Assembly (NCBI GenBank): GCA_945863885.1 | Contig: CAMAZY010000008.1 | Span: forward strand, 1-64,000 | From: an uncultured Clostridia bacterium | GTDB lineage: Bacteria; Bacillota; Clostridia; Oscillospirales; Acutalibacteraceae | Direction of reading: 5' to 3' | DNA length: 64,000 bases | Part shown: in pieces, positions 1-64,000 of the stretch | Layout: every line of letters begins with the position of its first letter | How positions within the stretch are numbered: position 1 is the stretch's first letter | Position numbers and translations under genes: made by a program | Notes under the pieces: generated by a model | What the model saw: only the letters and a program-made list of their open reading frames with translations | The model's database searches: none | What the model was told of the DNA's origin: nothing

Positions 1-487
1 TAACAAGCTCCATACCGAGAGAATACGCATATTCGGCTTCTTTTACGGCCGAAACGCCGTTATCAACGGTGACAATCAGTTTCACTCCGTTGTCGGAAAG
101 CTGTTTGACAGCGGCAATATTAAGACCGTATCCCTCGCGGTTACGATCCGGTATGTAGCAAACAACGTCGGCACCCAAAAGGCCAAGATAGGTATACAAC
201 AGTGAGGTGGCTGTCACGCCGTCCGCATCATAGTCACCGTAAATTGCTATTTTTTCATCGTTGTATAAGGCGAGATTGATTCGTTCGACAGCCTTATCCA
301 TATCCTTTAGTTCAAAAGGGTCGTTTAAAGCGGGAGTATTGTCAAGGAACGCAAGAGCCTGCTGTTCAGTGGTAATTCCTCTTGAAATCAGAAGGAGCGC
401 AACAAACGGGTCGATATCAAGTCTCAAGGCAAGCTCGTTGGCTTCGTCCTTATTGACAGACGAGACGCACCACTTCTTTCTTCCCAT
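1..487 (-). CDS. recJ: Single-stranded-DNA exonuclease RecJ, N-terminal part (cut by window edge)
   Basis: I translated the minus strand by hand because the ORF track omits edge ORFs. It starts MGRKKWCVSS and runs 162 codons off the window. It contains the DHH-family motif YGDYDADGVTAT and a second motif IVTVDNGVS, both typical of RecJ 5'-3' ssDNA exonucleases that act in recombination and repair with RecQ. The ATG at 487 has an AAGGA ribosome site about 8 bases upstream and follows a good sigma-A promoter. The C-terminal DHHA1 and OB domains lie outside the window. The neighbour recQ is in the same orientation. The family call is secure. Confidence 0.93.
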   Translation of the reverse strand, partial: MGRKKWCVSSVNKDEANELALRLDIDPFVALLLISRGITTEQQALAFLDNTPALNDPFELKDMDKAVERINLALYNDEKIAIYGDYDADGVTATSLLYTYLGLLGADVVCYIPDRNREGYGLNIAAVKQLSDNGVKLIVTVDNGVSAVKEAEYAYSLGMELV

Positions 488-519
488 TTTATCAATCCTT
501 TCGAACGTAATAATTATTT

Positions 520-548
520 ATTATAGCATAACCGTGCCGTATTATCAA
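520..548 (-). promoter_or_regulatory. Sigma-A promoter for recJ
   Basis: Minus strand: TTGATA (548-543), 17-base spacer, TATAAT (525-520). It lies in the recQ-recJ gap, so recJ can be transcribed separately from recQ. Confidence 0.7.
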
Positions 549-559
549 CAAAAAAGCCG

Positions 560-2410
560 TCAAAAATTCCATTTGGGCTTTCGGGGTAAATCGGCATTGC
601 TTTGAAAGCCGGTCCGAAGCTCATACGCTTTTATCTCCCGTATAAACAAGGCAGCATATTTATCTTTTTTCACTTCTCCGACACCGGGAATTTCCGAAAA
701 CTCTTTTATATTGGTCGGTTTTTTCGATGACATGATTTTTAAGGTGGCGTCTGTAAAGACAGTAAAAGCCGGTATCCGCTTACTTGATGCGATTTCTTTT
801 CTTAGTTTTTTCAGAATGTCAAACAAATCTCTGTCAAAGCTTTCGCTTTCATCATCAGCAGATAAGTTTTGTCGGGCTTTTCTTGCCGAAAAGTCAACCG
901 ACTTACCGGAAAACAGAACAGATTTTGATTTTTCGGTTATTCGAAGCCGTCCGCCGTCCGAATCAATATAACCGTTACGGATAAGAAGATTGATGATTTC
1001 GCTGACTTTTGCCAACGGGACGTTTTTCATCAGGCCGAAAGTCGAAAGACGGTCAAAGCCTTTTTCGCTCACCTGAGACGTTACGTTGCCTTTCAAAATA
1101 TCGGTAATGAGTTCACTATTCACATTCTGACCGGTTCTGACGATGCAGGACAGGATCATTTTTGCATATTGATTCAAGCTTTCTTTGTTGTCATCATTCC
1201 GGCATGAGGAACAATTTCCGCACTTTTCTGCCGTTCTTTCGCCAAAGTACGACAATATGTATCGTCTGAGACACCCTGTGCATTCGGCGTAGCCGATCAT
1301 ATCGTCAAGCTTGCGCAGCCGAAGCTTTCGAAGCTTTGCCGCATCGAGAGAAGAAAGTTCTTCATTTTCGCTTGGATTCTCGATAAAAAAGCGTTGGGTT
1401 CTGATATCGCCGGCGTTGTACATCAATATACAGTCGGCACTGCAGCCGTCTCTGCCGGCTCTTCCGGCTTCCTGATAATAGCTTTCAATGTCCCCCGGCA
1501 TATTGTAGTGGATAACAAACGAAACGTTCGATTTATCAATTCCCATACCGAAAGCATTTGTGGCGACTATGATCTGCTTGTCGTCGTTGACGAATTCTTC
1601 CTGGTTTTGCTTTCTTTCCTGAGCGCTGAGTCCGGCGTGATACTTGGTAACACTGAGACCTTGCGCCGAAAGGACTTCATAAAGCCGGTCCGTTGTTTTA
1701 CGGGAAGAACAATAAATGATTCCGCTTCTGCCTTTGTAAAGCGCAAGATACTGTTTCAGTGTTTCCGGTTTGTTCTTCGGTTTAACGACTTCAAAATACA
1801 GATTCTTCCGATCGAAACTTAATATCGATACAGTCGGGCCCAAAAGCCCGATCAGTTCGATGATATCCCTGCGGACTCTTTCGGTTGCCGTAGCGGTGCA
1901 GGCACAGACAACCGGTCTTTTGGAAAACCGATTGACAAAATCTTTGATTTTAAGGTAATTCGGACGAAAATCCTGACCCCATTGTGAGACACAGTGTGCC
2001 TCGTCAACAACAACCATAGAGATCTCAACTTCGTCACACAAAGCGGAAAACGCATGTGTGTTCAGCCGCTCCGGGGCAACATAGATAATTTTATAGGCGC
2101 CTTTTCTGGCTCGTGTAAGCGCAAGTGAGATTTGCTTTTCATTCAGCGAGCTGTTCAGATATGCCGCTTTCACGCCGTTCTGGATCAAGGCATTGACCTG
2201 ATCTTTCATAAGAGAAATCAAGGGTGATACGACGATTGTTATCCCTCTAAACATCAGAGCCGGCACCTGAAAACAGATCGATTTTCCTGCTCCCGTCGGC
2301 ATGACGGCAAGCGTATCTTGTCCCGAAAGCAGAGAGTCAATGACATTTAATTGCCCTTCACGAAAAGACGAATAGCCGAAATACTCCGATAATACTTCAT
2401 ATTTATCCAA
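560..2410 (-). CDS. recQ: ATP-dependent DNA helicase RecQ
   Basis: This is a 3'-5' superfamily 2 DNA helicase for recombination and repair. Visible are motif I (MPTGAGKSICFQVPAL), the DEAH box (VVDEAHCVSQWG), motif VI (QEAGRAGRDG), a four-cysteine RecQ zinc site (CTGCLRR...CGNCSSC) and a C-terminal HRDC domain (about the last 90 residues). The track ORF starts at 2509, which would overlap the upstream gene. A TTG at 2410 (reading LDKYEVLSEYFGY) has an AGGGA ribosome site and gives about 616 aa, the usual RecQ length, so I prefer it. It sits between recJ and a zinc-ribbon membrane protein in the same orientation. Confidence 0.95.
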   Translation of the reverse strand: MDKYEVLSEYFGYSSFREGQLNVIDSLLSGQDTLAVMPTGAGKSICFQVPALMFRGITIVVSPLISLMKDQVNALIQNGVKAAYLNSSLNEKQISLALTRARKGAYKIIYVAPERLNTHAFSALCDEVEISMVVVDEAHCVSQWGQDFRPNYLKIKDFVNRFSKRPVVCACTATATERVRRDIIELIGLLGPTVSILSFDRKNLYFEVVKPKNKPETLKQYLALYKGRSGIIYCSSRKTTDRLYEVLSAQGLSVTKYHAGLSAQERKQNQEEFVNDDKQIIVATNAFGMGIDKSNVSFVIHYNMPGDIESYYQEAGRAGRDGCSADCILMYNAGDIRTQRFFIENPSENEELSSLDAAKLRKLRLRKLDDMIGYAECTGCLRRYILSYFGERTAEKCGNCSSCRNDDNKESLNQYAKMILSCIVRTGQNVNSELITDILKGNVTSQVSEKGFDRLSTFGLMKNVPLAKVSEIINLLIRNGYIDSDGGRLRITEKSKSVLFSGKSVDFSARKARQNLSADDESESFDRDLFDILKKLRKEIASSKRIPAFTVFTDATLKIMSSKKPTNIKEFSEIPGVGEVKKDKYAALFIREIKAYELRTGFQSNADLPRKPKWNF

Positions 2411-2424
2411 AACGATCCCTCGGT

Positions 2425-3135
2425 TTAAACAAAAAATCTTTTTGACAGCCAGCGGCGCATATGCTTGCTTGAATAACAATAAACCAAAAACGCAACCAGA
2501 ACCGCACATGAAACAAAGATAATCATACCGATATCAAATGCGCTTTTCAAGCTTGTTACATTCCGGATAAGAGCACCTAATACAAGACTTGCTAAGGCGA
2601 TATCAACCGTAATCAGTACCGTTCTCAAAAGCCAGTGCCGTTTTTTGCGTTTCGTCCAAAGCATATAAAACAATACCATCAGCGAAACAATACAGATAAA
2701 CGGAAGCGCACAGAGAAAATACCAGTCTTTTCCGCTTTCGTGATGAATGGCAAAAAAGAAGTAAACATAGGCGGCAACCCCGACGGTATCCAAAGCCCAC
2801 ATCAGAAACGGCTTGAGCTTTTTCGTGAAAAACGGAAAGACAAAAATCACCCATATCAGAAACGATGTGGTGTTAACATACACTGACCAGAATCCGCCTT
2901 TAAAAATTGCATTTGTCAGGAAGCACACAATATTCGGAATAAAAATAATTACCGAAACAATATACGCAATAAACCTTTTTTTGATTCCTTGGGGAATATG
3001 CTCCTGAGACGAAAACGGCGGCTGCGTTTCTTCGGGCTTTGTTTGTATGTTGGGATTGATTACGGGCGTAGCACATAAAGCGCATTTTTTGGCGCTGTCG
3101 TCCAGTTCTACGCCGCAGTTAACGCAATAAGACAT
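2425..3135 (-). CDS. Zinc-ribbon integral membrane protein, function unknown
   Basis: A 236-aa protein. Residues 1-25 form a zinc ribbon with two CxxC pairs (C4/C7, C18/C21), followed by a short Pro/Gln-rich linker and about six hydrophobic segments. This zinc-ribbon-plus-membrane layout is common in Clostridia and has no assigned function. The start has a GGAGG site 6-7 bases upstream. It lies 17 bp downstream of the condensation-type acyltransferase gene and just upstream of recQ, so it is probably co-transcribed with both. Linkage to the acyltransferase is the only hint of a role. Confidence 0.8.
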   Translation of the reverse strand: MSYCVNCGVELDDSAKKCALCATPVINPNIQTKPEETQPPFSSQEHIPQGIKKRFIAYIVSVIIFIPNIVCFLTNAIFKGGFWSVYVNTTSFLIWVIFVFPFFTKKLKPFLMWALDTVGVAAYVYFFFAIHHESGKDWYFLCALPFICIVSLMVLFYMLWTKRKKRHWLLRTVLITVDIALASLVLGALIRNVTSLKSAFDIGMIIFVSCAVLVAFLVYCYSSKHMRRWLSKRFFV

Positions 3136-3152
3136 ATCATACCTCCGAGCAG

Positions 3153-4427
3153 TTATTCTCTGTTACTTTCGATTTTCACGTGAATTCCCATCTTTACAAG
3201 TCTTGTAAAAAATTCACGTTCAATATCACTCTCTTGATAGCAGTTGGAAAAAGTGAAAACAAGCTTATCATCAAATGTTATAACGCCGCATCTGGCTCCG
3301 TTCAGCTTTCCGGGGCCGGTAAAAAACATATATTTTTCAATATGCTCTTTCATTTCCCCGGGAAGTGAAACAGGGCCGATATTTGAAATGAGAGCGGAAG
3401 TTGTCTGCTCTCCGGTAAGCAGGAAAGTGATCGCAACGCCAAGGTTTTTAATCCCCAATGGGATATATTTTGTGAAAGGATTTTTTTCAATTTTCAGATT
3501 CTGGGTCATCATGGAGTTAACTTCCTTTTCGTCATTTGCCAGTCTCAGCTGAAGAGAGACAAGCTTCAAAATCTGCTCAAAGGTGTAGTCCCCCATATTG
3601 GGATTCATTTTTACCCGCAGACATAAAACAAAATTTCGCAGCGTATCCGTCGGATAAAACTTCCGGAGATTAACCGGAATCTGAACACTGACCTCCCTCG
3701 GTTTTTTTACTTGTTCCGCCTTTTGCTTCTGATAATGTATATCCATCAGCATTGCAGCAAAAAATTCCGTAACCGTAACCTGATACCGTTTGCAAAGCGC
3801 ATGGACTTGCTGAAATGACATGATGCCGACAGTGTAATTACACATATGCTCGCCTGCTTTGGTACCGACAGCATGATAAACAGGCTTGTCCCGGCGATTG
3901 TATTTGACTTTGGACGAGGCAAAGCGATTATATGCATCTTCGGTTTCTGACTTCGTCGGCTTATCGTTCAAGTCAAGAATGACACCCGAAGCCGGTATAT
4001 TGTGCCCTTTCAATCTCAGATATTCGGCGACAACCGTTGACACAAATACGACGTTGCCGTAACCGTCGCTGATTGCGTGATAAATGTCAACGGATATTCT
4101 TTTTCCATAATAGTACATACGGAAGAGAAAGCCTTTATTTTCTTTGAAATTAACCCGATAGCAGAGATTTTTTATGTCCGGTGAAACAGCAGCTTGATTC
4201 GGATTCTTTTCAAAAAAATACCAGAAGAAGCCCTTTCGGATTCTGACATTAAAGCTCGGCATCCGCTCAAGCGTACGGTTCAAGGCTTTTTCAAGAATTT
4301 CGGGGTCCACCTCTTCTTTCAGCTCGACACCGATTCTGAATACATTGGACCATGAATTGGAATTCTGTCCCGGGAAAATTTTGGCAGCGTTATCAAGCTT
4401 GAACCAATCAAAGCCGTTGCTTTTCAT
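3153..4427 (-). CDS. Condensation-domain / alcohol acetyltransferase-like protein
   Basis: A protein of about 424 aa of the CoA-dependent acyltransferase fold. It has the signature HxxxDG as HAISDGYG near residue 110, and a C-terminal segment ending in LVFTFSNCYQ like the bridging region of such enzymes. Family members move acyl groups to alcohols, amines or carrier-bound substrates. No carrier protein or NRPS module is nearby, so the substrate is unknown. The track starts at a TTG (4451). The ATG at 4427 has an AAAGG site and begins MKSNGFDWFKLDN, so I use it. It is the first gene of the unit leading into the zinc-ribbon protein and recQ. Confidence 0.75.
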   Translation of the reverse strand: MKSNGFDWFKLDNAAKIFPGQNSNSWSNVFRIGVELKEEVDPEILEKALNRTLERMPSFNVRIRKGFFWYFFEKNPNQAAVSPDIKNLCYRVNFKENKGFLFRMYYYGKRISVDIYHAISDGYGNVVFVSTVVAEYLRLKGHNIPASGVILDLNDKPTKSETEDAYNRFASSKVKYNRRDKPVYHAVGTKAGEHMCNYTVGIMSFQQVHALCKRYQVTVTEFFAAMLMDIHYQKQKAEQVKKPREVSVQIPVNLRKFYPTDTLRNFVLCLRVKMNPNMGDYTFEQILKLVSLQLRLANDEKEVNSMMTQNLKIEKNPFTKYIPLGIKNLGVAITFLLTGEQTTSALISNIGPVSLPGEMKEHIEKYMFFTGPGKLNGARCGVITFDDKLVFTFSNCYQESDIEREFFTRLVKMGIHVKIESNRE

Positions 4428-4470
4428 ATCCTCAGCCTTTCCGATATACAAAAAATGAAACTTTCTTTTT

Positions 4471-4499
4471 ATTATACAACAAAAAACTCATCTTGGCAA
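4471..4499 (-). promoter_or_regulatory. Sigma-A promoter for the acyltransferase - zinc-ribbon - recQ unit
   Basis: Minus strand TTGCCA (4499-4494), 17-base spacer, TATAAT (4476-4471). Confidence 0.7.
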
Positions 4500-4517
4500 C
4501 CAAAATCACCGGCAGAC

Positions 4518-4546
4518 TTGCTCTTTTTGATTCGGTATGATATGAT
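4518..4546 (+). promoter_or_regulatory. Candidate sigma-A promoter for the RluA-family gene
   Basis: Plus strand TTGCTC (4518-4523), 17-base spacer, TATGAT (4541-4546), about 30 bases before the GTG start. Confidence 0.5.
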
Positions 4547-4575
4547 AGCAAAAGAAAAACATAGGAGCTACTAAA

Positions 4576-5565
4576 GTGAGAAGTTTTACGATTGAAAAAA
4601 ATGATGCCGATCAGCGTCTCGATAAATATCTTACCAAAAGCTTTCCTAATCTTCCGAAAGCTTTGATGTACAAATATATCAGAATCAAGCGGATCAAAGT
4701 CAACGGCAAACGAGCGGAGATTTCCACCCGTCTGAAGCTTGGGGACAAAATCGACTTATATATCAACGACGAATTCTTCGCAAAAAGCGAAACAAAATAT
4801 GATTTTATGTCGGCCTCCAAAAAGCTTGACATCATTTATGAGGATGACAACATTCTTCTACTTAATAAGAAAGTCGGTCTGCTTTCCCATCCGGACGAAA
4901 ACGAATACACGGATACACTGATAACAAGAGTCAAGCGGTATCTTTTTGAAAAAGGAGAATTTGATCCGGAAAATGAAGCCTCCTTTACGCCGTCTTTGGT
5001 AAACCGTATTGACCGTAATACCAGCGGTATTGTCATAGCCGCCAAAAACGCCGAAGCATTACGGATTATGAATCAGAAAATGAAAGACAGAGAGCTTCAT
5101 AAGTTGTATTTGTGCGTTGTTCACGGCGTGCCGAAGCCGAAAGAAGCTGTTCTTGAGGGGTATCTGACAAAGGACGAAGATAAAAACAAGGTCTTTATCA
5201 GCCGGAACAAGACAGATGGAGCCAAGCTTATCCGGACAAAATATCGGGTCCTCGCCGAAAAAGACGATTTAAGCTTGCTTGAAGTAGATTTGCTGACAGG
5301 CAGAACGCATCAGATCCGAGCCCATTTAGCTTCCATCGGTCACCCGCTGTTAGGCGACGGTAAGTACGGTACGAATAAGCTGAACAAAAAAAGCGGGCTG
5401 AAAAAGCAGTGTCTGTGTTCCTACAAGCTGATATTTGATTTTACCACGGACGCCGGATCGCTTTCCTATCTTAACGGAAAACAGTTTCAGATCCGTGATG
5501 TATGGTTTCAGGACGAGTTTTTTTCACAAAACGCCTTTGAAAAAACAAACAACAAGCATCGGTAA
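4576..5565 (+). CDS. RluA-family ribosomal large-subunit pseudouridine synthase
   Basis: A 329-aa enzyme that converts specific rRNA uridines to pseudouridine. Residues 10-65 are an S4 RNA-binding domain (ADQRLDKYL...IKVNGKRAE). The catalytic motif II is VNRIDRNTSGIVI, with the catalytic Asp in RID, and the C-terminal TGRTHQIRAHLA motif is present. The start is GTG at 4576 with an AGGAG site. It is transcribed divergently from the acyltransferase and convergently with trpZ, sharing a terminator. The exact paralogue (RluC, RluD or another) and target site cannot be told from sequence. Confidence 0.9.
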   Translation: MRSFTIEKNDADQRLDKYLTKSFPNLPKALMYKYIRIKRIKVNGKRAEISTRLKLGDKIDLYINDEFFAKSETKYDFMSASKKLDIIYEDDNILLLNKKVGLLSHPDENEYTDTLITRVKRYLFEKGEFDPENEASFTPSLVNRIDRNTSGIVIAAKNAEALRIMNQKMKDRELHKLYLCVVHGVPKPKEAVLEGYLTKDEDKNKVFISRNKTDGAKLIRTKYRVLAEKDDLSLLEVDLLTGRTHQIRAHLASIGHPLLGDGKYGTNKLNKKSGLKKQCLCSYKLIFDFTTDAGSLSYLNGKQFQIRDVWFQDEFFSQNAFEKTNNKHR

Positions 5566-5583
5566 GAAACCCTGCCGATGCTT
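5554..5583. terminator. Bidirectional intrinsic terminator between rluA-type gene and trpZ
   Basis: A 9-bp perfect stem, AAGCATCGG / CCGATGCTT, with a 12-base loop. It is T-rich on both sides. The 5' arm overlaps the stop codon of the plus-strand gene. It serves convergent genes. Confidence 0.75.
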
Positions 5584-5596
5584 CGTTTGTTTGATA

Positions 5597-6370
5597 TCAG
5601 TTTCCGCATTCAATGCTGATCTGATTGAATTGATAAAGAATATCATCTATTTTGGTATTCTGCTTCTCCTCGCCCGCTTTGTCGAGTACGATTCTGCCTT
5701 TATCCATCATGATAAGACGGGTACCGTATTCAACGGCGTACCGGAGATTATGCGTAACCATTAACGCTGTTGCTTTCTTCTCCTTAACAAACATATCGGT
5801 AAGCTGCATAATTCTTTCGGACGACTTCGGATCAAGCGCAGCCGTATGCTCGTCAAGAATCAGAATGTCGATATCCGACATATTGGCGATAACCAGTGCG
5901 AGTGCCTGTCTCTGACCGCCGGAAAGGGAGCCGACCTGAACGTCGAGGCGGTTTTCAAGACCCATATTACATTCTTCAAGCAGTGATTTGTAATAGTCCA
6001 TGCGCTTTTTGTTGATTGCGGGCGTGAGAAGATAGCGTTTATTCTTATTATCGGCAAGAGCCATGTTTTCCAATATTGTAAGCTTTGCCGCACTACCCTT
6101 TTGCGGATCCTGAAATACACGTCCGATGTATTTCGCTCTCACATATTCGTTCATCTTCGTTATGTTCTTTCCGTCAAGAACGATTTTACCCGAATCAACC
6201 GGAAGAGAACCGCAAAGAAGGTTGAGCATGGTGGTTTTTCCGCTTCCGTTTGAACCTACCACACAGACAAATTCGCCTTTTTCAATCTTCAGGTTAAAAC
6301 CGTCGAACAGCGTTGTTTCATCGGGTGTACCGACATTGAATTTTTTCACAATATCAATAAACTCTATCAT
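5597..6370 (-). CDS. trpZ: ABC transporter ATP-binding protein, tryptophan-type uptake system
   Basis: A 257-aa cytoplasmic ATPase. Walker A is GSNGSGKTT, the signature is LSGGQRQAL, Walker B is ILILDEHTAALD and the switch His is in MVTHNL. The start overlaps the end of the permease gene by 4 bp (ATGA), so the two are translationally coupled. Together with the upstream permease and lipoprotein it forms the TrpXYZ-type importer family (ABC_sub_bind / BMP-like permease). The T-box with a Trp specifier ahead of the operon supports tryptophan as substrate. Substrate assignment rests on regulation and family, not on binding residues. Confidence 0.88.
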   Translation of the reverse strand: MIEFIDIVKKFNVGTPDETTLFDGFNLKIEKGEFVCVVGSNGSGKTTMLNLLCGSLPVDSGKIVLDGKNITKMNEYVRAKYIGRVFQDPQKGSAAKLTILENMALADNKNKRYLLTPAINKKRMDYYKSLLEECNMGLENRLDVQVGSLSGGQRQALALVIANMSDIDILILDEHTAALDPKSSERIMQLTDMFVKEKKATALMVTHNLRYAVEYGTRLIMMDKGRIVLDKAGEEKQNTKIDDILYQFNQISIECGN

Positions 6371-7302
6371 GCCTTTGACGCCCCTTTCTTAATGGAATTG
6401 CTGAAAACAAGGGCAACGGTAAACAAAACCGCCATGATAATTTTATTATAAGCTGACGGCACGCCGAGATAGGTCGCTATAGCAAGACAAGCCTGGTACA
6501 CGATCGAGCCGAGAATAACCATGGTGGTCGGTTTGAGAAAACGCAGTTTCCCGAAAAGAGAAAGACCGATAATAACGCTGGCAAGACCGATGACAATCAT
6601 GCCGATACCCATTCCCTGATTGGCGTTGGCTCTTGAAGTGGCAATCAGGGCACCCGCAACGGCCGCATATCCGTTTGAAATGGCAAGACCGGTAATTTTG
6701 CTTCGGCCCGGATTTTGTGCAAGCATCGAAACATATTGCTCATTGCAGCCGGTCGCCCGAAGCAACAGACCGTTTTTTGTCTTGAGGTACCAGTCCAGAA
6801 TCCATTTAAAAATCAGCGCAACCACAAGGAAGGTAATCAGTTCACGAAGATTGAACGCCCCGGTCTTATCAGGAATAAGCGATGCCGGAAACGTGCGCAA
6901 AACAGTCGGATCGTTTCTTGAAAACGAAATCGTACTCAGGGCACCCTCTCCGTTGAAGCTTCCGCCGTTACCGACAACAGCAAGAACAAGGTTGACGGAT
7001 ATCAGAGCAGTTGAAACAAGAATACCGCAAAGAAGCGGTCTTATTTTCAGCTTGACATGAAGCAGGCCCGTAACACAGCCGGCAAGAGAGCCGAGGACAA
7101 AGGCAACGATCACGGCAAGCCAGGGGTTCACACCTTTGCAGACCAACAGCGAGTAGCTCACACCGCCGAGAAGTACGGTTCCTTCGACGGACAGATCGGC
7201 AAAATCAAGAATACTGAACGAGATATAAAAGCCGAGCGCCAGAATCGAATACATCAGGCCGTCGCGCAAAAATACATCCATACAAGCAAGAACAGAACTC
7301 AT
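6367..7302 (-). CDS. trpY: ABC transporter permease, tryptophan-type uptake system
   Basis: A 311-aa membrane protein with about eight hydrophobic segments, of the branched-chain/ribose-type permease family that pairs with ABC_sub_bind lipoproteins. Recognisable stretches are FADLSVEGTVLLGG near the N-terminus and GLAISNGYAAVAGAL in the ATPase-contact region. The start has an AAGGA site. It is separated from trpX by 86 bp that hold a strong hairpin, and it overlaps trpZ by 4 bp. The predicted role is the membrane channel of the tryptophan importer. Confidence 0.87.
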   Translation of the reverse strand: MSSVLACMDVFLRDGLMYSILALGFYISFSILDFADLSVEGTVLLGGVSYSLLVCKGVNPWLAVIVAFVLGSLAGCVTGLLHVKLKIRPLLCGILVSTALISVNLVLAVVGNGGSFNGEGALSTISFSRNDPTVLRTFPASLIPDKTGAFNLRELITFLVVALIFKWILDWYLKTKNGLLLRATGCNEQYVSMLAQNPGRSKITGLAISNGYAAVAGALIATSRANANQGMGIGMIVIGLASVIIGLSLFGKLRFLKPTTMVILGSIVYQACLAIATYLGVPSAYNKIIMAVLFTVALVFSNSIKKGASKA

Positions 7303-7333
7303 ATCAATTATTCCTTTTTATTAAGATATGCAT

Positions 7334-7367
7334 TGACAAGGTGCGGCAGGAAAGTCGCACCTTGTCA
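7334..7367 (-). promoter_or_regulatory. Intercistronic hairpin between trpX and trpY
   Basis: A perfect 12-bp stem, TGACAAGGTGCG / CGCACCTTGTCA, with a 10-base loop and no U-run after it. It is therefore unlikely to be a full terminator. It is more probably an mRNA-stabilising or processing hairpin that keeps the binding-protein message more abundant than the permease message. Confidence 0.65.
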
Positions 7368-7388
7368 GCTTATGAAAGCGAAATTAAA

Positions 7389-8501
7389 TTATTTATTTGT
7401 TACGACGGTTTCCGCTTCGGTATACGCTTTCGGCATTTCAATGTTGAGAGAAGCAAGTACCTCAGAGTTTACAACCGGATCGGCTTTGGAAATTGTCTGA
7501 ACGGCCATCGTGGAAGCGTCGGCACCGTTGAGAACCTCGATTCCCATATTACCGGTGACCTTGCCGAGTTCAACATAGTCAATAGAAACAGCGGCAAGAC
7601 ATCCGTTTTTAACCTGTTCAACTTCAGAACCGTAAACCGGAATGCCGGCTTCGTTGGCTGCGTTCAGAACAACAGAAAGATTGTTAACAACCTTGTTATC
7701 GGTGAAGTTATTGATGCAGTCAACTTCTGAAGCAAGAGCGGCAGCTGCTGCCGGGATATCGGAATCGTTCTGAATACCCGTAGCTTTAACCTCGATATTT
7801 CTCTTTTTACATACTTCTTTGAGTGTGTTGAGCTGTGAAATAGAGTTGGCTTCGCTTGTTGTGTAAAGAATGCCGATTGACTTAACGTCCGGCTGCATTG
7901 ACTGAATCAGATCAACTTGTGCATCAAGGTTCAGAACATCGGAAGTGCCGGTACAAAGAGAACCCGGATTCTCCATTGAGTCAACGATTTTTGCAGCAAC
8001 AGGATCAGATACAGCGCAGAAAATAACAGGGATATCCGTACCCTCCGTAGCGGCATAAGCAACCGTGGCGGCAGGAGTAGCAATGGCAAAAATCATGTCA
8101 TACTTTTTGGCTACCATACTTTCAGCATACGTCTTACAGTCTGAATCTGCGGCAGCATCGGAACCAATCTGGCGGTCAAGCTCATATTTAAGACCGCTTT
8201 CTTTCAAAGCAGTTTCTATTCCGGTGTAGCAGTTGTCAAGAGACGGATGAGAAACATATTGAATAACGCCGATTTTCAGTGTTTTACCATCGGAAGCGCC
8301 GTTTGCTGAGGTCTTCTCAACAGAGGAAGCAGTGGTTGCTTCATCGGAAGAATCTTTGGTTGCATCAGCAGAAGAAACAGTGGTTTCCTCAGTAGAAGAA
8401 TCTGTAGCGGAAGTGTCGTCTTTTCCGCCGCAAGCAGCAAAGGCAAAGATCATTGCCGCACAAAGAATCAGTGCAAGAACTTTAATAATTGATTTTTTCA
8501 T
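7389..8501 (-). CDS. trpX: ABC transporter substrate-binding lipoprotein, tryptophan-type
   Basis: A 370-aa protein. It has a lipoprotein signal peptide with the lipobox FAAC at Cys24, a Ser/Thr/Glu-rich linker (about residues 30-70), and then an ABC_sub_bind periplasmic-binding fold starting LKIGVIQYVSHPSL. It captures the ligand outside the membrane and delivers it to TrpY/TrpZ. The ATG has an AAAGGAG site. It lies directly downstream of the Trp T-box leader and the small Trp-ending ORF. The lipoprotein and family calls are firm. The tryptophan specificity is inferred from the UGG specifier. Confidence 0.9.
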   Translation of the reverse strand: MKKSIIKVLALILCAAMIFAFAACGGKDDTSATDSSTEETTVSSADATKDSSDEATTASSVEKTSANGASDGKTLKIGVIQYVSHPSLDNCYTGIETALKESGLKYELDRQIGSDAAADSDCKTYAESMVAKKYDMIFAIATPAATVAYAATEGTDIPVIFCAVSDPVAAKIVDSMENPGSLCTGTSDVLNLDAQVDLIQSMQPDVKSIGILYTTSEANSISQLNTLKEVCKKRNIEVKATGIQNDSDIPAAAAALASEVDCINNFTDNKVVNNLSVVLNAANEAGIPVYGSEVEQVKNGCLAAVSIDYVELGKVTGNMGIEVLNGADASTMAVQTISKADPVVNSEVLASLNIEMPKAYTEAETVVTNK

Positions 8502-8575
8502 TTTAAATGACTCCTTTTGATTTACTGTATTTTATTTTATGATAGGTTTCGGTGTGTGAAGACTCAGATAAAGCT

Positions 8576-8605
8576 TCACCATCGTTTTGTCAATAAAATC
8601 ATCAT
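8576..8605 (-). CDS. Candidate 9-codon leader peptide ending in Trp (MMILLTKRW)
   Basis: Minus-strand ORF ATG ATG ATT ... CGA TGG TGA, too short for the ORF track. A GGAGG site sits 7 bases upstream of the first ATG, as good as for any real gene here. It lies after the T-box terminator and before trpX. The only Trp codon is the last sense codon. The TGG-TGA overlaps the 5' arm of a 6-bp hairpin (GTGAAG/CTTCAC). It could sense Trp-tRNA a second time or tune trpX translation, or it could be chance. Confidence 0.45.
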   Translation of the reverse strand: MMILLTKRW

Positions 8606-8620
8606 ATTGATTCCTCCGTA

Positions 8621-8656
8621 AAAAATAAAAAAAGCTTGCCCCTGAAAAGGGACAAG
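8621..8656 (-). terminator. T-box terminator hairpin
   Basis: Minus strand CTTGTCCC / GGGGCAAG 8-bp stem (8656-8649 with 8642-8635) followed by a T-rich tract (8634-8621). Forming it competes with the T-box antiterminator just upstream. Confidence 0.85.
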
Positions 8657-8900
8657 ACTTAAAATCCTGCGGTACCACCCAAATTGATGTTTCCATCCAC
8701 TCTTCATTGCACAGATTATGCAACCCGACTTGATAACGGGTACGGCTCCCGTCGGTTACTACTTGCTTACGCTTTCGACCGCCCTCATAAGTCCATTCGC
8801 CAAAAGGCCGGATACCGAAATCACACCGTCATCGGCTCTCTAAAATCCGGGAACTAAAGGTTACTATTCTTAATCTCAGGTTTCGTTTCTTCATTTGTTG
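8621..8900 (-). promoter_or_regulatory. T-box riboswitch (Trp specifier) upstream of trpXYZ
   Basis: The minus-strand leader has every T-box landmark. There is an AGTA bulge on the 5' side of stem I, an apical AGAGA/GGTG region closed by CCGGAT/ATCCGG, and the 3' specifier segment GAA-TGG-A, with TGG = Trp at 8795-8793. The T-box antiterminator motif GGGTGGTACCGC is at 8680-8669. It ends in a terminator. Uncharged tRNA-Trp should stabilise the antiterminator and switch on tryptophan uptake. The specifier reading uses the known loop-E arrangement (AGTA/GAA). Confidence 0.9.
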
Positions 8901-8905
8901 ACACG

Positions 8906-8934
8906 ATTTTAGCACATTAAAGTCATGATGTCAA
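8906..8934 (-). promoter_or_regulatory. Sigma-A promoter of the trpXYZ operon
   Basis: Minus strand TTGACA (8934-8929), 17-base spacer, TAAAAT (8911-8906), immediately before the T-box leader. Confidence 0.85.
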
Positions 8935-8948
8935 GAGAAAAATGCAAT

Positions 8949-9440
8949 TTATTTATTTTTTTTATTATGCCGTCCGGGGATTCCGAAAAAGATGAATATG
9001 GTAGCGGGAACAATGCTCAAAGCAAAAAGCAACAGCATCAGCGGATTCGCCGAAAAATACAGATGCATCTGTCTGAACGCTTTCGGCTGTAACAAAACCA
9101 CAAGACCGATAATCACCGCAAAAACAGCATTGACCAAAACGGCGCCTGAGCCGGCATCTTTCGCTTTTTTGGCAAATTCGCTGTATTCAGTTGTTACAAG
9201 ATTGACAGCATTTTCTATCGCTGTATTGACAATTTCTCCCGAAAGGACAAGCGCACTTGCCAAAATCAAAGCACACCAGTCGCTTTTGTCAAGCGAAAAC
9301 CAGTCGGTCAACAGCAGAATAGAAAACATATACGTTACGCATACAAGGTGAATTCTCATGTTCCGCTCGGTTTTTACGGTTGCAGCCACGCCGCTTGCGG
9401 CATAATAAAAACTTTTGAATAAGGCTTTGAGTTTCTCCAT
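8949..9440 (-). CDS. dgkA: Diacylglycerol/undecaprenol kinase family protein
   Basis: A protein of about 163 aa. It has the DgkA signature EIVNTAIENAVNL and the downstream KDAGSGAVLVNAVFA. The hydrophobic segments match the small trimeric membrane kinases, which in Gram-positives phosphorylate undecaprenol. A C-terminal extension adds another hydrophobic stretch. The ATG at 9440 lies 4 bases after the ybeY stop and is preferred over the track's TTG at 9482. It is the last gene of the phoH-ybeY-dgkA unit, the order also found in Bacillus. Confidence 0.9.
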   Translation of the reverse strand: MEKLKALFKSFYYAASGVAATVKTERNMRIHLVCVTYMFSILLLTDWFSLDKSDWCALILASALVLSGEIVNTAIENAVNLVTTEYSEFAKKAKDAGSGAVLVNAVFAVIIGLVVLLQPKAFRQMHLYFSANPLMLLLFALSIVPATIFIFFGIPGRHNKKNK

Positions 9441-9444
9441 GCGC

Positions 9445-9951
9445 TTATTCGTCCATTGTATAATAGCTTCCGCTTCTGACAAGACCGAGTTGTGTCAATA
9501 CGGCTTCCTCGTGCTCTCTCATATGTACAAGCTCAAGTCCGCCTGCTTCATGATCGTATCCGAGAAGATGCAGCATCGAGTGTACCGTGAGAAAGGCTAT
9601 TTCTCTGTCAAGCGAGTGTCCGTAGACCTTTGCCTGCTTGACGGCGTGTTCAATCGAAATAACAATATCGCCTAAAAGCTGCGCACCGGTTTCGGGGTTG
9701 ACGTCGTATACGCCGTTTTCCCCGAGCGGAAACGATAAAACATCCGTTGATGCGTCAATGTTTCTGTGCTTACGATTCAGCTCATGAATCTGTTCGTCGT
9801 CAACGATTGTAACGCTGATTTCCGCTGAACCTTTGAACTTTTCATTGACAAGAACGGCGTTACAGCAGCGTCTTATCAGCATACGGACACCCGTCGGAAT
9901 TTTTACGGCATTCTGGCTGTTGCTGATGATAACCTTGATTTTATCTTTCAT
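9445..9951 (-). CDS. ybeY: Endoribonuclease YbeY (16S rRNA maturation)
   Basis: A 168-aa protein. The zinc-binding motif HSMLHLLGYDHE matches the UPF0054/YbeY signature, and the central DASTDVLSFP motif is also present. YbeY is a single-strand endoribonuclease acting in 16S rRNA 3' maturation and ribosome quality control. It overlaps phoH upstream by 4 bp and is followed by dgkA after 4 bases, so translation of the three is coupled. Confidence 0.95.
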   Translation of the reverse strand: MKDKIKVIISNSQNAVKIPTGVRMLIRRCCNAVLVNEKFKGSAEISVTIVDDEQIHELNRKHRNIDASTDVLSFPLGENGVYDVNPETGAQLLGDIVISIEHAVKQAKVYGHSLDREIAFLTVHSMLHLLGYDHEAGGLELVHMREHEEAVLTQLGLVRSGSYYTMDE

Positions 9952-10913
9952 TTCCTTTTCTTAGCCTCCTCATACTTTTCGTATGCTTTTATGATATCCT
10001 GAACAAGCTTGTGGCGTACCACGTCTTTTTCAGTAAAGCGTACGGTTTCAATATCGTTTACATTTTTCAGTATTTTTACGGCCTCAACCAGGCCCGACCG
10101 TTTTCCGTCAGGAAGGTCGATCTGCGTTACGTCACCGGTTACGACGATTTTTGAATTAAAGCCGAGTCTTGTCAGGAACATTTTCATCTGTTCAGGTGTC
10201 GTGTTTTGCGCTTCATCAAGAATGATGAAGCTGTCATCGAGCGTCCGGCCTCTCATATAGGCAAGCGGTGCGACTTCAATACTGCCTCGTTCCTGAAAGC
10301 GCTGAAAATTTTCGGCGCCGAGCATATCAAAAAGCGCATCATAAAGCGGTCTTAAATACGGGTCGACCTTTTGCTGTAAATCACCGGGAAGAAAGCCGAG
10401 CTTTTCTCCGGCTTCCACCGCCGGACGGGTCAGGATAATACGGTTGACCTGCTTGGAGCGAAAAGCGCTGACTGCAAGAGCCACGGCAAGATAGGTTTTT
10501 CCCGTACCGGCAGGTCCGATTCCGAGAACAACTGTGTTATTGCGGATGGCCTCAATATACTTCTTCTGACCGAGGGTTTTGGCTTTGATGGGCTTACCTT
10601 TTGCTGTAATACAGACGCATTCAGACGACATGGAAATCAATTTGTCGTCGTTGCCCTCATGCACCATGGATATCACGTATCGGACGTTTTGCTCATTCAG
10701 CGATTCCCCTTTATTGACAAGCGCCAACAGACCGTTAACGGCACGCCTTGCAAGCGAGACAGCTTCCTCGTCGCCTTGTATTTTAAGCTCGCTTCCCCGG
10801 CTTACCACCGTCACGTTGAACTCTTTTTCGATTATGTTGATATTTTCGTCAAACGAGCCGAAAAGACTGACAGCGTGCTCCATCCGGTCTATATTGATAA
10901 TACTTTCAAACAA
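9948..10913 (-). CDS. phoH: PhoH-like ATPase
   Basis: A protein of about 321 aa. Walker A is GIGPAGTGKTYLAVALAV, followed by the PhoH motifs LTRPAVEAGEKLGFLPGD and Walker B FIILDEAQNTTPEQ. PhoH-like proteins are RNA-associated ATPases found next to ybeY. The track start is a GTG (10922) fused to its own GAGG. A TTG at 10913 has GAGG at proper spacing and aligns with family N-termini, so I use it. It is first in the phoH-ybeY-dgkA unit and follows yqfD. Confidence 0.93.
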   Translation of the reverse strand: MFESIINIDRMEHAVSLFGSFDENINIIEKEFNVTVVSRGSELKIQGDEEAVSLARRAVNGLLALVNKGESLNEQNVRYVISMVHEGNDDKLISMSSECVCITAKGKPIKAKTLGQKKYIEAIRNNTVVLGIGPAGTGKTYLAVALAVSAFRSKQVNRIILTRPAVEAGEKLGFLPGDLQQKVDPYLRPLYDALFDMLGAENFQRFQERGSIEVAPLAYMRGRTLDDSFIILDEAQNTTPEQMKMFLTRLGFNSKIVVTGDVTQIDLPDGKRSGLVEAVKILKNVNDIETVRFTEKDVVRHKLVQDIIKAYEKYEEAKKRK

Positions 10914-10965
10914 TCGGTACACCTCAATCGCTTTAAAAACATTTAAATTTATCCATTATGAATTC

Positions 10966-10993
10966 ATTATAACACTTTTTTTAAATTTGTGAA
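10966..10993 (-). promoter_or_regulatory. Candidate sigma-A promoter for phoH-ybeY-dgkA
   Basis: Minus strand: TATAAT (10971-10966) with an extended TG (TGTTATAAT). The upstream TTCACA (10993-10988) is a poor -35 at 16-base spacing. Confidence 0.5.
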
Positions 10994-11023
10994 TAGATTT
11001 TCATCTTTTTATCCAAATAATTT

Positions 11024-12208
11024 TTAAGAATCCTGCTGATCAAATTCAATTTTTTGTTTGATCCCCATAAAATCAATACAATTCGCTTCATTCGAAATGA
11101 AAAATTTTTGTCCGTCTTCCCTGACACTGAGTTTTTTTTCGAGAATGCGTGTGTTTTTATATTTTTCATATTCTGTATCGGTATAATCATCAAAAAACAG
11201 CGTGTATTTCTTATCGGCATCTGACACGCAGTCTTCGTTATAATATGCCCTGGTTGTTTCACAAATATAAAACGGAAGCTTCGTTTGTCCGAAATACAAA
11301 GAGAACTTTTTTTCGTATTGCTCATACTCTTTTTCACCGGAGAAAAAGCCAAGAGGGATACTGAGTCCGAATAAGCCTATTTTTTTAACGGTTTTTTTAC
11401 TTTGAAAAGACTTGTAATGTTGCTTCATATTTTTTTCGATTGTCAGATCGTTTTCATGAATTGCCGTTATGATCCCCCTCGCCTCCATAAAGATGCAGGA
11501 AGTGTCACGGTTTTCGAATATACCGCTGATGATCAGGTCGCCTTTTTTTACACCGCTCCCCTCCGGGCAGGCTTTTGTGCCGTTGTGAACTTCAACGCTT
11601 AAAAGCACGCCGTCAAAATCGGCAATAATATTGCACGGGTCACAATAGGTTTCGTCCTCTCTTCTTGCTACATAATCCCTCACTTCAATGACGGCATGAC
11701 TGCCCTTGATATTGACCGAGACCCATGAAAGCTTCCCATTCAACGTGGTGATGATGTTTTCAGCCGCCTGAAGTTGATCAATATTCCGCCGGAGTGCGCC
11801 CGGATATACACCGGCTTGCCCGGCCGCCGCAAGTATCGTTTGCCGGCTGAGCGTTTCCGAGCCTGCCGTTTCCACATTCCATATAAAAAGAGAAGCGATA
11901 CACATGAAAACGACAAAAAAGGCTGCGCCTACCGCAAGCCCGACTCTTTTTTCATTGCGTCTGAGAAAAAATACAAATCCGCGTTTTTCCTTACAACAAA
12001 TTTTACAGCCGGAAAGTCTTGCTATTTCACGCAGACGGCGGTATTCACCGGCTCTGATATCCGCTGTAACCGATTTATCATTGATGCTGACATGATTCAG
12101 AACAATGCCTTTTTGTGTACAAAGATTGAAAAAGCGTTCCGTAAAGCCGTCGGTAACGCAGAAAGTGATATAACCAAGAATCCATCTGTATAGTCTTAGA
12201 AAAAACAT
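11024..12208 (-). CDS. yqfD: Sporulation protein YqfD
   Basis: A 394-aa protein of the YqfD family (stage IV sporulation). Residues 1-85 hold an N-terminal domain ending in a Lys/Arg-rich stretch. There is one clear transmembrane segment (about 90-115, FFVVFMCIASLFIWNV), and then a long extracytoplasmic part containing LSWVSVNIKGSHAVIEVRD and GVKKGDLIISG, both typical of the family. An AGGGGAT site precedes the ATG. It follows yqfC by 76 bp and precedes phoH, the order conserved across spore-forming Firmicutes. Its molecular role is unknown. Confidence 0.9.
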   Translation of the reverse strand: MFFLRLYRWILGYITFCVTDGFTERFFNLCTQKGIVLNHVSINDKSVTADIRAGEYRRLREIARLSGCKICCKEKRGFVFFLRRNEKRVGLAVGAAFFVVFMCIASLFIWNVETAGSETLSRQTILAAAGQAGVYPGALRRNIDQLQAAENIITTLNGKLSWVSVNIKGSHAVIEVRDYVARREDETYCDPCNIIADFDGVLLSVEVHNGTKACPEGSGVKKGDLIISGIFENRDTSCIFMEARGIITAIHENDLTIEKNMKQHYKSFQSKKTVKKIGLFGLSIPLGFFSGEKEYEQYEKKFSLYFGQTKLPFYICETTRAYYNEDCVSDADKKYTLFFDDYTDTEYEKYKNTRILEKKLSVREDGQKFFISNEANCIDFMGIKQKIEFDQQDS

Positions 12209-12284
12209 AATCCATATCCCCTGATTGATAACAAAACGCCGAACGGTGAATGTATCGTTCCTTTCGAACAGATTAGGTCACTGC

Positions 12285-12554
12285 TTATGTACTGAATTCA
12301 ATCGAAACAATTGTTCCTCTGACGACGATCGTGTCCGTACTCGGCGAGCTGATTCCGAGACAATCGCCGCACAGTTTCACAATAACATTTCCGCAATTGA
12401 TTCTGACCGTTGTTTCACAGTATTCGATAATCCCCCGACAGCCTTCAATGGTTGCGGCCTTATTTGAGCACAGCTCAATATGCGGCATTTCAAATTCTTC
12501 CGATGAATCTGGAAAAGCGAAATCAGCAATTTTCTTTCTTTTTTCTTTCTCCAA
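12285..12554 (-). CDS. yqfC: Sporulation protein YqfC (YabP/YqfC family)
   Basis: A small protein of about 89 aa with the family pattern MPHIELCSNKAATIEGCRGIIEY and a C-terminal VRGTIVSIEF. YabP/YqfC proteins are expressed in the mother cell during sporulation; the exact role is unknown. The track start (ATG 12584) lacks a ribosome site. A TTG at 12554 has GGGGTGA upstream, and a sigma-E-like -10 overlaps the ATG, so the TTG is more likely. It is divergent from ylbJ, another sporulation gene. Confidence 0.85.
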   Translation of the reverse strand: MEKEKRKKIADFAFPDSSEEFEMPHIELCSNKAATIEGCRGIIEYCETTVRINCGNVIVKLCGDCLGISSPSTDTIVVRGTIVSIEFST

Positions 12555-12582
12555 AACAATCACCCCAACACAGATATAGTCC

Positions 12583-12611
12583 ATTTTATGTTTTTGTTTG
12601 TCGTTTCATAC
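12583..12611 (-). promoter_or_regulatory. Candidate sigma-E-type promoter for yqfC
   Basis: Minus strand GTATGAA (12611-12605), 14-base spacer, CATAAAAT (12590-12583). This resembles the sigma-E pattern (KMATATT-14-CATACAAT), and the gene family is mother-cell expressed. The -35 match is partial. Confidence 0.35.
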
Positions 12612-12656
12612 TTATATTTTCTTTGAACGGTTCATATTTATCAAAAGGGTGATAGT

Positions 12657-13781
12657 ATGAAAAAAAATAAAGCTGCTCAATCGGTTTCAAGTTTAAAAAT
12701 CGTACTGAAATACTGCATTTGTGTGTTTGCCGTATTCACCTTGGCGGCCATTACTTTAATTTTTCCGTCACAAAGCGCAAACGGGGTACGAAACGGATTG
12801 GAGCTATGCTTCAGAACGGTCATACCCTCCCTTTTTCCGTTTATGGTGATTTCAAGTTTTCTTGTTCAGAGCAACCTCACGTCAAAGCTCGATCGGATAT
12901 CCGGAAGACTGACCTATTTTCTCTTCCGACAACCAAGCTGTACCGGTTCCGTCATTTTCCTGTCGCTGATAAGCGGATTTCCTGTCGGAACAGAACTTGT
13001 CAGACAGCTTTATGACAGCAAAAAAATCACGAAATCTCAGGGACAGCGGCTTTTATTATTCTGCGTCAATCCCGGACCTGCTTTTGTCATCAGCTGTGTC
13101 GGCGTGCAGATACTCGGTTCGCAAAAAATCGGGGTGATTCTTTTTACTTCCGTTACACTTTCCTCGGTTATTCTCGGAATTCTGACAAGATTTATGGTTA
13201 TTCCCGAAGATGAAGCGGAATCGGTCAGGATTACTGACAATCCGAGACTTTCGCAGTCTCTCGTTGCGGCAGTTTCAAAGAGCACCAACTCCGTTCTGAT
13301 GATCTGCGGCTGGGTTATCGTGTTTTCCACAATTTCTTCTCTTCTTCAGACAGCCGGACTGTCCGAGGGCTTTGCTCTTTTTCTCGATTGCATACTTGAA
13401 GTGACAAACGGATGTTACCGGGCTGTCGGTACTTTTCCGATAAGCGTTGTAGCCGGTATTATAAGCTGGAGCGGTTTTTGTGTTCATTGTCAGGTTATGC
13501 CGGCGATCATAAAGCTTCGTCTCAATTATAAATATTTTGCGACAGGAAGGATTATTTGCGGCGCCTTAGCCTGCGTTATCTGCAGCTTTTTATTAAACAT
13601 TTTTTGCCCCGATACGGCTGTTATCAAACTCAACTATGACAATATAAGCGCAAAAAAACCGGAATTTCTTCCGGTCTCGTTGGGGCTTTTTGCCATGTGT
13701 GCGCTTTTTTTAATCGGCGACAGTGTGAGAATCAGGCTCAAAAGCCGCCACATCAGCCAAACGGCTATTGAAATAAAATAA
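12657..13781 (+). CDS. ylbJ: Sporulation integral membrane protein YlbJ
   Basis: A 374-aa multi-pass membrane protein. Conserved stretches include CFRTVIPSLFPFMVISSFLV, LISGFPVGTELV and FCVNPGPAFVISCVG, which match YlbJ, a sporulation protein with nucleoside-transporter-like gate motifs. The ATG has an AAGGGTG site. It is divergent from yqfC. The -10 region may be of the sigma-E type, but the match is weak. The family call is secure; the transported substrate, if any, is unknown. Confidence 0.9.
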   Translation: MKKNKAAQSVSSLKIVLKYCICVFAVFTLAAITLIFPSQSANGVRNGLELCFRTVIPSLFPFMVISSFLVQSNLTSKLDRISGRLTYFLFRQPSCTGSVIFLSLISGFPVGTELVRQLYDSKKITKSQGQRLLLFCVNPGPAFVISCVGVQILGSQKIGVILFTSVTLSSVILGILTRFMVIPEDEAESVRITDNPRLSQSLVAAVSKSTNSVLMICGWVIVFSTISSLLQTAGLSEGFALFLDCILEVTNGCYRAVGTFPISVVAGIISWSGFCVHCQVMPAIIKLRLNYKYFATGRIICGALACVICSFLLNIFCPDTAVIKLNYDNISAKKPEFLPVSLGLFAMCALFLIGDSVRIRLKSRHISQTAIEIK

Positions 13782-13847
13782 AGGTTATGCTATTATAGTA
13801 AAGCAGTATTTGTTTGCTGCGTTAAAACGATATCGGCGGTGAAATTC

Positions 13848-14063
13848 ATGCAGAAATATTACGACAGAAAAAAACACGATCCGAGATGTGAATACTGTAT
13901 TTATGCGAAGATTCCTCTTGACAGATCGGTTGCACTTTGTAAATTTGACGGTGTAATGCCGCTTGACAGCCATTGCAGACGCTACGATTACGACCCGCTC
14001 AAAAGAGTGCCGAAAAAGCTTCGCATCGATACCGATTACACAGCGGAAGATTTCAAGCTTTAA
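13848..14063 (+). CDS. Small Cys-rich conserved protein, function unknown
   Basis: A 71-aa protein with CEYCIYA near the N-terminus, a single Cys in ALCKF, and another in SHCRRYDYDP. This suggests a small metal-binding fold. Such proteins are common and unannotated in Ruminococcaceae-type genomes. The ATG at 13848 has a GGCGGTGA site; the track's GTG at 13839 lies inside it. It follows ylbJ in the same direction and is followed within 7 bp by the foldback repeat. Confidence 0.75.
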   Translation: MQKYYDRKKHDPRCEYCIYAKIPLDRSVALCKFDGVMPLDSHCRRYDYDPLKRVPKKLRIDTDYTAEDFKL

Positions 14064-14069
14064 TCATTA

Positions 14070-14231
14070 GGCAACCGCTAAAAACTCAAGGCGTTCGGCA
14101 TAGTGCACAAATGATGTCGAATTTTAGGCAAAAAACCGCAGGAATACTTTGCGTATTTCAAGGTTTTGGGGCGACAAAGGCGGCATTAGTTGGGCATTAT
14201 GACGAATGCCGGGAGGTTTTTAGAGGTTGCC
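14070..14231. repeat. MITE-like foldback element (~162 bp)
   Basis: The ends are inverted repeats: GGCAACCGCTAAAAACTC at the left and the complement of GGCAACCTCTAAAAACCTC at the right. The imperfect complementarity continues inward for about 40 bp and weakly to the centre, so the whole segment can fold into one long hairpin. It is flanked on both sides by ATTA, a possible target-site duplication. No ORF of substance lies inside. It sits in the gap between convergent genes. Confidence 0.7.
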
Positions 14232-14235
14232 ATTA

Positions 14236-15351
14236 TTATTTAAAATACATGAAAAGCTGGCACTTGATCATGCCGTTATAAAGCTTGCGGCGTTTATCCG
14301 CTTTTCTTGAGAAAAACACTTCGAAATCTTCGGACGGGCTGATGATATAATAAGCCCAGCCGTGCCGTCTTTCGAAACGCTCGCCCATCAATTTGTAGAT
14401 TCTTTCCGCCTCTTTCAGGTCAAGCAGTCTTTCCCCGTACGGCGGATTGCAGATAACGGTTCCCTTTTCGCTTTTCGGTGTGAAATCCTTTAAGTCTCTT
14501 TTTTCGAACGTGATATATCGGTCAACGCCGGCTCTTTGGGCGTTGGCTTTTGCTATGTCAAGGCAAGAAGAATCAATATCCGAGCCGTAAGCGACAAACG
14601 GGCTGTCATGCTTTTCAAGCGAGCGAGCCCGCTCTCTCTCCTCTTTCCAGATTTCCCCGGAAATATTCGACCAGCGTTCAGCGGAAAAATTACGATTGAC
14701 ACCGGGAGCAATGTTGTTGGCAAGCATCGCTCCTTCGATAAGAATCGTACCCGAACCGCACATCGGATCATAAAGCGTATGATAATCCCGCACCCTTGCC
14801 AAACAGCAAAGCGAAGCAGCAAGGGTTTCTTTGATCGGCGCACCGCCTGCCTCAAGACGGTAGCCTCGCTTATGAAGTCCGACACCGGTCGTATCAAGAA
14901 GCAGACTCACCTTGTTTTTCATGATCGAAAACTGAATCTGATGAACAGGTCCCGTTTCGTCAAACCATGAAATATTGTACTTAGACTTCAGTCTTTCCAC
15001 AACGGCTTTTTTGATGATCGACTGACAATCGCTGACAGAGAATAAAGCCGAGTTGATGGAATAGCCCTTGACCGGAAATGCGTCATACGCACCGATCCAT
15101 TCCTCCCACGGCAAAGCCTTCGTGCCCTGAAACAAATCTTCAAAGCTCATCGCTTCAAATGAACCGACAAGAATCTGTACTCTTTCGGCGTAGCGTGAAC
15201 AAATATTGACTCTTGCAAGAATGTTCTCGTCGCCGGAAAACAAAACTCTTCCGTTTTCAGCAGCAACATCGAATGCACCGAGATCTTTCAGTTCATCGGC
15301 AATCAGTTTTTCAAGACCCAGAAGACAAGGGATAACAAAATTTATTTTCAT
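14236..15351 (-). CDS. THUMP-domain class I SAM-dependent RNA methyltransferase (RlmL type)
   Basis: A protein of about 371 aa. The N-terminal region (about 1-150) is a THUMP-type RNA-binding domain. The C-terminal Rossmann domain has DPMCGSGTILIEGA and the catalytic CNPPYGERL motif of N2-guanine methyltransferases. E. coli RlmL modifies G2445 of 23S rRNA. Single-domain Firmicute relatives (YpsC type) are annotated likewise. The ATG at 15351 is preferred over the track's TTG at 15360. The stop lies 4 bp from the foldback element. Confidence 0.88.
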   Translation of the reverse strand: MKINFVIPCLLGLEKLIADELKDLGAFDVAAENGRVLFSGDENILARVNICSRYAERVQILVGSFEAMSFEDLFQGTKALPWEEWIGAYDAFPVKGYSINSALFSVSDCQSIIKKAVVERLKSKYNISWFDETGPVHQIQFSIMKNKVSLLLDTTGVGLHKRGYRLEAGGAPIKETLAASLCCLARVRDYHTLYDPMCGSGTILIEGAMLANNIAPGVNRNFSAERWSNISGEIWKEERERARSLEKHDSPFVAYGSDIDSSCLDIAKANAQRAGVDRYITFEKRDLKDFTPKSEKGTVICNPPYGERLLDLKEAERIYKLMGERFERRHGWAYYIISPSEDFEVFFSRKADKRRKLYNGMIKCQLFMYFK

Positions 15352-15364
15352 ATTGTTCAACTCA

Positions 15365-15399
15365 TTTCAAAAAAGATCAGCGGCAGAATCCTGCCGCTG
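15365..15399 (-). terminator. Intrinsic terminator after hpf
   Basis: Minus strand: perfect 9-bp stem CAGCGGCAG / CTGCCGCTG (15399-15378) with a 4-base loop, followed by ATCTTTTTT. Confidence 0.85.
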
Positions 15400-15427
15400 A
15401 ATATTTTAACAGATTATTATTCCGAAA

Positions 15428-15958
15428 TCAATCTTCTTCAGGAATTATTAAGCCGTAACCGCCGTCTTTCCGGGCGTAAACAACGCAAATCTTGTCATCA
15501 TCACCGCTGTTTTTGAACATATAGAACTGATGATCCAAAAGATTCATCTGAAGGATAGCTTCCTCGACGCTTTCAGGCTTTAACAGAATCGACTTTGAAC
15601 GGACAACGTCGTAATTGTCCTCCGGTTCAAACTCGTCGATCGCATCAAATGCCTCAAAAGCACCCTCATGAAGTTTCTTTTCAACCTTCGTCTTGTTCTT
15701 GCGGATCTGACGCACAAGAGAGTCGACGCAGCGGTCAAGAGCATCGTTCATGTTGACAGCCCGCTCCTGAGAGCGATAGAACATGCCGTTATAGAAAATC
15801 GTAATTTCGACAATCTGTTCGGTTTTTTCAACCGTTGCCGTGATTTTCGCTTCGGCTTCGCTGTCAAAGAACTTTTCGACCTTTTTCAGGCGTTTTTCAG
15901 CTCTTTGCTTAAAGGAATCTCTTGGTGTACATTTTCTTCCGATAACCGTTATCTTCAT
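15428..15958 (-). CDS. hpf: Ribosome hibernation-promoting factor, long form
   Basis: A protein of about 176 aa that dimerises ribosomes into inactive 100S particles in stationary phase. The N-terminal S30AE domain begins MKITVIGRKC and contains NMNDALDRCVDSLVRQIRK. The C-terminal dimerisation domain includes SVEEAILQMNLLDHQFYMFKN and GGYGLI. An AAGGAG site sits 9 bases before the ATG at 15958, so I drop the first three residues of the track ORF. It is monocistronic with its own terminator. Confidence 0.95.
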   Translation of the reverse strand: MKITVIGRKCTPRDSFKQRAEKRLKKVEKFFDSEAEAKITATVEKTEQIVEITIFYNGMFYRSQERAVNMNDALDRCVDSLVRQIRKNKTKVEKKLHEGAFEAFDAIDEFEPEDNYDVVRSKSILLKPESVEEAILQMNLLDHQFYMFKNSGDDDKICVVYARKDGGYGLIIPEED

Positions 15959-16010
15959 AAAGGTCATCTCCTTTCTATATTAAACCCCGAAGGGCGTTAA
16001 ACCGATTGCA

Positions 16011-16080
16011 AGGCTTATTACAGTATTATAATAGCATAGTTATACAGAAAAATAAAGTGTTTTTACAAAATTTTATATAT
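16011..16080 (-). promoter_or_regulatory. Candidate promoter region of hpf
   Basis: AT-rich minus-strand stretch with TTGTAA, 18 bases, TATAAC, and a second TATAAT about 11 bases further on. The two are alternative -10 elements, so the exact start is unclear. Confidence 0.4.
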
Positions 16081-16154
16081 TTTTTACAAAGAACAAGCAT
16101 GGATTTACTTTCAACTAAATTGTATCTGCATAGTTTATACGCAATTTAAGAGGC

Positions 16155-16183
16155 TTGAAAAAAGACCATAAAAATGGTATAGT
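16155..16183 (+). promoter_or_regulatory. Sigma-A promoter for the metallophosphoesterase gene
   Basis: TTGAAA (16155-16160), 17-base spacer, TATAGT (16178-16183), about 30 bases before the start. Confidence 0.7.
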
Positions 16184-16212
16184 CTTCATAGAAAGCTTAA
16201 AAGGAGAATAAA

Positions 16213-17331
16213 ATGCAAACGCTTCAATTCAAAGACGGACGATTCAAAATCATGCAGATTGCCGACGTTCAGGAAAACGCAATTCCGAATCCCGACACTG
16301 TTTCACTGATCCGGCTTGCAATCGAAAGAGAAAGGCCTGATCTTGTCATTTTTACGGGTGATCAGATCAAAGGGTACTCCCCGTCGTTCAAAAAAGACAC
16401 GCTCAATAAAATTGAAAACCTGTTACTTCGCATTACCGGACCGATTCAGAAGTATAACATTCCGTTTGCCGTTACATTCGGAAATCACGACCGGGACTGC
16501 GGTATTTCAAACCGGGAGCAAATGAAAATTTATCAGAAACTTGACGGCTGTTACACACCCGGCATCCGGAATCAGGACAATCCCGGCACCTATAGTATCC
16601 CGATAAAAGACAGCAAAGGAAAAAAAGACATCTTTTGCCTTTATATCATTGATTCCAACGCAAAAGATGAAAACGGAAATTATGCTCCGGTTTCAAAAGA
16701 ACAGATTAAGTGGTACAAAGCGGAGCGTGATCGGCTTCGGTCTGAAAACGGCACCTGCCTGCCTGCCCTTGTTTTTCAGCATATACCGCTTCCGGAGTAT
16801 TACAAAGCGATAAAAAAATGTTCCCGTTTCAGCAAAGGACGTGTCGAAGCTTACGGCTTACATAAAAACGAGTATTACAAGCTTTACGACGATTCGATTG
16901 CCGACGGCGGCTTTATGCTTGAGTCGCCCGCTTCGCCGGAAATCAACAACGGCGAATTTGAAGCATTCAAGGAGAAAGGCGATGTGCTCGGCGTATTTGT
17001 CGGCCATGACCACAACAACAGCTTTGTAAAAAATGTTGACGGAATTGACCTCGGCTACACACAGGGAGCCGGATTTTCTACTTACGGACCGGGCAAAAAA
17101 AGAGGTGTCAGGATTTTTGAGCTGAAAGAAAGCAATCCCACCGACTACCGGACATATACTGTTACCATGGACGAGCTTTGCGATTACAAACCGTCAAAGC
17201 CGTTCAGTGAGTTTATTCTCTCTCATGCCCCTTCGTCAGTAGCTCAGGTGAAAAGCACGGTGAAAAAGCTTGCGGTTGCCGCCGTCATTTGTTCTTCCGG
17301 TATTTGCTTAAGTAAAATAATCAAAAAATAG
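16213..17331 (+). CDS. Metallophosphoesterase (calcineurin-like)
   Basis: A 372-aa protein. The metal-binding motifs come in the usual order: ADVQ (first motif, with Gln in place of the His of DxH), FTGDQI, TFGNHD, FQHIPL and VGHDHNN. There is no signal peptide. The last 25 residues form a hydrophobic segment followed by lysines (KIIKK), which could anchor the protein to the membrane by its C-terminus. The closest family resemblance is to the Purple-acid/DUF-type phosphoesterases of Clostridia; the substrate is unknown. An AAAGGAG site precedes the ATG. It is flanked by its own promoter and terminator. Confidence 0.85.
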   Translation: MQTLQFKDGRFKIMQIADVQENAIPNPDTVSLIRLAIERERPDLVIFTGDQIKGYSPSFKKDTLNKIENLLLRITGPIQKYNIPFAVTFGNHDRDCGISNREQMKIYQKLDGCYTPGIRNQDNPGTYSIPIKDSKGKKDIFCLYIIDSNAKDENGNYAPVSKEQIKWYKAERDRLRSENGTCLPALVFQHIPLPEYYKAIKKCSRFSKGRVEAYGLHKNEYYKLYDDSIADGGFMLESPASPEINNGEFEAFKEKGDVLGVFVGHDHNNSFVKNVDGIDLGYTQGAGFSTYGPGKKRGVRIFELKESNPTDYRTYTVTMDELCDYKPSKPFSEFILSHAPSSVAQVKSTVKKLAVAAVICSSGICLSKIIKK

Positions 17332-17334
17332 CCG

Positions 17335-17372
17335 AATCCGGCGGGCATAATGAGTTGTCCGCCGGATTTTCA
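17335..17372 (+). terminator. Intrinsic terminator after the metallophosphoesterase
   Basis: 10-bp stem AATCCGGCGG / CCGCCGGATT with T-run. The complementary strand also has a T-run a few bases beyond the stem, so it may also stop the convergent kinase operon. Confidence 0.8.
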
Positions 17373-17424
17373 TTTTAAGAAACCTCTGAATCAATCACAG
17401 CATACGCTTAGCTGAGAGGATTCC

Positions 17425-18921
17425 TCAACTTTCCGGTTTTTCATACCGTGCAATATCGAACCAGAATTCCACTCCGTCATCGTAGTTCCTGACGCCGAAG
17501 TCACGTCCCTGAAGGTTTTGCGCCGCAGCAACGATCGAAAGACCGAGACCGAATCGACCCGCTGCTCTTGAGTGAGCCTTATCCGCCCTGTAAAAGCTTT
17601 GCCAGATATGCTCAATATCTTCATCAGCAATCGGCTTGCCTGTATTAAACACGGAAACTCTGTAACTGTCTTTGACGGGTACGCAGGTGATTCTGATTAC
17701 TTTTTCATTTTCGCAATGGCTGATTGCGTTTGAAATATAATTGCCGAAAACATTGTCGAGCAGCTCCCTGTCACTGTATCCGATATATTCAGGCGGAACA
17801 TCAAATTCGACCTTAATATTTTTTTGACTGAGAAGCAGTCGGACTGCATCAAGCCGGCGTTCCAGTTCGTCACGAATACACATCGGTACACACGAAATAA
17901 TATTTCCCCGATAATCGTATTTTGTTATCTCGAGAAGTTTGACAACAAGGTTATTCATCTTTTGCACTTCTTCGATGATCGTGTCGCAATATTCCTCCGG
18001 CGAACCATCGACAATGCCGTATTTCAGACCCTCCGCATACCCTTGGATAATGGCAAGCGGGGTCTTTAATTCGTGGGAGGCATTGGCGGTAAACTGCTTC
18101 CTGAGCTCAATTACCTGACGCTCTTTTTCAATCTCCTGCTCAAGGCGTCTGTTTTTTATCTGAAGATCCTTTAAAGTCAGTTCGAGAGACGCTGACAACG
18201 CATTCACACTTGCACTCAGTTCGTCAAGTTCTCTGATTCTGAAAGACGGGCATCGCTGGCCGAAATCCATTTGCGTGATCTTTTTTGTAATACTGTTTAC
18301 CGTGTCAAGGGGTTTGACGAAGGCCATCGTATATATCAACAGCGCAATAACAGCAACAAGAAGAAAAACCGTACTGATCCCGAAAAACGTCCAGCTTGCC
18401 GTTTTGGCATTGCCGGTTATAATGTCTACCGATGAATACAGTATGATGCCGATGTCGGTGTTGGTAAAGTCTCCGTAAACAATATATTTTGCAACAGCGA
18501 AGAACTCCTGCCGTTCTTCAAAAAAGCTCCCGTCACTATTATCTTTATGACTGAGAACCTTCATAATACGTGGCTTCAGCTCATTTTCGGAAGAATTCTG
18601 CTGATTCGGATCAAAAATCCAGCCATTGTTATTGGTCGTATAAATCAGATCCTCATGCGACTTATAGATCTCAATATAGACATTGTACGCACTTTCCAGT
18701 TCGGCTATCGCCTTGTAAAATTCACTGTCATCGAGATTGAGCTCCATTACCGCATCGGCCGCTTTTTTCATATCAAGCTTTGTCGCATATGTATAAATAC
18801 GCGTCATGGAAAGAAACTGAATAAGGTTTAAAAGCACAATCGCAACAACAACAACCGAAAGTGTGATTCCGAACCGACTTCTTATTCCGCTTTTTCGTCT
18901 TTGAGAAGTACCGGCAGACAT
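17425..18921 (-). CDS. Sensor histidine kinase
   Basis: A protein of about 498 aa with a classical two-transmembrane sensor layout: TM1 near residues 20-40, an extracytoplasmic domain of about 130 residues, TM2 near 180-205, then HAMP. The phosphoacceptor motif is HELKTPLAIIQGYAEGL, the N box is DNVFGNYISNAISHC and the G2 box is GRFGLGLSIV. It overlaps or abuts the response regulator upstream. The ATG at 18921 has a GAGG site 7-8 bases upstream; an ATG at 18927 overlaps the regulator stop as ATGA. The signal is unknown. Confidence 0.92.
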   Translation of the reverse strand: MSAGTSQRRKSGIRSRFGITLSVVVVAIVLLNLIQFLSMTRIYTYATKLDMKKAADAVMELNLDDSEFYKAIAELESAYNVYIEIYKSHEDLIYTTNNNGWIFDPNQQNSSENELKPRIMKVLSHKDNSDGSFFEERQEFFAVAKYIVYGDFTNTDIGIILYSSVDIITGNAKTASWTFFGISTVFLLVAVIALLIYTMAFVKPLDTVNSITKKITQMDFGQRCPSFRIRELDELSASVNALSASLELTLKDLQIKNRRLEQEIEKERQVIELRKQFTANASHELKTPLAIIQGYAEGLKYGIVDGSPEEYCDTIIEEVQKMNNLVVKLLEITKYDYRGNIISCVPMCIRDELERRLDAVRLLLSQKNIKVEFDVPPEYIGYSDRELLDNVFGNYISNAISHCENEKVIRITCVPVKDSYRVSVFNTGKPIADEDIEHIWQSFYRADKAHSRAAGRFGLGLSIVAAAQNLQGRDFGVRNYDDGVEFWFDIARYEKPES

Positions 18922-18923
18922 TA

Positions 18924-19604
18924 TCATTCCTCAATCTTGTATCCGATTCCGTAAACGGTTTTCAGGTGATTGTTGCCCCAGTCGCCGAGTTTTGCACGAA
19001 GCCTTGCGACGTGAGAATCGACAGTTCTGACGTCTCCGACGTAATCATAACCCCAGATACTGTCGAGAAGCTGGTCACGGCTGAAAACTCTTCCCGGAGC
19101 TTCGATGAGCATTTTCAACGTATTGTATTCCTTTAAGGTCAGATCAATTTCACGCCCGCCTAAACGGACTTCATGAGCCTCATGGTTAAAGGTAAGTTCC
19201 CCTATCGTTCCGTCACACTTTTCGTCCTTTTTGGCTGATGCCGTTCTTCTGAGAAGAGCTTCCACCTTTTTGACAAGAACCGATGGACTGAAAGGTTTGG
19301 TAACATAATCGTCAGCACCGGATTCATAGCCCATCAGCTCGTCAAATTCTTCGCACCGGGCAGTAAGAATCATAATCGGCACGTTGGATTTTTCTCTCAC
19401 CTTTCTGCATACTTCCCAGCCGTTCAAACCGGGCATCATGATATCAAGAATCAACAGCGAAAAAACCGAAGGGTTTTCGTGATATAGTCTGTATGCATCG
19501 TCACCGTTATCGGTTTCGACTGTTTCATATCCGGCTTTTTTTAAAAAGTCGCCGACAAGCTTAAGGATTTTGGGCTCGTCGTCAGCAATCAGAATTTTTG
19601 ACAT
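18924..19604 (-). CDS. OmpR-family response regulator
   Basis: A protein of about 226 aa. The N-terminal receiver domain has the acidic pair in ADDE, the phospho-Asp in LLILDIMMPG, and the conserved Lys in DDYVTKPFSP. The C-terminal winged-helix DNA-binding domain includes LLDSIWGYDYVGDVRTVDSHVARLRAKL. The start at 19604 (MSKILIADDE) has an AAAGGAGG site. The track's longer ORF is read-through upstream. It forms a two-component operon with the histidine kinase. Confidence 0.95.
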   Translation of the reverse strand: MSKILIADDEPKILKLVGDFLKKAGYETVETDNGDDAYRLYHENPSVFSLLILDIMMPGLNGWEVCRKVREKSNVPIMILTARCEEFDELMGYESGADDYVTKPFSPSVLVKKVEALLRRTASAKKDEKCDGTIGELTFNHEAHEVRLGGREIDLTLKEYNTLKMLIEAPGRVFSRDQLLDSIWGYDYVGDVRTVDSHVARLRAKLGDWGNNHLKTVYGIGYKIEE

Positions 19605-19622
19605 AATATCGCCTCCTTTTTT

Positions 19623-19651
19623 ATTATACAAAAAATCCGCAGGCACTTCAA
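19623..19651 (-). promoter_or_regulatory. Sigma-A promoter of the two-component operon
   Basis: Minus strand TTGAAG (19651-19646), 17-base spacer, TATAAT (19628-19623). Confidence 0.75.
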
Positions 19652-19741
19652 CAGATTGAGCCAAAATAGTTTTTAACTTTTTCACGACGGAATATTTCAT
19701 TACATATATTGATATTGATATTAACCATACAGAGGTGACTT

Positions 19742-19966
19742 ATGACATACATTAAATTTGCCAATCAGACTTTTGCTCAAAAAGCTGCCTCTTTGCTGAA
19801 TAAAAGAGGGTTCAAGACAAGAATCAGAAGAAATCCGAATCCAAATCATATGGAAGGGTGCAATTATGCACTTTATGTAAGCGGAGATATATTTGAAGCT
19901 TATGACATTATTTCCGAAAATTTTATTCCGAATTTCGGTGTTGAACATTTAGGTGATGAAGAATGA
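19742..19966 (+). CDS. DUF3343 protein (putative Se/S carrier-like)
   Basis: A 74-aa protein of the DUF3343 family, which Pfam names putative Se/S carrier protein-like. The single Cys in MEGCNYAL is where the family's conserved Cys falls. The start has an AGAGGTG site. Its end overlaps the cysteine desulfurase start by 4 bp, so the pair is translationally coupled. The natural inference is that the protein accepts or carries sulfur or selenium released by the desulfurase; that is inference from pairing only. Confidence 0.75.
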   Translation: MTYIKFANQTFAQKAASLLNKRGFKTRIRRNPNPNHMEGCNYALYVSGDIFEAYDIISENFIPNFGVEHLGDEE

Positions 19967-21111
19967 TTTATCTTGATAATGCCGCCACATCTTTTCCGAA
20001 ACCAAAATGTGTTCTTGAGGCAATGTGCAAAGCATCGTTATTTTCAGCCAATCCCGGACGAGGAGGACACCGGCTCTCCGTCAAAGCGGGCGAAACGGTT
20101 TACAAAACAAGAGAAAAAGCTGCGTCAATTTTCGGTGCAGACAGCGAACGTGTTATTTTTACGAAAAACTGCACGGAATCGTTGAATATGGTAATTAAAG
20201 GGTGTGTGAAAAAAGGAGATCATGTTATTATTTCATCGTTGGAGCACAACTCTTTATTAAGACCCGTTCAGAAGCTTTTTGAGCAGGGCGTCATAACGTA
20301 TGATATCGCTCAGGTCGTCCCGAAAAATGACGAACAGACCGTCATGAATTTTCAATCGCTGATTAAGCCGAACACACGGCTGATCGCCTGCTGCCATGTC
20401 TCCAATGTTTTCGGAACGGTTCTTCCGATCGAAAAAATCGGCTTGTTATGCCGGGAAAAAGGTATATTATTTGCCGTTGACGCTGCGCAGTCAGCCGGAA
20501 CATTCCGATATGATATAAATAACAGCGCCATCGATTTTCTTTGCCTGCCGGGTCACAAGGGCTTATTAGGCCCGATGGGTACGGGGCTTTTAATCCTGAA
20601 TCAAAGTTCACAGCTTGAATCCTTTATCGAGGGCGGCACCGGAAGCCTTTCCCTTGAGCCATCGCAGCCAGATGTTCTGCCTGACAAATTCGAAAGCGGC
20701 ACCGTCAATTTACCCGGTATTGCCGGACTTTACGAGGGGCTGAGAATGGTTGAATCAATCGGATGTGAAAACATTTTAAAAAAGGAAAGCCGGCTTACGG
20801 AATGGATTACGAGTGAACTGAAAAATATAAACGGTGTTACCGTATATGATAATATGCACTCGAAAACGAACAGTGGCGTGATAAGCTTTAATATCGGAAA
20901 GATTCACAGTGAGCAAATCGGCGAATTACTCGATCAAAACAATATAGCCTGCCGGGCAGGCTATCATTGTTCGGCATTGGCTCATAAAAGCGCTTCAACA
21001 ATCGCTCAAGGGACAGTCAGAATCAGTCCGGGCTTTTTTAACGGCATAAATGATATAAAAAAGTTGATTTTTTGCATAAATAAAATTGCAATGAGACAAA
21101 AAATATGGTAA
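19963..21111 (+). CDS. Cysteine desulfurase (class V aminotransferase, CsdB/SufS-like)
   Basis: A 382-aa PLP enzyme that takes sulfur (or selenium) from cysteine (or selenocysteine). Recognisable parts are YLDNAATSFPKP at the N-terminus, SLEHNS, VDAAQSAG, the PLP-lysine in LCLPGHKGLLGPMGTG, and the active-site Cys loop RAGYHCSALAH. It is coupled by a 4-bp overlap to the DUF3343 gene and is not next to suf or isc scaffold genes. That favours a role in selenium or sulfur trafficking over general Fe-S cluster assembly. Confidence 0.88.
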   Translation: MIYLDNAATSFPKPKCVLEAMCKASLFSANPGRGGHRLSVKAGETVYKTREKAASIFGADSERVIFTKNCTESLNMVIKGCVKKGDHVIISSLEHNSLLRPVQKLFEQGVITYDIAQVVPKNDEQTVMNFQSLIKPNTRLIACCHVSNVFGTVLPIEKIGLLCREKGILFAVDAAQSAGTFRYDINNSAIDFLCLPGHKGLLGPMGTGLLILNQSSQLESFIEGGTGSLSLEPSQPDVLPDKFESGTVNLPGIAGLYEGLRMVESIGCENILKKESRLTEWITSELKNINGVTVYDNMHSKTNSGVISFNIGKIHSEQIGELLDQNNIACRAGYHCSALAHKSASTIAQGTVRISPGFFNGINDIKKLIFCINKIAMRQKIW

Positions 21112-21210
21112 TATTATTAAGAAAATGATGCGTGTATTGTTATCCTTTTAGTCTGGTTTTAACAATAGACGGTATGATATAAGGTAAAGTTTTTTGGTTG
21201 GTGTATAAAT

Positions 21211-22077
21211 ATGACGGAGTTTATCAATTCTTTCGGCGAAAACGCAATGAAGCTTATCACATCCTTGCAATGGTACGATATTTTGGATATCCTCACCATA
21301 ACGCTCATGATCTATTATTGTATCAAGCTTTTCAGACAAACGAGAGCCATTCATCTTGTAAGAGGCATCGTTTTAATTACGCTGATTTATCTGTTGGTTT
21401 CCGCTTTGAATATGTCGACCAGCAGGTTTGTTTTCAGCAGGCTTTTTGACGACATCGTAATCGTTCTGATCCTTTTGTTCCAGCCTGAAATCCGTCATGC
21501 CATTGAATCGTTCGGCCGGGGCGATTTTAAGAAATTTACGCTGTTTTCGAAAAACTCCGAACTGACAAAAGAACAGCTTCGTGCCGGCGCCTCCTGTATT
21601 GCGAAAGCAGCAAGCAATATGTCGGAAAGCAAAACAGGAGCCCTAATCGTCATCGAAGGAAAAAGTCCGCTTGGTGAAATTATTGCGACGGGCAGCCCGG
21701 TCGATGCACAGATTTCAGTTCCGGTTATTGAAAATATCTTTTATCCAAAAGCTCCGCTTCATGACGGCGCTATGATTATTCGGGATAACCGGATCAATGC
21801 CGCCGGATGCATTCTGCCGCTGACGCAGGCTCAGATCGGCCGGGATCTCGGCACAAGACACAGAGCCGCAGTCGGAATGAGTGAGCACTCCGACGCCCTA
21901 ATCGTTGTTGTTTCAGAAGAAACCGGTCAGATCTCCGTTGCCAAAGATTCGGTGCTGACCCGAAATATTTCTAATGGCGAGCTTCTTGAAAAGCTGATGC
22001 AATTCCTCATCACGGACGATTCAGACAAAAAGAACAACAAAAAAAATCGCAGGAGGAAAGACGCTGATGAAGAATAA
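21211..22077 (+). CDS. cdaA: Diadenylate cyclase CdaA (c-di-AMP synthase)
   Basis: A 288-aa protein. Three N-terminal hydrophobic segments (about 20-95) precede a DisA_N catalytic domain with the DGA motif (PLHDGAMII) and the RHR motif (GTRHRAAVGMSE). It makes cyclic di-AMP from two ATP at the membrane. The last 11 bases overlap cdaR. The usual third operon gene, glmM, is not next to it here: a TauE permease follows instead. The cognate phosphodiesterase gdpP is in this window. Confidence 0.95.
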   Translation: MTEFINSFGENAMKLITSLQWYDILDILTITLMIYYCIKLFRQTRAIHLVRGIVLITLIYLLVSALNMSTSRFVFSRLFDDIVIVLILLFQPEIRHAIESFGRGDFKKFTLFSKNSELTKEQLRAGASCIAKAASNMSESKTGALIVIEGKSPLGEIIATGSPVDAQISVPVIENIFYPKAPLHDGAMIIRDNRINAAGCILPLTQAQIGRDLGTRHRAAVGMSEHSDALIVVVSEETGQISVAKDSVLTRNISNGELLEKLMQFLITDDSDKKNNKKNRRRKDADEE

Positions 22078-23383
22078 AAAGACTTTTGAGAAGCTGTTTT
22101 ATAACAACAAGTTTGTTTTGGCTTTTTCTGTTTTTCTTGCTGTCATTTTTTGGGCTGCGGTTAAGATGAATTACAGCGACAACACAACCCGGATCATTTC
22201 CGATGTCAGAATCTCATTGGACACCACTTTTACAAAGGACAATGATTTTGTTGCCTTTGTTGATTCGGACAAGCTTACGGTTGATGTTGAAGTATCCGGT
22301 AAAAGCTATGTCATCAACTCCAAGTCCTTCAGCAAAGACAATATCACCGTTGAAGCATCGAGCGGATATATAGACTCGGCAGGTTATAAGGTTATCACTC
22401 TTTCAGCAAAATCAAGCGAAGCGGATGTTTCCGTTATCAGTGTCAATCCGTCAACCGTTACGGTCTTTTATGACCGCAAAACTACGGAAACCTTCAACGT
22501 TGAAGCCAGGCTGAACAATAAGCTTGACACCCTGGTAAGCGACGGATACAGTGTCGGTCAGCCGGTTCCTTCGTTGAGCACGGTTGACGTCAGCGGGCCT
22601 GCATCGGTTGTTGAAAAAATAAAGAAGGTTTATTTTGAAGCAACACTTGACGATAATAATCTGCCGCTGAAGGAAACAAGAGAAGTAATGGCTGAGGTAA
22701 GCTTTGATCTTACAAACGAAAAAGGTTCACAATTTTTAGTTTGTGACAGTCTGGCCAGCGAAGCGAATACGGCAACCATTACCATTCCCGTTTCAAGAGT
22801 AAAAACCGTCCCGACGACCGTAAAGTTTATCAACGAACCGGAGAATTTTGAAAACAATCCGCCGAAAGTCAGCATCAACCCGTCGAAGATTGAAATTTCT
22901 TACAATCCGCTTGATGATACGGATTACGAATCCTTCAATGTCGGAACTATTGATTTTAAAGAACTTGAAAACGGACAGAATACATTTGAGTTTACGCCCG
23001 ATGAAAAGTCAGTCGTAAACATTGTCGATTCTTCAATCAAGACATTTACCGTCCGTGTCAACCTTTATTCGCAAAGTCAGACGACCGTGAACGCCACCGG
23101 TTCCAAAACGGTTTTACTCAATCAGGCTGACGGCTACGAATACGCTGTAAATCTTGACACAACCGGACTTGACAGCGTGAAAATAATCGGGCCGAAAGCT
23201 CAAATTGACAAAATCACGCCCGATATGCTTCAGATTGAAATCAACGTTTCTTCTCTTGAAGCCGCAATTTCTACGCCTCAATCCGTCCGGATTTCGAATA
23301 TTTCTATTCAGTCCGATTACGGAAAAAGCTGTTGGGTCAGCGGAAAATATAACGCTTATGTAACGGTAAACAAAAAGCAATAA
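22067..23383 (+). CDS. cdaR: YbbR-domain protein CdaR, regulator of CdaA
   Basis: A 438-aa protein. One N-terminal transmembrane segment (about 18-33, FVLAFSVFLAVIFWAAV) is followed by several extracytoplasmic YbbR repeats of about 80-90 residues, each with the pattern of a strand followed by VxVSGP or IxGP (for example TVDVSGPASVVEKI and SVKIIGPKAQIDKI). CdaR binds and modulates CdaA. The start overlaps cdaA by 11 bp. Confidence 0.93.
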   Translation: MKNKKTFEKLFYNNKFVLAFSVFLAVIFWAAVKMNYSDNTTRIISDVRISLDTTFTKDNDFVAFVDSDKLTVDVEVSGKSYVINSKSFSKDNITVEASSGYIDSAGYKVITLSAKSSEADVSVISVNPSTVTVFYDRKTTETFNVEARLNNKLDTLVSDGYSVGQPVPSLSTVDVSGPASVVEKIKKVYFEATLDDNNLPLKETREVMAEVSFDLTNEKGSQFLVCDSLASEANTATITIPVSRVKTVPTTVKFINEPENFENNPPKVSINPSKIEISYNPLDDTDYESFNVGTIDFKELENGQNTFEFTPDEKSVVNIVDSSIKTFTVRVNLYSQSQTTVNATGSKTVLLNQADGYEYAVNLDTTGLDSVKIIGPKAQIDKITPDMLQIEINVSSLEAAISTPQSVRISNISIQSDYGKSCWVSGKYNAYVTVNKKQ

Positions 23384-23389
23384 TTGTTT

Positions 23390-23413
23390 CGGTGAGCAGG
23401 TAACTGTTCACCG
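23390..23413 (+). terminator. Candidate hairpin terminator after cdaR
   Basis: 10-bp stem CGGTGAGCAG / CTGTTCACCG closed by a GTAA tetraloop. The T-run after it is weak (ATTCATT), so this may be an attenuating or stabilising hairpin. Confidence 0.45.
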
Positions 23414-23469
23414 ATTCATTACCAATAAATGAAAGGACATTGCCGCATTATCGGCAAAAAAGGTGAAAA

Positions 23470-24243
23470 ATGCTGTATAAATTTATCATTTGTTTTATTG
23501 CGGGAATCGGCGCAGGCCTCGGAACCGGTTTTGCCGGTATGAGTGCCGCCGCCGTAATCAGCCCCATGTTGATTACTTTTCTCGGTCTTCCGGCCTATCA
23601 GGCGGTCGGTATCGCCCTGGCAAGCGATGTTCTTGCGAGTGCCGTCAGTGCTTATACTTACGGAAAAAGCAAGAATCTTGATATAAAGAACGGGTCGATC
23701 ATGATGGCAAGCGTTCTTTGCTTTACCATGATCGGCAGCTGGGTTTCGAACATGGTTCCGAATACGACTATGGGCTCAATGTCTCAGATTATGACCGTTT
23801 TTCTCGGCATTAAATTTATCGTCAAGCCCGTCATGACAACCAAAGAGAGCATGTCAGAAAAGCTCAGTGCCGGGCAAAGAGTCATACGCTCGATTCTTTG
23901 CGGATGCATGATCGGCTTTATCTGCGGTTTCGTGGGCGCCGGCGGCGGAATGATGATGCTTCTTGTATTGGTGACAGTTCTGGGATATGAGCTTAAAACC
24001 GCTGTCGGAACAAGTGTTTTCATTATGGCGTTTACAGCTTTTACCGGTTCAGCCAGTCACTTTGTGATTTCCCGGGAAATCACCGACATCTGGGCGCTTG
24101 TGTTCTGTGTAATCTCAACGCTGATCTGGGCATTGATTGCCGCAAAAATCGCAAACAAGGCAAGCGCAAAAACACTAAACCGTGTTACCGGTTTAGTGCT
24201 CATAATCGTCGGTATCGTGACCGTTGTATTCAAATATATCTGA
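23470..24243 (+). CDS. TauE/SafE-family (TSUP) sulfite/organosulfonate permease
   Basis: A 257-aa integral membrane protein with about seven or eight hydrophobic segments and the duplicated family motif. The first copy is GIGAGLGTGFAGMSAAAVISP; the second is GFICGFVGAGGGMMMLL. The family exports or imports small sulfur-containing or carboxylate anions; the substrate is not determinable here. An AGGTG site precedes the ATG. It is convergent with the aconitase X genes, with 3' ends essentially touching and no terminator between them. Confidence 0.88.
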   Translation: MLYKFIICFIAGIGAGLGTGFAGMSAAAVISPMLITFLGLPAYQAVGIALASDVLASAVSAYTYGKSKNLDIKNGSIMMASVLCFTMIGSWVSNMVPNTTMGSMSQIMTVFLGIKFIVKPVMTTKESMSEKLSAGQRVIRSILCGCMIGFICGFVGAGGGMMMLLVLVTVLGYELKTAVGTSVFIMAFTAFTGSASHFVISREITDIWALVFCVISTLIWALIAAKIANKASAKTLNRVTGLVLIIVGIVTVVFKYI

Positions 24244-24687
24244 TCAATCAACTTCGACCGTGCCGTCGTCTTTGATCGTGATCGTCATGCCGTCTTTGAC
24301 GTAGTTTAAAAACTCATCACCGAGACAGTCAACGACAGGCATGGTAATATCATCAAGCCATACTTCAGCCAGAACGGCGCCGGACGCTGCAAGCGAATCA
24401 ATGTGATTGGCAAACAGCATGCAAGCCGGCTGACGCTTCATAGCGCAGGCACAATATAAAACCAGACCGCCCGTTGTTGAGCCGATCGTCTGAGGCAGAC
24501 AAAGTGCGGCCCCTGCCATCTGCTTACCGTACAGATCGGGATTGTTCTGATCGCCGCAGGTGGCTTTTTTGTCGCCGAACTGCAAGGCCTTCTGGAAAGA
24601 CGCAAGCGTATTCAGTCCCCCGTGAGAAACAAGCGCTTTGGCTGTTATCGTTCCGGGTGTTACTGTTCTTCCTTTAAAAACTTTCAT
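24244..24687 (-). CDS. Aconitase X swivel-domain subunit (DUF126)
   Basis: A protein of about 147 aa of the AcnX small-subunit (swivel) family: it starts KVFKGRTVTPGT and contains GSTTGGLVLY and the C-terminal DGMTITIKDDGTVEV. It partners the large subunit immediately upstream, with 1- to 4-bp overlap depending on GTG or ATG start. The large and small parts are separate genes here, whereas they are fused in some AcnX types. Confidence 0.87.
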   Translation of the reverse strand: MKVFKGRTVTPGTITAKALVSHGGLNTLASFQKALQFGDKKATCGDQNNPDLYGKQMAGAALCLPQTIGSTTGGLVLYCACAMKRQPACMLFANHIDSLAASGAVLAEVWLDDITMPVVDCLGDEFLNYVKDGMTITIKDDGTVEVD

Positions 24688-25970
24688 CACTTTGCACCTC
24701 CTTTTGTGATTTCTTTAAGGATTTCATCATCGGTATAATATTTCGCCGTTGTATAAGTACGAAGCTTATTTGATGATGTGATGACAGGCATTTTCGCACA
24801 TAAGGGATTATTCATATACATCAGCGGGCAGATATAAGAAGTTATAACCCCGGTATCCTTGAGCCGCTTCGCATACGATGTTTTTTCAAATTCCTTCAAA
24901 ACGCCCGGTGCCGCTGTGAACACTGTCGGAATGCTCACCCTTTGGGCACCGCTTTCCCGAAGTGCCTGCTCTACCCTGTCCGTCCACGATTTGAGCTGTT
25001 CAAGCGACATATGCGGACAGCCCATGAAGCAAAGCTTCGGCTTGGCGTTCTTGTCCTTCCAGACAACAGGATAGCTTGCCTTGACTCTTTCAAGCTCGGC
25101 ATCATCGATTATGTATTCTTTTGCACCCTCGGCGATAAGGGCTTCCCCGTGCTTTTTGGCTTCCGGCGTAAGATTGGCAATATGATAAAGACCAACAGCA
25201 CCGTTGGATGCCGTAGCCGCACCGAAATCCTTGAGATAAGTACAGGCCTTTTCGTCAAGCGTGTCGCCGAGCCACTGATCAAGACCGAAAACGTACGGAA
25301 CGTCCTCCATGACCTTCATACCGATTGCGGAACCTAAAAGCTGCGCTTCGGGCTTTTGGGAGGTGTTAACCCTGACAATCCATGTCGCCTTTCTTCCCTC
25401 GTCGGTAAGAAGACCGAAATACGGAACATAGCCCACAATCGAGCCCATGATATCCATAATGCCCGAGTTACGGTTGCAGCGTGCGCCGAGCACCGAGTTA
25501 GCATAAACAACGGCCGATGATTCCGACCAGCTTAAGATATCGCCTTCCTTCGGCTTGTTACCGACCTCGGACATATAACAGGTACAAGTGAAAGCGTCCT
25601 TATCCATAAGTCCGAGCTTTTCAAGCTGATTTTCATAATAATCCTGCTTGGAATACATGAATTTTTTGAAAATGAAGTTCTGGAGAATATTGCTCGGAAC
25701 GTTCGGATCAATCGGTCTCGGGTCCGCCGAAAACTTCTGACCGGACTTAACACCCTCGGCAATCAGCTTTTCCATCAGTTCATAGACCGGCGTAAGCGCC
25801 TTAAGACCGAAAGATGTAACGAGATGGTTGTATTGCGAAGTTACGGCCACCATTTTTTCGGCGCCGAAGGCTTCTCCGAACATCACAAGCGTTTTCATTA
25901 CCTTGGCGAGAGTTTCGCCTTTCTGACCGTCAAGGATCGCCTGTTGGTCAGGGGTTAAAATCATAGACAT
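24687..25970 (-). CDS. Aconitase X catalytic subunit (DUF521)
   Basis: A protein of about 427 aa of the AcnX large-subunit family. It starts MSMILTPDQQAILDGQKG and carries conserved stretches EVGNKPKEGDILSWSESSAV, GARCNRNSG and CFMGCPHMSLEQL, with cysteines suited to an Fe-S cluster. Characterised bacterial AcnX enzymes are cis-3-hydroxy-L-proline dehydratases; archaeal ones act on phosphomevalonate. The start at 25970 has a GGAGG site. The track's extra 43 residues are upstream read-through. No proline-metabolism gene is nearby, so the reaction here is uncertain. Confidence 0.88.
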   Translation of the reverse strand: MSMILTPDQQAILDGQKGETLAKVMKTLVMFGEAFGAEKMVAVTSQYNHLVTSFGLKALTPVYELMEKLIAEGVKSGQKFSADPRPIDPNVPSNILQNFIFKKFMYSKQDYYENQLEKLGLMDKDAFTCTCYMSEVGNKPKEGDILSWSESSAVVYANSVLGARCNRNSGIMDIMGSIVGYVPYFGLLTDEGRKATWIVRVNTSQKPEAQLLGSAIGMKVMEDVPYVFGLDQWLGDTLDEKACTYLKDFGAATASNGAVGLYHIANLTPEAKKHGEALIAEGAKEYIIDDAELERVKASYPVVWKDKNAKPKLCFMGCPHMSLEQLKSWTDRVEQALRESGAQRVSIPTVFTAAPGVLKEFEKTSYAKRLKDTGVITSYICPLMYMNNPLCAKMPVITSSNKLRTYTTAKYYTDDEILKEITKGGAK

Positions 25971-26015
25971 ATTTTTCCTCCTATCTTTCCTCTCTGTTAT
26001 GATTTCTACGAGTAA

Positions 26016-26044
26016 AGCGTACACCGAAAATATAAATAAGTCAA
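26016..26044 (-). promoter_or_regulatory. Candidate promoter of the aconitase X operon
   Basis: Minus strand TTGACT (26044-26039), 17-base spacer, TACGCT (26021-26016). The -35 is good and the -10 weak, which suggests regulation. The rest of the 25971-26297 gap is AT-rich and holds no gene that I can see. Confidence 0.45.
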
Positions 26045-26248
26045 GTGAGATACAGCAATTTAAACAAAAAAATATAGTGATTTGCGCTATTTTTGTCATC
26101 TATACCCTCGGAATCAGCCGATAAGATTACAACGAACGATACAATAGTATATGTTGATAAATTTCCGGAACATGAACACAAAAAAAAGCGAATCAAGAAA
26201 TTAATATATTATTAACATTTCTGTAAAACACTATACAAAATAACATAT

Positions 26249-26281
26249 TAGAATTTTCAAGATTATATTGTTAAAATTCTA
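26249..26281 (+). promoter_or_regulatory. 9-bp inverted repeat before the small membrane protein gene
   Basis: TAGAATTTT and AAAATTCTA, 15 bases apart, flanking a TAAAAT with an upstream TG (extended -10 type). It may be an operator or mRNA hairpin. AT-rich context makes chance plausible. Confidence 0.3.
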
Positions 26282-26297
26282 AAAATGAGTGATAAAA

Positions 26298-26606
26298 ATG
26301 CTTACAGAATGTATAATGATGGCAATCGCCGGGCTGATTATGATAATCGTAGGAATCTTTTCGATTTCACAGGATGCATTTTATCTGCCGTGGTTCACAA
26401 GAAGTAAAGTGGCCGACGAACACCTGAACAAGTACGCAAACGGTATGGGAGCCGGAAGCGTTTTCATCGGTCTCGGTATTACCGGCACTGCTATCGCCCG
26501 TATCTTCACCTCAGGTGAAAAAATATGGCTTATCGCTGCTGCCGGATGCACAGCGGGGCTGATTGTAATCGCAATCAGCTATTTTGGTTACGGAAAGCGT
26601 CATTGA
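26298..26606 (+). CDS. Small integral membrane protein, function unknown
   Basis: A protein of about 102 aa with three hydrophobic segments (about 5-25, 52-70, 77-97). A polar loop FTRSKVADEHLNKYANGMG lies between the first two. I do not recognise the family with certainty. The ATG at 26298 has a weak GAGTGA upstream; the track's GTG start at 26289 has none. Its last 32 bases overlap the convergent thiN gene. Confidence 0.65.
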   Translation: MLTECIMMAIAGLIMIIVGIFSISQDAFYLPWFTRSKVADEHLNKYANGMGAGSVFIGLGITGTAIARIFTSGEKIWLIAAAGCTAGLIVIAISYFGYGKRH

Positions 26607-27225
26607 GAAACGGCTTGCCTTCCCACATGACGGCAAGCGTACCGTTTTCAACGCTGACAAGGCTGTTTGTTTTCATAAATTCATTACTTACCGCCATCGG
26701 ATTTGACGAAGAAAGCGAAAAATTTGTGACCTGATATTTGAGTCCTTTTATATCAATTCCCAGGCTTTGATTACTTAACGAGAAAACGGAGATCATTCCT
26801 TCGTTTTCTTTTTTAAAGCTTATTGAATCGTTCTTGACGGCGGTAACGTGATAGTGACTTCCGACAAGCAGTCCTTTTGCACCGTGTTCGCAAAGAAATG
26901 ATAAAAGCTGTATGTTGGCAAAAGTGTGGTCAAGTCTTCCGCCGAGCATCCCGTACAGAATAAAGGTTTTGTATCCCTTTTCAAGGCCGATTTTCACGGC
27001 AAGCATAGAATCGGTATCATCTTTTTCGGGCGGATGAACAATCACATTCTTTCCTTGCGGAATCGACCCGAAAGAATCAAAATCTCCGACAGTAAGATCC
27101 GGCTCGATACCGTTTTTTAAAGCAGCCGAGTAACCGGCATCTGCACAGATTACATAGTCTTCTTTTGTGCGGTTTATATCGATTTTTTCGCACTCACCCG
27201 CTCCGATTACATAACAAATACCCAT
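26575..27225 (-). CDS. thiN: Thiamine pyrophosphokinase
   Basis: A 216-aa enzyme transferring pyrophosphate from ATP to thiamine. Family landmarks are the N-terminal ICADAGYSAALKNGIEPDLTVGDFDS, the catalytic EKDDTDSMLAVK and LGGRLDHTFANI. It has its own sigma-A promoter. In Bacillus thiN lies next to the prpC-prkC-rsgA-spoVM cluster; here that cluster is in the window but thiN is about 32 kb away, so synteny has broken. The last 32 bp overlap the opposite small membrane gene. Confidence 0.93.
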   Translation of the reverse strand: MGICYVIGAGECEKIDINRTKEDYVICADAGYSAALKNGIEPDLTVGDFDSFGSIPQGKNVIVHPPEKDDTDSMLAVKIGLEKGYKTFILYGMLGGRLDHTFANIQLLSFLCEHGAKGLLVGSHYHVTAVKNDSISFKKENEGMISVFSLSNQSLGIDIKGLKYQVTNFSLSSSNPMAVSNEFMKTNSLVSVENGTLAVMWEGKPFLNDAFRNQNS

Positions 27226-27251
27226 TTTTCAATCCTTCTTTCTTGTCTTTC

Positions 27252-27280
27252 AGTATACCATAACCCGGTGTTTTTTACAA
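27252..27280 (-). promoter_or_regulatory. Sigma-A promoter of thiN
   Basis: Minus strand TTGTAA (27280-27275), 17-base spacer, TATACT (27257-27252). Confidence 0.65.
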
Positions 27281-27332
27281 CATGGTATACCGATTTCAAA
27301 TACTACATAACCTTTACTAAGGAGGGCGATTT

Positions 27333-28976
27333 ATGTCATCAGCAACGGTTATATTAGAAAAAATCAGTAACTTCATCTGGGGAGGTCCCAATATTGTTTT
27401 ACTCTTGGGCGCCGGAACATACTTCACTTTCAAATTAAAGTTTTTTCAGTTCAAAGATTCACCGCTTTGGTTGAAGAAAACACTTCTCTCCCTTTTCAAG
27501 AAAAATACGCATGACTATGATCCCGGAAAGTCTCTTTCGCCTTTTCAGGCTGTTGCAACGGCATTAGCGGCAACCATCGGTACGGGAAATATTGCCGGCG
27601 TGGCAACGGCTATCTCTGTCGGAGGTCCCGGAGCCGTTTTCTGGATGTGGATGTCAGCCGTTTTAGGCATGATGACCAGTTACAGTGAAAACCTTCTCGG
27701 CGTTCAGTACCGGACCAAGGACGAAAACGGTGCGCTGAAAGGCGGACCGATGTACTACATAAAAGATGCTTTTGAAAAAACGAAAAAGCTCAGATTTCTT
27801 GCAGGACCCTTTGCCGCTGTCTATGCTGTGTTTTTGATTTTCGCAAGTTTCGGAATCGGCAACATGACGCAAACGAACTGTATTGCCACTTCCATTCATG
27901 CGAGCTTCGGCGTTAATGAAACTCTGATCGCTGTTGTTTTAGCAGTTGTTGTCTATCTGATTATCCGTTCAGGCAAAAAGTCCATCAGCAGCGTTGCGGA
28001 AAAGATCGTGCCGTTTATGGCGGCATTTTATATTATCTGCTGTCTGACCATTCTTGTCATAAATTTCAGGAATATTCCGTATGTATTTTCTTCAATATTC
28101 AGAAATGCATTTGATTTTAAGGCAATTGCAGGTGGCGCCGGCGGAATTGCTGTTTCCCGCTGCATCAGTGTCGGCATGAGAAGAGGCGTTTTTTCAAACG
28201 AAGCAGGACTTGGCGGATGTGTAACCGTCAGCTCCTGTTCGAGCACAAGCAAGTCGGCGGAACAGGGTATGTGGGGAATTTTCCAGGTGTTTTTCGACAC
28301 AATCATCATATGTTCGCTTACGGCTTTTGTCATTCTTTCGACAAATGTCAAAGCGGTGAATCCGGACTATGCACTTTCCAATCTTTCACAGCAAACGCAA
28401 TACATCTGCCTTGATGAAAGCATAAGCGCCGACAGCGGCTCCACTATGCTGACCGACGTCAACGCCAACAGCGTTCTTTCCTATTCCGACAACACCGGTT
28501 CGTTCGAAAAGCTGAATAAGTATACCTATACGAACGTCATGTCCTTGAAAGGCGAATATGAAGACGGAACCCTCAAATCCGTTGATTTGAGCGAAGTTGA
28601 AGGAATCTCATTGGTCTCTCTCGCCTTTACCGAGCATTTAGGTTCTTTTGCCGGAAAGCTCTTATCAATCGCAACCGTTCTGTTCGCTTTTTCAACGGTT
28701 CTGGGCTGGTCTTCCTATGCGAGCGTAGCCATCGAATACTTGTTCGGCAAAAAAGCCATCAAGTTTTACTTTATCATCTGCGGTGTTCTTGCCTTTGTCG
28801 GCTCTGTGCTGAAAATCGAGGTGGTATGGACACTTTCGGATATTTTCAACGGTCTTATGGTAATTCCGAACGTAATCGGCCTGATTGCACACCGGAAAGA
28901 GGTTGCAAAAGTCACTGATGAATACCTGACGGATTACAACAAAACCGTTCGGGAAAGGCTCATCAGCGAGACTTGA
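27333..28976 (+). CDS. Alanine/glycine:cation symporter family protein
   Basis: A 547-aa member of the AgcS family (amino acid uptake with Na+ or H+). Family motifs are FQAVATALAATIGTGNIAGVATA, GGPGAVFWMWMSA, GGPMYYI and RGVFSNEAGLG. Its ten or so transmembrane segments are interrupted by an extracytoplasmic insert of about 75 residues (about 365-440, starting CLDESISADSG), which most family members (about 450-490 aa) lack. An AAGGAGGG site precedes the ATG. The gene is monocistronic. Confidence 0.9.
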   Translation: MSSATVILEKISNFIWGGPNIVLLLGAGTYFTFKLKFFQFKDSPLWLKKTLLSLFKKNTHDYDPGKSLSPFQAVATALAATIGTGNIAGVATAISVGGPGAVFWMWMSAVLGMMTSYSENLLGVQYRTKDENGALKGGPMYYIKDAFEKTKKLRFLAGPFAAVYAVFLIFASFGIGNMTQTNCIATSIHASFGVNETLIAVVLAVVVYLIIRSGKKSISSVAEKIVPFMAAFYIICCLTILVINFRNIPYVFSSIFRNAFDFKAIAGGAGGIAVSRCISVGMRRGVFSNEAGLGGCVTVSSCSSTSKSAEQGMWGIFQVFFDTIIICSLTAFVILSTNVKAVNPDYALSNLSQQTQYICLDESISADSGSTMLTDVNANSVLSYSDNTGSFEKLNKYTYTNVMSLKGEYEDGTLKSVDLSEVEGISLVSLAFTEHLGSFAGKLLSIATVLFAFSTVLGWSSYASVAIEYLFGKKAIKFYFIICGVLAFVGSVLKIEVVWTLSDIFNGLMVIPNVIGLIAHRKEVAKVTDEYLTDYNKTVRERLISET

Positions 28977-29001
28977 CGAAAAGACGAAGATATGATATAT
29001 T
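28973..29001 (+). promoter_or_regulatory. Sigma-A promoter for the ArsC-like / DUF896 genes
   Basis: TTGACG (28973-28978), 17-base spacer, TATATT (28996-29001) with an extended TG. The -35 overlaps the symporter stop codon. Confidence 0.7.
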
Positions 29002-29043
29002 TTGGAAGGCAAAAAAGATTCAGTGTTGAGCAAAGGAGCCTTT

Positions 29044-29388
29044 ATGAACATTCAGATTTTCGGTACGTCAAAATGCTTTGACACAAAGAAAGCGCAGCGG
29101 TATTTTAAAGAAAGAGGAATCAAATTTCAATTTGTCGATCTTTCAAAATACAGCATGAGCAAAGGTGAATTTAACAGTGTGTTATCCTGCGTTAAAGGTG
29201 ACCTCGAATCGGTTATTAACCCCAAAGCAAAAAAATATGATTCGTCATTTATCAAATACCTTGCATCAAACGAAGCAAAAAGAGAAAAGCTTTTTGAAAA
29301 TCAGGATTTATTTGTTACACCGATTGTAAGAAACGGAAAGAAAGCAACCTTCGGCTATCAGCCTGACATCTGGAAGGAATGGGAATAA
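29044..29388 (+). CDS. ArsC/Spx-family thioredoxin-fold protein
   Basis: A 114-aa protein. The N-terminal thioredoxin-like strand and active-site Cys motif (QIFGTSKCFDTKKAQRYFKERG) and the C-terminal TPIVRNGKKATFGYQPDIWKEW match the ArsC/YffB/Spx superfamily. Only one active-site Cys is present. There is no neighbouring arsenic gene, so an arsenate reductase role is not supported. The start at 29044 has an AAAGGAG site. It overlaps the DUF896 gene by one base (TAATG). Confidence 0.85.
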   Translation: MNIQIFGTSKCFDTKKAQRYFKERGIKFQFVDLSKYSMSKGEFNSVLSCVKGDLESVINPKAKKYDSSFIKYLASNEAKREKLFENQDLFVTPIVRNGKKATFGYQPDIWKEWE

Positions 29389-29600
29389 TGATCACACAAA
29401 AACAAATTGACAGAATCAACGAGCTTTCGAGAAAATCGAAAACCGAACAGGGCCTTACACCCGAAGAAAAAGAAGAGCAGCAGATTTTACGAAGAGCTTA
29501 TATTGATTCTTTCAAGGCAAGCCTTGTGGCAAATCTTGAAAACACATACATCGTTGATGAGCACGGTAACAAAAGAAAAGTTAAAAGACATAAAAAGTGA
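29388..29600 (+). CDS. DUF896 family protein (YnzC-like)
   Basis: A 70-aa protein: ITQKQIDRINELSRKSKTEQGLTPEEKEEQ followed by RRAYIDSFKASL, the two-helix DUF896 pattern, ending in a Lys/Arg-rich tail. The ATG at 29388 overlaps the previous stop by one base. The function of the family is unknown. Confidence 0.85.
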   Translation: MITQKQIDRINELSRKSKTEQGLTPEEKEEQQILRRAYIDSFKASLVANLENTYIVDEHGNKRKVKRHKK

Positions 29601-29611
29601 TAAAGCAGTCC

Positions 29612-29655
29612 ATCGGAAAGTTTGACCTTGAAAGGTTTCTTTCCGATTTTTATTT
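29612..29655. terminator. Bidirectional terminator between the DUF896 gene and the lipoprotein gene
   Basis: 9-bp stem ATCGGAAAG / CTTTCCGAT with an inner ACCTT/AAGGT extension, then TTTTTATTT on the plus strand. The lipoprotein stop lies at its edge. Confidence 0.7.
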
Positions 29656-30261
29656 ATGCGGCACCGTGTTTTCCCTCGTTTCTGTCAATTGAGCAAAAGG
29701 CTCTTTATTTTCCGGTTTATTCGTCGTTTCCGTTTGCTTCAGCTTGTTGTTTCTGATAATCACTTCGCTTACAAGACTGTTTGAATAATAGATAAAATAA
29801 TAGTCGCCGGTTTCTTTCGTTATCTCGGATTCTTTGAATAAGTCCGGAACGGAAGCCGGAAAGATTTTCGCTGGTATTTCCGTTATCTCTCCGTTTGAAA
29901 AAGCATAGGCGGTTTTATTGCAGACATTGAAGAAACTGTTCCGATCATTTTCGATAAGCTCAATCCTATCACCGTTTTTATCCGCCTTTCTTAAAACAAT
30001 TCGTGCCTCACCTATTTGCCTGAATTCATCGTTTTCGAGCCTGACAGCCATTATATCAGTACCGTCAGGGAAAAAGGAGACGATCTGCTTATTCTCGTTT
30101 TCATCGACAACAAAGGACGAAAAATCAATCTTATTTTCCGCTTCATTTACGGCGTTGTAATTATCAATAAAAGATGAAAGATTTACAAAATCGGTATTCC
30201 GGCAAGCCGAAAAAATGAAACACATTGATACGATCATGATAAGCATGGCAGTTTTTTTCAT
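29650..30261 (-). CDS. Predicted lipoprotein, function unknown
   Basis: A 203-aa protein with a lipoprotein signal peptide: lipobox FSAC, with Cys20. The mature part is a mostly beta-like sequence ending in a Thr/Asn/Glu-rich tail. I do not recognise the family. It stands alone between two terminators. An AAG-rich site precedes the ATG. It faces the outside of the membrane. Confidence 0.75.
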   Translation of the reverse strand: MKKTAMLIMIVSMCFIFSACRNTDFVNLSSFIDNYNAVNEAENKIDFSSFVVDENENKQIVSFFPDGTDIMAVRLENDEFRQIGEARIVLRKADKNGDRIELIENDRNSFFNVCNKTAYAFSNGEITEIPAKIFPASVPDLFKESEITKETGDYYFIYYSNSLVSEVIIRNNKLKQTETTNKPENKEPFAQLTETRENTVPHK

Positions 30262-30311
30262 CTTGCGCCTCCATACGGTTTCTTCATCTAAGAAATCATA
30301 TTAAAGAGGCC

Positions 30312-30351
30312 GATAAAATATTCAATCCCCTGCTTTAAGCAGAGGACTGAA
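30312..30351 (-). terminator. Intrinsic terminator after the alpha-glucosidase gene
   Basis: Minus strand 13-bp stem TTCAGTCCTCTGC / GCAGGGGATTGAA with two G-T wobbles, 5-base loop, then TATTTTATC. Confidence 0.7.
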
Positions 30352-30357
30352 AGATCG

Positions 30358-32268
30358 TTAATTAACCTTATATACATTTGCTTCATACGGCGTAAGCTCA
30401 CCGGATTTATCGCTGTCAACGTTAGAAAGAATCAGTTTGAAGCCGATTGTGCATACCGTTCGCTTTACAGGCTTATCGGTAAGATTCAGCTCGACAAAAT
30501 AGATGCCGTCGTCCTTATCGCTTCGGTAATAGCAAAGAACATCGTCAAAGTCTTCTTTTGCAAGCTTAAACGAGCCGTAAACCAAGGCGGGGTGCTCATG
30601 GCGAAGCTTCGTCATTTTACGGTAGAAATTGAGAACAGAAAGCTTATCCTTATCCTCTTTTTCGGCGTTGATCTCTTTATAGTTTGCGTTGACCTCAATC
30701 CACGGCGTGCCGGTCGTGAAGCCGCCGTTTTCTTCCGCCGTCCACTGCATAGGCGTTCTTGCGTGGTCACGGCTTCCGGCAAGAACGGTTTCATACGCCG
30801 CTTGCGGACCTTTGCCCTGTTCCTGAAGCTGATAATAAAGATTCAGGCTTTCAACATCACGGAAATCATCAATCGATTTAAAATCATTATTCGTCATGCC
30901 GAGCTCCTGACCCTGATAAATAAAGGGCGTGCCCTTAAAGGTCATCTGCATCACGGCAAGAAGCTTGCTCATTTCCTTACGGTAGAAGCCGTCGGGACAA
31001 ACCTTGGACGTCATTCTCGGCCAGTCGTGGTTTTCGAAAAATACCGTCGGCCAGCAGTGATTGCCGTAGTGAAGCTGCCACTTGACAAGCTCTTTTGCCA
31101 TGGGGCGAAGGTCATACTTATAATTCTGGAAGCGTTTTTTGCCGGGGTTATCCATGTGGTCAAACGAAAAAACGACATTCAGTTCTTTCCGGTAATCGCC
31201 TGTCATCAGCTTGCTCATTTCGATGCCCGTACCCTGACATTCGCCGACGGTAAAAGCGTCATACTTTGAAAACGTGTTCTCGTTCATCTCACGAAGATAT
31301 TCATGAAGTCTCGGTCCGTAGAAATAATGCTCACAGCCCTTGAACGCCATCAGCGAGCCGACAAGGTCGTTTCCGTCGGGAAGTCCGGGCGTTTTCGAAA
31401 TAAAGCTGATGACATCGAGACGGAAGCCGTCAACGCCCTTGTCAAGCCAACGGTTAATCATCGCATAAAGGTCTTTTCTCAAGTTTTCGTTTTCCCAGTT
31501 GAAGTCCATTTGCTTGCTTGAGAAAAGATGCATCGCCCACTGTCCCCGTTCGGGGTAATAATTCCATGCACTTCCGCTGAAAATCGAATCCCAGTTATTC
31601 GGCGGCTGATTGTCCTTTCCGCCGTCACGCCAGATATAATAGTCACGGTACGGCGAATTGGGGTCATGAAGCGAGCTTTGGAACCATTTATGCTCGTCAG
31701 AGCTGTGATTGATGACAAGATCCATAATCAGCTTCATGTCTCTTTTATGTATTTCCGAAAGAAGACGGTCAAAGTCCTCCATCGTACCGAACTCTTCCAT
31801 GATTTTGTCATAGTCACGGATATCATAGCCGTTGTCATCGTTCGGCGAATCGTAAATCGGACTGCACCAGATAGCATCGACACCGAGTTCTTTCAGATAG
31901 TCAAGCTTTTCGATAATGCCGTTCAGGTCACCGATACCGTCGCCGTTTGAATCGTTAAAGGAACGGGGATAAATCTGATAAAAAACAGCCTCTTTCCACC
32001 ACTTCTTTTCAATCGGGGCGTCGTCCTCAAGCGGAGCGTCCTTTTCGCTGTTGAGGATACCTAAAAGCGAATCAATGATTTCGTCATCAATCTTCCCCAT
32101 GGATACCTTTTGAAGCGAAGCAAGCGTCAGCGAACCCAACGGTGTTTTGGTAATGACCGAGCTGTCAATGCCCGCCGCATAAAGGGCTTTATTGATAATA
32201 TCATGACCGGCGGGAGATTTCAGAATGTCTTTTAATTTTGTGTTTTTTGTTACGACTAAACTCTCCAT
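30358..32268 (-). CDS. GH13 alpha-glucosidase / oligo-1,6-glucosidase with N-terminal extension
   Basis: A protein of about 636 aa. Residues about 90-630 are a glycoside hydrolase family 13 enzyme: YQIYPRSFNDSNGDGIGDL, VINHSSDEHKW, the nucleophile Asp in GFRLDVISF, the acid Glu in TVGECQGTG, and FFENHDWPR. It cleaves alpha-1,6 and alpha-1,4 glucosides of short malto- and isomalto-oligosaccharides in the cytoplasm (no signal peptide). The first ~85 residues are an extra helical module (VTKNTKLKDILKSPAGHDI...). The start at 32268 has a GGAGG site. It stands alone. Confidence 0.9.
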   Translation of the reverse strand: MESLVVTKNTKLKDILKSPAGHDIINKALYAAGIDSSVITKTPLGSLTLASLQKVSMGKIDDEIIDSLLGILNSEKDAPLEDDAPIEKKWWKEAVFYQIYPRSFNDSNGDGIGDLNGIIEKLDYLKELGVDAIWCSPIYDSPNDDNGYDIRDYDKIMEEFGTMEDFDRLLSEIHKRDMKLIMDLVINHSSDEHKWFQSSLHDPNSPYRDYYIWRDGGKDNQPPNNWDSIFSGSAWNYYPERGQWAMHLFSSKQMDFNWENENLRKDLYAMINRWLDKGVDGFRLDVISFISKTPGLPDGNDLVGSLMAFKGCEHYFYGPRLHEYLREMNENTFSKYDAFTVGECQGTGIEMSKLMTGDYRKELNVVFSFDHMDNPGKKRFQNYKYDLRPMAKELVKWQLHYGNHCWPTVFFENHDWPRMTSKVCPDGFYRKEMSKLLAVMQMTFKGTPFIYQGQELGMTNNDFKSIDDFRDVESLNLYYQLQEQGKGPQAAYETVLAGSRDHARTPMQWTAEENGGFTTGTPWIEVNANYKEINAEKEDKDKLSVLNFYRKMTKLRHEHPALVYGSFKLAKEDFDDVLCYYRSDKDDGIYFVELNLTDKPVKRTVCTIGFKLILSNVDSDKSGELTPYEANVYKVN

Positions 32269-32297
32269 ATTTTCCTCCTGAAAAAGTTTTATCATCC

Positions 32298-32314
32298 TTG
32301 TTATTTTATAACAA
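32298..32314 (-). promoter_or_regulatory. Palindrome overlapping the -10 of the glucosidase promoter
   Basis: TTGTTAT-TTT-ATAACAA, a perfect 7-bp inverted repeat. It covers the -10 of the promoter at 32303-32331 (TTGTAT, 17 bases, TAAAAT). It is placed like a repressor operator. Confidence 0.5.
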
Positions 32315-32331
32315 AACGCCGAATAATACAA
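32303..32331 (-). promoter_or_regulatory. Sigma-A promoter of the alpha-glucosidase gene
   Basis: Minus strand TTGTAT (32331-32326), 17-base spacer, TAAAAT (32308-32303). Confidence 0.6.
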
Positions 32332-32344
32332 GATGAAAAGTAAA

Positions 32345-32398
32345 TTTGTTTATATTGACTTTTAAGACGTTGAAAGGTAGAATGATGATATAAACAAA
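32345..32398 (+). promoter_or_regulatory. Perfect 11-bp inverted repeat flanking the deo promoter
   Basis: TTTGTTTATAT (32345-32355) and ATATAAACAAA (32388-32398). The first arm touches the -35, and the second lies just after the -10. The centres are 43 bp apart, about four helical turns. The arrangement suggests paired repressor sites. Confidence 0.55.
32355..32383 (+). promoter_or_regulatory. Sigma-A promoter of the deoC-deoD-deoB-cdd operon
   Basis: TTGACT (32355-32360), 17-base spacer, TAGAAT (32378-32383). Confidence 0.7.
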
Positions 32399-32414
32399 AA
32401 GGACGGTTTTTAAT

Positions 32415-33080
32415 ATGGAAAATAATAATATTTTATCATACGTTGACCACACACTGTTAAGACAAAGTGCAACATGGAACGAGATAATGCAAGTTTGCGA
32501 CGATGCGGTAAAATACAATTGTGCAAGTGTCTGCATACCGCCGTCATACGTCAGACAGGCAAAAGAATATCTCAATGACAAAATGAAAATCTGTACGGTC
32601 ATCGGCTTTCCGAACGGGTACAATACCTCAGCCGTCAAATGCTTTGAAGCCGAGGACGCCGTCAGAAACGGTGCGGACGAAATCGACATGGTTATCAATA
32701 TCGGATTACTCAAAGACAAACGGTATAACGAGCTTTCCGACGAAATCAAGGCTGTCCGGGAAAGCTGTAAAGGCAAAATCTTAAAGGTTATCATCGAGAC
32801 CTGTCTTTTGACCGAGGAAGAAAAAGTCAGGATGTGCGAAATCGTAAGTGACTCGGGCGCAGACTTTATCAAGACCTCAACAGGCTTTTCAACCGACGGA
32901 GCCACAAGAGAGGATATTGCTCTATTTAAGGCAAACGTTAAAAATGGGCTGAAAATCAAAGCCGCCGGCGGCATCGCAAGCTTACAGGACGCCGAAGATA
33001 TGATTGATTTAGGTGCCAAGAGACTCGGCACGAGCCGAATTGTCAAAATCATCAAAAACGAAGAAACCGAAGGCTATTAA
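32415..33080 (+). CDS. deoC: Deoxyribose-phosphate aldolase
   Basis: A 221-aa TIM-barrel aldolase that splits 2-deoxyribose-5-phosphate into glyceraldehyde-3-phosphate and acetaldehyde. It has the N-terminal VDHTLLRQSATW, the Schiff-base Lys in FIKTSTGFS, and KAAGGIAS near the C-terminus. It is the first gene of the nucleoside-salvage operon, with the next gene 12 bp downstream. A weak AGGACG site precedes the ATG. Confidence 0.96.
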   Translation: MENNNILSYVDHTLLRQSATWNEIMQVCDDAVKYNCASVCIPPSYVRQAKEYLNDKMKICTVIGFPNGYNTSAVKCFEAEDAVRNGADEIDMVINIGLLKDKRYNELSDEIKAVRESCKGKILKVIIETCLLTEEEKVRMCEIVSDSGADFIKTSTGFSTDGATREDIALFKANVKNGLKIKAAGGIASLQDAEDMIDLGAKRLGTSRIVKIIKNEETEGY

Positions 33081-33092
33081 GGAGAAAACGCT

Positions 33093-33821
33093 ATGATAAA
33101 TACACCGCATATCAATTTACTTGACGACATCGGGTTTGCGAAAACGGTGCTTATGCCGGGCGACCCGCTCAGAGCGAAGAAAATCGCAGAAGACTTTTTG
33201 GAAAACGCCGTACTCGTCAACAATGTACGGGGAATTCAGGGCTATACGGGCTTTTACAAGGGACACAAGGTTTCGGTTATGGCGAGCGGCATGGGCATTC
33301 CGTCCATCGGGATTTATTCCTATGAGCTGTACTCGTTTTTCGGTGTCGAAAACATTATCCGAATCGGCTCTGCAGGCGGTCTTGCGCCGGAAATTCAGCT
33401 TCGGGACATTGTCGCCGGAATCGGAGCACACACCAACTCGAATTTTTTTAAGCAGTTTGACGTAGCCGGTACAATCGCTCCGACCTGTTCTTTTGAGCTT
33501 CTTGCGTGTGCCGTTGACTGTGCAAAAGAGCTCGGCTTGACGCTTAAGGTCGGCAATCTTTATTCCGCCGACACGTTTTATGACGCAGACCCGGAAGCGA
33601 ACCGCAAGTGGGCTGACTTAGGCTCTCTTGCCGTCGAAATGGAGGCGGCAGGACTGTATCTGAACGCCATGAGAACGAAGAAAAGAGCGCTTGCCATCTG
33701 CACCGTTTCCGATTTACCGCTTCTACCCGACTGCCCGGGCTGTACAGCCGAGGAACGGCAGAACACCTTTACGGACATGATGAAAATTGCACTTGAAACC
33801 GCCGTGAGAATGGATAAGTGA
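33093..33821 (+). CDS. deoD: Purine-nucleoside phosphorylase DeoD
   Basis: A 242-aa phosphorylase that releases purine base and (deoxy)ribose-1-phosphate. Landmarks are VLMPGDPLRAKKIAE, RIGSAGGLAPEI and the C-terminal VEMEAAGLYLNA active-site segment. It is of the hexameric DeoD type. A GGAG site precedes the ATG. The product feeds DeoB, the next gene. Confidence 0.95.
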   Translation: MINTPHINLLDDIGFAKTVLMPGDPLRAKKIAEDFLENAVLVNNVRGIQGYTGFYKGHKVSVMASGMGIPSIGIYSYELYSFFGVENIIRIGSAGGLAPEIQLRDIVAGIGAHTNSNFFKQFDVAGTIAPTCSFELLACAVDCAKELGLTLKVGNLYSADTFYDADPEANRKWADLGSLAVEMEAAGLYLNAMRTKKRALAICTVSDLPLLPDCPGCTAEERQNTFTDMMKIALETAVRMDK

Positions 33822-33822
33822 T

Positions 33823-34992
33823 ATGATGACAAACCGTGTATTTTTAATTGTGCTCGACTCGTTCGGTATCGGTGAATTGCCCGACGCCGACGAGTACGGC
33901 GACAAGGGAAGCAACACGCTGAAGTCCTGCTTTCTTCAAAAGGATTTTTATGTTCCCACCATGAAAAGGCTTGGACTGTTCAATATTGACGGTGTTGACT
34001 TCGGCGAAGAAACAGAAAATCCCGCCGCAGCATACGGGAGACTCAAAGAAGCATCAAAAGGCAAAGACACCACGACGGGACATTGGGAAATTTGCGGAAT
34101 CATCAGCAAAAAAGCGATGCCTACCTACCCTGACGGTTTTCCGCAAGAAATCCTCGACGAGTTTTCCCGGCTTACAGGCAGAGGTGTTCTTTGTAACAAG
34201 CCGTATTCGGGAACAAAGGTAATCGCCGATTACGGCGAAGAACATCTCAGAACAGGGGCACTTATTGTATATACTTCCGCCGACAGCGTGTTTCAGATTG
34301 CGGCACACGAAAGCATTGTACCGCCCGAACAGCTTTACGAATACTGTAAAATTGCGAGAAGACTTCTTTGCGGCGACCATGCGGTAGGACGGGTCATTGC
34401 AAGACCGTTCGAGGGTGAGTTACCTTTTAAAAGAACGGCAAGACGGCACGATTTTTCGCTTGAACCGCCGAAAAAAACGCTTCTTAACTGTCTTTCCGAA
34501 AGCGGACTTGATGTCATTTCCGTCGGGAAAATTTATGATATTTTCGCCGGCAAGGGAATCACCGAAAGCCACCCGACCAAAAGCAACGCCGACGGCATGA
34601 AGCAGACATCGGATTTACTCGAAAGGGATTTTCACGGACTGTGCTTTGTCAATCTTGTCGATTTTGATATGGTTTACGGCCACAGAAACGATGCGGTCGG
34701 ATATGCAAAAGCGCTCACCGAATTTGACGGTTGGCTGTCCGGTTTTCTTAAGAATATCAACGAAGACGATGTCGTGATGATTACCGCCGACCACGGATGC
34801 GACCCGCTGACGGAAAGCACCGATCATTCACGGGAGTATATTCCGCTTCTGATTTACGGCAAGACGATAAAGCCGATAAACTTAGGCACAAGGGAAACGT
34901 ACGCCGACATCGGCAAAACTGTCGCAGAGCTTTTCGGACTCGACTGTGATATCAGTGGTGAAAGCTTCAGAAAGCTTATTACGGAGGAATAA
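33823..34992 (+). CDS. deoB: Phosphopentomutase
   Basis: A 389-aa metalloenzyme that converts (deoxy)ribose-1-phosphate to the 5-phosphate. The N-terminal metal and active-site region is FLIVLDSFGIGELPDADEYGDKGSNTL, and the later sites are NLVDFDMVYGHR and MITADHGCDPLTESTDHSREYIP, typical of the DeoB branch of the alkaline phosphatase superfamily. It links DeoD to DeoC. The start overlaps or abuts the deoD stop, and ATG ATG makes two starts possible. Confidence 0.96.
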   Translation: MMTNRVFLIVLDSFGIGELPDADEYGDKGSNTLKSCFLQKDFYVPTMKRLGLFNIDGVDFGEETENPAAAYGRLKEASKGKDTTTGHWEICGIISKKAMPTYPDGFPQEILDEFSRLTGRGVLCNKPYSGTKVIADYGEEHLRTGALIVYTSADSVFQIAAHESIVPPEQLYEYCKIARRLLCGDHAVGRVIARPFEGELPFKRTARRHDFSLEPPKKTLLNCLSESGLDVISVGKIYDIFAGKGITESHPTKSNADGMKQTSDLLERDFHGLCFVNLVDFDMVYGHRNDAVGYAKALTEFDGWLSGFLKNINEDDVVMITADHGCDPLTESTDHSREYIPLLIYGKTIKPINLGTRETYADIGKTVAELFGLDCDISGESFRKLITEE

Positions 34993-34993
34993 A

Positions 34994-35401
34994 ATGACGG
35001 ACATTGAATTGATTAAAAAAGCCAAAAAAGCGGCGGAAAATTCCTATTCTCCGTATTCAGGTTATACCGTCGGGGCGGCTTTGCTTACAAAAGACGGCAG
35101 GGTTTTCACCGGCTGTAATATCGAAAACGCCGCCTACTCACCTACCAACTGCGCCGAACGAACAGCCGTTTTTAAGGCGGTCAGCGAAGGCGTAAGAGAA
35201 TTTGAAAAGATTGCAGTCGTCGGCGGATACAGACTTGACTTCAAGGATTATTTTGCCCCGTGCGGCGTGTGCCGGCAGGTTTTACGGGAGTTTTGTGACG
35301 AGGATTTCGTTATCCTGCTCGGGAAGAACGCTGATGAATATAAAAGACTTACTTTAAAGGAGCTTTTGCCCTGTTCGTTTTCAAACGAATCGATGAAATA
35401 A
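34994..35401 (+). CDS. cdd: Cytidine deaminase
   Basis: A 135-aa zinc enzyme that deaminates cytidine and deoxycytidine. The catalytic pair is CAERTA (preceded by GCNIENAAYSPTN) and PCGVCRQ. The start at 34994 has a GGAGG site. It is the last gene of the operon and is followed by a strong terminator. Confidence 0.95.
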   Translation: MTDIELIKKAKKAAENSYSPYSGYTVGAALLTKDGRVFTGCNIENAAYSPTNCAERTAVFKAVSEGVREFEKIAVVGGYRLDFKDYFAPCGVCRQVLREFCDEDFVILLGKNADEYKRLTLKELLPCSFSNESMK

Positions 35402-35407
35402 AGCAAA

Positions 35408-35443
35408 ATCACCGCCCGGATTATCTGAGCGGTGATACTTTTT
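35408..35443. terminator. Intrinsic terminator after cdd (probably bidirectional with tsf)
   Basis: 8-bp stem ATCACCGC / GCGGTGAT. The plus strand then reads ACTTTTTT. The minus strand reads ATTTTGCTTT after the stem, so it may also end rpsB-tsf. Confidence 0.8.
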
Positions 35444-35465
35444 TGATGATTGTAAGAGTATTTAC

Positions 35466-36392
35466 TTATTTAATCATGCTTGCGATTTCAGCGGCGAAAT
35501 TTTCTTCCTTCTTCTCGATGCCCTCGCCCTTAGCAAAGCGGGTGAAGCCGGTAAGCTTGATTTCAGCACCGAGTGCTTTCGCGCAGTTAGCAACATAAGT
35601 TGCAACGTTGATGTCGCCGTCCTTAACGAATGCCTGCTCAACAAGGCAGTTCTCCTTATAGTACTTAGCGATCTTACCGTCAACAATCTTCGACAGAACC
35701 TGCTCGGGCTTGTTAGCCATCTTCGGATCTTCCTTCATCTGAGCGACAAGAATTGATCTTTCATGCTCAAGTACATCAGCCGGAACAGAGGCGGCATCAA
35801 GATAAAGCGGGCTCATAGCGGCAACCTGCATAGCTACGTCCTTGCCCATCTCAACAAATTCGGGCTTCGCTGCGGTAGCGTCATCAGTGTCAAACTCAAC
35901 CATAACGCCGACCGTTCCGCCTGCGTGGATATAGGTTTCGGCAACAGTCTCTTTTCTAACAAAACGGCGAACCTTCATGTTCTCACGGATAGCAAGGAAA
36001 AGCTCCTGAACTGCTTCCTCAACGGTATTGCTTCCGCCGGAAATCGTTGTCTTCAAAAGAGCGTCAACATCAGCGGGATTTGCTTCGACAACGGTCTTCG
36101 CAACAGCGTTTGCAAGCTCAACGAACTTCGGGTTCTTCGCAACGAAGTCGGTTTCGCAGTTAACTTCTACAAGAGCGGCAACCTTGTTAGCCTTATCGTT
36201 GTAAGCAACAACAACGCCTTCAGCGGCAACACGGCTCGACTTCTTAGCGGAAGAAGCAAGTCCTCTTTCTCTTAAAACGTCGATAGCCTTTTCCATATCG
36301 CCGTCTGTTTCAACAAGTGCCTTCTTGCACTCCATCATTCCTACACCGGTCTTCTCACGAAGAGCCTGTACATCTTTAGCTGTAAAAGCCAT
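35466..36392 (-). CDS. tsf: Translation elongation factor Ts
   Basis: A 308-aa guanine-nucleotide exchange factor for EF-Tu. The signature VQALREKTGVGMMECKKALVETDGDMEKAIDVLRERG is at the N-terminus, and VALVEVNCETDFVAKN follows, both diagnostic. It lies downstream of rpsB, the usual order, with an intercistronic hairpin between them. Confidence 0.97.
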   Translation of the reverse strand: MAFTAKDVQALREKTGVGMMECKKALVETDGDMEKAIDVLRERGLASSAKKSSRVAAEGVVVAYNDKANKVAALVEVNCETDFVAKNPKFVELANAVAKTVVEANPADVDALLKTTISGGSNTVEEAVQELFLAIRENMKVRRFVRKETVAETYIHAGGTVGVMVEFDTDDATAAKPEFVEMGKDVAMQVAAMSPLYLDAASVPADVLEHERSILVAQMKEDPKMANKPEQVLSKIVDGKIAKYYKENCLVEQAFVKDGDINVATYVANCAKALGAEIKLTGFTRFAKGEGIEKKEENFAAEIASMIK

Positions 36393-36437
36393 ACTATATT
36401 CCTCCTAAAATTCTTTAATCTTTATTGTTTCAAAGAA

Positions 36438-36462
36438 AGCCCGCATAAAAACTATACGGGCT
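36438..36462 (-). terminator. Intercistronic hairpin between rpsB and tsf
   Basis: Minus strand AGCCCG / CGGGCT 6-bp stem followed by TTCTTTG. The U-run is weak, so partial attenuation is likely. Confidence 0.45.
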
Positions 36463-36475
36463 GAAAAATTCTGAA

Positions 36476-37216
36476 TTACTCGGCAGCTTCCTCTGCGGGG
36501 GCTGCTTCTTCCTCGGCGGCGGGAGCGTTTGCTTCGCCCTGTCTGCCTTCGATAACGGCGTCTGCCATGGCACCGGCAATCAGTCTTACGGCACGGATAG
36601 CGTCGTCGTTTCCGGGGATAACATAGTCAACCTCATCGGGATCGCAGTTCGTATCAACGATTGCCACGATGGGGATACCGAGCTTATGCGCTTCGGCAAC
36701 AGCAATTCTTTCTTTTCTCGGGTCAACGATGAAGAGAGCCTCGGGCTGCTTCTTCATGTTGGTGATACCGCCCATGAATTTTTCAAGCTTTTCGATTTCA
36801 AGGTTAAGCTTGATAACTTCTTTCTTCGGAAGAAGAGCAAAAGTTCCGTCGCTTTCCATAACCTTGAGCTGAGCAAGTCTCTTGATTCTCTTTTGAATCG
36901 TGTTGAAGTTTGTGAGCATACCGCCGAGCCAACGAGCATTAACAAACGGCATACCGCAGCGGATTGCTTCTTCACGAATGGAATCCATAGCCTGCTTCTT
37001 TGTGCCTACGAAGAGGATTTCGCCGCCGTTTTCGGAAATCTCACGAACGAACGAATACGCTTCTTCGAGCTTTCTGACTGTCTTCTGAAGATCGATGATA
37101 TAAATACCGTTTCTTTCGGTAAAAATATACTCGCTCATCTTCGGGTTCCATCTTCTTGTCTGATGGCCGAAGTGAACACCGGCTTCAAGAAGCTGTTTCA
37201 TTGATACTACTGACAT
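36476..37216 (-). CDS. rpsB: 30S ribosomal protein S2
   Basis: A protein of about 246 aa. It starts [27 protein letters not shown], with the S2 signature [13 protein letters not shown], and ends in an Ala/Glu-rich tail ([15 protein letters not shown]). The start at 37216 has an AAAGGAGG site; the track's 23 residues upstream are read-through. A strong promoter and a structured leader lie upstream. Confidence 0.97.
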
Positions 37217-37220
37217 TTCA

Positions 37221-37312
37221 TTGTCCTCCTTTTGTTTTAACCTCCACAAGTTCAAAGGTACACCCGCATAAAGCGAACAAGGCATACGAATCCCTTGCGT
37301 GCGTTATCTTGT
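37221..37312 (-). promoter_or_regulatory. Structured 5' leader of rpsB (candidate autoregulatory leader)
   Basis: The minus-strand leader folds with an outer CACAAG / CTTGTG pairing whose 3' arm runs into GGAGG, an inner CGCA / TGCG and a GCAAGG / CCTTGT stem. This suits a ribosomal-protein autoregulatory leader. No family model could be run. Confidence 0.4.
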
Positions 37313-37314
37313 GA

Positions 37315-37343
37315 ATTATATCACAGCAATTTTCAAAATGCAA
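37315..37343 (-). promoter_or_regulatory. Strong sigma-A promoter of rpsB-tsf
   Basis: Minus strand TTGCAT (37343-37338), 17-base spacer, TATAAT (37320-37315) with an extended TGA. Confidence 0.85.
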
Positions 37344-37352
37344 GACTTATTT

Positions 37353-37574
37353 TCAATTTTTATCGGAAAACAGGCTGTTTTGAAGATCAAGAAGCAGTTT
37401 TTTTCTTCGCTTTGTTTCCGCTTCGTCATAAATATAACGTTCACCTGACTCTATGAGCATACTCCCCGGCTTAATTGCGTCAGGAAGCAGTGACAGGGAA
37501 ACCGTTATTTTGTTTCTTTCTTCATCAATCAGCACCGCCGTTTTCCCCTCGATACGGTCAACAGAAAATTTCAT
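37353..37574 (-). CDS. DUF3006 protein
   Basis: A 73-aa protein: KFSVDRIEGKTAVLIDEE...I, then a ribbon-like middle and a Lys/Arg-rich C-terminus, which matches DUF3006. Members often sit next to ComEC-like metallo-beta-lactamase genes, as here (14 bp downstream). Function unknown. Confidence 0.8.
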   Translation of the reverse strand: MKFSVDRIEGKTAVLIDEERNKITVSLSLLPDAIKPGSMLIESGERYIYDEAETKRRKKLLLDLQNSLFSDKN

Positions 37575-37587
37575 GATAAGCTCCTTT

Positions 37588-38499
37588 TCAGCCCGTTGTG
37601 ACAGTCATCTTGTCCTTACTGCAGGTAAAAACGATGTTACCGAGTAAGTCTGTCCGGTATGATTCAATGCTCTCGCCTTTGAGATAATCCGTAATCTTTT
37701 CTCCGGGGAACCCGTACCGATTGTTCTTTCCGCATGAAATCACGACATATTCCGGTTCGGCTTTATCAAGAAAGGAAGTCAGAACCGAAGTGTCGCTTCC
37801 GTGATGACCGGCCTGAAGAACATCGCAGTCAAGTATGGCTCCCGAATTTTCAATTTCACTCAGTTCTTCCTTTTCGGCGTCTGCCAAAAACATAAACGTT
37901 GAAGAGAAGGCAGTAAGACGGCATACGACCGACATATTGTTCAACTCTTCGTCCTGACTGAGCGGCCCAAAAATTTCGAGCGAGCAATCGCCGAATGTAT
38001 ACTCGTCTCCCGGATTTGCCGGAACGGCCGGAATGCTTTTTTTGGCTATCGTCGTCAGAAATTCTTCATAGGTTGATGTTGTCGGCGTGTTGAATTCTTC
38101 AAGAGCCGGCATGATAACCGTATCAACGGGAAAAGACGATAAAACCTCAATCAGACCGCCGATATGATCGGAATGCGGATGCGTGGCAAGTACACAGCCG
38201 AGCCGTTCGATGCCGTTTATCCGAAGATAGTCACATACTGTGTCGCCTGCTTCTCTTTCGCCTGCGTCAATCAAAACGCCGACTGTACCGCATTGGATCA
38301 GCGTGCTGTTACCCTGTCCGACATCAATAAAATGAACGGATACGCTTTCTTCGTCCGTCTGCTTGACCGTGTACGCAGCAGTCGGATTCCGGTCAAGCGA
38401 CGGATCGCTGTGTCCGTAAATCAGAGCAGCGGCGCAACATATCAAAAAAATAACAAAGACAGCCGACTTAACGGCGTTTTTTATTCTTCGCCTTTCCAT
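37588..38499 (-). CDS. ComEC/Rec2-like metallo-beta-lactamase-fold protein
   Basis: A 303-aa protein. An N-terminal hydrophobic anchor (about 12-28) is followed by an MBL fold: VHFIDVGQGNSTLIQCG, ATHPHSDHIGGL and QAGHHGSDTSVL, the ComEC/Rec2-type metal sites. It lacks the ComEC transmembrane competence domain, so it is probably an extracytoplasmic nuclease or hydrolase; the substrate is unknown. The start has an AGGGG site and overlaps ygiQ by 32 bp. Confidence 0.87.
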   Translation of the reverse strand: MERRRIKNAVKSAVFVIFLICCAAALIYGHSDPSLDRNPTAAYTVKQTDEESVSVHFIDVGQGNSTLIQCGTVGVLIDAGEREAGDTVCDYLRINGIERLGCVLATHPHSDHIGGLIEVLSSFPVDTVIMPALEEFNTPTTSTYEEFLTTIAKKSIPAVPANPGDEYTFGDCSLEIFGPLSQDEELNNMSVVCRLTAFSSTFMFLADAEKEELSEIENSGAILDCDVLQAGHHGSDTSVLTSFLDKAEPEYVVISCGKNNRYGFPGEKITDYLKGESIESYRTDLLGNIVFTCSKDKMTVTTG

Positions 38500-40345
38500 A
38501 GCTTACGCCCCTTTTATCTGCGGCTTTATTTTGGTAACTGCTCTTTTCGGGAGATACAAGGCATTTACTGCCGTGACCAATCAGATCGTACCGGCTGCAC
38601 TTTTTTAGCGCCTTTAAAACAAGCCCGCTGTTCTTTTTGTCGTAATATTGAAGCAACGCTCTTTGCATGGCTTTTTCCTCTGGGTCTTTTGCGACGTATA
38701 CTTCTTCAAGCGTATACGGATCAAGACCGGTATAAAACATGCACGTTGATACCGTGCCCGGTGTCGGATAAAAATCCTGAACCTGCTCCGGGCGAATATT
38801 GCGTTTTTTCAAAAACAGGGCTAATTCAACGGCATCATTCAGCGTTGAGCCGGGGTGCGAGGACATCAGATACGGAACAAGATATTGCTGTTTTCCGGCA
38901 TTCGATGACAGTTCAAAATATCTCTTGGAAAAGTCGATGTAAGCTTCAATATGTGGTTTTCCCATTTTATCAAGGACATGAGCTGAACAGTGCTCCGGCG
39001 CAACCTTAAGCTGACCGCTGACATGGTAACGGACAAGCTCTTTGAAAAAGGTTTCGTCCTTATCTTTTAACATATAATCGTACCGTATGCCGGAGCGGAT
39101 GAAGACCCGCTTCACCCCGGGAAGCGAACGTACCGCACGCAGAATATCAAGGTATTCCGTATGGTCGGCTATCAGCGACGGACACGCTTTCGGGGCAAGA
39201 CATTTTTTGCCCTTACACAAGCCGCTTCTCAGCTGCTTTTCGCAGGAGGTTCGTCTGAAGTTGGCGGTCGGTCCGCCGATATCGTGAATATATCCCTTGA
39301 AATCCGGCAGCTTTGTCAGCAGTTTCGCTTCCTCGACAATCGACTGCTTGCTCCGGGACGTAACAAACCGCCCCTGATGCAGCGCAATCGAGCAAAAATT
39401 GCACGCTCCGAAACAGCCTCTGTTATGCGTAATCGAAAACCGTACTTCCTCGATTCCGGGCACACCGCCCTGTTTTTCATAACTTGGGTGGTAAGTACGC
39501 ATATACGGCAAAGCGTAAACCTCATCAAGCTCTTCGGTAGTTAGCGGTGGCATCGGCGGATTTTGAACCAGCATTTTTTTGCCGTGCCGCTGTTTGATAA
39601 GCTTTCCTCTGATCGGATCCTGCTCGTCAAGCTGAATCCGACAGGAAACGGCGTATTCACGCTTGCTTTTTACGACGTTTTCGAACGACGGACATTCCGC
39701 TCCCTCAAGCGGTGTGTCCTCGACGTCGCAGACATAGCAGGTACCCTTGACATCGGTAATCGAAGAAATCGGCTCGCCGTTTTTCAGACGGTTTGCAATT
39801 TCAATTGTTTGCTTCTCGCCCATTCCGTAAGAAATCAGATCGGCTTGTGAATCAAAAATAATCGAACGCCTGATTTTATCATCCCAGTAATCGTAATGCG
39901 CAAAGCGGCGTAAGGACGCCTCGAGTCCGCCGATAATGATCGGAATGTCACCGTACGCTTCCCGGATCCGATTACAGTATACAATAACCGCCCGATCGGG
40001 TCTTGCTCCGCTTTTTCCACCGGGTGTATAGGCGTCGTCACTGCGCCGCTTTTTCGCCGCCGTATAGTGAGCAACCATGGAGTCGATATTTCCCGAAGAG
40101 ACAAAAAAGCCGAGCTTCGGCCTGCCGAATTCACGAAACGGCTCGCAGGTATGCCAATCCGGCTGTGCCAAAAAGCCGACCTTATAACCGGCGTTTTCAA
40201 GAACACGGGTAATTATGGCCGCTCCGAAGCTCGGATGATCGACGTAGGCGTCACCGTTGACATAGACAAAATCGACCTCGTCCCAGCCTCGTTCTTTCAT
40301 TTCACTGAAATTTATCGGTAAAAAAACGTTTGCGTTCCGGCTCAT
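38468..40345 (-). CDS. YgiQ family radical SAM protein
   Basis: A 625-aa protein of the UPF0313/YgiQ family. The radical SAM cluster motif is NRGCFGACNFCSIALHQGR (CxxxCxxC), preceded by a B12-like N-terminal region with IPIIIGGLEASLRRFAHYDYWDD and followed by the family's C-terminal KKNSGLVLKALKKC. The reaction is not known. The AAAGGAGGG site precedes the ATG. It follows ftsK after a terminator-like hairpin and overlaps the MBL gene. Confidence 0.93.
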   Translation of the reverse strand: MSRNANVFLPINFSEMKERGWDEVDFVYVNGDAYVDHPSFGAAIITRVLENAGYKVGFLAQPDWHTCEPFREFGRPKLGFFVSSGNIDSMVAHYTAAKKRRSDDAYTPGGKSGARPDRAVIVYCNRIREAYGDIPIIIGGLEASLRRFAHYDYWDDKIRRSIIFDSQADLISYGMGEKQTIEIANRLKNGEPISSITDVKGTCYVCDVEDTPLEGAECPSFENVVKSKREYAVSCRIQLDEQDPIRGKLIKQRHGKKMLVQNPPMPPLTTEELDEVYALPYMRTYHPSYEKQGGVPGIEEVRFSITHNRGCFGACNFCSIALHQGRFVTSRSKQSIVEEAKLLTKLPDFKGYIHDIGGPTANFRRTSCEKQLRSGLCKGKKCLAPKACPSLIADHTEYLDILRAVRSLPGVKRVFIRSGIRYDYMLKDKDETFFKELVRYHVSGQLKVAPEHCSAHVLDKMGKPHIEAYIDFSKRYFELSSNAGKQQYLVPYLMSSHPGSTLNDAVELALFLKKRNIRPEQVQDFYPTPGTVSTCMFYTGLDPYTLEEVYVAKDPEEKAMQRALLQYYDKKNSGLVLKALKKCSRYDLIGHGSKCLVSPEKSSYQNKAADKRGVSYGKAKNKKRR

Positions 40346-40369
40346 AAAGCCCTCCTTTTCAATATGAAG

Positions 40370-40397
40370 AAAAAGGGAATGGTATCACTCCCTTTTT
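40370..40397 (-). terminator. Hairpin terminator after ftsK
   Basis: 9-bp stem AAAAAGGGA / TCCCTTTTT. On the minus strand it ends in CCCTTTTTCTTC, and one arm overlaps the ftsK stop codon. Confidence 0.6.
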
Positions 40398-43188
40398 AAT
40401 CGGAAAGCACATCAAAATCGTCAACGTCATCATCCTGAGACGTCGGCTCGCCTCTCGTTGCTTTCATTTCGAGAAGCTGAGATTTGGTAATCAGAACCTT
40501 TCTCGGCTTGCCTCCCGTTTCGGCAGGACCGATAAGACCTCTTTCATCAAGCTGATCCATGATTCTTGCCGCTCTTGCGTAACCGATGCGAAGCTTACGC
40601 TGGAAAAGACTTGCCGATGCGGCTTCACACTCGACGGCGACCTCCAACGCTTTTTCAAGCATATCGTCACCGCTTTCCGCACTCTCTCCGGCGGCTGCGG
40701 CGGCTGTCGATTTCTTATCTTCAACCGCTTTTCGTTCAATTTCATCCATGACATCGCTGTCATATTCGGCACTTTCTTCATCCTTAATGAAGTCAACGAT
40801 TTTTTCAATTTCCTCTTCCGAAAGGTAAGCGCCCTGAATTCTCACCGGCTTTGACATACCGAGAGGATTGAAGAGCATATCGCCGTTGCCTAAAAGCTTT
40901 TCGGCACCGACCGTATCAAGAATGGTTCTTGAGTCGATTTGTGAGGAAACCGAAAGTGAAAGACGGCTCGGAATGTTCGCCTTGATGATACCCGTGATAA
41001 CATCAACGGACGGACGCTGTGTCGCAACAACAAGATGCATACCGGCGGCTCTTGCTTTTTGGGCAAGACGACAAATCGAGTCTTCGACTTCCTTCGGAGA
41101 AACCATCATCAAGTCGTTAAGCTCGTCGATAAAAATCGCAATTTTCGGCATCGGCTCATGCTCAGGATGATCCTTGACAAAATTATTGAACCCACCGATA
41201 TCCCGGACGCCGCAGGCGGAGAAGGTCTTATAGCGGCTTTCCATTTCGCCGACCGCCCACGAAAGAGCGCCTGCCGCTTTTCTGACGTCAGAAATAACGG
41301 GAACAAGCAAATGCGGTATGCCGTTATAAACGGAAAATTCAACCTGCTTCGGGTCAATCATCAAAAGCTTCACTTCCGACGGCTTCGCATTATATAGGAT
41401 GCTCGCAATCATGCAGTTTAAGCACACGGATTTACCCGAGCCGGTCGTACCGGCAATCAAAAGATGCGGCATTTTCGCAAGGTCGGTGCAGACAACCGTA
41501 CCGGAAATATCCTTTCCTAACGCAACGTTCAGCTTACTTTTGGCCTTGGTGAACGCCGAAGAAGAGATAATTTCCCGGAGTGTGACCGTCGCACGGAATT
41601 TATTCGGCACCTCGATGCCGACGGCAGATTTATTCGGAATCGGGGCTTCGATGCGGACACCCGAAGAAGCAAGATTCAACGCAATATCATCGGCAAGATT
41701 CGTAATTTTGCTGATTTTTACGCCGGGTGCCGGCTGAAGCTCATAACGCGTTACCGACGGACCCCGGCTGACGCCGATAAGGGTCGTTTCAACATTGAAG
41801 CTTTTGAGCGTATCGACAAGCTTTTTCGCCGTCGTCTTCATTTCAAGCGCAAAGTCATCGTCACGGCTGAAATCCGGCTCACGCAGACAGTCAATCGGCG
41901 GAAGAGAATACTCACGCTTCAAGACCGGACGGTCAGAATAGGACTGAACCTCCGACTGATTTTTCTTTTCGTTTTCCTGCGCACTGGTAATAGCGTCATT
42001 GACCAGTCTTGCCGCAGAAGCCGAGAGTTCGGTATCCGAGACTTCTTCATCAAAATCCGCTTCTTCAAACGGATCCTCGTCAAGCGGCTCAACGTCTTCC
42101 GGGAACACGGGCAATGAAGCTTCATCGGTATCAATCTCCGTGTCCGCATCTGCTTCGCTTTCACCCGTGTTTTTAGGAGCGGGTTCGGGTCTTTCGAAAA
42201 CACGGGCATTCGGATTGTTAACAGCCGAAGCATCAAAGTCGGTAAAGAGACGCTCGGGCGGATTATAAACCCTCGGAGGAGCCGGACGCTCAGGCTCAGT
42301 ATTTCGTCCGTCAAAATCAGTTTCTACTTCCGATGAGCCAAAATTGAAGTCGTCCGATTCTTCCTGTTTGCGGCGTTCGGCTTCCTCGGCTTCACGCTGC
42401 TTTTTTTCTTCCTTTTCTTTCTTCCTGAGTTCTGCTTTTATTTTATGCTCTTCATGCTTTGCACGGCTTTTTTCCTTAATGACCTGCTTTCCGTCGTCAA
42501 GTTTATTTTTGCCGCCGTTGATAAGCGATGAAACAACTGAGCCGAGAGACGAAAAGCTGATATCGAAAAAGAGCATGGTAAAAAGAATCAGTAAAGTAAT
42601 AAGAATGATGAACGCCGCCGCTTTTCCGAGAAGATGAAGAAATCCGCCGCCGATGAAAGCGCCGATCACACCGCCGGTCGCTCGAAAATCAAAGCTGATA
42701 TCCCAACCGACAGAGGCGGCATTTTTCAGCTGAGCCAGCCATTCTTCTTTTCCGCCCGAAGAAATCGTGTTGATAAACAGATGAATCAGCGAGGAAAATA
42801 CAGCACTTAACATAAAACCGCTGAGCGTTGTTACAGCTAAGTTGCGTTTGAGATTATTAAGAGCAAGACGGATTCCGACATACAAAATACCGAACGCAAA
42901 GAGAATAAAGCCGAGACCGAAAAAACCGTAACAGGCTCCTCTGATTCTCAGCCAGAAATTATAGCCGGGAATAAACGCCACACAGAGCATAAACACGGAC
43001 ATCGCAAGATAAACGAGCATGAGGGCGTTTCTGTGCGCTTCATAAAAGCTCAGGTCTTGTTTTTTATTCTTCCCCTTGGCTTTTGAGGACTTGGCGGAAG
43101 ATTTTTTTGAAGCACCTGATTTTGATTTCGCTTTTGAATTGTCTTTTGTATTACGGGTCGATTTTTGTTTTGTTTTCTTTTCAGCCAT
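40396..43188 (-). CDS. FtsK/SpoIIIE-family DNA translocase
   Basis: A 930-aa protein. After a Lys/Ser-rich start come about four transmembrane segments (about 55-220), then a long charged linker, then the motor: Walker A GTTGSGKSVCLN and Walker B IAIFIDELNDLMM. The C-terminal gamma domain (ASLFQRKLRIGYARAARIMDQLDERGLIG) reads DNA polarity. It pumps chromosome through the division or sporulation septum. In a spore-former a single FtsK can serve as SpoIIIE. Confidence 0.95.
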   Translation of the reverse strand: MAEKKTKQKSTRNTKDNSKAKSKSGASKKSSAKSSKAKGKNKKQDLSFYEAHRNALMLVYLAMSVFMLCVAFIPGYNFWLRIRGACYGFFGLGFILFAFGILYVGIRLALNNLKRNLAVTTLSGFMLSAVFSSLIHLFINTISSGGKEEWLAQLKNAASVGWDISFDFRATGGVIGAFIGGGFLHLLGKAAAFIILITLLILFTMLFFDISFSSLGSVVSSLINGGKNKLDDGKQVIKEKSRAKHEEHKIKAELRKKEKEEKKQREAEEAERRKQEESDDFNFGSSEVETDFDGRNTEPERPAPPRVYNPPERLFTDFDASAVNNPNARVFERPEPAPKNTGESEADADTEIDTDEASLPVFPEDVEPLDEDPFEEADFDEEVSDTELSASAARLVNDAITSAQENEKKNQSEVQSYSDRPVLKREYSLPPIDCLREPDFSRDDDFALEMKTTAKKLVDTLKSFNVETTLIGVSRGPSVTRYELQPAPGVKISKITNLADDIALNLASSGVRIEAPIPNKSAVGIEVPNKFRATVTLREIISSSAFTKAKSKLNVALGKDISGTVVCTDLAKMPHLLIAGTTGSGKSVCLNCMIASILYNAKPSEVKLLMIDPKQVEFSVYNGIPHLLVPVISDVRKAAGALSWAVGEMESRYKTFSACGVRDIGGFNNFVKDHPEHEPMPKIAIFIDELNDLMMVSPKEVEDSICRLAQKARAAGMHLVVATQRPSVDVITGIIKANIPSRLSLSVSSQIDSRTILDTVGAEKLLGNGDMLFNPLGMSKPVRIQGAYLSEEEIEKIVDFIKDEESAEYDSDVMDEIERKAVEDKKSTAAAAAGESAESGDDMLEKALEVAVECEAASASLFQRKLRIGYARAARIMDQLDERGLIGPAETGGKPRKVLITKSQLLEMKATRGEPTSQDDDVDDFDVLSD

Positions 43189-43201
43189 GGTTACTCCTTA
43201 A

Positions 43202-44059
43202 TCAAACATAAAACGTTGCAAGAAAAATAAACAGTCCGAACAGGATTGAATATACACAAGCAAAGGAATACAGCCGTTTCGCACCGATTTTCCCGATTGC
43301 TTTGACAACAACGGCACTGGAAATCAAACCGCCGACAGCACAAATCAGGATCATGACAGGGTCAAGCGTTACCCCGGCAAGGATATAACGGACCAGTCGT
43401 ACAACACCGACGGCAAAGGTTGACGGCGCAAGATATAAAAGTACCTCTCTTGCTATCACGACATCGTCAACATCACTGACCGTCAAAGCGGCGGCACCCG
43501 AGGAAATATGGGAGAAGCCCGGAAAAATATAAGCCGGTAACTGGTAAATGCCGAACCGCACGACACCCGAAGCTTTTGAACTTCTCCTTGTCTTATCGCT
43601 CCTTTTACGGGAATACCAGACAGCAACGGTCAGGATAACGCCGCTTGCTATACAGCAAAAAGACGTAACCATAAGATGGTCATCGGTAAAATAACGGGCA
43701 AAGACATCAAATAAAAACGTTGTCTTCGAAACGGGTAAGAACAGAATAACCGCCGGTAAAAGGCTCAGAAAAAGATTAACGGCAATGCTTTTATACTGAC
43801 TGTGTTTATCGGAACCGCCGCCCTTTCCGCTTCGGAAGAACGAGGCGATTGATTTCAAATAAAGCTTCCGAAGAAAGACAAACACAACGAGGGAAAATAC
43901 AACAGAGATAATGCTGTAATAAAAACCCAGCGTGTCCGCATCGGACGAGAAGTGCAAGACGGAATTCAAAAAAGCGTAATGAGCCGAAGAAGAAACCGGC
44001 AAAGCCGCAAAGGCACCGCTTACAAAAGAAATAACAAGCATCTTTAAATATTCAAACAT
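43202..44059 (-). CDS. UppP (BacA)-like membrane protein lacking the usual catalytic residues
   Basis: A 285-aa polytopic protein resembling undecaprenyl-diphosphatase. The first motif reads VSGAFAALPVSSSAHY, where active enzymes have VEGxTEFLPVSSxGH, so both catalytic Glu are missing. The second reads PGFSHISSG in place of PGxSRSG, so the Arg is missing too. It may be an inactive paralogue with another lipid role. It is 13 bp upstream of ftsK and has its own promoter. Family level is likely; enzyme activity is doubtful. Confidence 0.7.
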   Translation of the reverse strand: MFEYLKMLVISFVSGAFAALPVSSSAHYAFLNSVLHFSSDADTLGFYYSIISVVFSLVVFVFLRKLYLKSIASFFRSGKGGGSDKHSQYKSIAVNLFLSLLPAVILFLPVSKTTFLFDVFARYFTDDHLMVTSFCCIASGVILTVAVWYSRKRSDKTRRSSKASGVVRFGIYQLPAYIFPGFSHISSGAAALTVSDVDDVVIAREVLLYLAPSTFAVGVVRLVRYILAGVTLDPVMILICAVGGLISSAVVVKAIGKIGAKRLYSFACVYSILFGLFIFLATFYV

Positions 44060-44150
44060 CTATCTTTATATACACCGTACAATCGGCGCTTCCTTTCAAT
44101 TAGACTTATGCGGTCAGAACAACACTTATATAATTCACAACAGCTTAAAT

Positions 44151-44179
44151 ATTATATCACAAAAAATACATAAGGGCAA
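44151..44179 (-). promoter_or_regulatory. Sigma-A promoter of the UppP-like - ftsK unit
   Basis: Minus strand TTGCCC (44179-44174), 17-base spacer, TATAAT (44156-44151) with extended TGA. It lies just after the ftsH terminator. Confidence 0.75.
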
Positions 44180-44218
44180 GAAAAAAATCGGACTTTCGCT
44201 CAAAGCGGCAAAAGTCCG
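44180..44218 (-). terminator. Intrinsic terminator after ftsH
   Basis: Minus strand stem CGGACTTT / AAAGTCCG (44218-44211 with 44196-44189), then ATTTTTTTC. Confidence 0.85.
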
Positions 44219-44225
44219 TAAAATA

Positions 44226-46139
44226 TTAAATCTGTTCGCCGTTTTCGGTGTTATCACCGATAAGTCCGGCTGTCTCCGGCTCTGTGATAGCCAACGTGCC
44301 TTCCATAAGGTGCTTGAACTGCTCACCGTCGATTTTTTCGTTGACAATCAGATAGCCGGCAAGCTCGTGAAGCTTGTCGCTGTGGTCACTTAAGATCTTT
44401 TCACAGCGCGCATAACCGTCCGAAAGAATACGGTGGATTTCCTTATCAATTTCACAGGCGATCTCTTCCGAATAGTTTCTCGTGCTGTTATAGTCACGTC
44501 CGAGGAAGACCTCATGATTGCCCGGATTATAAGCAACAGGGCCGATGACCTTGCTCATACCGTATCTTGTGACCATGTCCCGTGCCGTGTCCGTCGCTCT
44601 TTCAAGGTCGTTCGACGCACCGGTTGAAATATCACCGAGAACGAGAGCTTCCGCAACACGTCCGCCGAGAAGAATCACAATATCGTCAAGCATATCATTT
44701 TTCAGCTTATACGACTTGTCTTCCTGAGGAAGTGACATGGTATAGCCGCCCGCCATACCTCTCGGAACAATCGAAACCTGATGAACGGGATCCTGACCCG
44801 GTATATAATAGGTGGCAATTGCATGACCGGCTTCATGGTAAGCTGTCAGTTTCTTTTCCTTGTCGGACATTTTGTGTGACTTTTTCTCGGTACCCATGAC
44901 CACCTTGATCGTTGCTTCTTCAATATCCTCCATCGTAAGCGCTTTTCTCTTTTTGCGAACGGCAAGCAACGCCGCTTCGTTCAGAAGATTTTCAAGATCG
45001 GCGCCTGTGAAGCCCGCTGTGCTTTGTGCTATCGTGCGAAGATTGACATCGGGGGCAATTGATTTATTCCGTGCGTGTACTTTCAGAATTTCTTCTCTGC
45101 CCTTAACGTCCGGATAATTCACCGTAATCTGACGGTCAAATCTTCCCGGTCGCAAAAGTGCGGGGTCAAGGATATCCGGCCGGTTCGTTGCGGCGATAAC
45201 AATAACGCCGTCGTTCATGCCGAAGCCGTCCATTTCAACAAGAAGCTGGTTGAGCGTCTGTTCCCGTTCATCGTGTCCGCCGCCCATTCCGGCACCTCTG
45301 TGACGGCCGACGGCATCAATTTCATCAATGAAAAGAATTGACGGCGCATTCTTCTTCGCCTGATTGAAAAGGTCACGAACTCTTGACGCACCGACGCCGA
45401 CATACATTTCAACGAAATCCGAGCCGGAAATCGAGAAGAACGGCACGCCTGCTTCTCCGGCGACGGCACGGGCAAGAAGCGTCTTGCCGGTACCCGGAGG
45501 GCCGACAAGCAAAACACCCTTCGGAATTCTTGCGCCGATTTCAATGAATTTTGTCCTGTCTTTCAGGAAATCAACAATCTCTTCAAGCTCTGCCTTTTCT
45601 TCGTCCGCACCGGCGACATCGTTGAAGGTCGTTTTCCGCTTTTCGTCTTTACTGAGCTTCGCTCTCGCTTTGCCGAAGCTCAGCGTCATATTATTCTCGT
45701 TCGTAATAGTCTTTTCCATGCGCTTCATCAGATAATACATCGCAAAAATAAACGCAGCGGACAGAAGCACCATCGGAAGAATACTTGCCCAGACGGAATT
45801 GTTGGCGCCGGCCTTATAGTCGTATACGATCTGATTGTCCGGATTCTGTTCGTTGTATTCCACAATGTCGTCATGAACATCATTCAGGAAAAGCTCCACG
45901 CTGGGAAGCGTATATTTTTGTTCGGTGTTGTCGCCTTTGACTTTATAGGTCAGCGCACCGCTTCGGATTGTGAGGGTGAATTCCGTTACCTGATTCGTTT
46001 TGAAAAGATTCACGATCTCGTAGTATTTGGTTTTCTTACCGGCATTCTGACTCGCCGTAAAGTAACCGATTATCAAAATCAGAATTAAAGGCAAAATCAG
46101 ATAAATTAAACTTCCCAGATTCTTATTATTCTTCTTCAA
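44226..46139 (-). CDS. ftsH: ATP-dependent zinc metalloprotease FtsH
   Basis: A protein of about 637 aa. Two transmembrane segments flank an extracytoplasmic loop, followed by the AAA domain ([37 protein letters not shown]) and the zinc protease motif [14 protein letters not shown]. It degrades misfolded and regulatory membrane proteins. The track starts at 46160 (TTG), but an AAAAGGAG site sits there; a TTG at 46139, 10 bases after it, is more likely. It is the last gene of the rnj-to-ftsH unit. Confidence 0.95.
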
Positions 46140-46186
46140 ACTTCGAGCACTCCTTTTCAAATCCGGTAGAACGTGTACAGGAAAGA

Positions 46187-46750
46187 TTATTTATTATTTT
46201 CAATCGCTTCCGGTTTTAAAATACCGATAAACGGAAGGTTGCGGTATTTTTGGTTATAATCAAGCCCATAACCGACAACGAATTCATCCCGAACCTCGGC
46301 GCCGATATATTTGGCGCTGATTTTTACGTCGGGCGAACGTCTTGAGGGCTTATCAAGCAAGGTGCAGATTGTGATGCTTGACGGATTTTTTGTCATCAGG
46401 AAATCGGAAAGCTTCTGAAGCGTGTTGCCGCTGTCGAGAATGTCCTCGACAATAAGAATATCGTAGCCTTTAACGTCTTCGGAAAGGTCTTTTGTAATAT
46501 CGACATTTCCGCTTGAGGACGTGCCGGCGCCGTAGCTTGCCGCTGTAATAAAATCAATGCGACAGGGAATTGTAATATTCCGCATAAGATCCGCCATGAA
46601 AACAACGGAACCTTTTAAGACGCTTACCATAAGCAGATTCTTATCGGCAAAATCCCGGCTGATTTCCGAACCGATTCTCTTCGTCATTTCCGCCAGCTGT
46701 TCCCGGCTGAAAAAAACTTCGCTGATATCATCAAGCATATTGTTACTCAT
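46187..46750 (-). CDS. hpt: Hypoxanthine-guanine phosphoribosyltransferase
   Basis: A 187-aa purine salvage enzyme. The PRPP loop is [16 protein letters not shown], and the first loop is [17 protein letters not shown]. The C-terminal [22 protein letters not shown] is typical. An AGAGAGGG site precedes the ATG. It lies between tilS (3 bp away) and ftsH, the conserved tilS-hpt-ftsH order of Firmicutes. Confidence 0.96.
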
Positions 46751-46753
46751 ATT

Positions 46754-48076
46754 TTACCCTCTCTTTTTTACAATATAAACCTTTTTCGTTTTTTGCGAAA
46801 CTCCGTTATCGGCATTTGCGCAAATATTTTCCACCCATAAAACGCCGTCATCGTCACATAAAACGGCGATCTGATTGCGCTGACAAGGCGGTATCTTCCT
46901 TTCACAAAACAGCTTTTTGAGCGTTTTTGTGTTTCCCCGGCGCTTATCCGTTATTCTGTCACCCGGCAAGCGGGAACGCAGAACAAGCGTTCCGTTCACC
47001 GTATCGGCGTCAACGGCGAACCGTTCATCTTTACTGTCAAGCTGTGTTATATTACAAAGCCTGACGGAATAGGACGCATACGGCGAATCGACTGTTTCAC
47101 CGACAACTGTGGCTTTCCAGCCTTCGCTTACCGGCAGACAAGCCTGAATGGTAATTATATCACCTTTTACACACAGATACAAGTCTTTTGTCAATTCCAC
47201 CTTGCCCTTTGATTCAGTTATCGCCTTACAGCAAAGGTCAATATGACGAAGCTCAACAGGCTTTGACAAAAAAGGTGAAATCACGAAGCTGACCGCCTGT
47301 CGTCTGACAGCCTCGTGGCAGGCTTGCCATTGACTAAGCCGATAAGAATTTTCCTCTGTCCGGCTTTTTTCAATCAGCTCTTTTGCACTTTGTTCAATAA
47401 AATCTACATCGATCCTGATACTGTCAAAAAACCTTGCGGCGCATTTTTCAAGCTCGGGATTGACTCGTTTTAAAGCCGGAACCGCATGGTGACGAATTTT
47501 GTTTCTGGCGTAATCATCAAGCAGATTCGTGCTGTCCGTCACAAAATCAAGACCGTTATCCCGGCAATATTGTTCAATTTCGCTCCTTGTACAGCGAATC
47601 AGCGGTCTGATGATGTGATCCCGTTTCGGCGGAATTCCGCAAACGCCCCGAAGTGCCGTCCCTCTCGCAAGATTGAAAAGCACGGTTTCGATACTGTCGG
47701 AAAGCGTGTGCGCAACGGCGACCGCATCACAGCCGGCCTTTTGAAAGCAGTCGTATCGGACAAGCCGGCCGCATTCTTCAACGCTTATTCCCTTTTTTAA
47801 AGCCAGAGACGGAACATCAACAGAAAAAACGAGAAACTCAACAGCAAGCTTTTTACATAAGTCTTTCACAAAGTCACAGTCTCTTTGCGCCTGCTCACCT
47901 CTGATATTATGGTTCACATGAACTGCTTTGAGTATAATACCATACTCTTGTCTAATTGAACTTAAATAATGCAAAAGACAAACGGAATCCGCACCGCCGG
48001 AAACACCGACGGCGACGGATTTTACCGAGGAAAGCATATTATATTTTTCAATCGTTTCTTTGATTTTACATATCAT
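46754..48076 (-). CDS. tilS: tRNA(Ile)-lysidine synthase
   Basis: A protein of about 440 aa that converts C34 of tRNA-Ile(CAU) to lysidine. The PP-loop ATP motif is VAVGVSGGADSVCLLHYLS, and NIRGEQAQRDCDFV and ARNKIRHHAVPAL follow. The C-terminal substrate-binding domain includes LPGDRITDKRRGNTKTLKKLFCERKIPP. The start at 48076 (ATG ATA TGT AAA) has a GGAGAAG site and overlaps dnaB by 11 bp; the track's extra 94 residues lie inside dnaB. Confidence 0.95.
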   Translation of the reverse strand: MICKIKETIEKYNMLSSVKSVAVGVSGGADSVCLLHYLSSIRQEYGIILKAVHVNHNIRGEQAQRDCDFVKDLCKKLAVEFLVFSVDVPSLALKKGISVEECGRLVRYDCFQKAGCDAVAVAHTLSDSIETVLFNLARGTALRGVCGIPPKRDHIIRPLIRCTRSEIEQYCRDNGLDFVTDSTNLLDDYARNKIRHHAVPALKRVNPELEKCAARFFDSIRIDVDFIEQSAKELIEKSRTEENSYRLSQWQACHEAVRRQAVSFVISPFLSKPVELRHIDLCCKAITESKGKVELTKDLYLCVKGDIITIQACLPVSEGWKATVVGETVDSPYASYSVRLCNITQLDSKDERFAVDADTVNGTLVLRSRLPGDRITDKRRGNTKTLKKLFCERKIPPCQRNQIAVLCDDDGVLWVENICANADNGVSQKTKKVYIVKKRG

Positions 48077-49454
48077 TACGAAGCTTCTCCAAATTGGAAA
48101 ACATGGTATAATCTCCGTTCCACATCGCTTCAACCGTGGTTGTCGGCCCGTGTCGGTTCTTTGATACGATAAATTCAACCTTGTTGACGGTCGGCTTCGG
48201 CTCGTCCGGCTCGTCGTCATGCTCTTTTTCGCTGTCGTAGTATTCCTCACGGTACAGCATGATGACAATATCGGCGTCCTGCTCAATGGAGCCTGATTCA
48301 CGAAGGTCGGCGAGCTGCGGCCGGTGTGACTTTCCTCTGCCCTCTGTGCTTCTTGCAAGCTGTGCGAGAACGACGACGGGTATGTTTAGATCTTTCGCCA
48401 TCAGCTTCAGGCTTCTTGTGATTTCGGAAACCTCCTGAACACGGTTATCGCTTCTGACGCCGCTTTTCATCAACTGAAGATAATCAACGAAAACCGCGTC
48501 AACATCACGAAGCCTGCGGATTCTTGATTTCATTTCAGGTACGGTCATATTCGAAGTATCATCGAAGTAAAGCTCGCATTTGCTGAGAATGGCGGTCGCC
48601 GTGGCAAGCCGTTCCCATTCTTCACCGGAGATTTCGCCGGTTCTCATTTTTGTGCTCTGAACTCTCGCTTCGGTTGAAAGCACACGCTCGGCAAGCTGCT
48701 GTTTTGTCATTTCGAGAGAGAAAAACAAGACCTTTTTCTTACCCAGAAGAGCCGTATTTCTTGCCATATTCAGCGCAAGGCTCGTTTTACCCATCGCAGG
48801 ACGGGCGCCGATAATCACAAGGTCGGAGCGGTTCAGACCGGTTATCACCTTGTCAAGGTCATAAAAGCCCGTTGTGTAGCCCTTATACTGTTCGGCATCC
48901 TCCGAGCTTAATTTCTGGAGCTTGTCGTAAACCTCGTTGACGATGATGTCACCGATTCTCACAGGACCGCTTGTTACCCTGCCCTGACGGATATCGTATA
49001 TTTTCTGCTCAGCGGAATCGAGCAGTAAATCTGCCGAAGAATCCGAGGAAACGGAGTCCTCAATGATTTCCTTGGAAACGGAAATGAGCGTACGGACATA
49101 AAACTTTTCTTTTATAATACGGCAGTAGCTTTCAACGTTGTCCGTCGAAGGAACAGCCTGCGCAAGCTGATAAAGATAGGTTTTTCCCGTTGCGTCGTCG
49201 TATATCTTATCGTTTTTCAGCTTTTCAAGAACAATCAGCGGGTCAACCTTACCGCCGACCGTGTCGATCTCCTGCATCACGGTAAAAATCGCACGGTGCT
49301 GAGGAAGATAGAAGTATTCGGGCTTAATCAGGATAAGCACCTGAGAAATACACGACGGCTCAATCAGGATACAACCCAAAACAGCCTGCTCCGCTTCAAG
49401 GCTGAACGGCATTGAGATATCATCAAGACTTAAAATCGCTTTGTCCGACTGCAT
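48066..49454 (-). CDS. dnaB: Replicative DNA helicase DnaB
   Basis: A 462-aa hexameric helicase. The N-terminal domain starts SMPFSLEAEQAVLGCIL. The RecA-like domain has Walker A GARPAMGKTSLALNMA and DAVFVDYLQLM, with the later LADLRESGSIEQDADIVIML. It follows rplI by two bases and overlaps tilS. The rplI-dnaB order is conserved across Firmicutes. Confidence 0.97.
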   Translation of the reverse strand: MQSDKAILSLDDISMPFSLEAEQAVLGCILIEPSCISQVLILIKPEYFYLPQHRAIFTVMQEIDTVGGKVDPLIVLEKLKNDKIYDDATGKTYLYQLAQAVPSTDNVESYCRIIKEKFYVRTLISVSKEIIEDSVSSDSSADLLLDSAEQKIYDIRQGRVTSGPVRIGDIIVNEVYDKLQKLSSEDAEQYKGYTTGFYDLDKVITGLNRSDLVIIGARPAMGKTSLALNMARNTALLGKKKVLFFSLEMTKQQLAERVLSTEARVQSTKMRTGEISGEEWERLATATAILSKCELYFDDTSNMTVPEMKSRIRRLRDVDAVFVDYLQLMKSGVRSDNRVQEVSEITRSLKLMAKDLNIPVVVLAQLARSTEGRGKSHRPQLADLRESGSIEQDADIVIMLYREEYYDSEKEHDDEPDEPKPTVNKVEFIVSKNRHGPTTTVEAMWNGDYTMFSNLEKLRNDM

Positions 49455-49456
49455 TC

Positions 49457-49897
49457 TTATTCACCGACCGAAACGTAAAGCTTTGCCGAGATGCCCTGAT
49501 AAAGCTTTACTTCAAATTCATAGGTTCCGAATTGCTTGATATCGTCTACAACGATTTTCCGCTTGTCAACATCAATTGAAAACGCTTCTTTCAGCTTCTC
49601 GGCAATTTCCTTAGAGGTAACGGAACCGAAAAGTTTACCGTTCTGACCGGCTTTTGCAGTGATTTTAATCGTTTTTCCGCTGATTCTTGCGGCGGTATCT
49701 TTCGCCGCCTTCGTCTCAGTCGCAATTCTGAATTTTTCGGCATTTTCTTTATTTTTCATTTCGGACATGGCCTGCGCATTTGCTTCGGAGGCAAGCTTGC
49801 GGGGAAAAAGGAAGTTTCTTGCATAACCGTCTGAGGTGTTGACAAGCTCACCCTTTTTTCCGAGTCCTTTTACATCCTGTTTGAGTATAACTTTCAT
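49457..49897 (-). CDS. rplI: 50S ribosomal protein L9
   Basis: A protein of about 146 aa. The start [36 protein letters not shown] is the L9 N-terminal domain. The C-terminal domain ([21 protein letters not shown]) follows a long helix. The ATG at 49897 has a GGAG site; the track's extra 22 residues are read-through. It is between gdpP and dnaB, the usual gdpP-rplI-dnaB order. Confidence 0.97.
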
Positions 49898-49963
49898 ATT
49901 CATTCTCCAATCCGGCGAAAATTCGCATAGCGAATCCGCCATATATTTTTCCGAAAGTTTCAA

Positions 49964-51946
49964 TCAGCTTTCGGGTTCAGATTCAATGTACTTTTCAATA
50001 TATTTGTCGATGGCTTTTTCGAGCTTTTCTCTTGCACCCGACAAATCAACATTTTTCAGCTGACACGCAGACATCGCCTGATGTCCGCCGCCGCCTAAGG
50101 TCTCCATAATCAGCTGAACATTGACCTCGCCGAAGGAACGGGCGGAAATATTGATTTCCCCACCGTTCTTATACAAAACGAACGAAGCCTTGATTCCCTC
50201 GATATTCAGCATCTCGTCTGCCGCTTGTGAAGTAACAAGACGGATTTCGGGAGACTCGATATCCGCAACGGAAATTGCGCAGATATCACGGTAACGCTCT
50301 GCCGTATCAATGACATTGTTGCGAAGCCGGAAGATTTCCATATCGTTCGAAAATAGCTTCTTCGCTTCAACCGTGTTGGCACTCCGGCTTTTCAGGTAGG
50401 CCGCCGCTTCGAAGGTTCTGACGCCAGAACGGATTACAAAGTTTCTCGTGTCAAGCATAATTCCGGCAAACAAAGCCTGCGCAACCAAAGAGTCAATGAC
50501 AGGCTTGCTGTCAACATATTCGGCAAGCTCCGTCACCATTTCACAGGCGGAAGAGGCGTTCGGCATATGATAAAACACCACCGTGTTTTCAATAAAGCCA
50601 ACACTTTTTCTGTGGTGGTCTATTACCATCACACGGTTCGCCTTATCGACAAGTTCGGGACATTCGGTAAAGCTTTGTTTATGCGTATCGACGACAACAA
50701 CCAACGTGTTTTCTCCGACACGATCAAGAGCTTTTTCGGGAGGCAGAATCATGTCGGGATACTTATCATCATTAAACCGCTCAATCAAGGGCTTAGCAAG
50801 AGAAGTTTTCGTATCCACAACAACATTTGCAGGAACACCGAAATTTCTTGCGATACTGTAAATACCTGCCGCACTTCCGAAAGCGTCAAAATCAGAAAAC
50901 CGGTGACCCATGACAAGCACATTGTCACTCTCTTTGATGATTCCGGCAATGGTCTTGGCAATCAGTCGGGTTTTGACTTTATTTTTCCTTTCAAATCCGG
51001 CAGAAACACCGCCGTAAAATTTATACTGTGCCTCGTGCTTGATGGCGACCTGATCACCGCCGCGGCTTTGCGCCATATCAAGCGCCTGTTTCGCAGAATT
51101 GTTGGAATCACCGAGAGCCTGTTCTTTTCCGACGCCGATTGATAGCGTCAGCTCGGTCGGTTTTCCGTCGTAGGTTAGGTTCCGGATTTTTTCAAGAATC
51201 GAGAAGTTGTCGGCAATCATTTTCTGAAGCCCCCGCTCCTCAACGATAATCATCATACGGGCGTTGGAAAACTTCCGGCAAAGACCGCCGTAGCCCGACG
51301 CCCAGTCGTCAATCATCTGTTCAATCTTGCTGAAAACCGCCGCACAGTCGCTTTCTTTGAAATTCTGATAGATCTCATCGGAATTGTCAATAACCGAAAG
51401 CATGATGGAAGGTCTTGACTCGTAATACTCTTTTTCGGTAAGTCGAAGCTTAGTTTCATCAAAGAGATAAAGAAGATAGGCGTTTTCGTCTTCAAGCTTA
51501 ACAAGACTCGTATATACGGCAAAGCATTGACTGTCAACCTTAACCCGAAAACCCTTGCCTTCTAATATTTTTGTCAGACTGTCCTTTTTCAAAAGCTGCT
51601 TCAAAGAAAGAACCGGTGTCGTTTCATCAATACAAAACGTATTTTTAAAGCATTCGTTAAACCAGATAACCGTTCCGTCTTCTTCAACAAAGGCGCAGGC
51701 TACTCTTAGCTTTTCAAACGCCTTTCCCTGTTCAAAGTCAAGCGTATCAGCAACAGCTTTTACGTTGTAAAGAAGCTTTTGCTTAACGTTTTTCGAATAC
51801 GATATCTTCGCCCAGATAAGAACCGCCGTCAAAAGAAGCTCGGCAAGTGCAAGCCATGCATTAAAGTATACGGTCACCGCAATAAAAACGGCGCACACCA
51901 AAACGGCTATCAGCGAAGTGTCATATTTTTTCCACAAGCTTTTCAT
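49964..51946 (-). CDS. gdpP: Cyclic-di-AMP phosphodiesterase GdpP
   Basis: A protein of about 660 aa with two N-terminal transmembrane segments (about 8-50), a PAS-like domain, a degenerate GGDEF domain, and a DHH/DHHA1 phosphodiesterase: MGHRFSDFDAFGSAAG, VVDTHKQS, MVIDHHRKS and LGGGGHQAMSA. It hydrolyses c-di-AMP, opposing CdaA at about 21 kb. The start at 51946 follows the rnj stop by 53 bases, so the two are probably co-transcribed. Confidence 0.95.
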   Translation of the reverse strand: MKSLWKKYDTSLIAVLVCAVFIAVTVYFNAWLALAELLLTAVLIWAKISYSKNVKQKLLYNVKAVADTLDFEQGKAFEKLRVACAFVEEDGTVIWFNECFKNTFCIDETTPVLSLKQLLKKDSLTKILEGKGFRVKVDSQCFAVYTSLVKLEDENAYLLYLFDETKLRLTEKEYYESRPSIMLSVIDNSDEIYQNFKESDCAAVFSKIEQMIDDWASGYGGLCRKFSNARMMIIVEERGLQKMIADNFSILEKIRNLTYDGKPTELTLSIGVGKEQALGDSNNSAKQALDMAQSRGGDQVAIKHEAQYKFYGGVSAGFERKNKVKTRLIAKTIAGIIKESDNVLVMGHRFSDFDAFGSAAGIYSIARNFGVPANVVVDTKTSLAKPLIERFNDDKYPDMILPPEKALDRVGENTLVVVVDTHKQSFTECPELVDKANRVMVIDHHRKSVGFIENTVVFYHMPNASSACEMVTELAEYVDSKPVIDSLVAQALFAGIMLDTRNFVIRSGVRTFEAAAYLKSRSANTVEAKKLFSNDMEIFRLRNNVIDTAERYRDICAISVADIESPEIRLVTSQAADEMLNIEGIKASFVLYKNGGEINISARSFGEVNVQLIMETLGGGGHQAMSACQLKNVDLSGAREKLEKAIDKYIEKYIESEPES

Positions 51947-51999
51947 TTTAAATCCGACACGGCACACAAACAAGATTTTTGTGCCGTCCTTTCTAAAAA

Positions 52000-53907
52000 T
52001 TAAACCTCAACCAGTATCGGCAAAATCATCGGGCTTCTCTTGGTTCGTTCATACATCAGTCTTGATACATCGTCACGCACTCGGTTTCTCACGGCCGTCC
52101 AGTTCTTATCGGCATTTTTCATAATGGAGCGGTAAGCGGTATCTCTCGCCTCTCCGATAAGGTCTTCGGCCTCTTTGACATACACGAAGCCTCTTGAAAC
52201 AACGTCGGGGCCGGATACAAGATCCCCTGTCACGCCGTCAAGAGCGGCAACGATGATAATAATACCGTCCTGAGCCAGATGCTTCCGGTCACGGATAACG
52301 ATGCTTCCGACATCGCCGACACCGAGTCCGTCAACAAAAACGCCCTCGGCGGGAACGGTACCCACCTTTTTAATTCCGCCGGGTGTTACTTCAACCTGAA
52401 TTCCGTTATCGACAACCATAATATTTTTCTTGTCAACACCCATCGACTCCGCAAGAAGAGCGTGCTTTAAAAGATGTTTCTGCTCACCGTGGACAGGAAT
52501 AAAATACTGCGGCTTCACGATTCCGAGCATCAGCTTGAGCTCCTCACGGCAAGCGTGGCCGGAAACGTGTACATCGTACATTTTTTCATATACGACCTCG
52601 GCACCGAGCTTCATTAGTTCATTGATAACACGGCTGACCGTCTTTTCGTTGCCCGGAATCGGCGTTGCGGAGATAATCACATAGTCGTGCGGCGTAATCG
52701 CAACCTTTCTGTGGTCGGAAAAAGCCATTCTCGTAAGTGCCGACATCGGCTCGCCCTGACTTCCGGTAGTAATCAGAACAAGCTGGTCGTCGGTGTATTT
52801 TTTTATCATATCAAGATCGATGATGATTCCCTCGGGAACTTTCAGATAACCGAGCTCACGACCGATATTGACAACATTTTCAAGGCTTCTTCCCGAAAGT
52901 GCAACCTTTCTTCCGAGTGCTTTGGCGACATTGATAATCTGCTGGACACGGTGAATGTTCGAAGCAAAAGTTGCAACAATGATTCTACGGCTTCCCGCTT
53001 TACGGAAAAGCAACTCGAACGACTCGCCTACCTTGCTTTCGCTTTCGGTATAGCCCGGGCGTTCGGCGTTCGTCGAATCCGCCATCATGCAAAGCACGCC
53101 TTCGTTTCCGAGCTCTGCAAAACGTGCAAGGTCAATCATGCCGCCGTCAATCGGCGTACTGTCGATCTTGAAGTCACCCGTGTGGATGATCGTCTGTGAA
53201 CCGAATTTAATCGCGAGTGCGACTGCGTCGGGTATCGAATGGTTAACATGAATGAACTCGACATCAAATTTTCCGAGGCTGATATGCTCACCGGGATTGA
53301 CTGTATTAAGCTTCGCTTTTGAAAGAAGATTGTGTTCTTTCAGCTTACCCTCAACAAGACCGATTGTCAGTCTCGTTGCGTAAACGGGCACATTAATACT
53401 TTTCATTAGATACGCAAGCGAGCCGATATGATCCTCATGTCCGTGGGTAATCACAATACCCTTGATTCGATCGGCATTATTGATAACATAGCTGAAATCG
53501 GGAATAACAAGGTCGATACCCGGCATTTCTTCATCGGGGAACGCAAGACCGCAGTCAACGATTATCATATCGTCCTCGTATTCGAATACGGTCATATTCT
53601 TTCCGACCTCGTTGATACCGCCGAGGAATGAAATCTTAACCGGCTTCGCTTTAGCCGGGCTGTTTTTCTTTGAAGTCTTTCGTTTGCCCGCCGTTTTATT
53701 CTGCGGCTTCTTCGCCTTTTCAGGCTTTGCCGCCTTGGAAGCGGAAGCAGACTTTACTGCCGGCTGTTTTGCGGTTGTTTTAGGCTTTTTATTCCGATTA
53801 TTTTTCGCTGTGCTTTTCAGGTTGCTCTTTTGATTGTTCTTTGCCGCACCTTTCGACGAATTCTTTTGCGGCTTCCCTGCTGCCGCCGGTGCATTCTTTC
53901 CTGTCAT
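52000..53907 (-). CDS. Ribonuclease J with a long basic N-terminal extension
   Basis: A protein of about 635 aa. The MBL/beta-CASP core begins near residue 92 (KISFLGGINEVGKNMTVFEY) and shows THGHEDHIGSLAYLM, HTGDFKIDSTPIDGG and VSGHACREELKLML. It is a 5'-3' exo- and endoribonuclease for mRNA decay. Residues 1-90 are Lys/Ala/Asn-rich, low-complexity and probably disordered, which standard RNase J (about 555 aa) lacks. The start at 53907 is a weakly spaced ATG after AAGGAG. Confidence 0.93.
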   Translation of the reverse strand: MTGKNAPAAAGKPQKNSSKGAAKNNQKSNLKSTAKNNRNKKPKTTAKQPAVKSASASKAAKPEKAKKPQNKTAGKRKTSKKNSPAKAKPVKISFLGGINEVGKNMTVFEYEDDMIIVDCGLAFPDEEMPGIDLVIPDFSYVINNADRIKGIVITHGHEDHIGSLAYLMKSINVPVYATRLTIGLVEGKLKEHNLLSKAKLNTVNPGEHISLGKFDVEFIHVNHSIPDAVALAIKFGSQTIIHTGDFKIDSTPIDGGMIDLARFAELGNEGVLCMMADSTNAERPGYTESESKVGESFELLFRKAGSRRIIVATFASNIHRVQQIINVAKALGRKVALSGRSLENVVNIGRELGYLKVPEGIIIDLDMIKKYTDDQLVLITTGSQGEPMSALTRMAFSDHRKVAITPHDYVIISATPIPGNEKTVSRVINELMKLGAEVVYEKMYDVHVSGHACREELKLMLGIVKPQYFIPVHGEQKHLLKHALLAESMGVDKKNIMVVDNGIQVEVTPGGIKKVGTVPAEGVFVDGLGVGDVGSIVIRDRKHLAQDGIIIIVAALDGVTGDLVSGPDVVSRGFVYVKEAEDLIGEARDTAYRSIMKNADKNWTAVRNRVRDDVSRLMYERTKRSPMILPILVEV

Positions 53908-54004
53908 TATAAGGTATAACACTCCTTTTTGAATCAATTATGTATCCGAAAACGGTCTGTACCGAAAAAACTACAAACCAACCCATACTAATAAAGTATT
54001 TGTT

Positions 54005-54033
54005 ATTATACAATTCTTTAAGCAAGAAGTCAA
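54005..54033 (-). promoter_or_regulatory. Sigma-A promoter of the rnj-gdpP-rplI-dnaB-tilS-hpt-ftsH unit
   Basis: Minus strand TTGACT (54033-54028), 17-base spacer, TATAAT (54010-54005). About 95 bases of leader precede the rnj start. Confidence 0.8.
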
Positions 54034-54071
54034 GAATTGACAGTCAGATTTCAAAGAGTATTCAAAGTGCT

Positions 54072-54100
54072 TGCCGTACCGTGCAATTTATGGTAAAATA
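54072..54100 (+). promoter_or_regulatory. Sigma-A promoter of rnhA
   Basis: TTGCCG (54072-54077), 17-base spacer, TAAAAT (54095-54100) with an extended TGG. Confidence 0.7.
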
Positions 54101-54140
54101 CTCTAAAACGTATTATCGGCAAAATTCAAGGAGCAAATCA

Positions 54141-54581
54141 ATGAAAAAAGTCACAATTTATACAGACGGCGCTTGTTCCGGAAACCCCGGTGCCGGCGGT
54201 TGGGGAACAATTCTCGACTATCAGGGCAAAAGGAAAGAACTTTCCGGCGGTGAAGCGCAGACAACCAACAACCGTATGGAGCTTACCGCCGTCATCGAGG
54301 GACTAAAAGCACTTAAAGAAAAATGTGAAGTAACCGTCGTCACCGATTCTCAGTACGTCGCAAACGGAATCAATCTCGGCTGGGCAAGAAGCTGGAAAGC
54401 GAACGGATGGAAAAAAAAGGACAAAAAGCCCGCCTTGAATCCTGAGCTTTGGGACGAGCTGCTAAGCCTTATCGACCGCCACGAGGTTACAATCGAATGG
54501 ATCAAAGGGCATGCAGGTCATCCCGAAAATGAACGGTGCGATGAGCTTGCTGTCAAGCAAAGCGAAGCACACAAGCAGTAA
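54141..54581 (+). CDS. rnhA: Ribonuclease HI
   Basis: A 146-aa enzyme that cuts the RNA strand of RNA-DNA hybrids. The start [22 protein letters not shown], the [12 protein letters not shown] with the catalytic Glu, the catalytic Asp in [11 protein letters not shown] and the C-terminal [17 protein letters not shown]-type segment ([14 protein letters not shown]) all match. The start at 54141 has an AAGGAG site; the track's extra N-terminus is read-through. It is divergent from rnj and has its own promoter and terminator. Confidence 0.97.
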
Positions 54582-54584
54582 AAT

Positions 54585-54625
54585 ACCGCCGCAAGGGACA
54601 AATCAGTCACCATGCGGCGGTTTTT
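54585..54625. terminator. Intrinsic terminator between rnhA and parC-like gene
   Basis: 8-bp stem ACCGCCGC / GCGGCGGT with a TTTTT tail on the plus strand. The minus strand has a weaker ATTTT tail, so it may serve both convergent genes. Confidence 0.75.
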
Positions 54626-54633
54626 ATATTTTG

Positions 54634-56895
54634 TTATGCGTCGAAGCCGTCAAGCGTAAAATTATTTTTCAGTGCGGCGTCTTCGGTCGAGAGAAGCGCA
54701 CCCGTTGACGGAAGCGACTTCGCCCGGTAACGGTTATCCTTGACGAATTCGCCAACCCTATGCTCACGCATGACGGAAATTTTATTGTTTCTCTTCAGCG
54801 TAAAGCAGGACACGCCTATCGTATCTTTCATTGCTTTCGGCAGTACGATTTCCGTGTTAAACAGCAGATACCGTCCGCCCGTCGTTTCAATGACGATATC
54901 ACGGTCAGCCTCAATCTGCATGATGGCCGCAAGAGGTGACTTGTCACTGTACGCTTTAATCAGCTTTTTGCGGTTCGTCTTCGTCAGATACGACGAAAGG
55001 CTGACCTTGGCAAGCTTTCCGTTTTCGTAAAGGAAGAGCATGAAGCCCGTTCCTTTATCATCGAGCACGGCGCAGTAAACGGTGTTCTCGCCCTCCTCCA
55101 TTTCAAGCTTCGACGGGACATAGTCACCGAGCACGCTCGCCTTGGTGTCGGCAAAATCATCGACCTTGGCTTTATAGACCTGACACTTATCGGTGAAGAA
55201 CAAAAGCTCCTTATTGTTCGTCGTTTCAATCGTTTCGATGATGACATCGTTTTCCTTAAGCTTTTGCTCACCGCTCATACGAAGCGACTGCGGCGTGATT
55301 TTCTTGAAGTAGCCGTCTTTAGTAAAGAAAACCGTAACGGGATAATCGGGGATTTCCTCTATCTGCTCGTCGCTTTCGATTTCGCTGACTTCAAGAATAT
55401 CGCTCTTACGGGGCGCACCGTATTTTTTGATAACCTGCTCAAGCTCTTTGATGATAACCTTCCGGATTTTCGCCTTGCTTGAAAGGGTGTCTTCCATATC
55501 GGCAATCGACTTTTCAAGCTCTTCGATGTCCCGGAGCCGCTTCATGATGTATTCACGGTTGAGGTGACGCAGCTTGATTTCGGCAACGTATTCCGCCTGA
55601 ATTTTGTCGATTCCGAAGCCGACCATCAAGTTCGGCACAACGTCGCTTTCTTCCTCGGTCTTACGGATTATTGCAATCGCCTTATCAATATCAAGCAGGA
55701 TTTTTTCAAGGCCCTTTAAAAGATGAAGCTTGTCCTTTGCCTTTTGCAAATCAAAGCTGATACGGCGGTATACACAGCGTCCCCGGAAACGAATCCATTC
55801 AAGCAAAAGCTCTTTGACACCGAGGACTTTCGGCGAGCCGTCAATGAGCACGTTGAAGTTACACGAGAAGGTGTCCTCGAGCGGCGTCGATTTATAAAGC
55901 TTTTGCATCAGCTTATCGGCGTCAACACCACGCTTTAAGTCAATTGTGATCTTCAGACCGCTCTTGTCGGTTTCGTCTCTTATATCACTGATTTCCTTAA
56001 GCGTACCGGCTTTGATACGCTCAATAATTTTATCAATAATCGCTTCCGCTGTTGTTGTCGGCGGAATTTCCTTGATGTCGATACAGTTGCAAGATTTGTC
56101 GTAAGTGTACTTTGCCCGGACCTTGATGCCGCCCCGTCCGGTGTCGTAAATTTCCTGCATACTCTTGCGGTCATAGAGAATCGTACCGCCGCCGACAAAA
56201 TCGGGTGCCGGCATGGTATCAATCACAACATGATCCTGGTTTTTAATCAGTTCGATCGTTGTTTCACATAGCTCGGTCAGGTTAAAAGAACAAATTGAGC
56301 TTGCCATACCGACAGCGATTCCGAGACTGACGTTCGCAAGAATTGACGGAAACGTAACGGGAAGAAGCGACGGCTCTTTCGTCGAGCTGTCATAGTTATC
56401 GACAAAGTCAACCGTATTTTTATCAATATCACGAAAAAGCTCGTTGCAGATCGGCTCAAGCTTTGCTTCCGTGTATCTTGCGGCGGCATAATGCATATCT
56501 CTTGAATACGCTTTGCCGAAGTTGCCTTTTGAGTCAACATACGGATTCAGAAGCGACTCGTTGCCTCTCGCAAGTCTTACCATCGTTTCATAAATCGAAG
56601 CGTCACCGTGGGGGTTGAGTCTCATGGTCTGTCCGACGATGTTGGCGGACTTGGTTCTTGACGAGCCTAACAGATTCATCTTATACATCGTATATAAAAG
56701 CTTCCGGTGCGAGGGCTTAAAGCCGTCGATTTCGGGAATCGCACGGGACAGAATGACGCTCATCGCATAGGGCATATAGTTAATTTCGAGTGCGTCCACA
56801 ATCTGCTGGTCAATGACCTCGCCGGCGTCGGCAATATGCGTGTTCAAAAGCAGGTTTTCGTCGTCTTTCTTTTCATTTTTCTTTTTTCTTGCCAT
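54634..56895 (-). CDS. Type IIA DNA topoisomerase subunit A (ParC-like)
   Basis: A 753-aa protein. The N-terminal breakage-reunion domain has MPYAMSVILSRAIPEIDGFKPSHRKLLYTM and the catalytic Tyr in AAARYTEAKL. The C-terminal part lacks the GyrA box (QRRGGRG), so it is closer to topoisomerase IV ParC or a divergent paralogue than gyrase. It is 7 bp downstream of the B subunit. Whether this is the main chromosome decatenase or an extra enzyme cannot be told here. Confidence 0.85.
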   Translation of the reverse strand: MARKKKNEKKDDENLLLNTHIADAGEVIDQQIVDALEINYMPYAMSVILSRAIPEIDGFKPSHRKLLYTMYKMNLLGSSRTKSANIVGQTMRLNPHGDASIYETMVRLARGNESLLNPYVDSKGNFGKAYSRDMHYAAARYTEAKLEPICNELFRDIDKNTVDFVDNYDSSTKEPSLLPVTFPSILANVSLGIAVGMASSICSFNLTELCETTIELIKNQDHVVIDTMPAPDFVGGGTILYDRKSMQEIYDTGRGGIKVRAKYTYDKSCNCIDIKEIPPTTTAEAIIDKIIERIKAGTLKEISDIRDETDKSGLKITIDLKRGVDADKLMQKLYKSTPLEDTFSCNFNVLIDGSPKVLGVKELLLEWIRFRGRCVYRRISFDLQKAKDKLHLLKGLEKILLDIDKAIAIIRKTEEESDVVPNLMVGFGIDKIQAEYVAEIKLRHLNREYIMKRLRDIEELEKSIADMEDTLSSKAKIRKVIIKELEQVIKKYGAPRKSDILEVSEIESDEQIEEIPDYPVTVFFTKDGYFKKITPQSLRMSGEQKLKENDVIIETIETTNNKELLFFTDKCQVYKAKVDDFADTKASVLGDYVPSKLEMEEGENTVYCAVLDDKGTGFMLFLYENGKLAKVSLSSYLTKTNRKKLIKAYSDKSPLAAIMQIEADRDIVIETTGGRYLLFNTEIVLPKAMKDTIGVSCFTLKRNNKISVMREHRVGEFVKDNRYRAKSLPSTGALLSTEDAALKNNFTLDGFDA

Positions 56896-56902
56896 ATCAA
56901 AC

Positions 56903-58888
56903 TCAGCTTACATCGGTCATGTCGATATAAAGATGACCGAAATTCGCTATATACTCCTTTCTGCCTGCCAAATTGTCTCCCAAAAGCAGGTCAAATTTTT
57001 CCGCTGTCTCTTCGGCGTCGGCAGGCTCGATTTTGATAAGTCGCCTTGTCGCCGGGTTCATCGTCGTCAGATTCATCATTTCGGCGTCGTTTTCACCGAG
57101 ACCCTTGGAACGCTGAACGGTGTATTTGGCGTCGCCGATTTCGGCTAAGGCGTCCGCCTTTTCCTTTTCGGTATAAGCAAACCATGTCTGATTGCCGCTT
57201 GTGATCTCATAAAGCGGCGATTCGGCAATAAAGACCTTTCCTTCGCTTATCAGCGTCGGCATCAGACGGTAAATCATCGTCAGGATAAGCGTTCTGATCT
57301 GATAGCCGTCAACGTCGGCGTCGGTGCAGATAATAATCTTGCTCCATCGAAGCTTATCGAGACTGAAAGATACCATGTTTTTGTTCTGCGATGCTTTTGT
57401 CTTGACTTCGACACCGCAGCCTAAAACCCGTATCAGGTCGGTGATGATGTCGCTTTTGAAAATCTTTTCGTATTCGGACTTCAGGCAATTGAGAATCTTA
57501 CCTCTTACGGGAATAATCGCCTGAAATTCCGAGTCTCTTGCCTGCTTACAGGCACCGAGAGCCGAGTCGCCCTCCACGATGAAAAGCTCGCGCACGCTTA
57601 CGTCACGGCTTCGGCAGTCAACGAATTTCTGGACACGGTTTGTCACGTCGGTCGAAGCGGCAAGGGTCTTTTTCAGGTTCTGTCTTGTGCTTTCCGCCTT
57701 GATTCTTGAGCGCATATTGACAAGCACCTGGTCGCAGATTTTATCCGCTTCCATTTTGTTTTCGATGAAATAGACCTCAAGCTGATGACGCAAAAACTCT
57801 GTCATCGCCTCCTGGATAAACTTGTTGGTGATCGCCTTTTTCGTCTGATTGAGATAGGACGTTTCCGTGGAAAAGGAGGAGGAAACGAGCACAAGGCAGT
57901 CGGCTACGTCCTGAAACTTGATTTTGCTGTCAGCTTTTGTGTACTTGTTATTTTGCTTGAGATACAGGTCAATCGCATAGACAAAAGCGTTGGTGACCGC
58001 CTTATCGGGCGCACCGCCGAACTCGAGCCAGCTTGAGTTATGGTAGTATTCAATAAGCTGTTTTTTATTTGAAAACGTCAGAGCCACATTCAGTTTGACC
58101 TTATATTCGGGCAAATCTTCTCTGTCCTTACCGCTTCTTTCCGCCTGCCAGTACTGGACAGATGACATGGCGTCCTCGCCGGCGATCTCTTTTACATAGT
58201 CGCTGATTCCGTTTTCATAGTAATATTCAAAGGTTTCAAAGCCGCCCTTGATCTCATTTTTCAAAATAAAACGGATACGGCTGTTGACAATCGCCTGCTT
58301 CTGAAGCACGTTTTTGAAGTAATCAAGCGATACGTCAATATCGGTGAAGACCTCAAGGTCAGGCTTCCAGCGGATTCTTGTCCCGGTGTCCCGTTTTGCG
58401 TACGGTTCATCGTGAAGCCCGCCTTTGTTAAAGCCTTTTTCAAAGTGCAGCGTATACACATGACCGTCGCTTTTGATTTCGGCGTCCATATATTCACTTG
58501 CAAACTGTGTTGCACAAAGACCGAGACCGTTTAATCCCAACGAATACTCGTAGCTTCCGCCGGTGTTGTTATTGTACTTTCCGCCGGCGTAAAGCTCGCA
58601 GAAAACAAGCTCCCAGTTATACTGGTCATATTTTTCGTTATAGCCGACGGGAATACCTCTTCCGAAATCCTGAACTTCGATTGAGCCGTCAAGAAACTTC
58701 GTGACGACAATACGGTTACCGTAGCCCTCTCTCGCCTCGTCGATGGAGTTTGACAAAATTTCAAAGACCGAATGTTCGCAGCCCTCGATTCCGTTCGAGC
58801 CAAATATGACCGCCGGACGAAGCCGCACCTGATCCGGTCCTTCAAGCTTGGTTATATCCTGGTCGGTATAGCCGCTTTTTTTCGCCAT
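56903..58888 (-). CDS. Type IIA DNA topoisomerase subunit B (ParE-like, divergent)
   Basis: A protein of about 661 aa with a GHKL ATPase (EILSNSIDEAREG, DFGRGIPVGYNE) and a Toprim domain (VEGDSALGACKQARD...FQAIIPVRGKILNC). Both differ from consensus: RPAVIFGSNG in place of RPGMYIGS, and EGDSALG in place of EGDSAGG. The start at 58888 (MAKKSGYTDQ) has an AGGAAGG site about 12 bases upstream. It pairs with the A subunit downstream. Confidence 0.85.
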   Translation of the reverse strand: MAKKSGYTDQDITKLEGPDQVRLRPAVIFGSNGIEGCEHSVFEILSNSIDEAREGYGNRIVVTKFLDGSIEVQDFGRGIPVGYNEKYDQYNWELVFCELYAGGKYNNNTGGSYEYSLGLNGLGLCATQFASEYMDAEIKSDGHVYTLHFEKGFNKGGLHDEPYAKRDTGTRIRWKPDLEVFTDIDVSLDYFKNVLQKQAIVNSRIRFILKNEIKGGFETFEYYYENGISDYVKEIAGEDAMSSVQYWQAERSGKDREDLPEYKVKLNVALTFSNKKQLIEYYHNSSWLEFGGAPDKAVTNAFVYAIDLYLKQNNKYTKADSKIKFQDVADCLVLVSSSFSTETSYLNQTKKAITNKFIQEAMTEFLRHQLEVYFIENKMEADKICDQVLVNMRSRIKAESTRQNLKKTLAASTDVTNRVQKFVDCRSRDVSVRELFIVEGDSALGACKQARDSEFQAIIPVRGKILNCLKSEYEKIFKSDIITDLIRVLGCGVEVKTKASQNKNMVSFSLDKLRWSKIIICTDADVDGYQIRTLILTMIYRLMPTLISEGKVFIAESPLYEITSGNQTWFAYTEKEKADALAEIGDAKYTVQRSKGLGENDAEMMNLTTMNPATRRLIKIEPADAEETAEKFDLLLGDNLAGRKEYIANFGHLYIDMTDVS

Positions 58889-58993
58889 AAATTCACAAAT
58901 CCTTCCTAAGTTTTTCGTTGCCGTACAAAATCGGCGATTTTTCAAAAAATCAAATACAAAATATAGAGTAACAAAAATTTCACATACTTATAT

Positions 58994-59022
58994 AATTTAC
59001 ACTATTTTGCAAAAAAAATCAA
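58994..59022 (-). promoter_or_regulatory. Candidate promoter of the topoisomerase pair
   Basis: Minus strand TTGATT (59022-59017), 17-base spacer, TAAATT (58999-58994), about 105 bases before the start. The region is very AT-rich. Confidence 0.4.
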
Positions 59023-59039
59023 GTATTCAACTACTATAA

Positions 59040-59067
59040 ACGGAAATAAGCAGGCGTTCGCCTGCTT
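59040..59067 (-). terminator. Hairpin terminator after spoVM
   Basis: 8-bp stem AAGCAGGC / GCCTGCTT with a 4-base loop. The T-rich tail on the minus strand (ATTTCCGTTT) is interrupted. Confidence 0.6.
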
Positions 59068-59073
59068 AATGAA

Positions 59074-59151
59074 TTATTCATCTTTAATTTTAAATATCAG
59101 CTTCAATAAGCCTCTTAATACTTTCGGACTTCTGACAACAACTACTTTCAT
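59074..59151 (-). CDS. spoVM: Stage V sporulation protein SpoVM
   Basis: Too short for the ORF track. Minus-strand ATG to TAA gives 25 aa, MKVVVVRSPKVLRGLLKLIF..., an amphipathic helix with a GGAGGG site 6 bases upstream. It aligns with Bacillus SpoVM (MKFYTIKLPKFLGGIV...), sharing K2, P9, K10, L12 and G14. SpoVM senses the curved outer forespore membrane and recruits the spore coat. Its position next to rsgA-prkC-prpC matches Bacillus synteny. Confidence 0.85.
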   Translation of the reverse strand: MKVVVVRSPKVLRGLLKLIFKIKDE

Positions 59152-59171
59152 CGACAACCCTCCGCAGTCTG

Positions 59172-59330
59172 TCACCTCGTACAGCACATAATGCCGAGTA
59201 TGACAAGCATAATCGCAAGGATGAAAAGCATTATTTTCGTCGGAAAGCAAAGAGCAAGAAGCAGGCCTGCTCCGAATGCAGCAAAGACAAGACCCTTGCT
59301 TTTGACGTTCGAACGGGACACGGCAATCAT
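59172..59330 (-). CDS. 52-aa two-helix membrane protein upstream of spoVM
   Basis: I translated this by hand; it is below the ORF-track length. MIAVSRSNVKSKG is followed by two hydrophobic segments (about 15-30 and 34-49), ending in CCTR. It is in the same orientation as spoVM, 20 bp upstream of it. A TATAAT at 59370-59365 could drive both, with a poor -35. A GTG at 59321 has a better-spaced AGG and may be the true start. Function unknown; it may be a sporulation protein because of its neighbour. Confidence 0.6.
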   Translation of the reverse strand: MIAVSRSNVKSKGLVFAAFGAGLLLALCFPTKIMLFILAIMLVILGIMCCTR

Positions 59331-59400
59331 CCTCACTATAAGTATTGGCTTTTCAGCTCAATACATTATACGGATTTGCGCCTGTTTTGTTACCGTTTTC

Positions 59401-60279
59401 TCAAAGCTGCCACTCTTTTATGTATTTTACCTCGTTATAAAGGGCCATATAGCTGTCATAGCGGCTACGGCTTATTTCGCCTTTTTCGACCGCTTCTAAG
59501 ATTTTACAACCCTTGTCTCCGGTATGAGAACAGGAAACAAAACGGCACTGACCCAAAAAACGGTCAAACTCGGGAAAGTAATACTGTAAGTCGTCTTTCA
59601 GGATAATATCCTCACCTTGAAAATCAAGCGAAGAAAAGCCCGCCGTATCAATGACAAGACCTCCGGCAACATGAAAAATCTCCGCCTGTCTTGTCGTATG
59701 CCTGCCTCGGCCAAGCTTTGTGCTGATTTCGTTCGTTTCAAGAGATAATTCGGGACAGACAGCGTTAATCAGTGTTGACTTGCCGACGCCGGAATTACCG
59801 GTAAAAGCCGTCAGCCGATTCTTGAGAACTGCCTTTACTTCGTCAACGCCCACACCTGTTTTACCGGAAACCGCAATCACACGATAGCCTGTTTTTTCGT
59901 AGATATCCATAAGCTCATCGAAAAAGCCGAGGTCGGTTTTCGTTATCACGATTACCGGCTCGATTCTGTTCTTTTCGGCGAGCACGGTCATTTTGTCAAT
60001 CACAAGTGTATTCGGTGCGGGGTCGGCAACCGAAACGACAATCATCAGCGTATCGATATTGGCAACGGGCGGCCGTTTCAGACAATTTTTCCGCTCAAAA
60101 ATTTCGTCAATTGTGTTTTCTTCACCGTCTCGTACGGTGATTTTCACCCGGTCACCGGCAAGCGGAACGATTCTTTCTTTCCGAAACTTCCCCTTTGCCT
60201 TGCACTCAAATATGCCGTCGGCGGTCTCTACATAATAGAAACCGCCGATTCCTTTCATAATAAGTCCGTTTTCAATCAT
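59401..60279 (-). CDS. rsgA: Ribosome small-subunit-dependent GTPase RsgA
   Basis: A 292-aa circularly permuted GTPase for late 30S assembly. An N-terminal OB domain is followed by the permuted G motifs: ITKTDLGFF (G4), then GNSGVGKSTLINA (G1) and DTAGFSS (G3). A C-terminal zinc knuckle (CRFVSCSHTGDKGC) follows. The first ATG has no clear ribosome site, and residue 8 (MKGIGGFYY) may be the true start. It lies 17 bp downstream of prkC. Confidence 0.95.
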   Translation of the reverse strand: MIENGLIMKGIGGFYYVETADGIFECKAKGKFRKERIVPLAGDRVKITVRDGEENTIDEIFERKNCLKRPPVANIDTLMIVVSVADPAPNTLVIDKMTVLAEKNRIEPVIVITKTDLGFFDELMDIYEKTGYRVIAVSGKTGVGVDEVKAVLKNRLTAFTGNSGVGKSTLINAVCPELSLETNEISTKLGRGRHTTRQAEIFHVAGGLVIDTAGFSSLDFQGEDIILKDDLQYYFPEFDRFLGQCRFVSCSHTGDKGCKILEAVEKGEISRSRYDSYMALYNEVKYIKEWQL

Positions 60280-60295
60280 ATGTCAACAAACGTTA

Positions 60296-62296
60296 TTATT
60301 CAACTTGCGGAGTAGACGGGAAGGTTGTCGCACGTTTCGTAGTCGACGGCTCAGTCGGCTTTTCAGACGAAGGCTCAGGCGACTTTGTTGTCGTCGGTTT
60401 TTCCGTTACAGGCGGCTGCGTAGTAGTCGGTTTTGTCGTAGTCGGTGCGTTGGTAGGCTTCGCAGTAGTCGACTGTTCAGCCGGCTTTTTGGTCGTTGAA
60501 GGCTCACTTTGTTTTTGTGTCGTCGTCTCACGGTTAGCTTCGGTCGTTGTCTCGGCGGCTGTCGTCTTTTCCGTAGATTCCGCCGTCTGAGGCAGGACGC
60601 CCGTGCTGACATAAACAGCAATTGCCGTTCCGGGAAGCACCTGCTCGCCTATCTTATCATAGCCGATAATCGTACCCTTTGTCGCTGAACTTGCCCGATA
60701 TTCGGTCGCATCGGCGTCAAGAACGAGTCCTGCATCTTCAAGAAGCTTTTCGGCTTCTTCGACTGTTTTACCCAAAAGATCCGGCACATCAACAGGCTCT
60801 GTTTCTTCATTTGTCGCAACATATAACGTGATGAGTGCTCCGGCCTCAGCCATTTCGCCTCTTGCGGGGCTTGTTCTGATAACCGTACCGGGATCTTTCG
60901 TATCACTGTTTTCTTTCACGATGTTTACTTCAAAGCTTTCGCTTTTCAGTGTTCTTTCTGCGGAGGTATATTCATAGCCGTATACATCAGGAACCTTCAC
61001 CTTTGTTCCGGCTTTCGCAACGGTCAGGGTGATTTTTCCGCCCCGTCCAAGCTTACCTCTGCTCGGATCCTGTGACAAAATCGTTCCGGACGGTTCATCG
61101 CTTTCGTTGTCATCAATGATTTCGAACTGGAACATGGAATAATCCTGATTATTCATAACGTCCTGCGCAAAATTCTTACCGACAAGATTCGGCACCTTGT
61201 ATCCGCCGCCGCCCGAAGCAAAGACGGCAAACAGGACAGCCGCAAAAATGACAACGACGACAAGAACACCTGAAAGAACGGCAATTGTCCGCTTCTTCGA
61301 TTTTTCGCCGACATCATTGTATTCATCGTAATCGTTATCCTCGATCGGCTCAACCGTTTTCGGCTCTTCAGCTTCACGGACGGGCTCATTTGTCGCAACA
61401 GTACCGCCGGTCGAAACATATCTGGTAGGTTGACTGTCAACAAAATAGGAATAATCGAATTTTATATTCGGATTGTTTTTGAATTTTTCGATATCCATCA
61501 GCATTTCGGACGCTGATTGATAGCGGTCATTCAGGTTCTTCTGCATGGCTCTGAGCACGATCTGTTCAAGGCCTACGGGAATATCAGGGTTGATTTCACG
61601 AGGCATGACCGGATCATTCTGAAGCTGCATCAGCGCAACCGAAACAGCGTTTTCCGACTGGAAAGGCAGCTTACCCGTAAGCATTTCGTACAGCACAACA
61701 CCGACCGAATAAATATCGGTCTTTGCGTCTGTAACACTGCCCTTAGCCTGCTCGGGGCTGATGTAGTGAACGGAACCGATCGCCTGACCGTTCATGGTTT
61801 CGGTTTCGCTTCTGCTGAATCGGGCAATACCGAAATCCGTCACCTTGATTGTTCCGTCGGAGGTCAGCATGATATTCTGCGGCTTGATATCCCGATGAAC
61901 TATCCCCTTATCGTGAGCGTGCTGCAGCGCTCTTAAAATCTGGGTTACGAAATATATCGCTTCCCGTGTATTGATTGTTCCCTGCTGTTCAATATATTCT
62001 TTCAGCGTAATACCATTGACATATTCCATCACTATGTATTGAAGTCTGTCACCGTAGCTGACGTCATATACCTTTACAATATTTTTATGGGAAAGGACGG
62101 AGATCGCTTTAGATTCGTTTTTGAATCTGCGGCGAAAATCCTCGTTGGCAAGGAATTCATCTTTCAGTATCTTAACGGCAACGATCCTGTTGTCAATATT
62201 ATCGAACGCCTTATAGACAACGGCCATTCCGCCGACGCCGATAATCTCCATGATTTCGTATCGTCCGTCCAATCTTTTTCCGACATAATTTTCCAT
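60296..62296 (-). CDS. prkC: Ser/Thr protein kinase PrkC with PASTA domains
   Basis: A 666-aa protein. The kinase domain (about 10-270) has the catalytic loop HRDIKPQNIM and DFGIARFS. A transmembrane segment (about 343-365, VLSGVLVVVVIFAAVLFAV) leads to three extracellular PASTA repeats (about 370-580) that bind peptidoglycan. A Thr/Pro-rich tail of about 85 residues (TTKPTTTQPPVTEKP) follows, which most PrkC proteins lack. It is paired with prpC upstream and rsgA downstream, the standard cluster. Confidence 0.95.
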   Translation of the reverse strand: MENYVGKRLDGRYEIMEIIGVGGMAVVYKAFDNIDNRIVAVKILKDEFLANEDFRRRFKNESKAISVLSHKNIVKVYDVSYGDRLQYIVMEYVNGITLKEYIEQQGTINTREAIYFVTQILRALQHAHDKGIVHRDIKPQNIMLTSDGTIKVTDFGIARFSRSETETMNGQAIGSVHYISPEQAKGSVTDAKTDIYSVGVVLYEMLTGKLPFQSENAVSVALMQLQNDPVMPREINPDIPVGLEQIVLRAMQKNLNDRYQSASEMLMDIEKFKNNPNIKFDYSYFVDSQPTRYVSTGGTVATNEPVREAEEPKTVEPIEDNDYDEYNDVGEKSKKRTIAVLSGVLVVVVIFAAVLFAVFASGGGGYKVPNLVGKNFAQDVMNNQDYSMFQFEIIDDNESDEPSGTILSQDPSRGKLGRGGKITLTVAKAGTKVKVPDVYGYEYTSAERTLKSESFEVNIVKENSDTKDPGTVIRTSPARGEMAEAGALITLYVATNEETEPVDVPDLLGKTVEEAEKLLEDAGLVLDADATEYRASSATKGTIIGYDKIGEQVLPGTAIAVYVSTGVLPQTAESTEKTTAAETTTEANRETTTQKQSEPSTTKKPAEQSTTAKPTNAPTTTKPTTTQPPVTEKPTTTKSPEPSSEKPTEPSTTKRATTFPSTPQVE

Positions 62297-62353
62297 ATTA
62301 CAGTCTCCTCAAGGCAGCAAACAGGCTGCAAAATTATATAGTATCATGCAAAT

Positions 62354-63082
62354 TCAGCATTTGATTGCTACGACGGTTATATTGTCTCGTCCGCCGTTAT
62401 TGTTAGCAAGCTCAATATAAGTGGCCGCAAGATTTTCAAAATCGTTATCAAGATATGTATGAAGGATATCCTGATCGGAAACACAGCCGCACAGCCCGTC
62501 GGTACAAAGAATCAGCACGTCGCCGTCTTTAACGTCAACCGTATCAAAATCAATGTCGACCTCTTCTTCAATTCCGAGCGCACGGGTAATAATATTTTTA
62601 TTGGGATGATGTTCAAATTGCTCTTTCGTAAGCTGTCCCTTATCATACATTTCCTGAACAAGGGAATGATCTCTTGTAATTTGTCTGATTTCGCCGTCGC
62701 TGATAATATAAGCACGGCTGTCGCCGACATGAGCGATACAGGCAACATTGTTTTTGATAACGCAGGAAACAATCGTGGTTCCCATACCCTCAAGCGATTC
62801 GTCCGACACGGCACGGTCAAAAATTGCAACATTGGCGGTCGTGATAGCGGAAAGTAAAAGATTTTCGATCGACAAATCAGTCATCAGAGTATTATAGCAT
62901 TTTTCGATTTTCCTTCCGACCATATCGGCGGCAATGGTGCTTGCAGTCTGGCCGCCTTTCGCACCGCCCATTCCGTCACATACGACGGCCCAAACAACGC
63001 CGTCCTCGCATTGACCGAAGCGGAAAGAATCCTCATTGCGGACTCTTTTTTTTCCGATATCCGAAGAACCGACAGTGTTCAT
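62354..63082 (-). CDS. prpC: PP2C-type Ser/Thr phosphatase PrpC
   Basis: A protein of about 242 aa that reverses PrkC phosphorylation. PP2C motifs are RVRNEDSF, VVCDGMGGAKGG, HVGDSRAYIIS, LCTDGLCGCVSD and the C-terminal GGRDNITVVAI. The start at 63082 has a GAGAGG site. It sits between rlmN (2 bp) and prkC. Confidence 0.95.
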   Translation of the reverse strand: MNTVGSSDIGKKRVRNEDSFRFGQCEDGVVWAVVCDGMGGAKGGQTASTIAADMVGRKIEKCYNTLMTDLSIENLLLSAITTANVAIFDRAVSDESLEGMGTTIVSCVIKNNVACIAHVGDSRAYIISDGEIRQITRDHSLVQEMYDKGQLTKEQFEHHPNKNIITRALGIEEEVDIDFDTVDVKDGDVLILCTDGLCGCVSDQDILHTYLDNDFENLAATYIELANNNGGRDNITVVAIKC

Positions 63083-63084
63083 AT

Positions 63085-64000
63085 TTATACCTCTCTTTCG
63101 ACCGCTGTCTGACCTCGTCTGAGCTGTCCGCACGAAGCGTTGATATCGCTTCCGAGCGTCCTTCTGACGGTAGCGGTTATACCTTTCTTTTCAAGAATCG
63201 CAATAAAGGACTTCATCCGCTTATCGCTGCTTCTTTTATAGTCTCTTTCCTTAACGGAATTGACGGGAATCAGATTCACATGACAGAGCATACCGGCAAG
63301 CCGACAAGCAAGCTCTTTTGCACATTCGTCGCTGTCGTTTACTCCGTCTATCATGGCATATTCAAATGAAATTCTTCTTGACGTGGCTTTCGCATAGCTT
63401 TTACAGGCACGCAAAAGCTCATCGATTCCCCATTTGTTGTTGACCGGCATTGTCCGGCTGCGGATTTCGTCATTCGGCGCATGGAGAGAAACAGACAAAG
63501 TCAGCTGAAGCTTTTTTTCTTTCAGCCGATTGATTCCGCTGACAACACCGCAGGTGGAAAGCGAAATATTCCGCATACTCAGATTCATACCTTTTTCGTC
63601 GGTAACAAGGCGTAAAAACCGCATAACATTGTCAAAATTATCAAGCGGCTCTCCGACGCCCATCATCACGACATGGGATATCCTGATACCAAGGTCAGCG
63701 GCGCTTTTATAGACCTGTGACAAGATTTCGCTTGCCGTCAGGTTCCTGACAAATCCGGCAATACCCGAAGCGCAGAACTTACAGCCCATCTTACAGCCGA
63801 CCTGACTGGAAACGCAGATCGTGTATCCGTATTTGTACTGCATAACGACCGATTCAATCAGTTCACCGTCATGAAGCCGGTACAAATACTTAACTGTATC
63901 ATCATACACTGAACAAAGCTTTTTTTCAATAGTACAATCATAAATCTTAAAAAAATTTTTCAATTTTCGACGCAAATCTTTCGAAATGTCCGTCATTTCG
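63085..64000 (-). CDS. rlmN: 23S rRNA/tRNA adenine-C2 methyltransferase RlmN (N-terminus beyond window)
   Basis: A radical SAM enzyme methylating A2503 of 23S rRNA and A37 of some tRNAs. The radical SAM motif is GCKMGCKFCASG, followed by VVMMGVGEPLDN and the C-terminal SCGQLR with the methyl-carrier Cys. The track begins at an internal Met at 63996. RlmN is about 345 aa, so about 40 residues lie beyond the window. It leads the rlmN-prpC-prkC-rsgA cluster. Confidence 0.95.
   Translation of the reverse strand, partial: EMTDISKDLRRKLKNFFKIYDCTIEKKLCSVYDDTVKYLYRLHDGELIESVVMQYKYGYTICVSSQVGCKMGCKFCASGIAGFVRNLTASEILSQVYKSAADLGIRISHVVMMGVGEPLDNFDNVMRFLRLVTDEKGMNLSMRNISLSTCGVVSGINRLKEKKLQLTLSVSLHAPNDEIRSRTMPVNNKWGIDELLRACKSYAKATSRRISFEYAMIDGVNDSDECAKELACRLAGMLCHVNLIPVNSVKERDYKRSSDKRMKSFIAILEKKGITATVRRTLGSDINASCGQLRRGQTAVEREV

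Follow-up and report, generated by a model that had tools for sequence, protein, structure and literature searches.

The window, the whole 64,000-nucleotide stretch of DNA analysed here, carries on its minus strand a gene for a TrpX-like substrate-binding protein of a tryptophan ABC transporter and, upstream of it, a putative promoter, a Trp T-box leader with its intrinsic terminator, and a short leader ORF (uORF) preceded by a Shine-Dalgarno (SD) sequence. The elements of the locus are the following:

8906..8934, minus strand: putative promoter, TTGACA - 17 nt - TAAAAT, read from the sequence as a consensus match only
8645..8886, minus strand: Trp T-box leader with specifier TGG (GAATGGAC), Rfam RF00230, 98.8 bits
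about 8620..8660, minus strand: intrinsic terminator of the T-box (AAGTCTTGTCCC..GGGGCAAGCTT and a T run), read from the sequence
8613..8617, minus strand: Shine-Dalgarno GGAGG of the leader ORF, 7 nt before the ATG at 8605
8576..8605, minus strand: leader ORF MMILLTKRW-stop, ATG ATG ATT TTA TTG ACA AAA CGA TGG TGA
8579..8584, minus strand: CGA-TGG core (Arg, Trp), marked by codon conservation in relatives
8556..8579, minus strand: inverted repeat GTGAAG (8579-8574) / CTTCAC (8561-8556), probably not functional
7389..8501, minus strand: trpX-like gene for a tryptophan ABC transporter substrate-binding protein, ATG at 8501

The original prediction of a tryptophan T-box followed by a nine-codon ORF ending in Trp is borne out as a fact of the sequence. 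The T-box scores above the gathering score of 93 of the RF00230 covariance model, its specifier loop contains GAA-TGG-A (GAA-UGG-A in RNA), which presents a UGG codon, and both the antiterminator T-box sequence GGTGGTACCGC and the terminator are present in the leader. The nine-codon ORF lies, as stated, between this terminator and trpX with its GGAGG 7 nt from the ATG, and its single Trp codon (8581-8579) is indeed the last sense codon; its end is separated from the trpX ATG by 74 nt. The best match of the trpX product is NCBIfam NF041285 ABC_SBP_TrpX with 248 bits (E 1.2e-73), short of the curated cut-off of 390. The uORF itself has no match in Pfam, NCBIfam or Rfam at curated cut-offs, and the string LLTKRW was not found in a literature text search, outside which subscription papers lay. 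A second Trp T-box of the same genome (L010, G000:C10:16695-16936), located before a trpB2-type gene, has no uORF.

The closest TrpX ortholog (L014, 90% identical) shares the same T-box, followed by GGAGG and MKILLTRRWRGFI with a stop codon, and shows CGC at the place of the TGA in the window uORF. A distant paralog (L022, 33%) likewise combines a Trp T-box, GGAGG and an ORF beginning MYLLTKLWRRR, and the GGAGG is kept in these two and in many other loci. The intermediate ortholog L015 (TrpX 73% identical) possesses a Trp T-box with no such uORF; as this leader and the trpB2 T-box of the window's genome both lack it, the uORF is dispensable. When 394 genomes of the order were scanned with a degenerate pattern (GGAGG, ATG, L-L-T-K/R-any-W), 11 matches were obtained, and the reversed pattern produced 2; in nine of the 11, including the window, the peptide is M-x-LLTKRW or MILLTRRW and a Trp T-box precedes it; another such comparison of forward and reversed patterns gave 23 versus 2 matches. 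The LLTKRW patterns fix Leu-Leu-Thr-Lys/Arg, and identity at these residues therefore cannot be counted as evidence; they place no constraint on third codon positions or on the codon that follows Trp, and the one preceding Trp was free in the 394-genome scan and limited to MGN in the scan of GTDB contigs. When this latter scan is taken together with the earlier loci, the antiterminator motif is found within 220 nt in 57 of the 80 in-frame matches listed, the other 23 comprising 3 with a variant motif (ACCACG), 2 with a T-box farther upstream, 2 cut by contig ends, 2 without a T-box and 14 that are chance-like. Pattern matches without an SD or start, or from outside Clostridia (e.g. L046, L053, L353, L371, L372, L374, L375 and Proteobacteria), were judged to be due to chance. 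Although the leader counts are not independent, because the loci are related, the M-x(0-3)-LLTKRW-R leader is spread behind Trp T-boxes over eight families of the order, in addition to MAGs and isolates labelled Lachnospiraceae. Its cultured carriers include Massiliimalia timonensis (L094) and Acetatifactor muris (L132). The genes that follow are stand-alone trpB, trpB2, trpX-type genes and genes for ECF transporters. Taken across Clostridia, this recurrence suggests that the mini-ORF of the window is probably a second, undescribed step of Trp control and not a chance reading frame.

Among 60 distinct LLTKRW-type leaders, the two Leu positions use all six synonymous codons and the Thr position all four, and the codon before TGG is CGA in 56, CGC in 3 and CTA (Leu) in 1; among the Arg codons of the downstream genes CGA accounts for 2.7% and AGA for 39%. 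TGG is followed by CGN in 50 of the 60, by TGA, TGT, TGG, CAA, CAG or CAT in the rest and never by AGA or AGG, and conservation stops abruptly past the second base of this following codon. The Trp codon is at position 7 or 8 in 51 leaders, and after it the frame closes early (median 6 codons, versus 15.5 and 14 in the other two frames). A single Trp codon is the rule in the window and nearly all its relatives, WW being seen only in L043/L093 and L194, and 45 of the 60 downstream genes contain no Trp codons. The distance from the uORF stop to the gene start in the relatives ranges from -26 to several hundred nt. Comparison of these leaders shows the uORF to be conserved and under coding constraint, with a fixed CGA-UGG, and to track genes of Trp uptake and salvage.

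To sample leaders that had not been selected for the peptide, 90 Trp T-box leaders were collected by their specifier region; the count required CGATGG, whereas the initial reading did not. An SD-preceded ORF containing CGA-TGG in frame was seen in 9 of 13 leaders before stand-alone trpB, 5 of 15 before genes for transporter substrate-binding proteins and 2 of 5 before trp-operon trpB; trpB2 has it in at most 2 of its 28 leaders and trpE in none of its 19. The hexamer turns up in 20 of the 90 leaders, against about 3 predicted by their length (12,537 nt) alone, and in 19 of these 20 it lies in frame within an SD-preceded ORF. In a second sample, drawn from 30 loci of trpB orthologs with CGATGG again not required, 18 have an SD-preceded ORF with Arg-Trp, and Arg is encoded by CGA in 17 of the 18. 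Their peptides otherwise differ (MLQNRWRASKAYN, MFILAGRWQSNA, MYILARRWC, MKEQYVFRWRS..., MFIISKRWQ..., MKLDRRWRT and MLYRRWRPFI), so that the core is best described as CGA-TGG-YRN, with LLTK as a common but not obligatory context. Behind T-boxes of other types, no SD-preceded uORF was seen in 13 leaders of a small Rfam sample, and a general rule for all T-boxes was consequently rejected. Two Trp T-box leaders of TrpX-type genes (L313, L315) contain a different uORF, beginning MADGWR, with a strong SD and GGC before Trp, which possibly represents another type of Trp leader.

The original prediction would have fallen had the ORF or its Trp codon not been conserved, and these comparisons uphold both: leaders from many genera have the uORF, its SD and the one Trp codon behind a Trp T-box. 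The placement of Trp directly before the stop is not supported as a key feature and proves to be a minority form, since most relatives go on with Arg; it is seen in 4 of the 60 LLTKRW-type leaders and in L192, L280 and L283. The RW-stop forms outside the window include L135, L142, L144, L192, L280 and L283. In L280 and L283, which are leaders of trp-operon trpB, longer uORFs close with REHPRW-stop and share the terminal CGA TGG TGA of the window uORF. The proposed hairpin GTGAAG/CTTCAC exists as a repeat, but its fold is not distinguished from shuffled sequences (z -0.33) and the repeat is missing from L014, on which grounds it was rejected as a control element. Of the claim that two tryptophan elements act in series, the existence of a second Trp-related element is thus well supported by comparison, and the hairpin and the Trp-at-stop arrangement are not. 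The fixed rare CGA before Trp, the LLTK residues and the occurrence without a T-box lay outside that prediction.

Certain loci with an unusual arrangement separate the uORF from the T-box. L123 has, in place of the T-box, an apparent classical attenuator, MRRTLRTAFYWYWFSFTDSIGKVDLRCNEA followed by a stop, with a strong terminator hairpin (z -4.3), after which come GGAGG and MYLLTKRWRT-stop, and then trpB2; the YWYW leader peptide and terminator (L123:5980-6200) occupy the site of the Trp T-box of the relatives. In L100 the uORF is located between an aroQ-like and a trpB2 gene, with no T-box in the locus. In L134 the T-box and uORF are about 500 nt apart, the uORF staying beside its ECF-type transporter gene; the intervening stretch (L134:5790-6300) holds an ORF fragment and looks inserted. 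The motif is found twice in one uORF of L097 (MLLTKRWRSLLTKRWRGLNESEN), and L129 (1220-1425, minus strand) has two consecutive uORFs, MKLYTKRWRFRSGR with a stop and MTLLTKRWRPCSS..., the second of which overlaps the start of the TrpX-type gene. Given that it is kept without a T-box (L123, L100), kept with its gene (L134) and doubled (L097, L129), the uORF appears to act in its own right.

Several routes by which such an element might be coupled to the downstream gene were looked for. After the window uORF there is neither a terminator nor a significantly stable hairpin, and no U-run, as had been noted from the outset. Across the leaders neither a conserved RNA structure nor SD sequestration emerged, and relief of SD sequestration by a ribosome at the Trp or stop codon was rejected for want of a consistent change (mean SD unpaired 0.52/0.55/0.55). 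A second ORF starting from the ATG inside CGATGG would range from 2 to over 100 codons in length with no common sequence, and the frames that a programmed +1/+2 frameshift at the hungry codon would have to follow to the gene start end at many places, some of them at -4 because of ATGA starts; both ideas were discarded. Partners for CGATGGCG elsewhere in the leader were not clearly in excess of those for shuffled motifs.

We give about an even chance to a scheme in which the translated leader ORF serves as a second Trp checkpoint in series with the T-box, the ribosome pausing at Trp when charged tRNA-Trp is scarce. The T-box would set whether the transcript is formed, uncharged tRNA-Trp letting RNA polymerase pass the terminator, and a ribosome would initiate at once on the leader ORF of the read-through transcript. 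It would come to the single UGG at about codon 7-8, having just decoded the slow CGA and holding M-x-LLTKR in its upper exit tunnel; scarcity of charged tRNA-Trp would then cause a pause that favours expression of the gene for Trp uptake or synthesis, and once charged tRNA-Trp is restored the leader ORF would be completed fast and the boost lost. We infer the ribosomal pause, the charged tRNA as its signal, the direction of control and the transmission of the pause. The output would most likely consist in protection of the 5' region of the new mRNA and/or in leader ribosomes being kept from the next start. TGG and the gene start are never less than 53 nt apart, although the uORF stop can overlap the gene, and a ribosome paused at Trp would hence always leave room for initiation; that the output runs via such room or via protection of the mRNA 5' end is a guess. 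In favour of this checkpoint we count the spread behind Trp T-boxes, the fixity of CGA, the bias in gene type, the duplications, the T-box-free loci, the absence of such uORFs behind the 13 T-boxes of other types, the position of the Trp codon, the closure of the frame and the precedent of the rtpA leader. Against it stand the facts that a plain hungry-codon sensor needs no LLTK, that most leaders have one Trp codon only, that neither a conserved RNA structure nor SD sequestration emerged by which a pause would be passed on, that the stop-to-gene distance is variable, and that the uORF is missing from L015 and from the trpB2 leader of the window's genome. If pausing at the Trp codon were subject to tuning, a fixed rare CGA and a conserved nascent chain would be the expected signs. 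The inosine-adenosine pairing by which CGA is read is described as inefficient in one report (PMC3711424), whereas another records no slowing of translation by four CGA codons in B. subtilis (PMC10454642), which counts against the scheme.

The main rival is a TnaC-like arrest by the nascent peptide, in which M-x-LLTKRW together with Trp bound in the tunnel would stall the ribosome at the RW/next-codon step, so that the T-box reads charging and the uORF free Trp. That LLTK residues are common while their third codon positions vary, that there is one essential Trp with Arg on both sides and no run of Trp codons, and that the uORF follows a tRNA-charging sensor of either type (a T-box, or the classical attenuator of L123) are all consistent with it, as is the ability of the ribosome to sense free Trp, reported for TnaC in two studies (PMC3902921, PMC8429421). 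However, peptide arrest alone leaves the fixed CGA codon unexplained, many RW leaders have other residues in place of LLTK (e.g. MLQNRWR, MKLDRRWR, MFILAGRWQ), and the residue after W varies (R, Q, H, C, W or stop). As the constraint falls on codons as well as residues, charged tRNA-Trp is the likelier signal, and we consider arrest by free Trp unlikely, at roughly one chance in five.

The position right behind the terminator, the strong SD, the variable tail and the lack of a conserved attenuator or SD-sequestering structure would also suit a constitutively translated uORF that furthers mRNA stability, Rho protection or ribosome loading on read-through transcripts, with a Trp codon that is no sensor. 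This is still less probable, since it accounts for neither the invariant single Trp and fixed CGA nor the restriction to Trp genes and absence behind other T-boxes. More doubtful again is a conserved RNA motif, CGAUGGYR, bound by a protein or RNA, with translation being incidental. Conservation of CGATGGYR at the nucleotide level, with an abrupt end just past it, and codons after W that share no amino-acid property and include no AGR codon for Arg point in this direction; yet all but one of the 20 leaders with the motif have it in frame in an SD-preceded ORF, the third positions of Leu and Thr drift, every codon observed after W is one transition away from CGN, and no complementary partner stands clearly above shuffled controls. 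It is very improbable that the window copy arose by chance or is decaying and has no function, for even with its tail cut by TGA where L014 has CGC, and with L015 devoid of the uORF, its SD, ATG, LLTKRW and CGA-TGG are intact and RW-stop forms exist elsewhere.

Returning to the checkpoint scheme, we would tentatively extend it, at a little under an even chance, to a class of Trp-responsive translation-arrest leaders, undescribed so far and widespread in Clostridia, in which the rare codon, LLTKR and a single Trp might constitute a sensor independent of the upstream element, be this a T-box, a classical attenuator or none. A tandem arrangement built differently from the one known recurs across Clostridia of animal guts, on genes of Trp uptake or of Trp synthesis by a stand-alone TrpB. 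The fixed CGA before Trp predicts that codon context and a nascent chain of 6-9 residues could tune the sensitivity of the ribosome to one amino acid. In practical terms, an SD-preceded mini-ORF that contains CGA-TGG-YRN and follows a Trp T-box offers an annotation signature for uORFs too short for gene finders.

To our knowledge, the single prior case of tandem tRNA-Trp sensing is the rtpA leader of B. subtilis. The gene rtpA (anti-TRAP, yczA) is under Trp T-box control, followed by tRNA-dependent stalling of the ribosome on a leader peptide, according to PMC11255114, citing Chen and Yanofsky 2003, 2004, and to PMC4027176. The Clostridia leaders resemble it in having a Trp T-box, then a short ORF with an SD and Trp codon before the regulated gene, and thereby two Trp-related steps in series. 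The rtpLP of the rtpA leader reportedly has three Trp codons and a stop that adjoins the rtpA SD. As the Clostridia leaders have one Trp codon in place of several consecutive ones, and as their stop is not at the SD of the regulated gene (74 nt to the trpX ATG in the window), we do not file the window system as a member of the rtpA type; the fixed CGA before Trp, the LLTKRWR peptide, the variable stop-to-gene distance and the trpB/trpX genes also set the Clostridia leaders apart from rtpA. With attenuators of the E. coli trpL type they share a short leader ORF with one or more Trp codons before Trp genes, but the Clostridia uORF sits after the attenuating terminator and has no terminator downstream; L123 has both in tandem. 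TnaC of the E. coli tna operon is similarly a conserved leader peptide with a basic-Trp pair upstream of a Trp gene. TnaC, however, arrests 12 residues after its Trp and the tna genes are catabolic, whereas conservation in the Clostridia leaders ends just past Trp and several peptides end at it, and the resemblance implies no homology. Finally, the antibiotic-sensing leader peptides of the Erm/Cat type, with their R-x-R motifs and a critical codon 7-10 codons from the start, are alike in the placement of the critical codon near the start and its flanking basic residues, and unlike in sequence, gene context and presumed signal.
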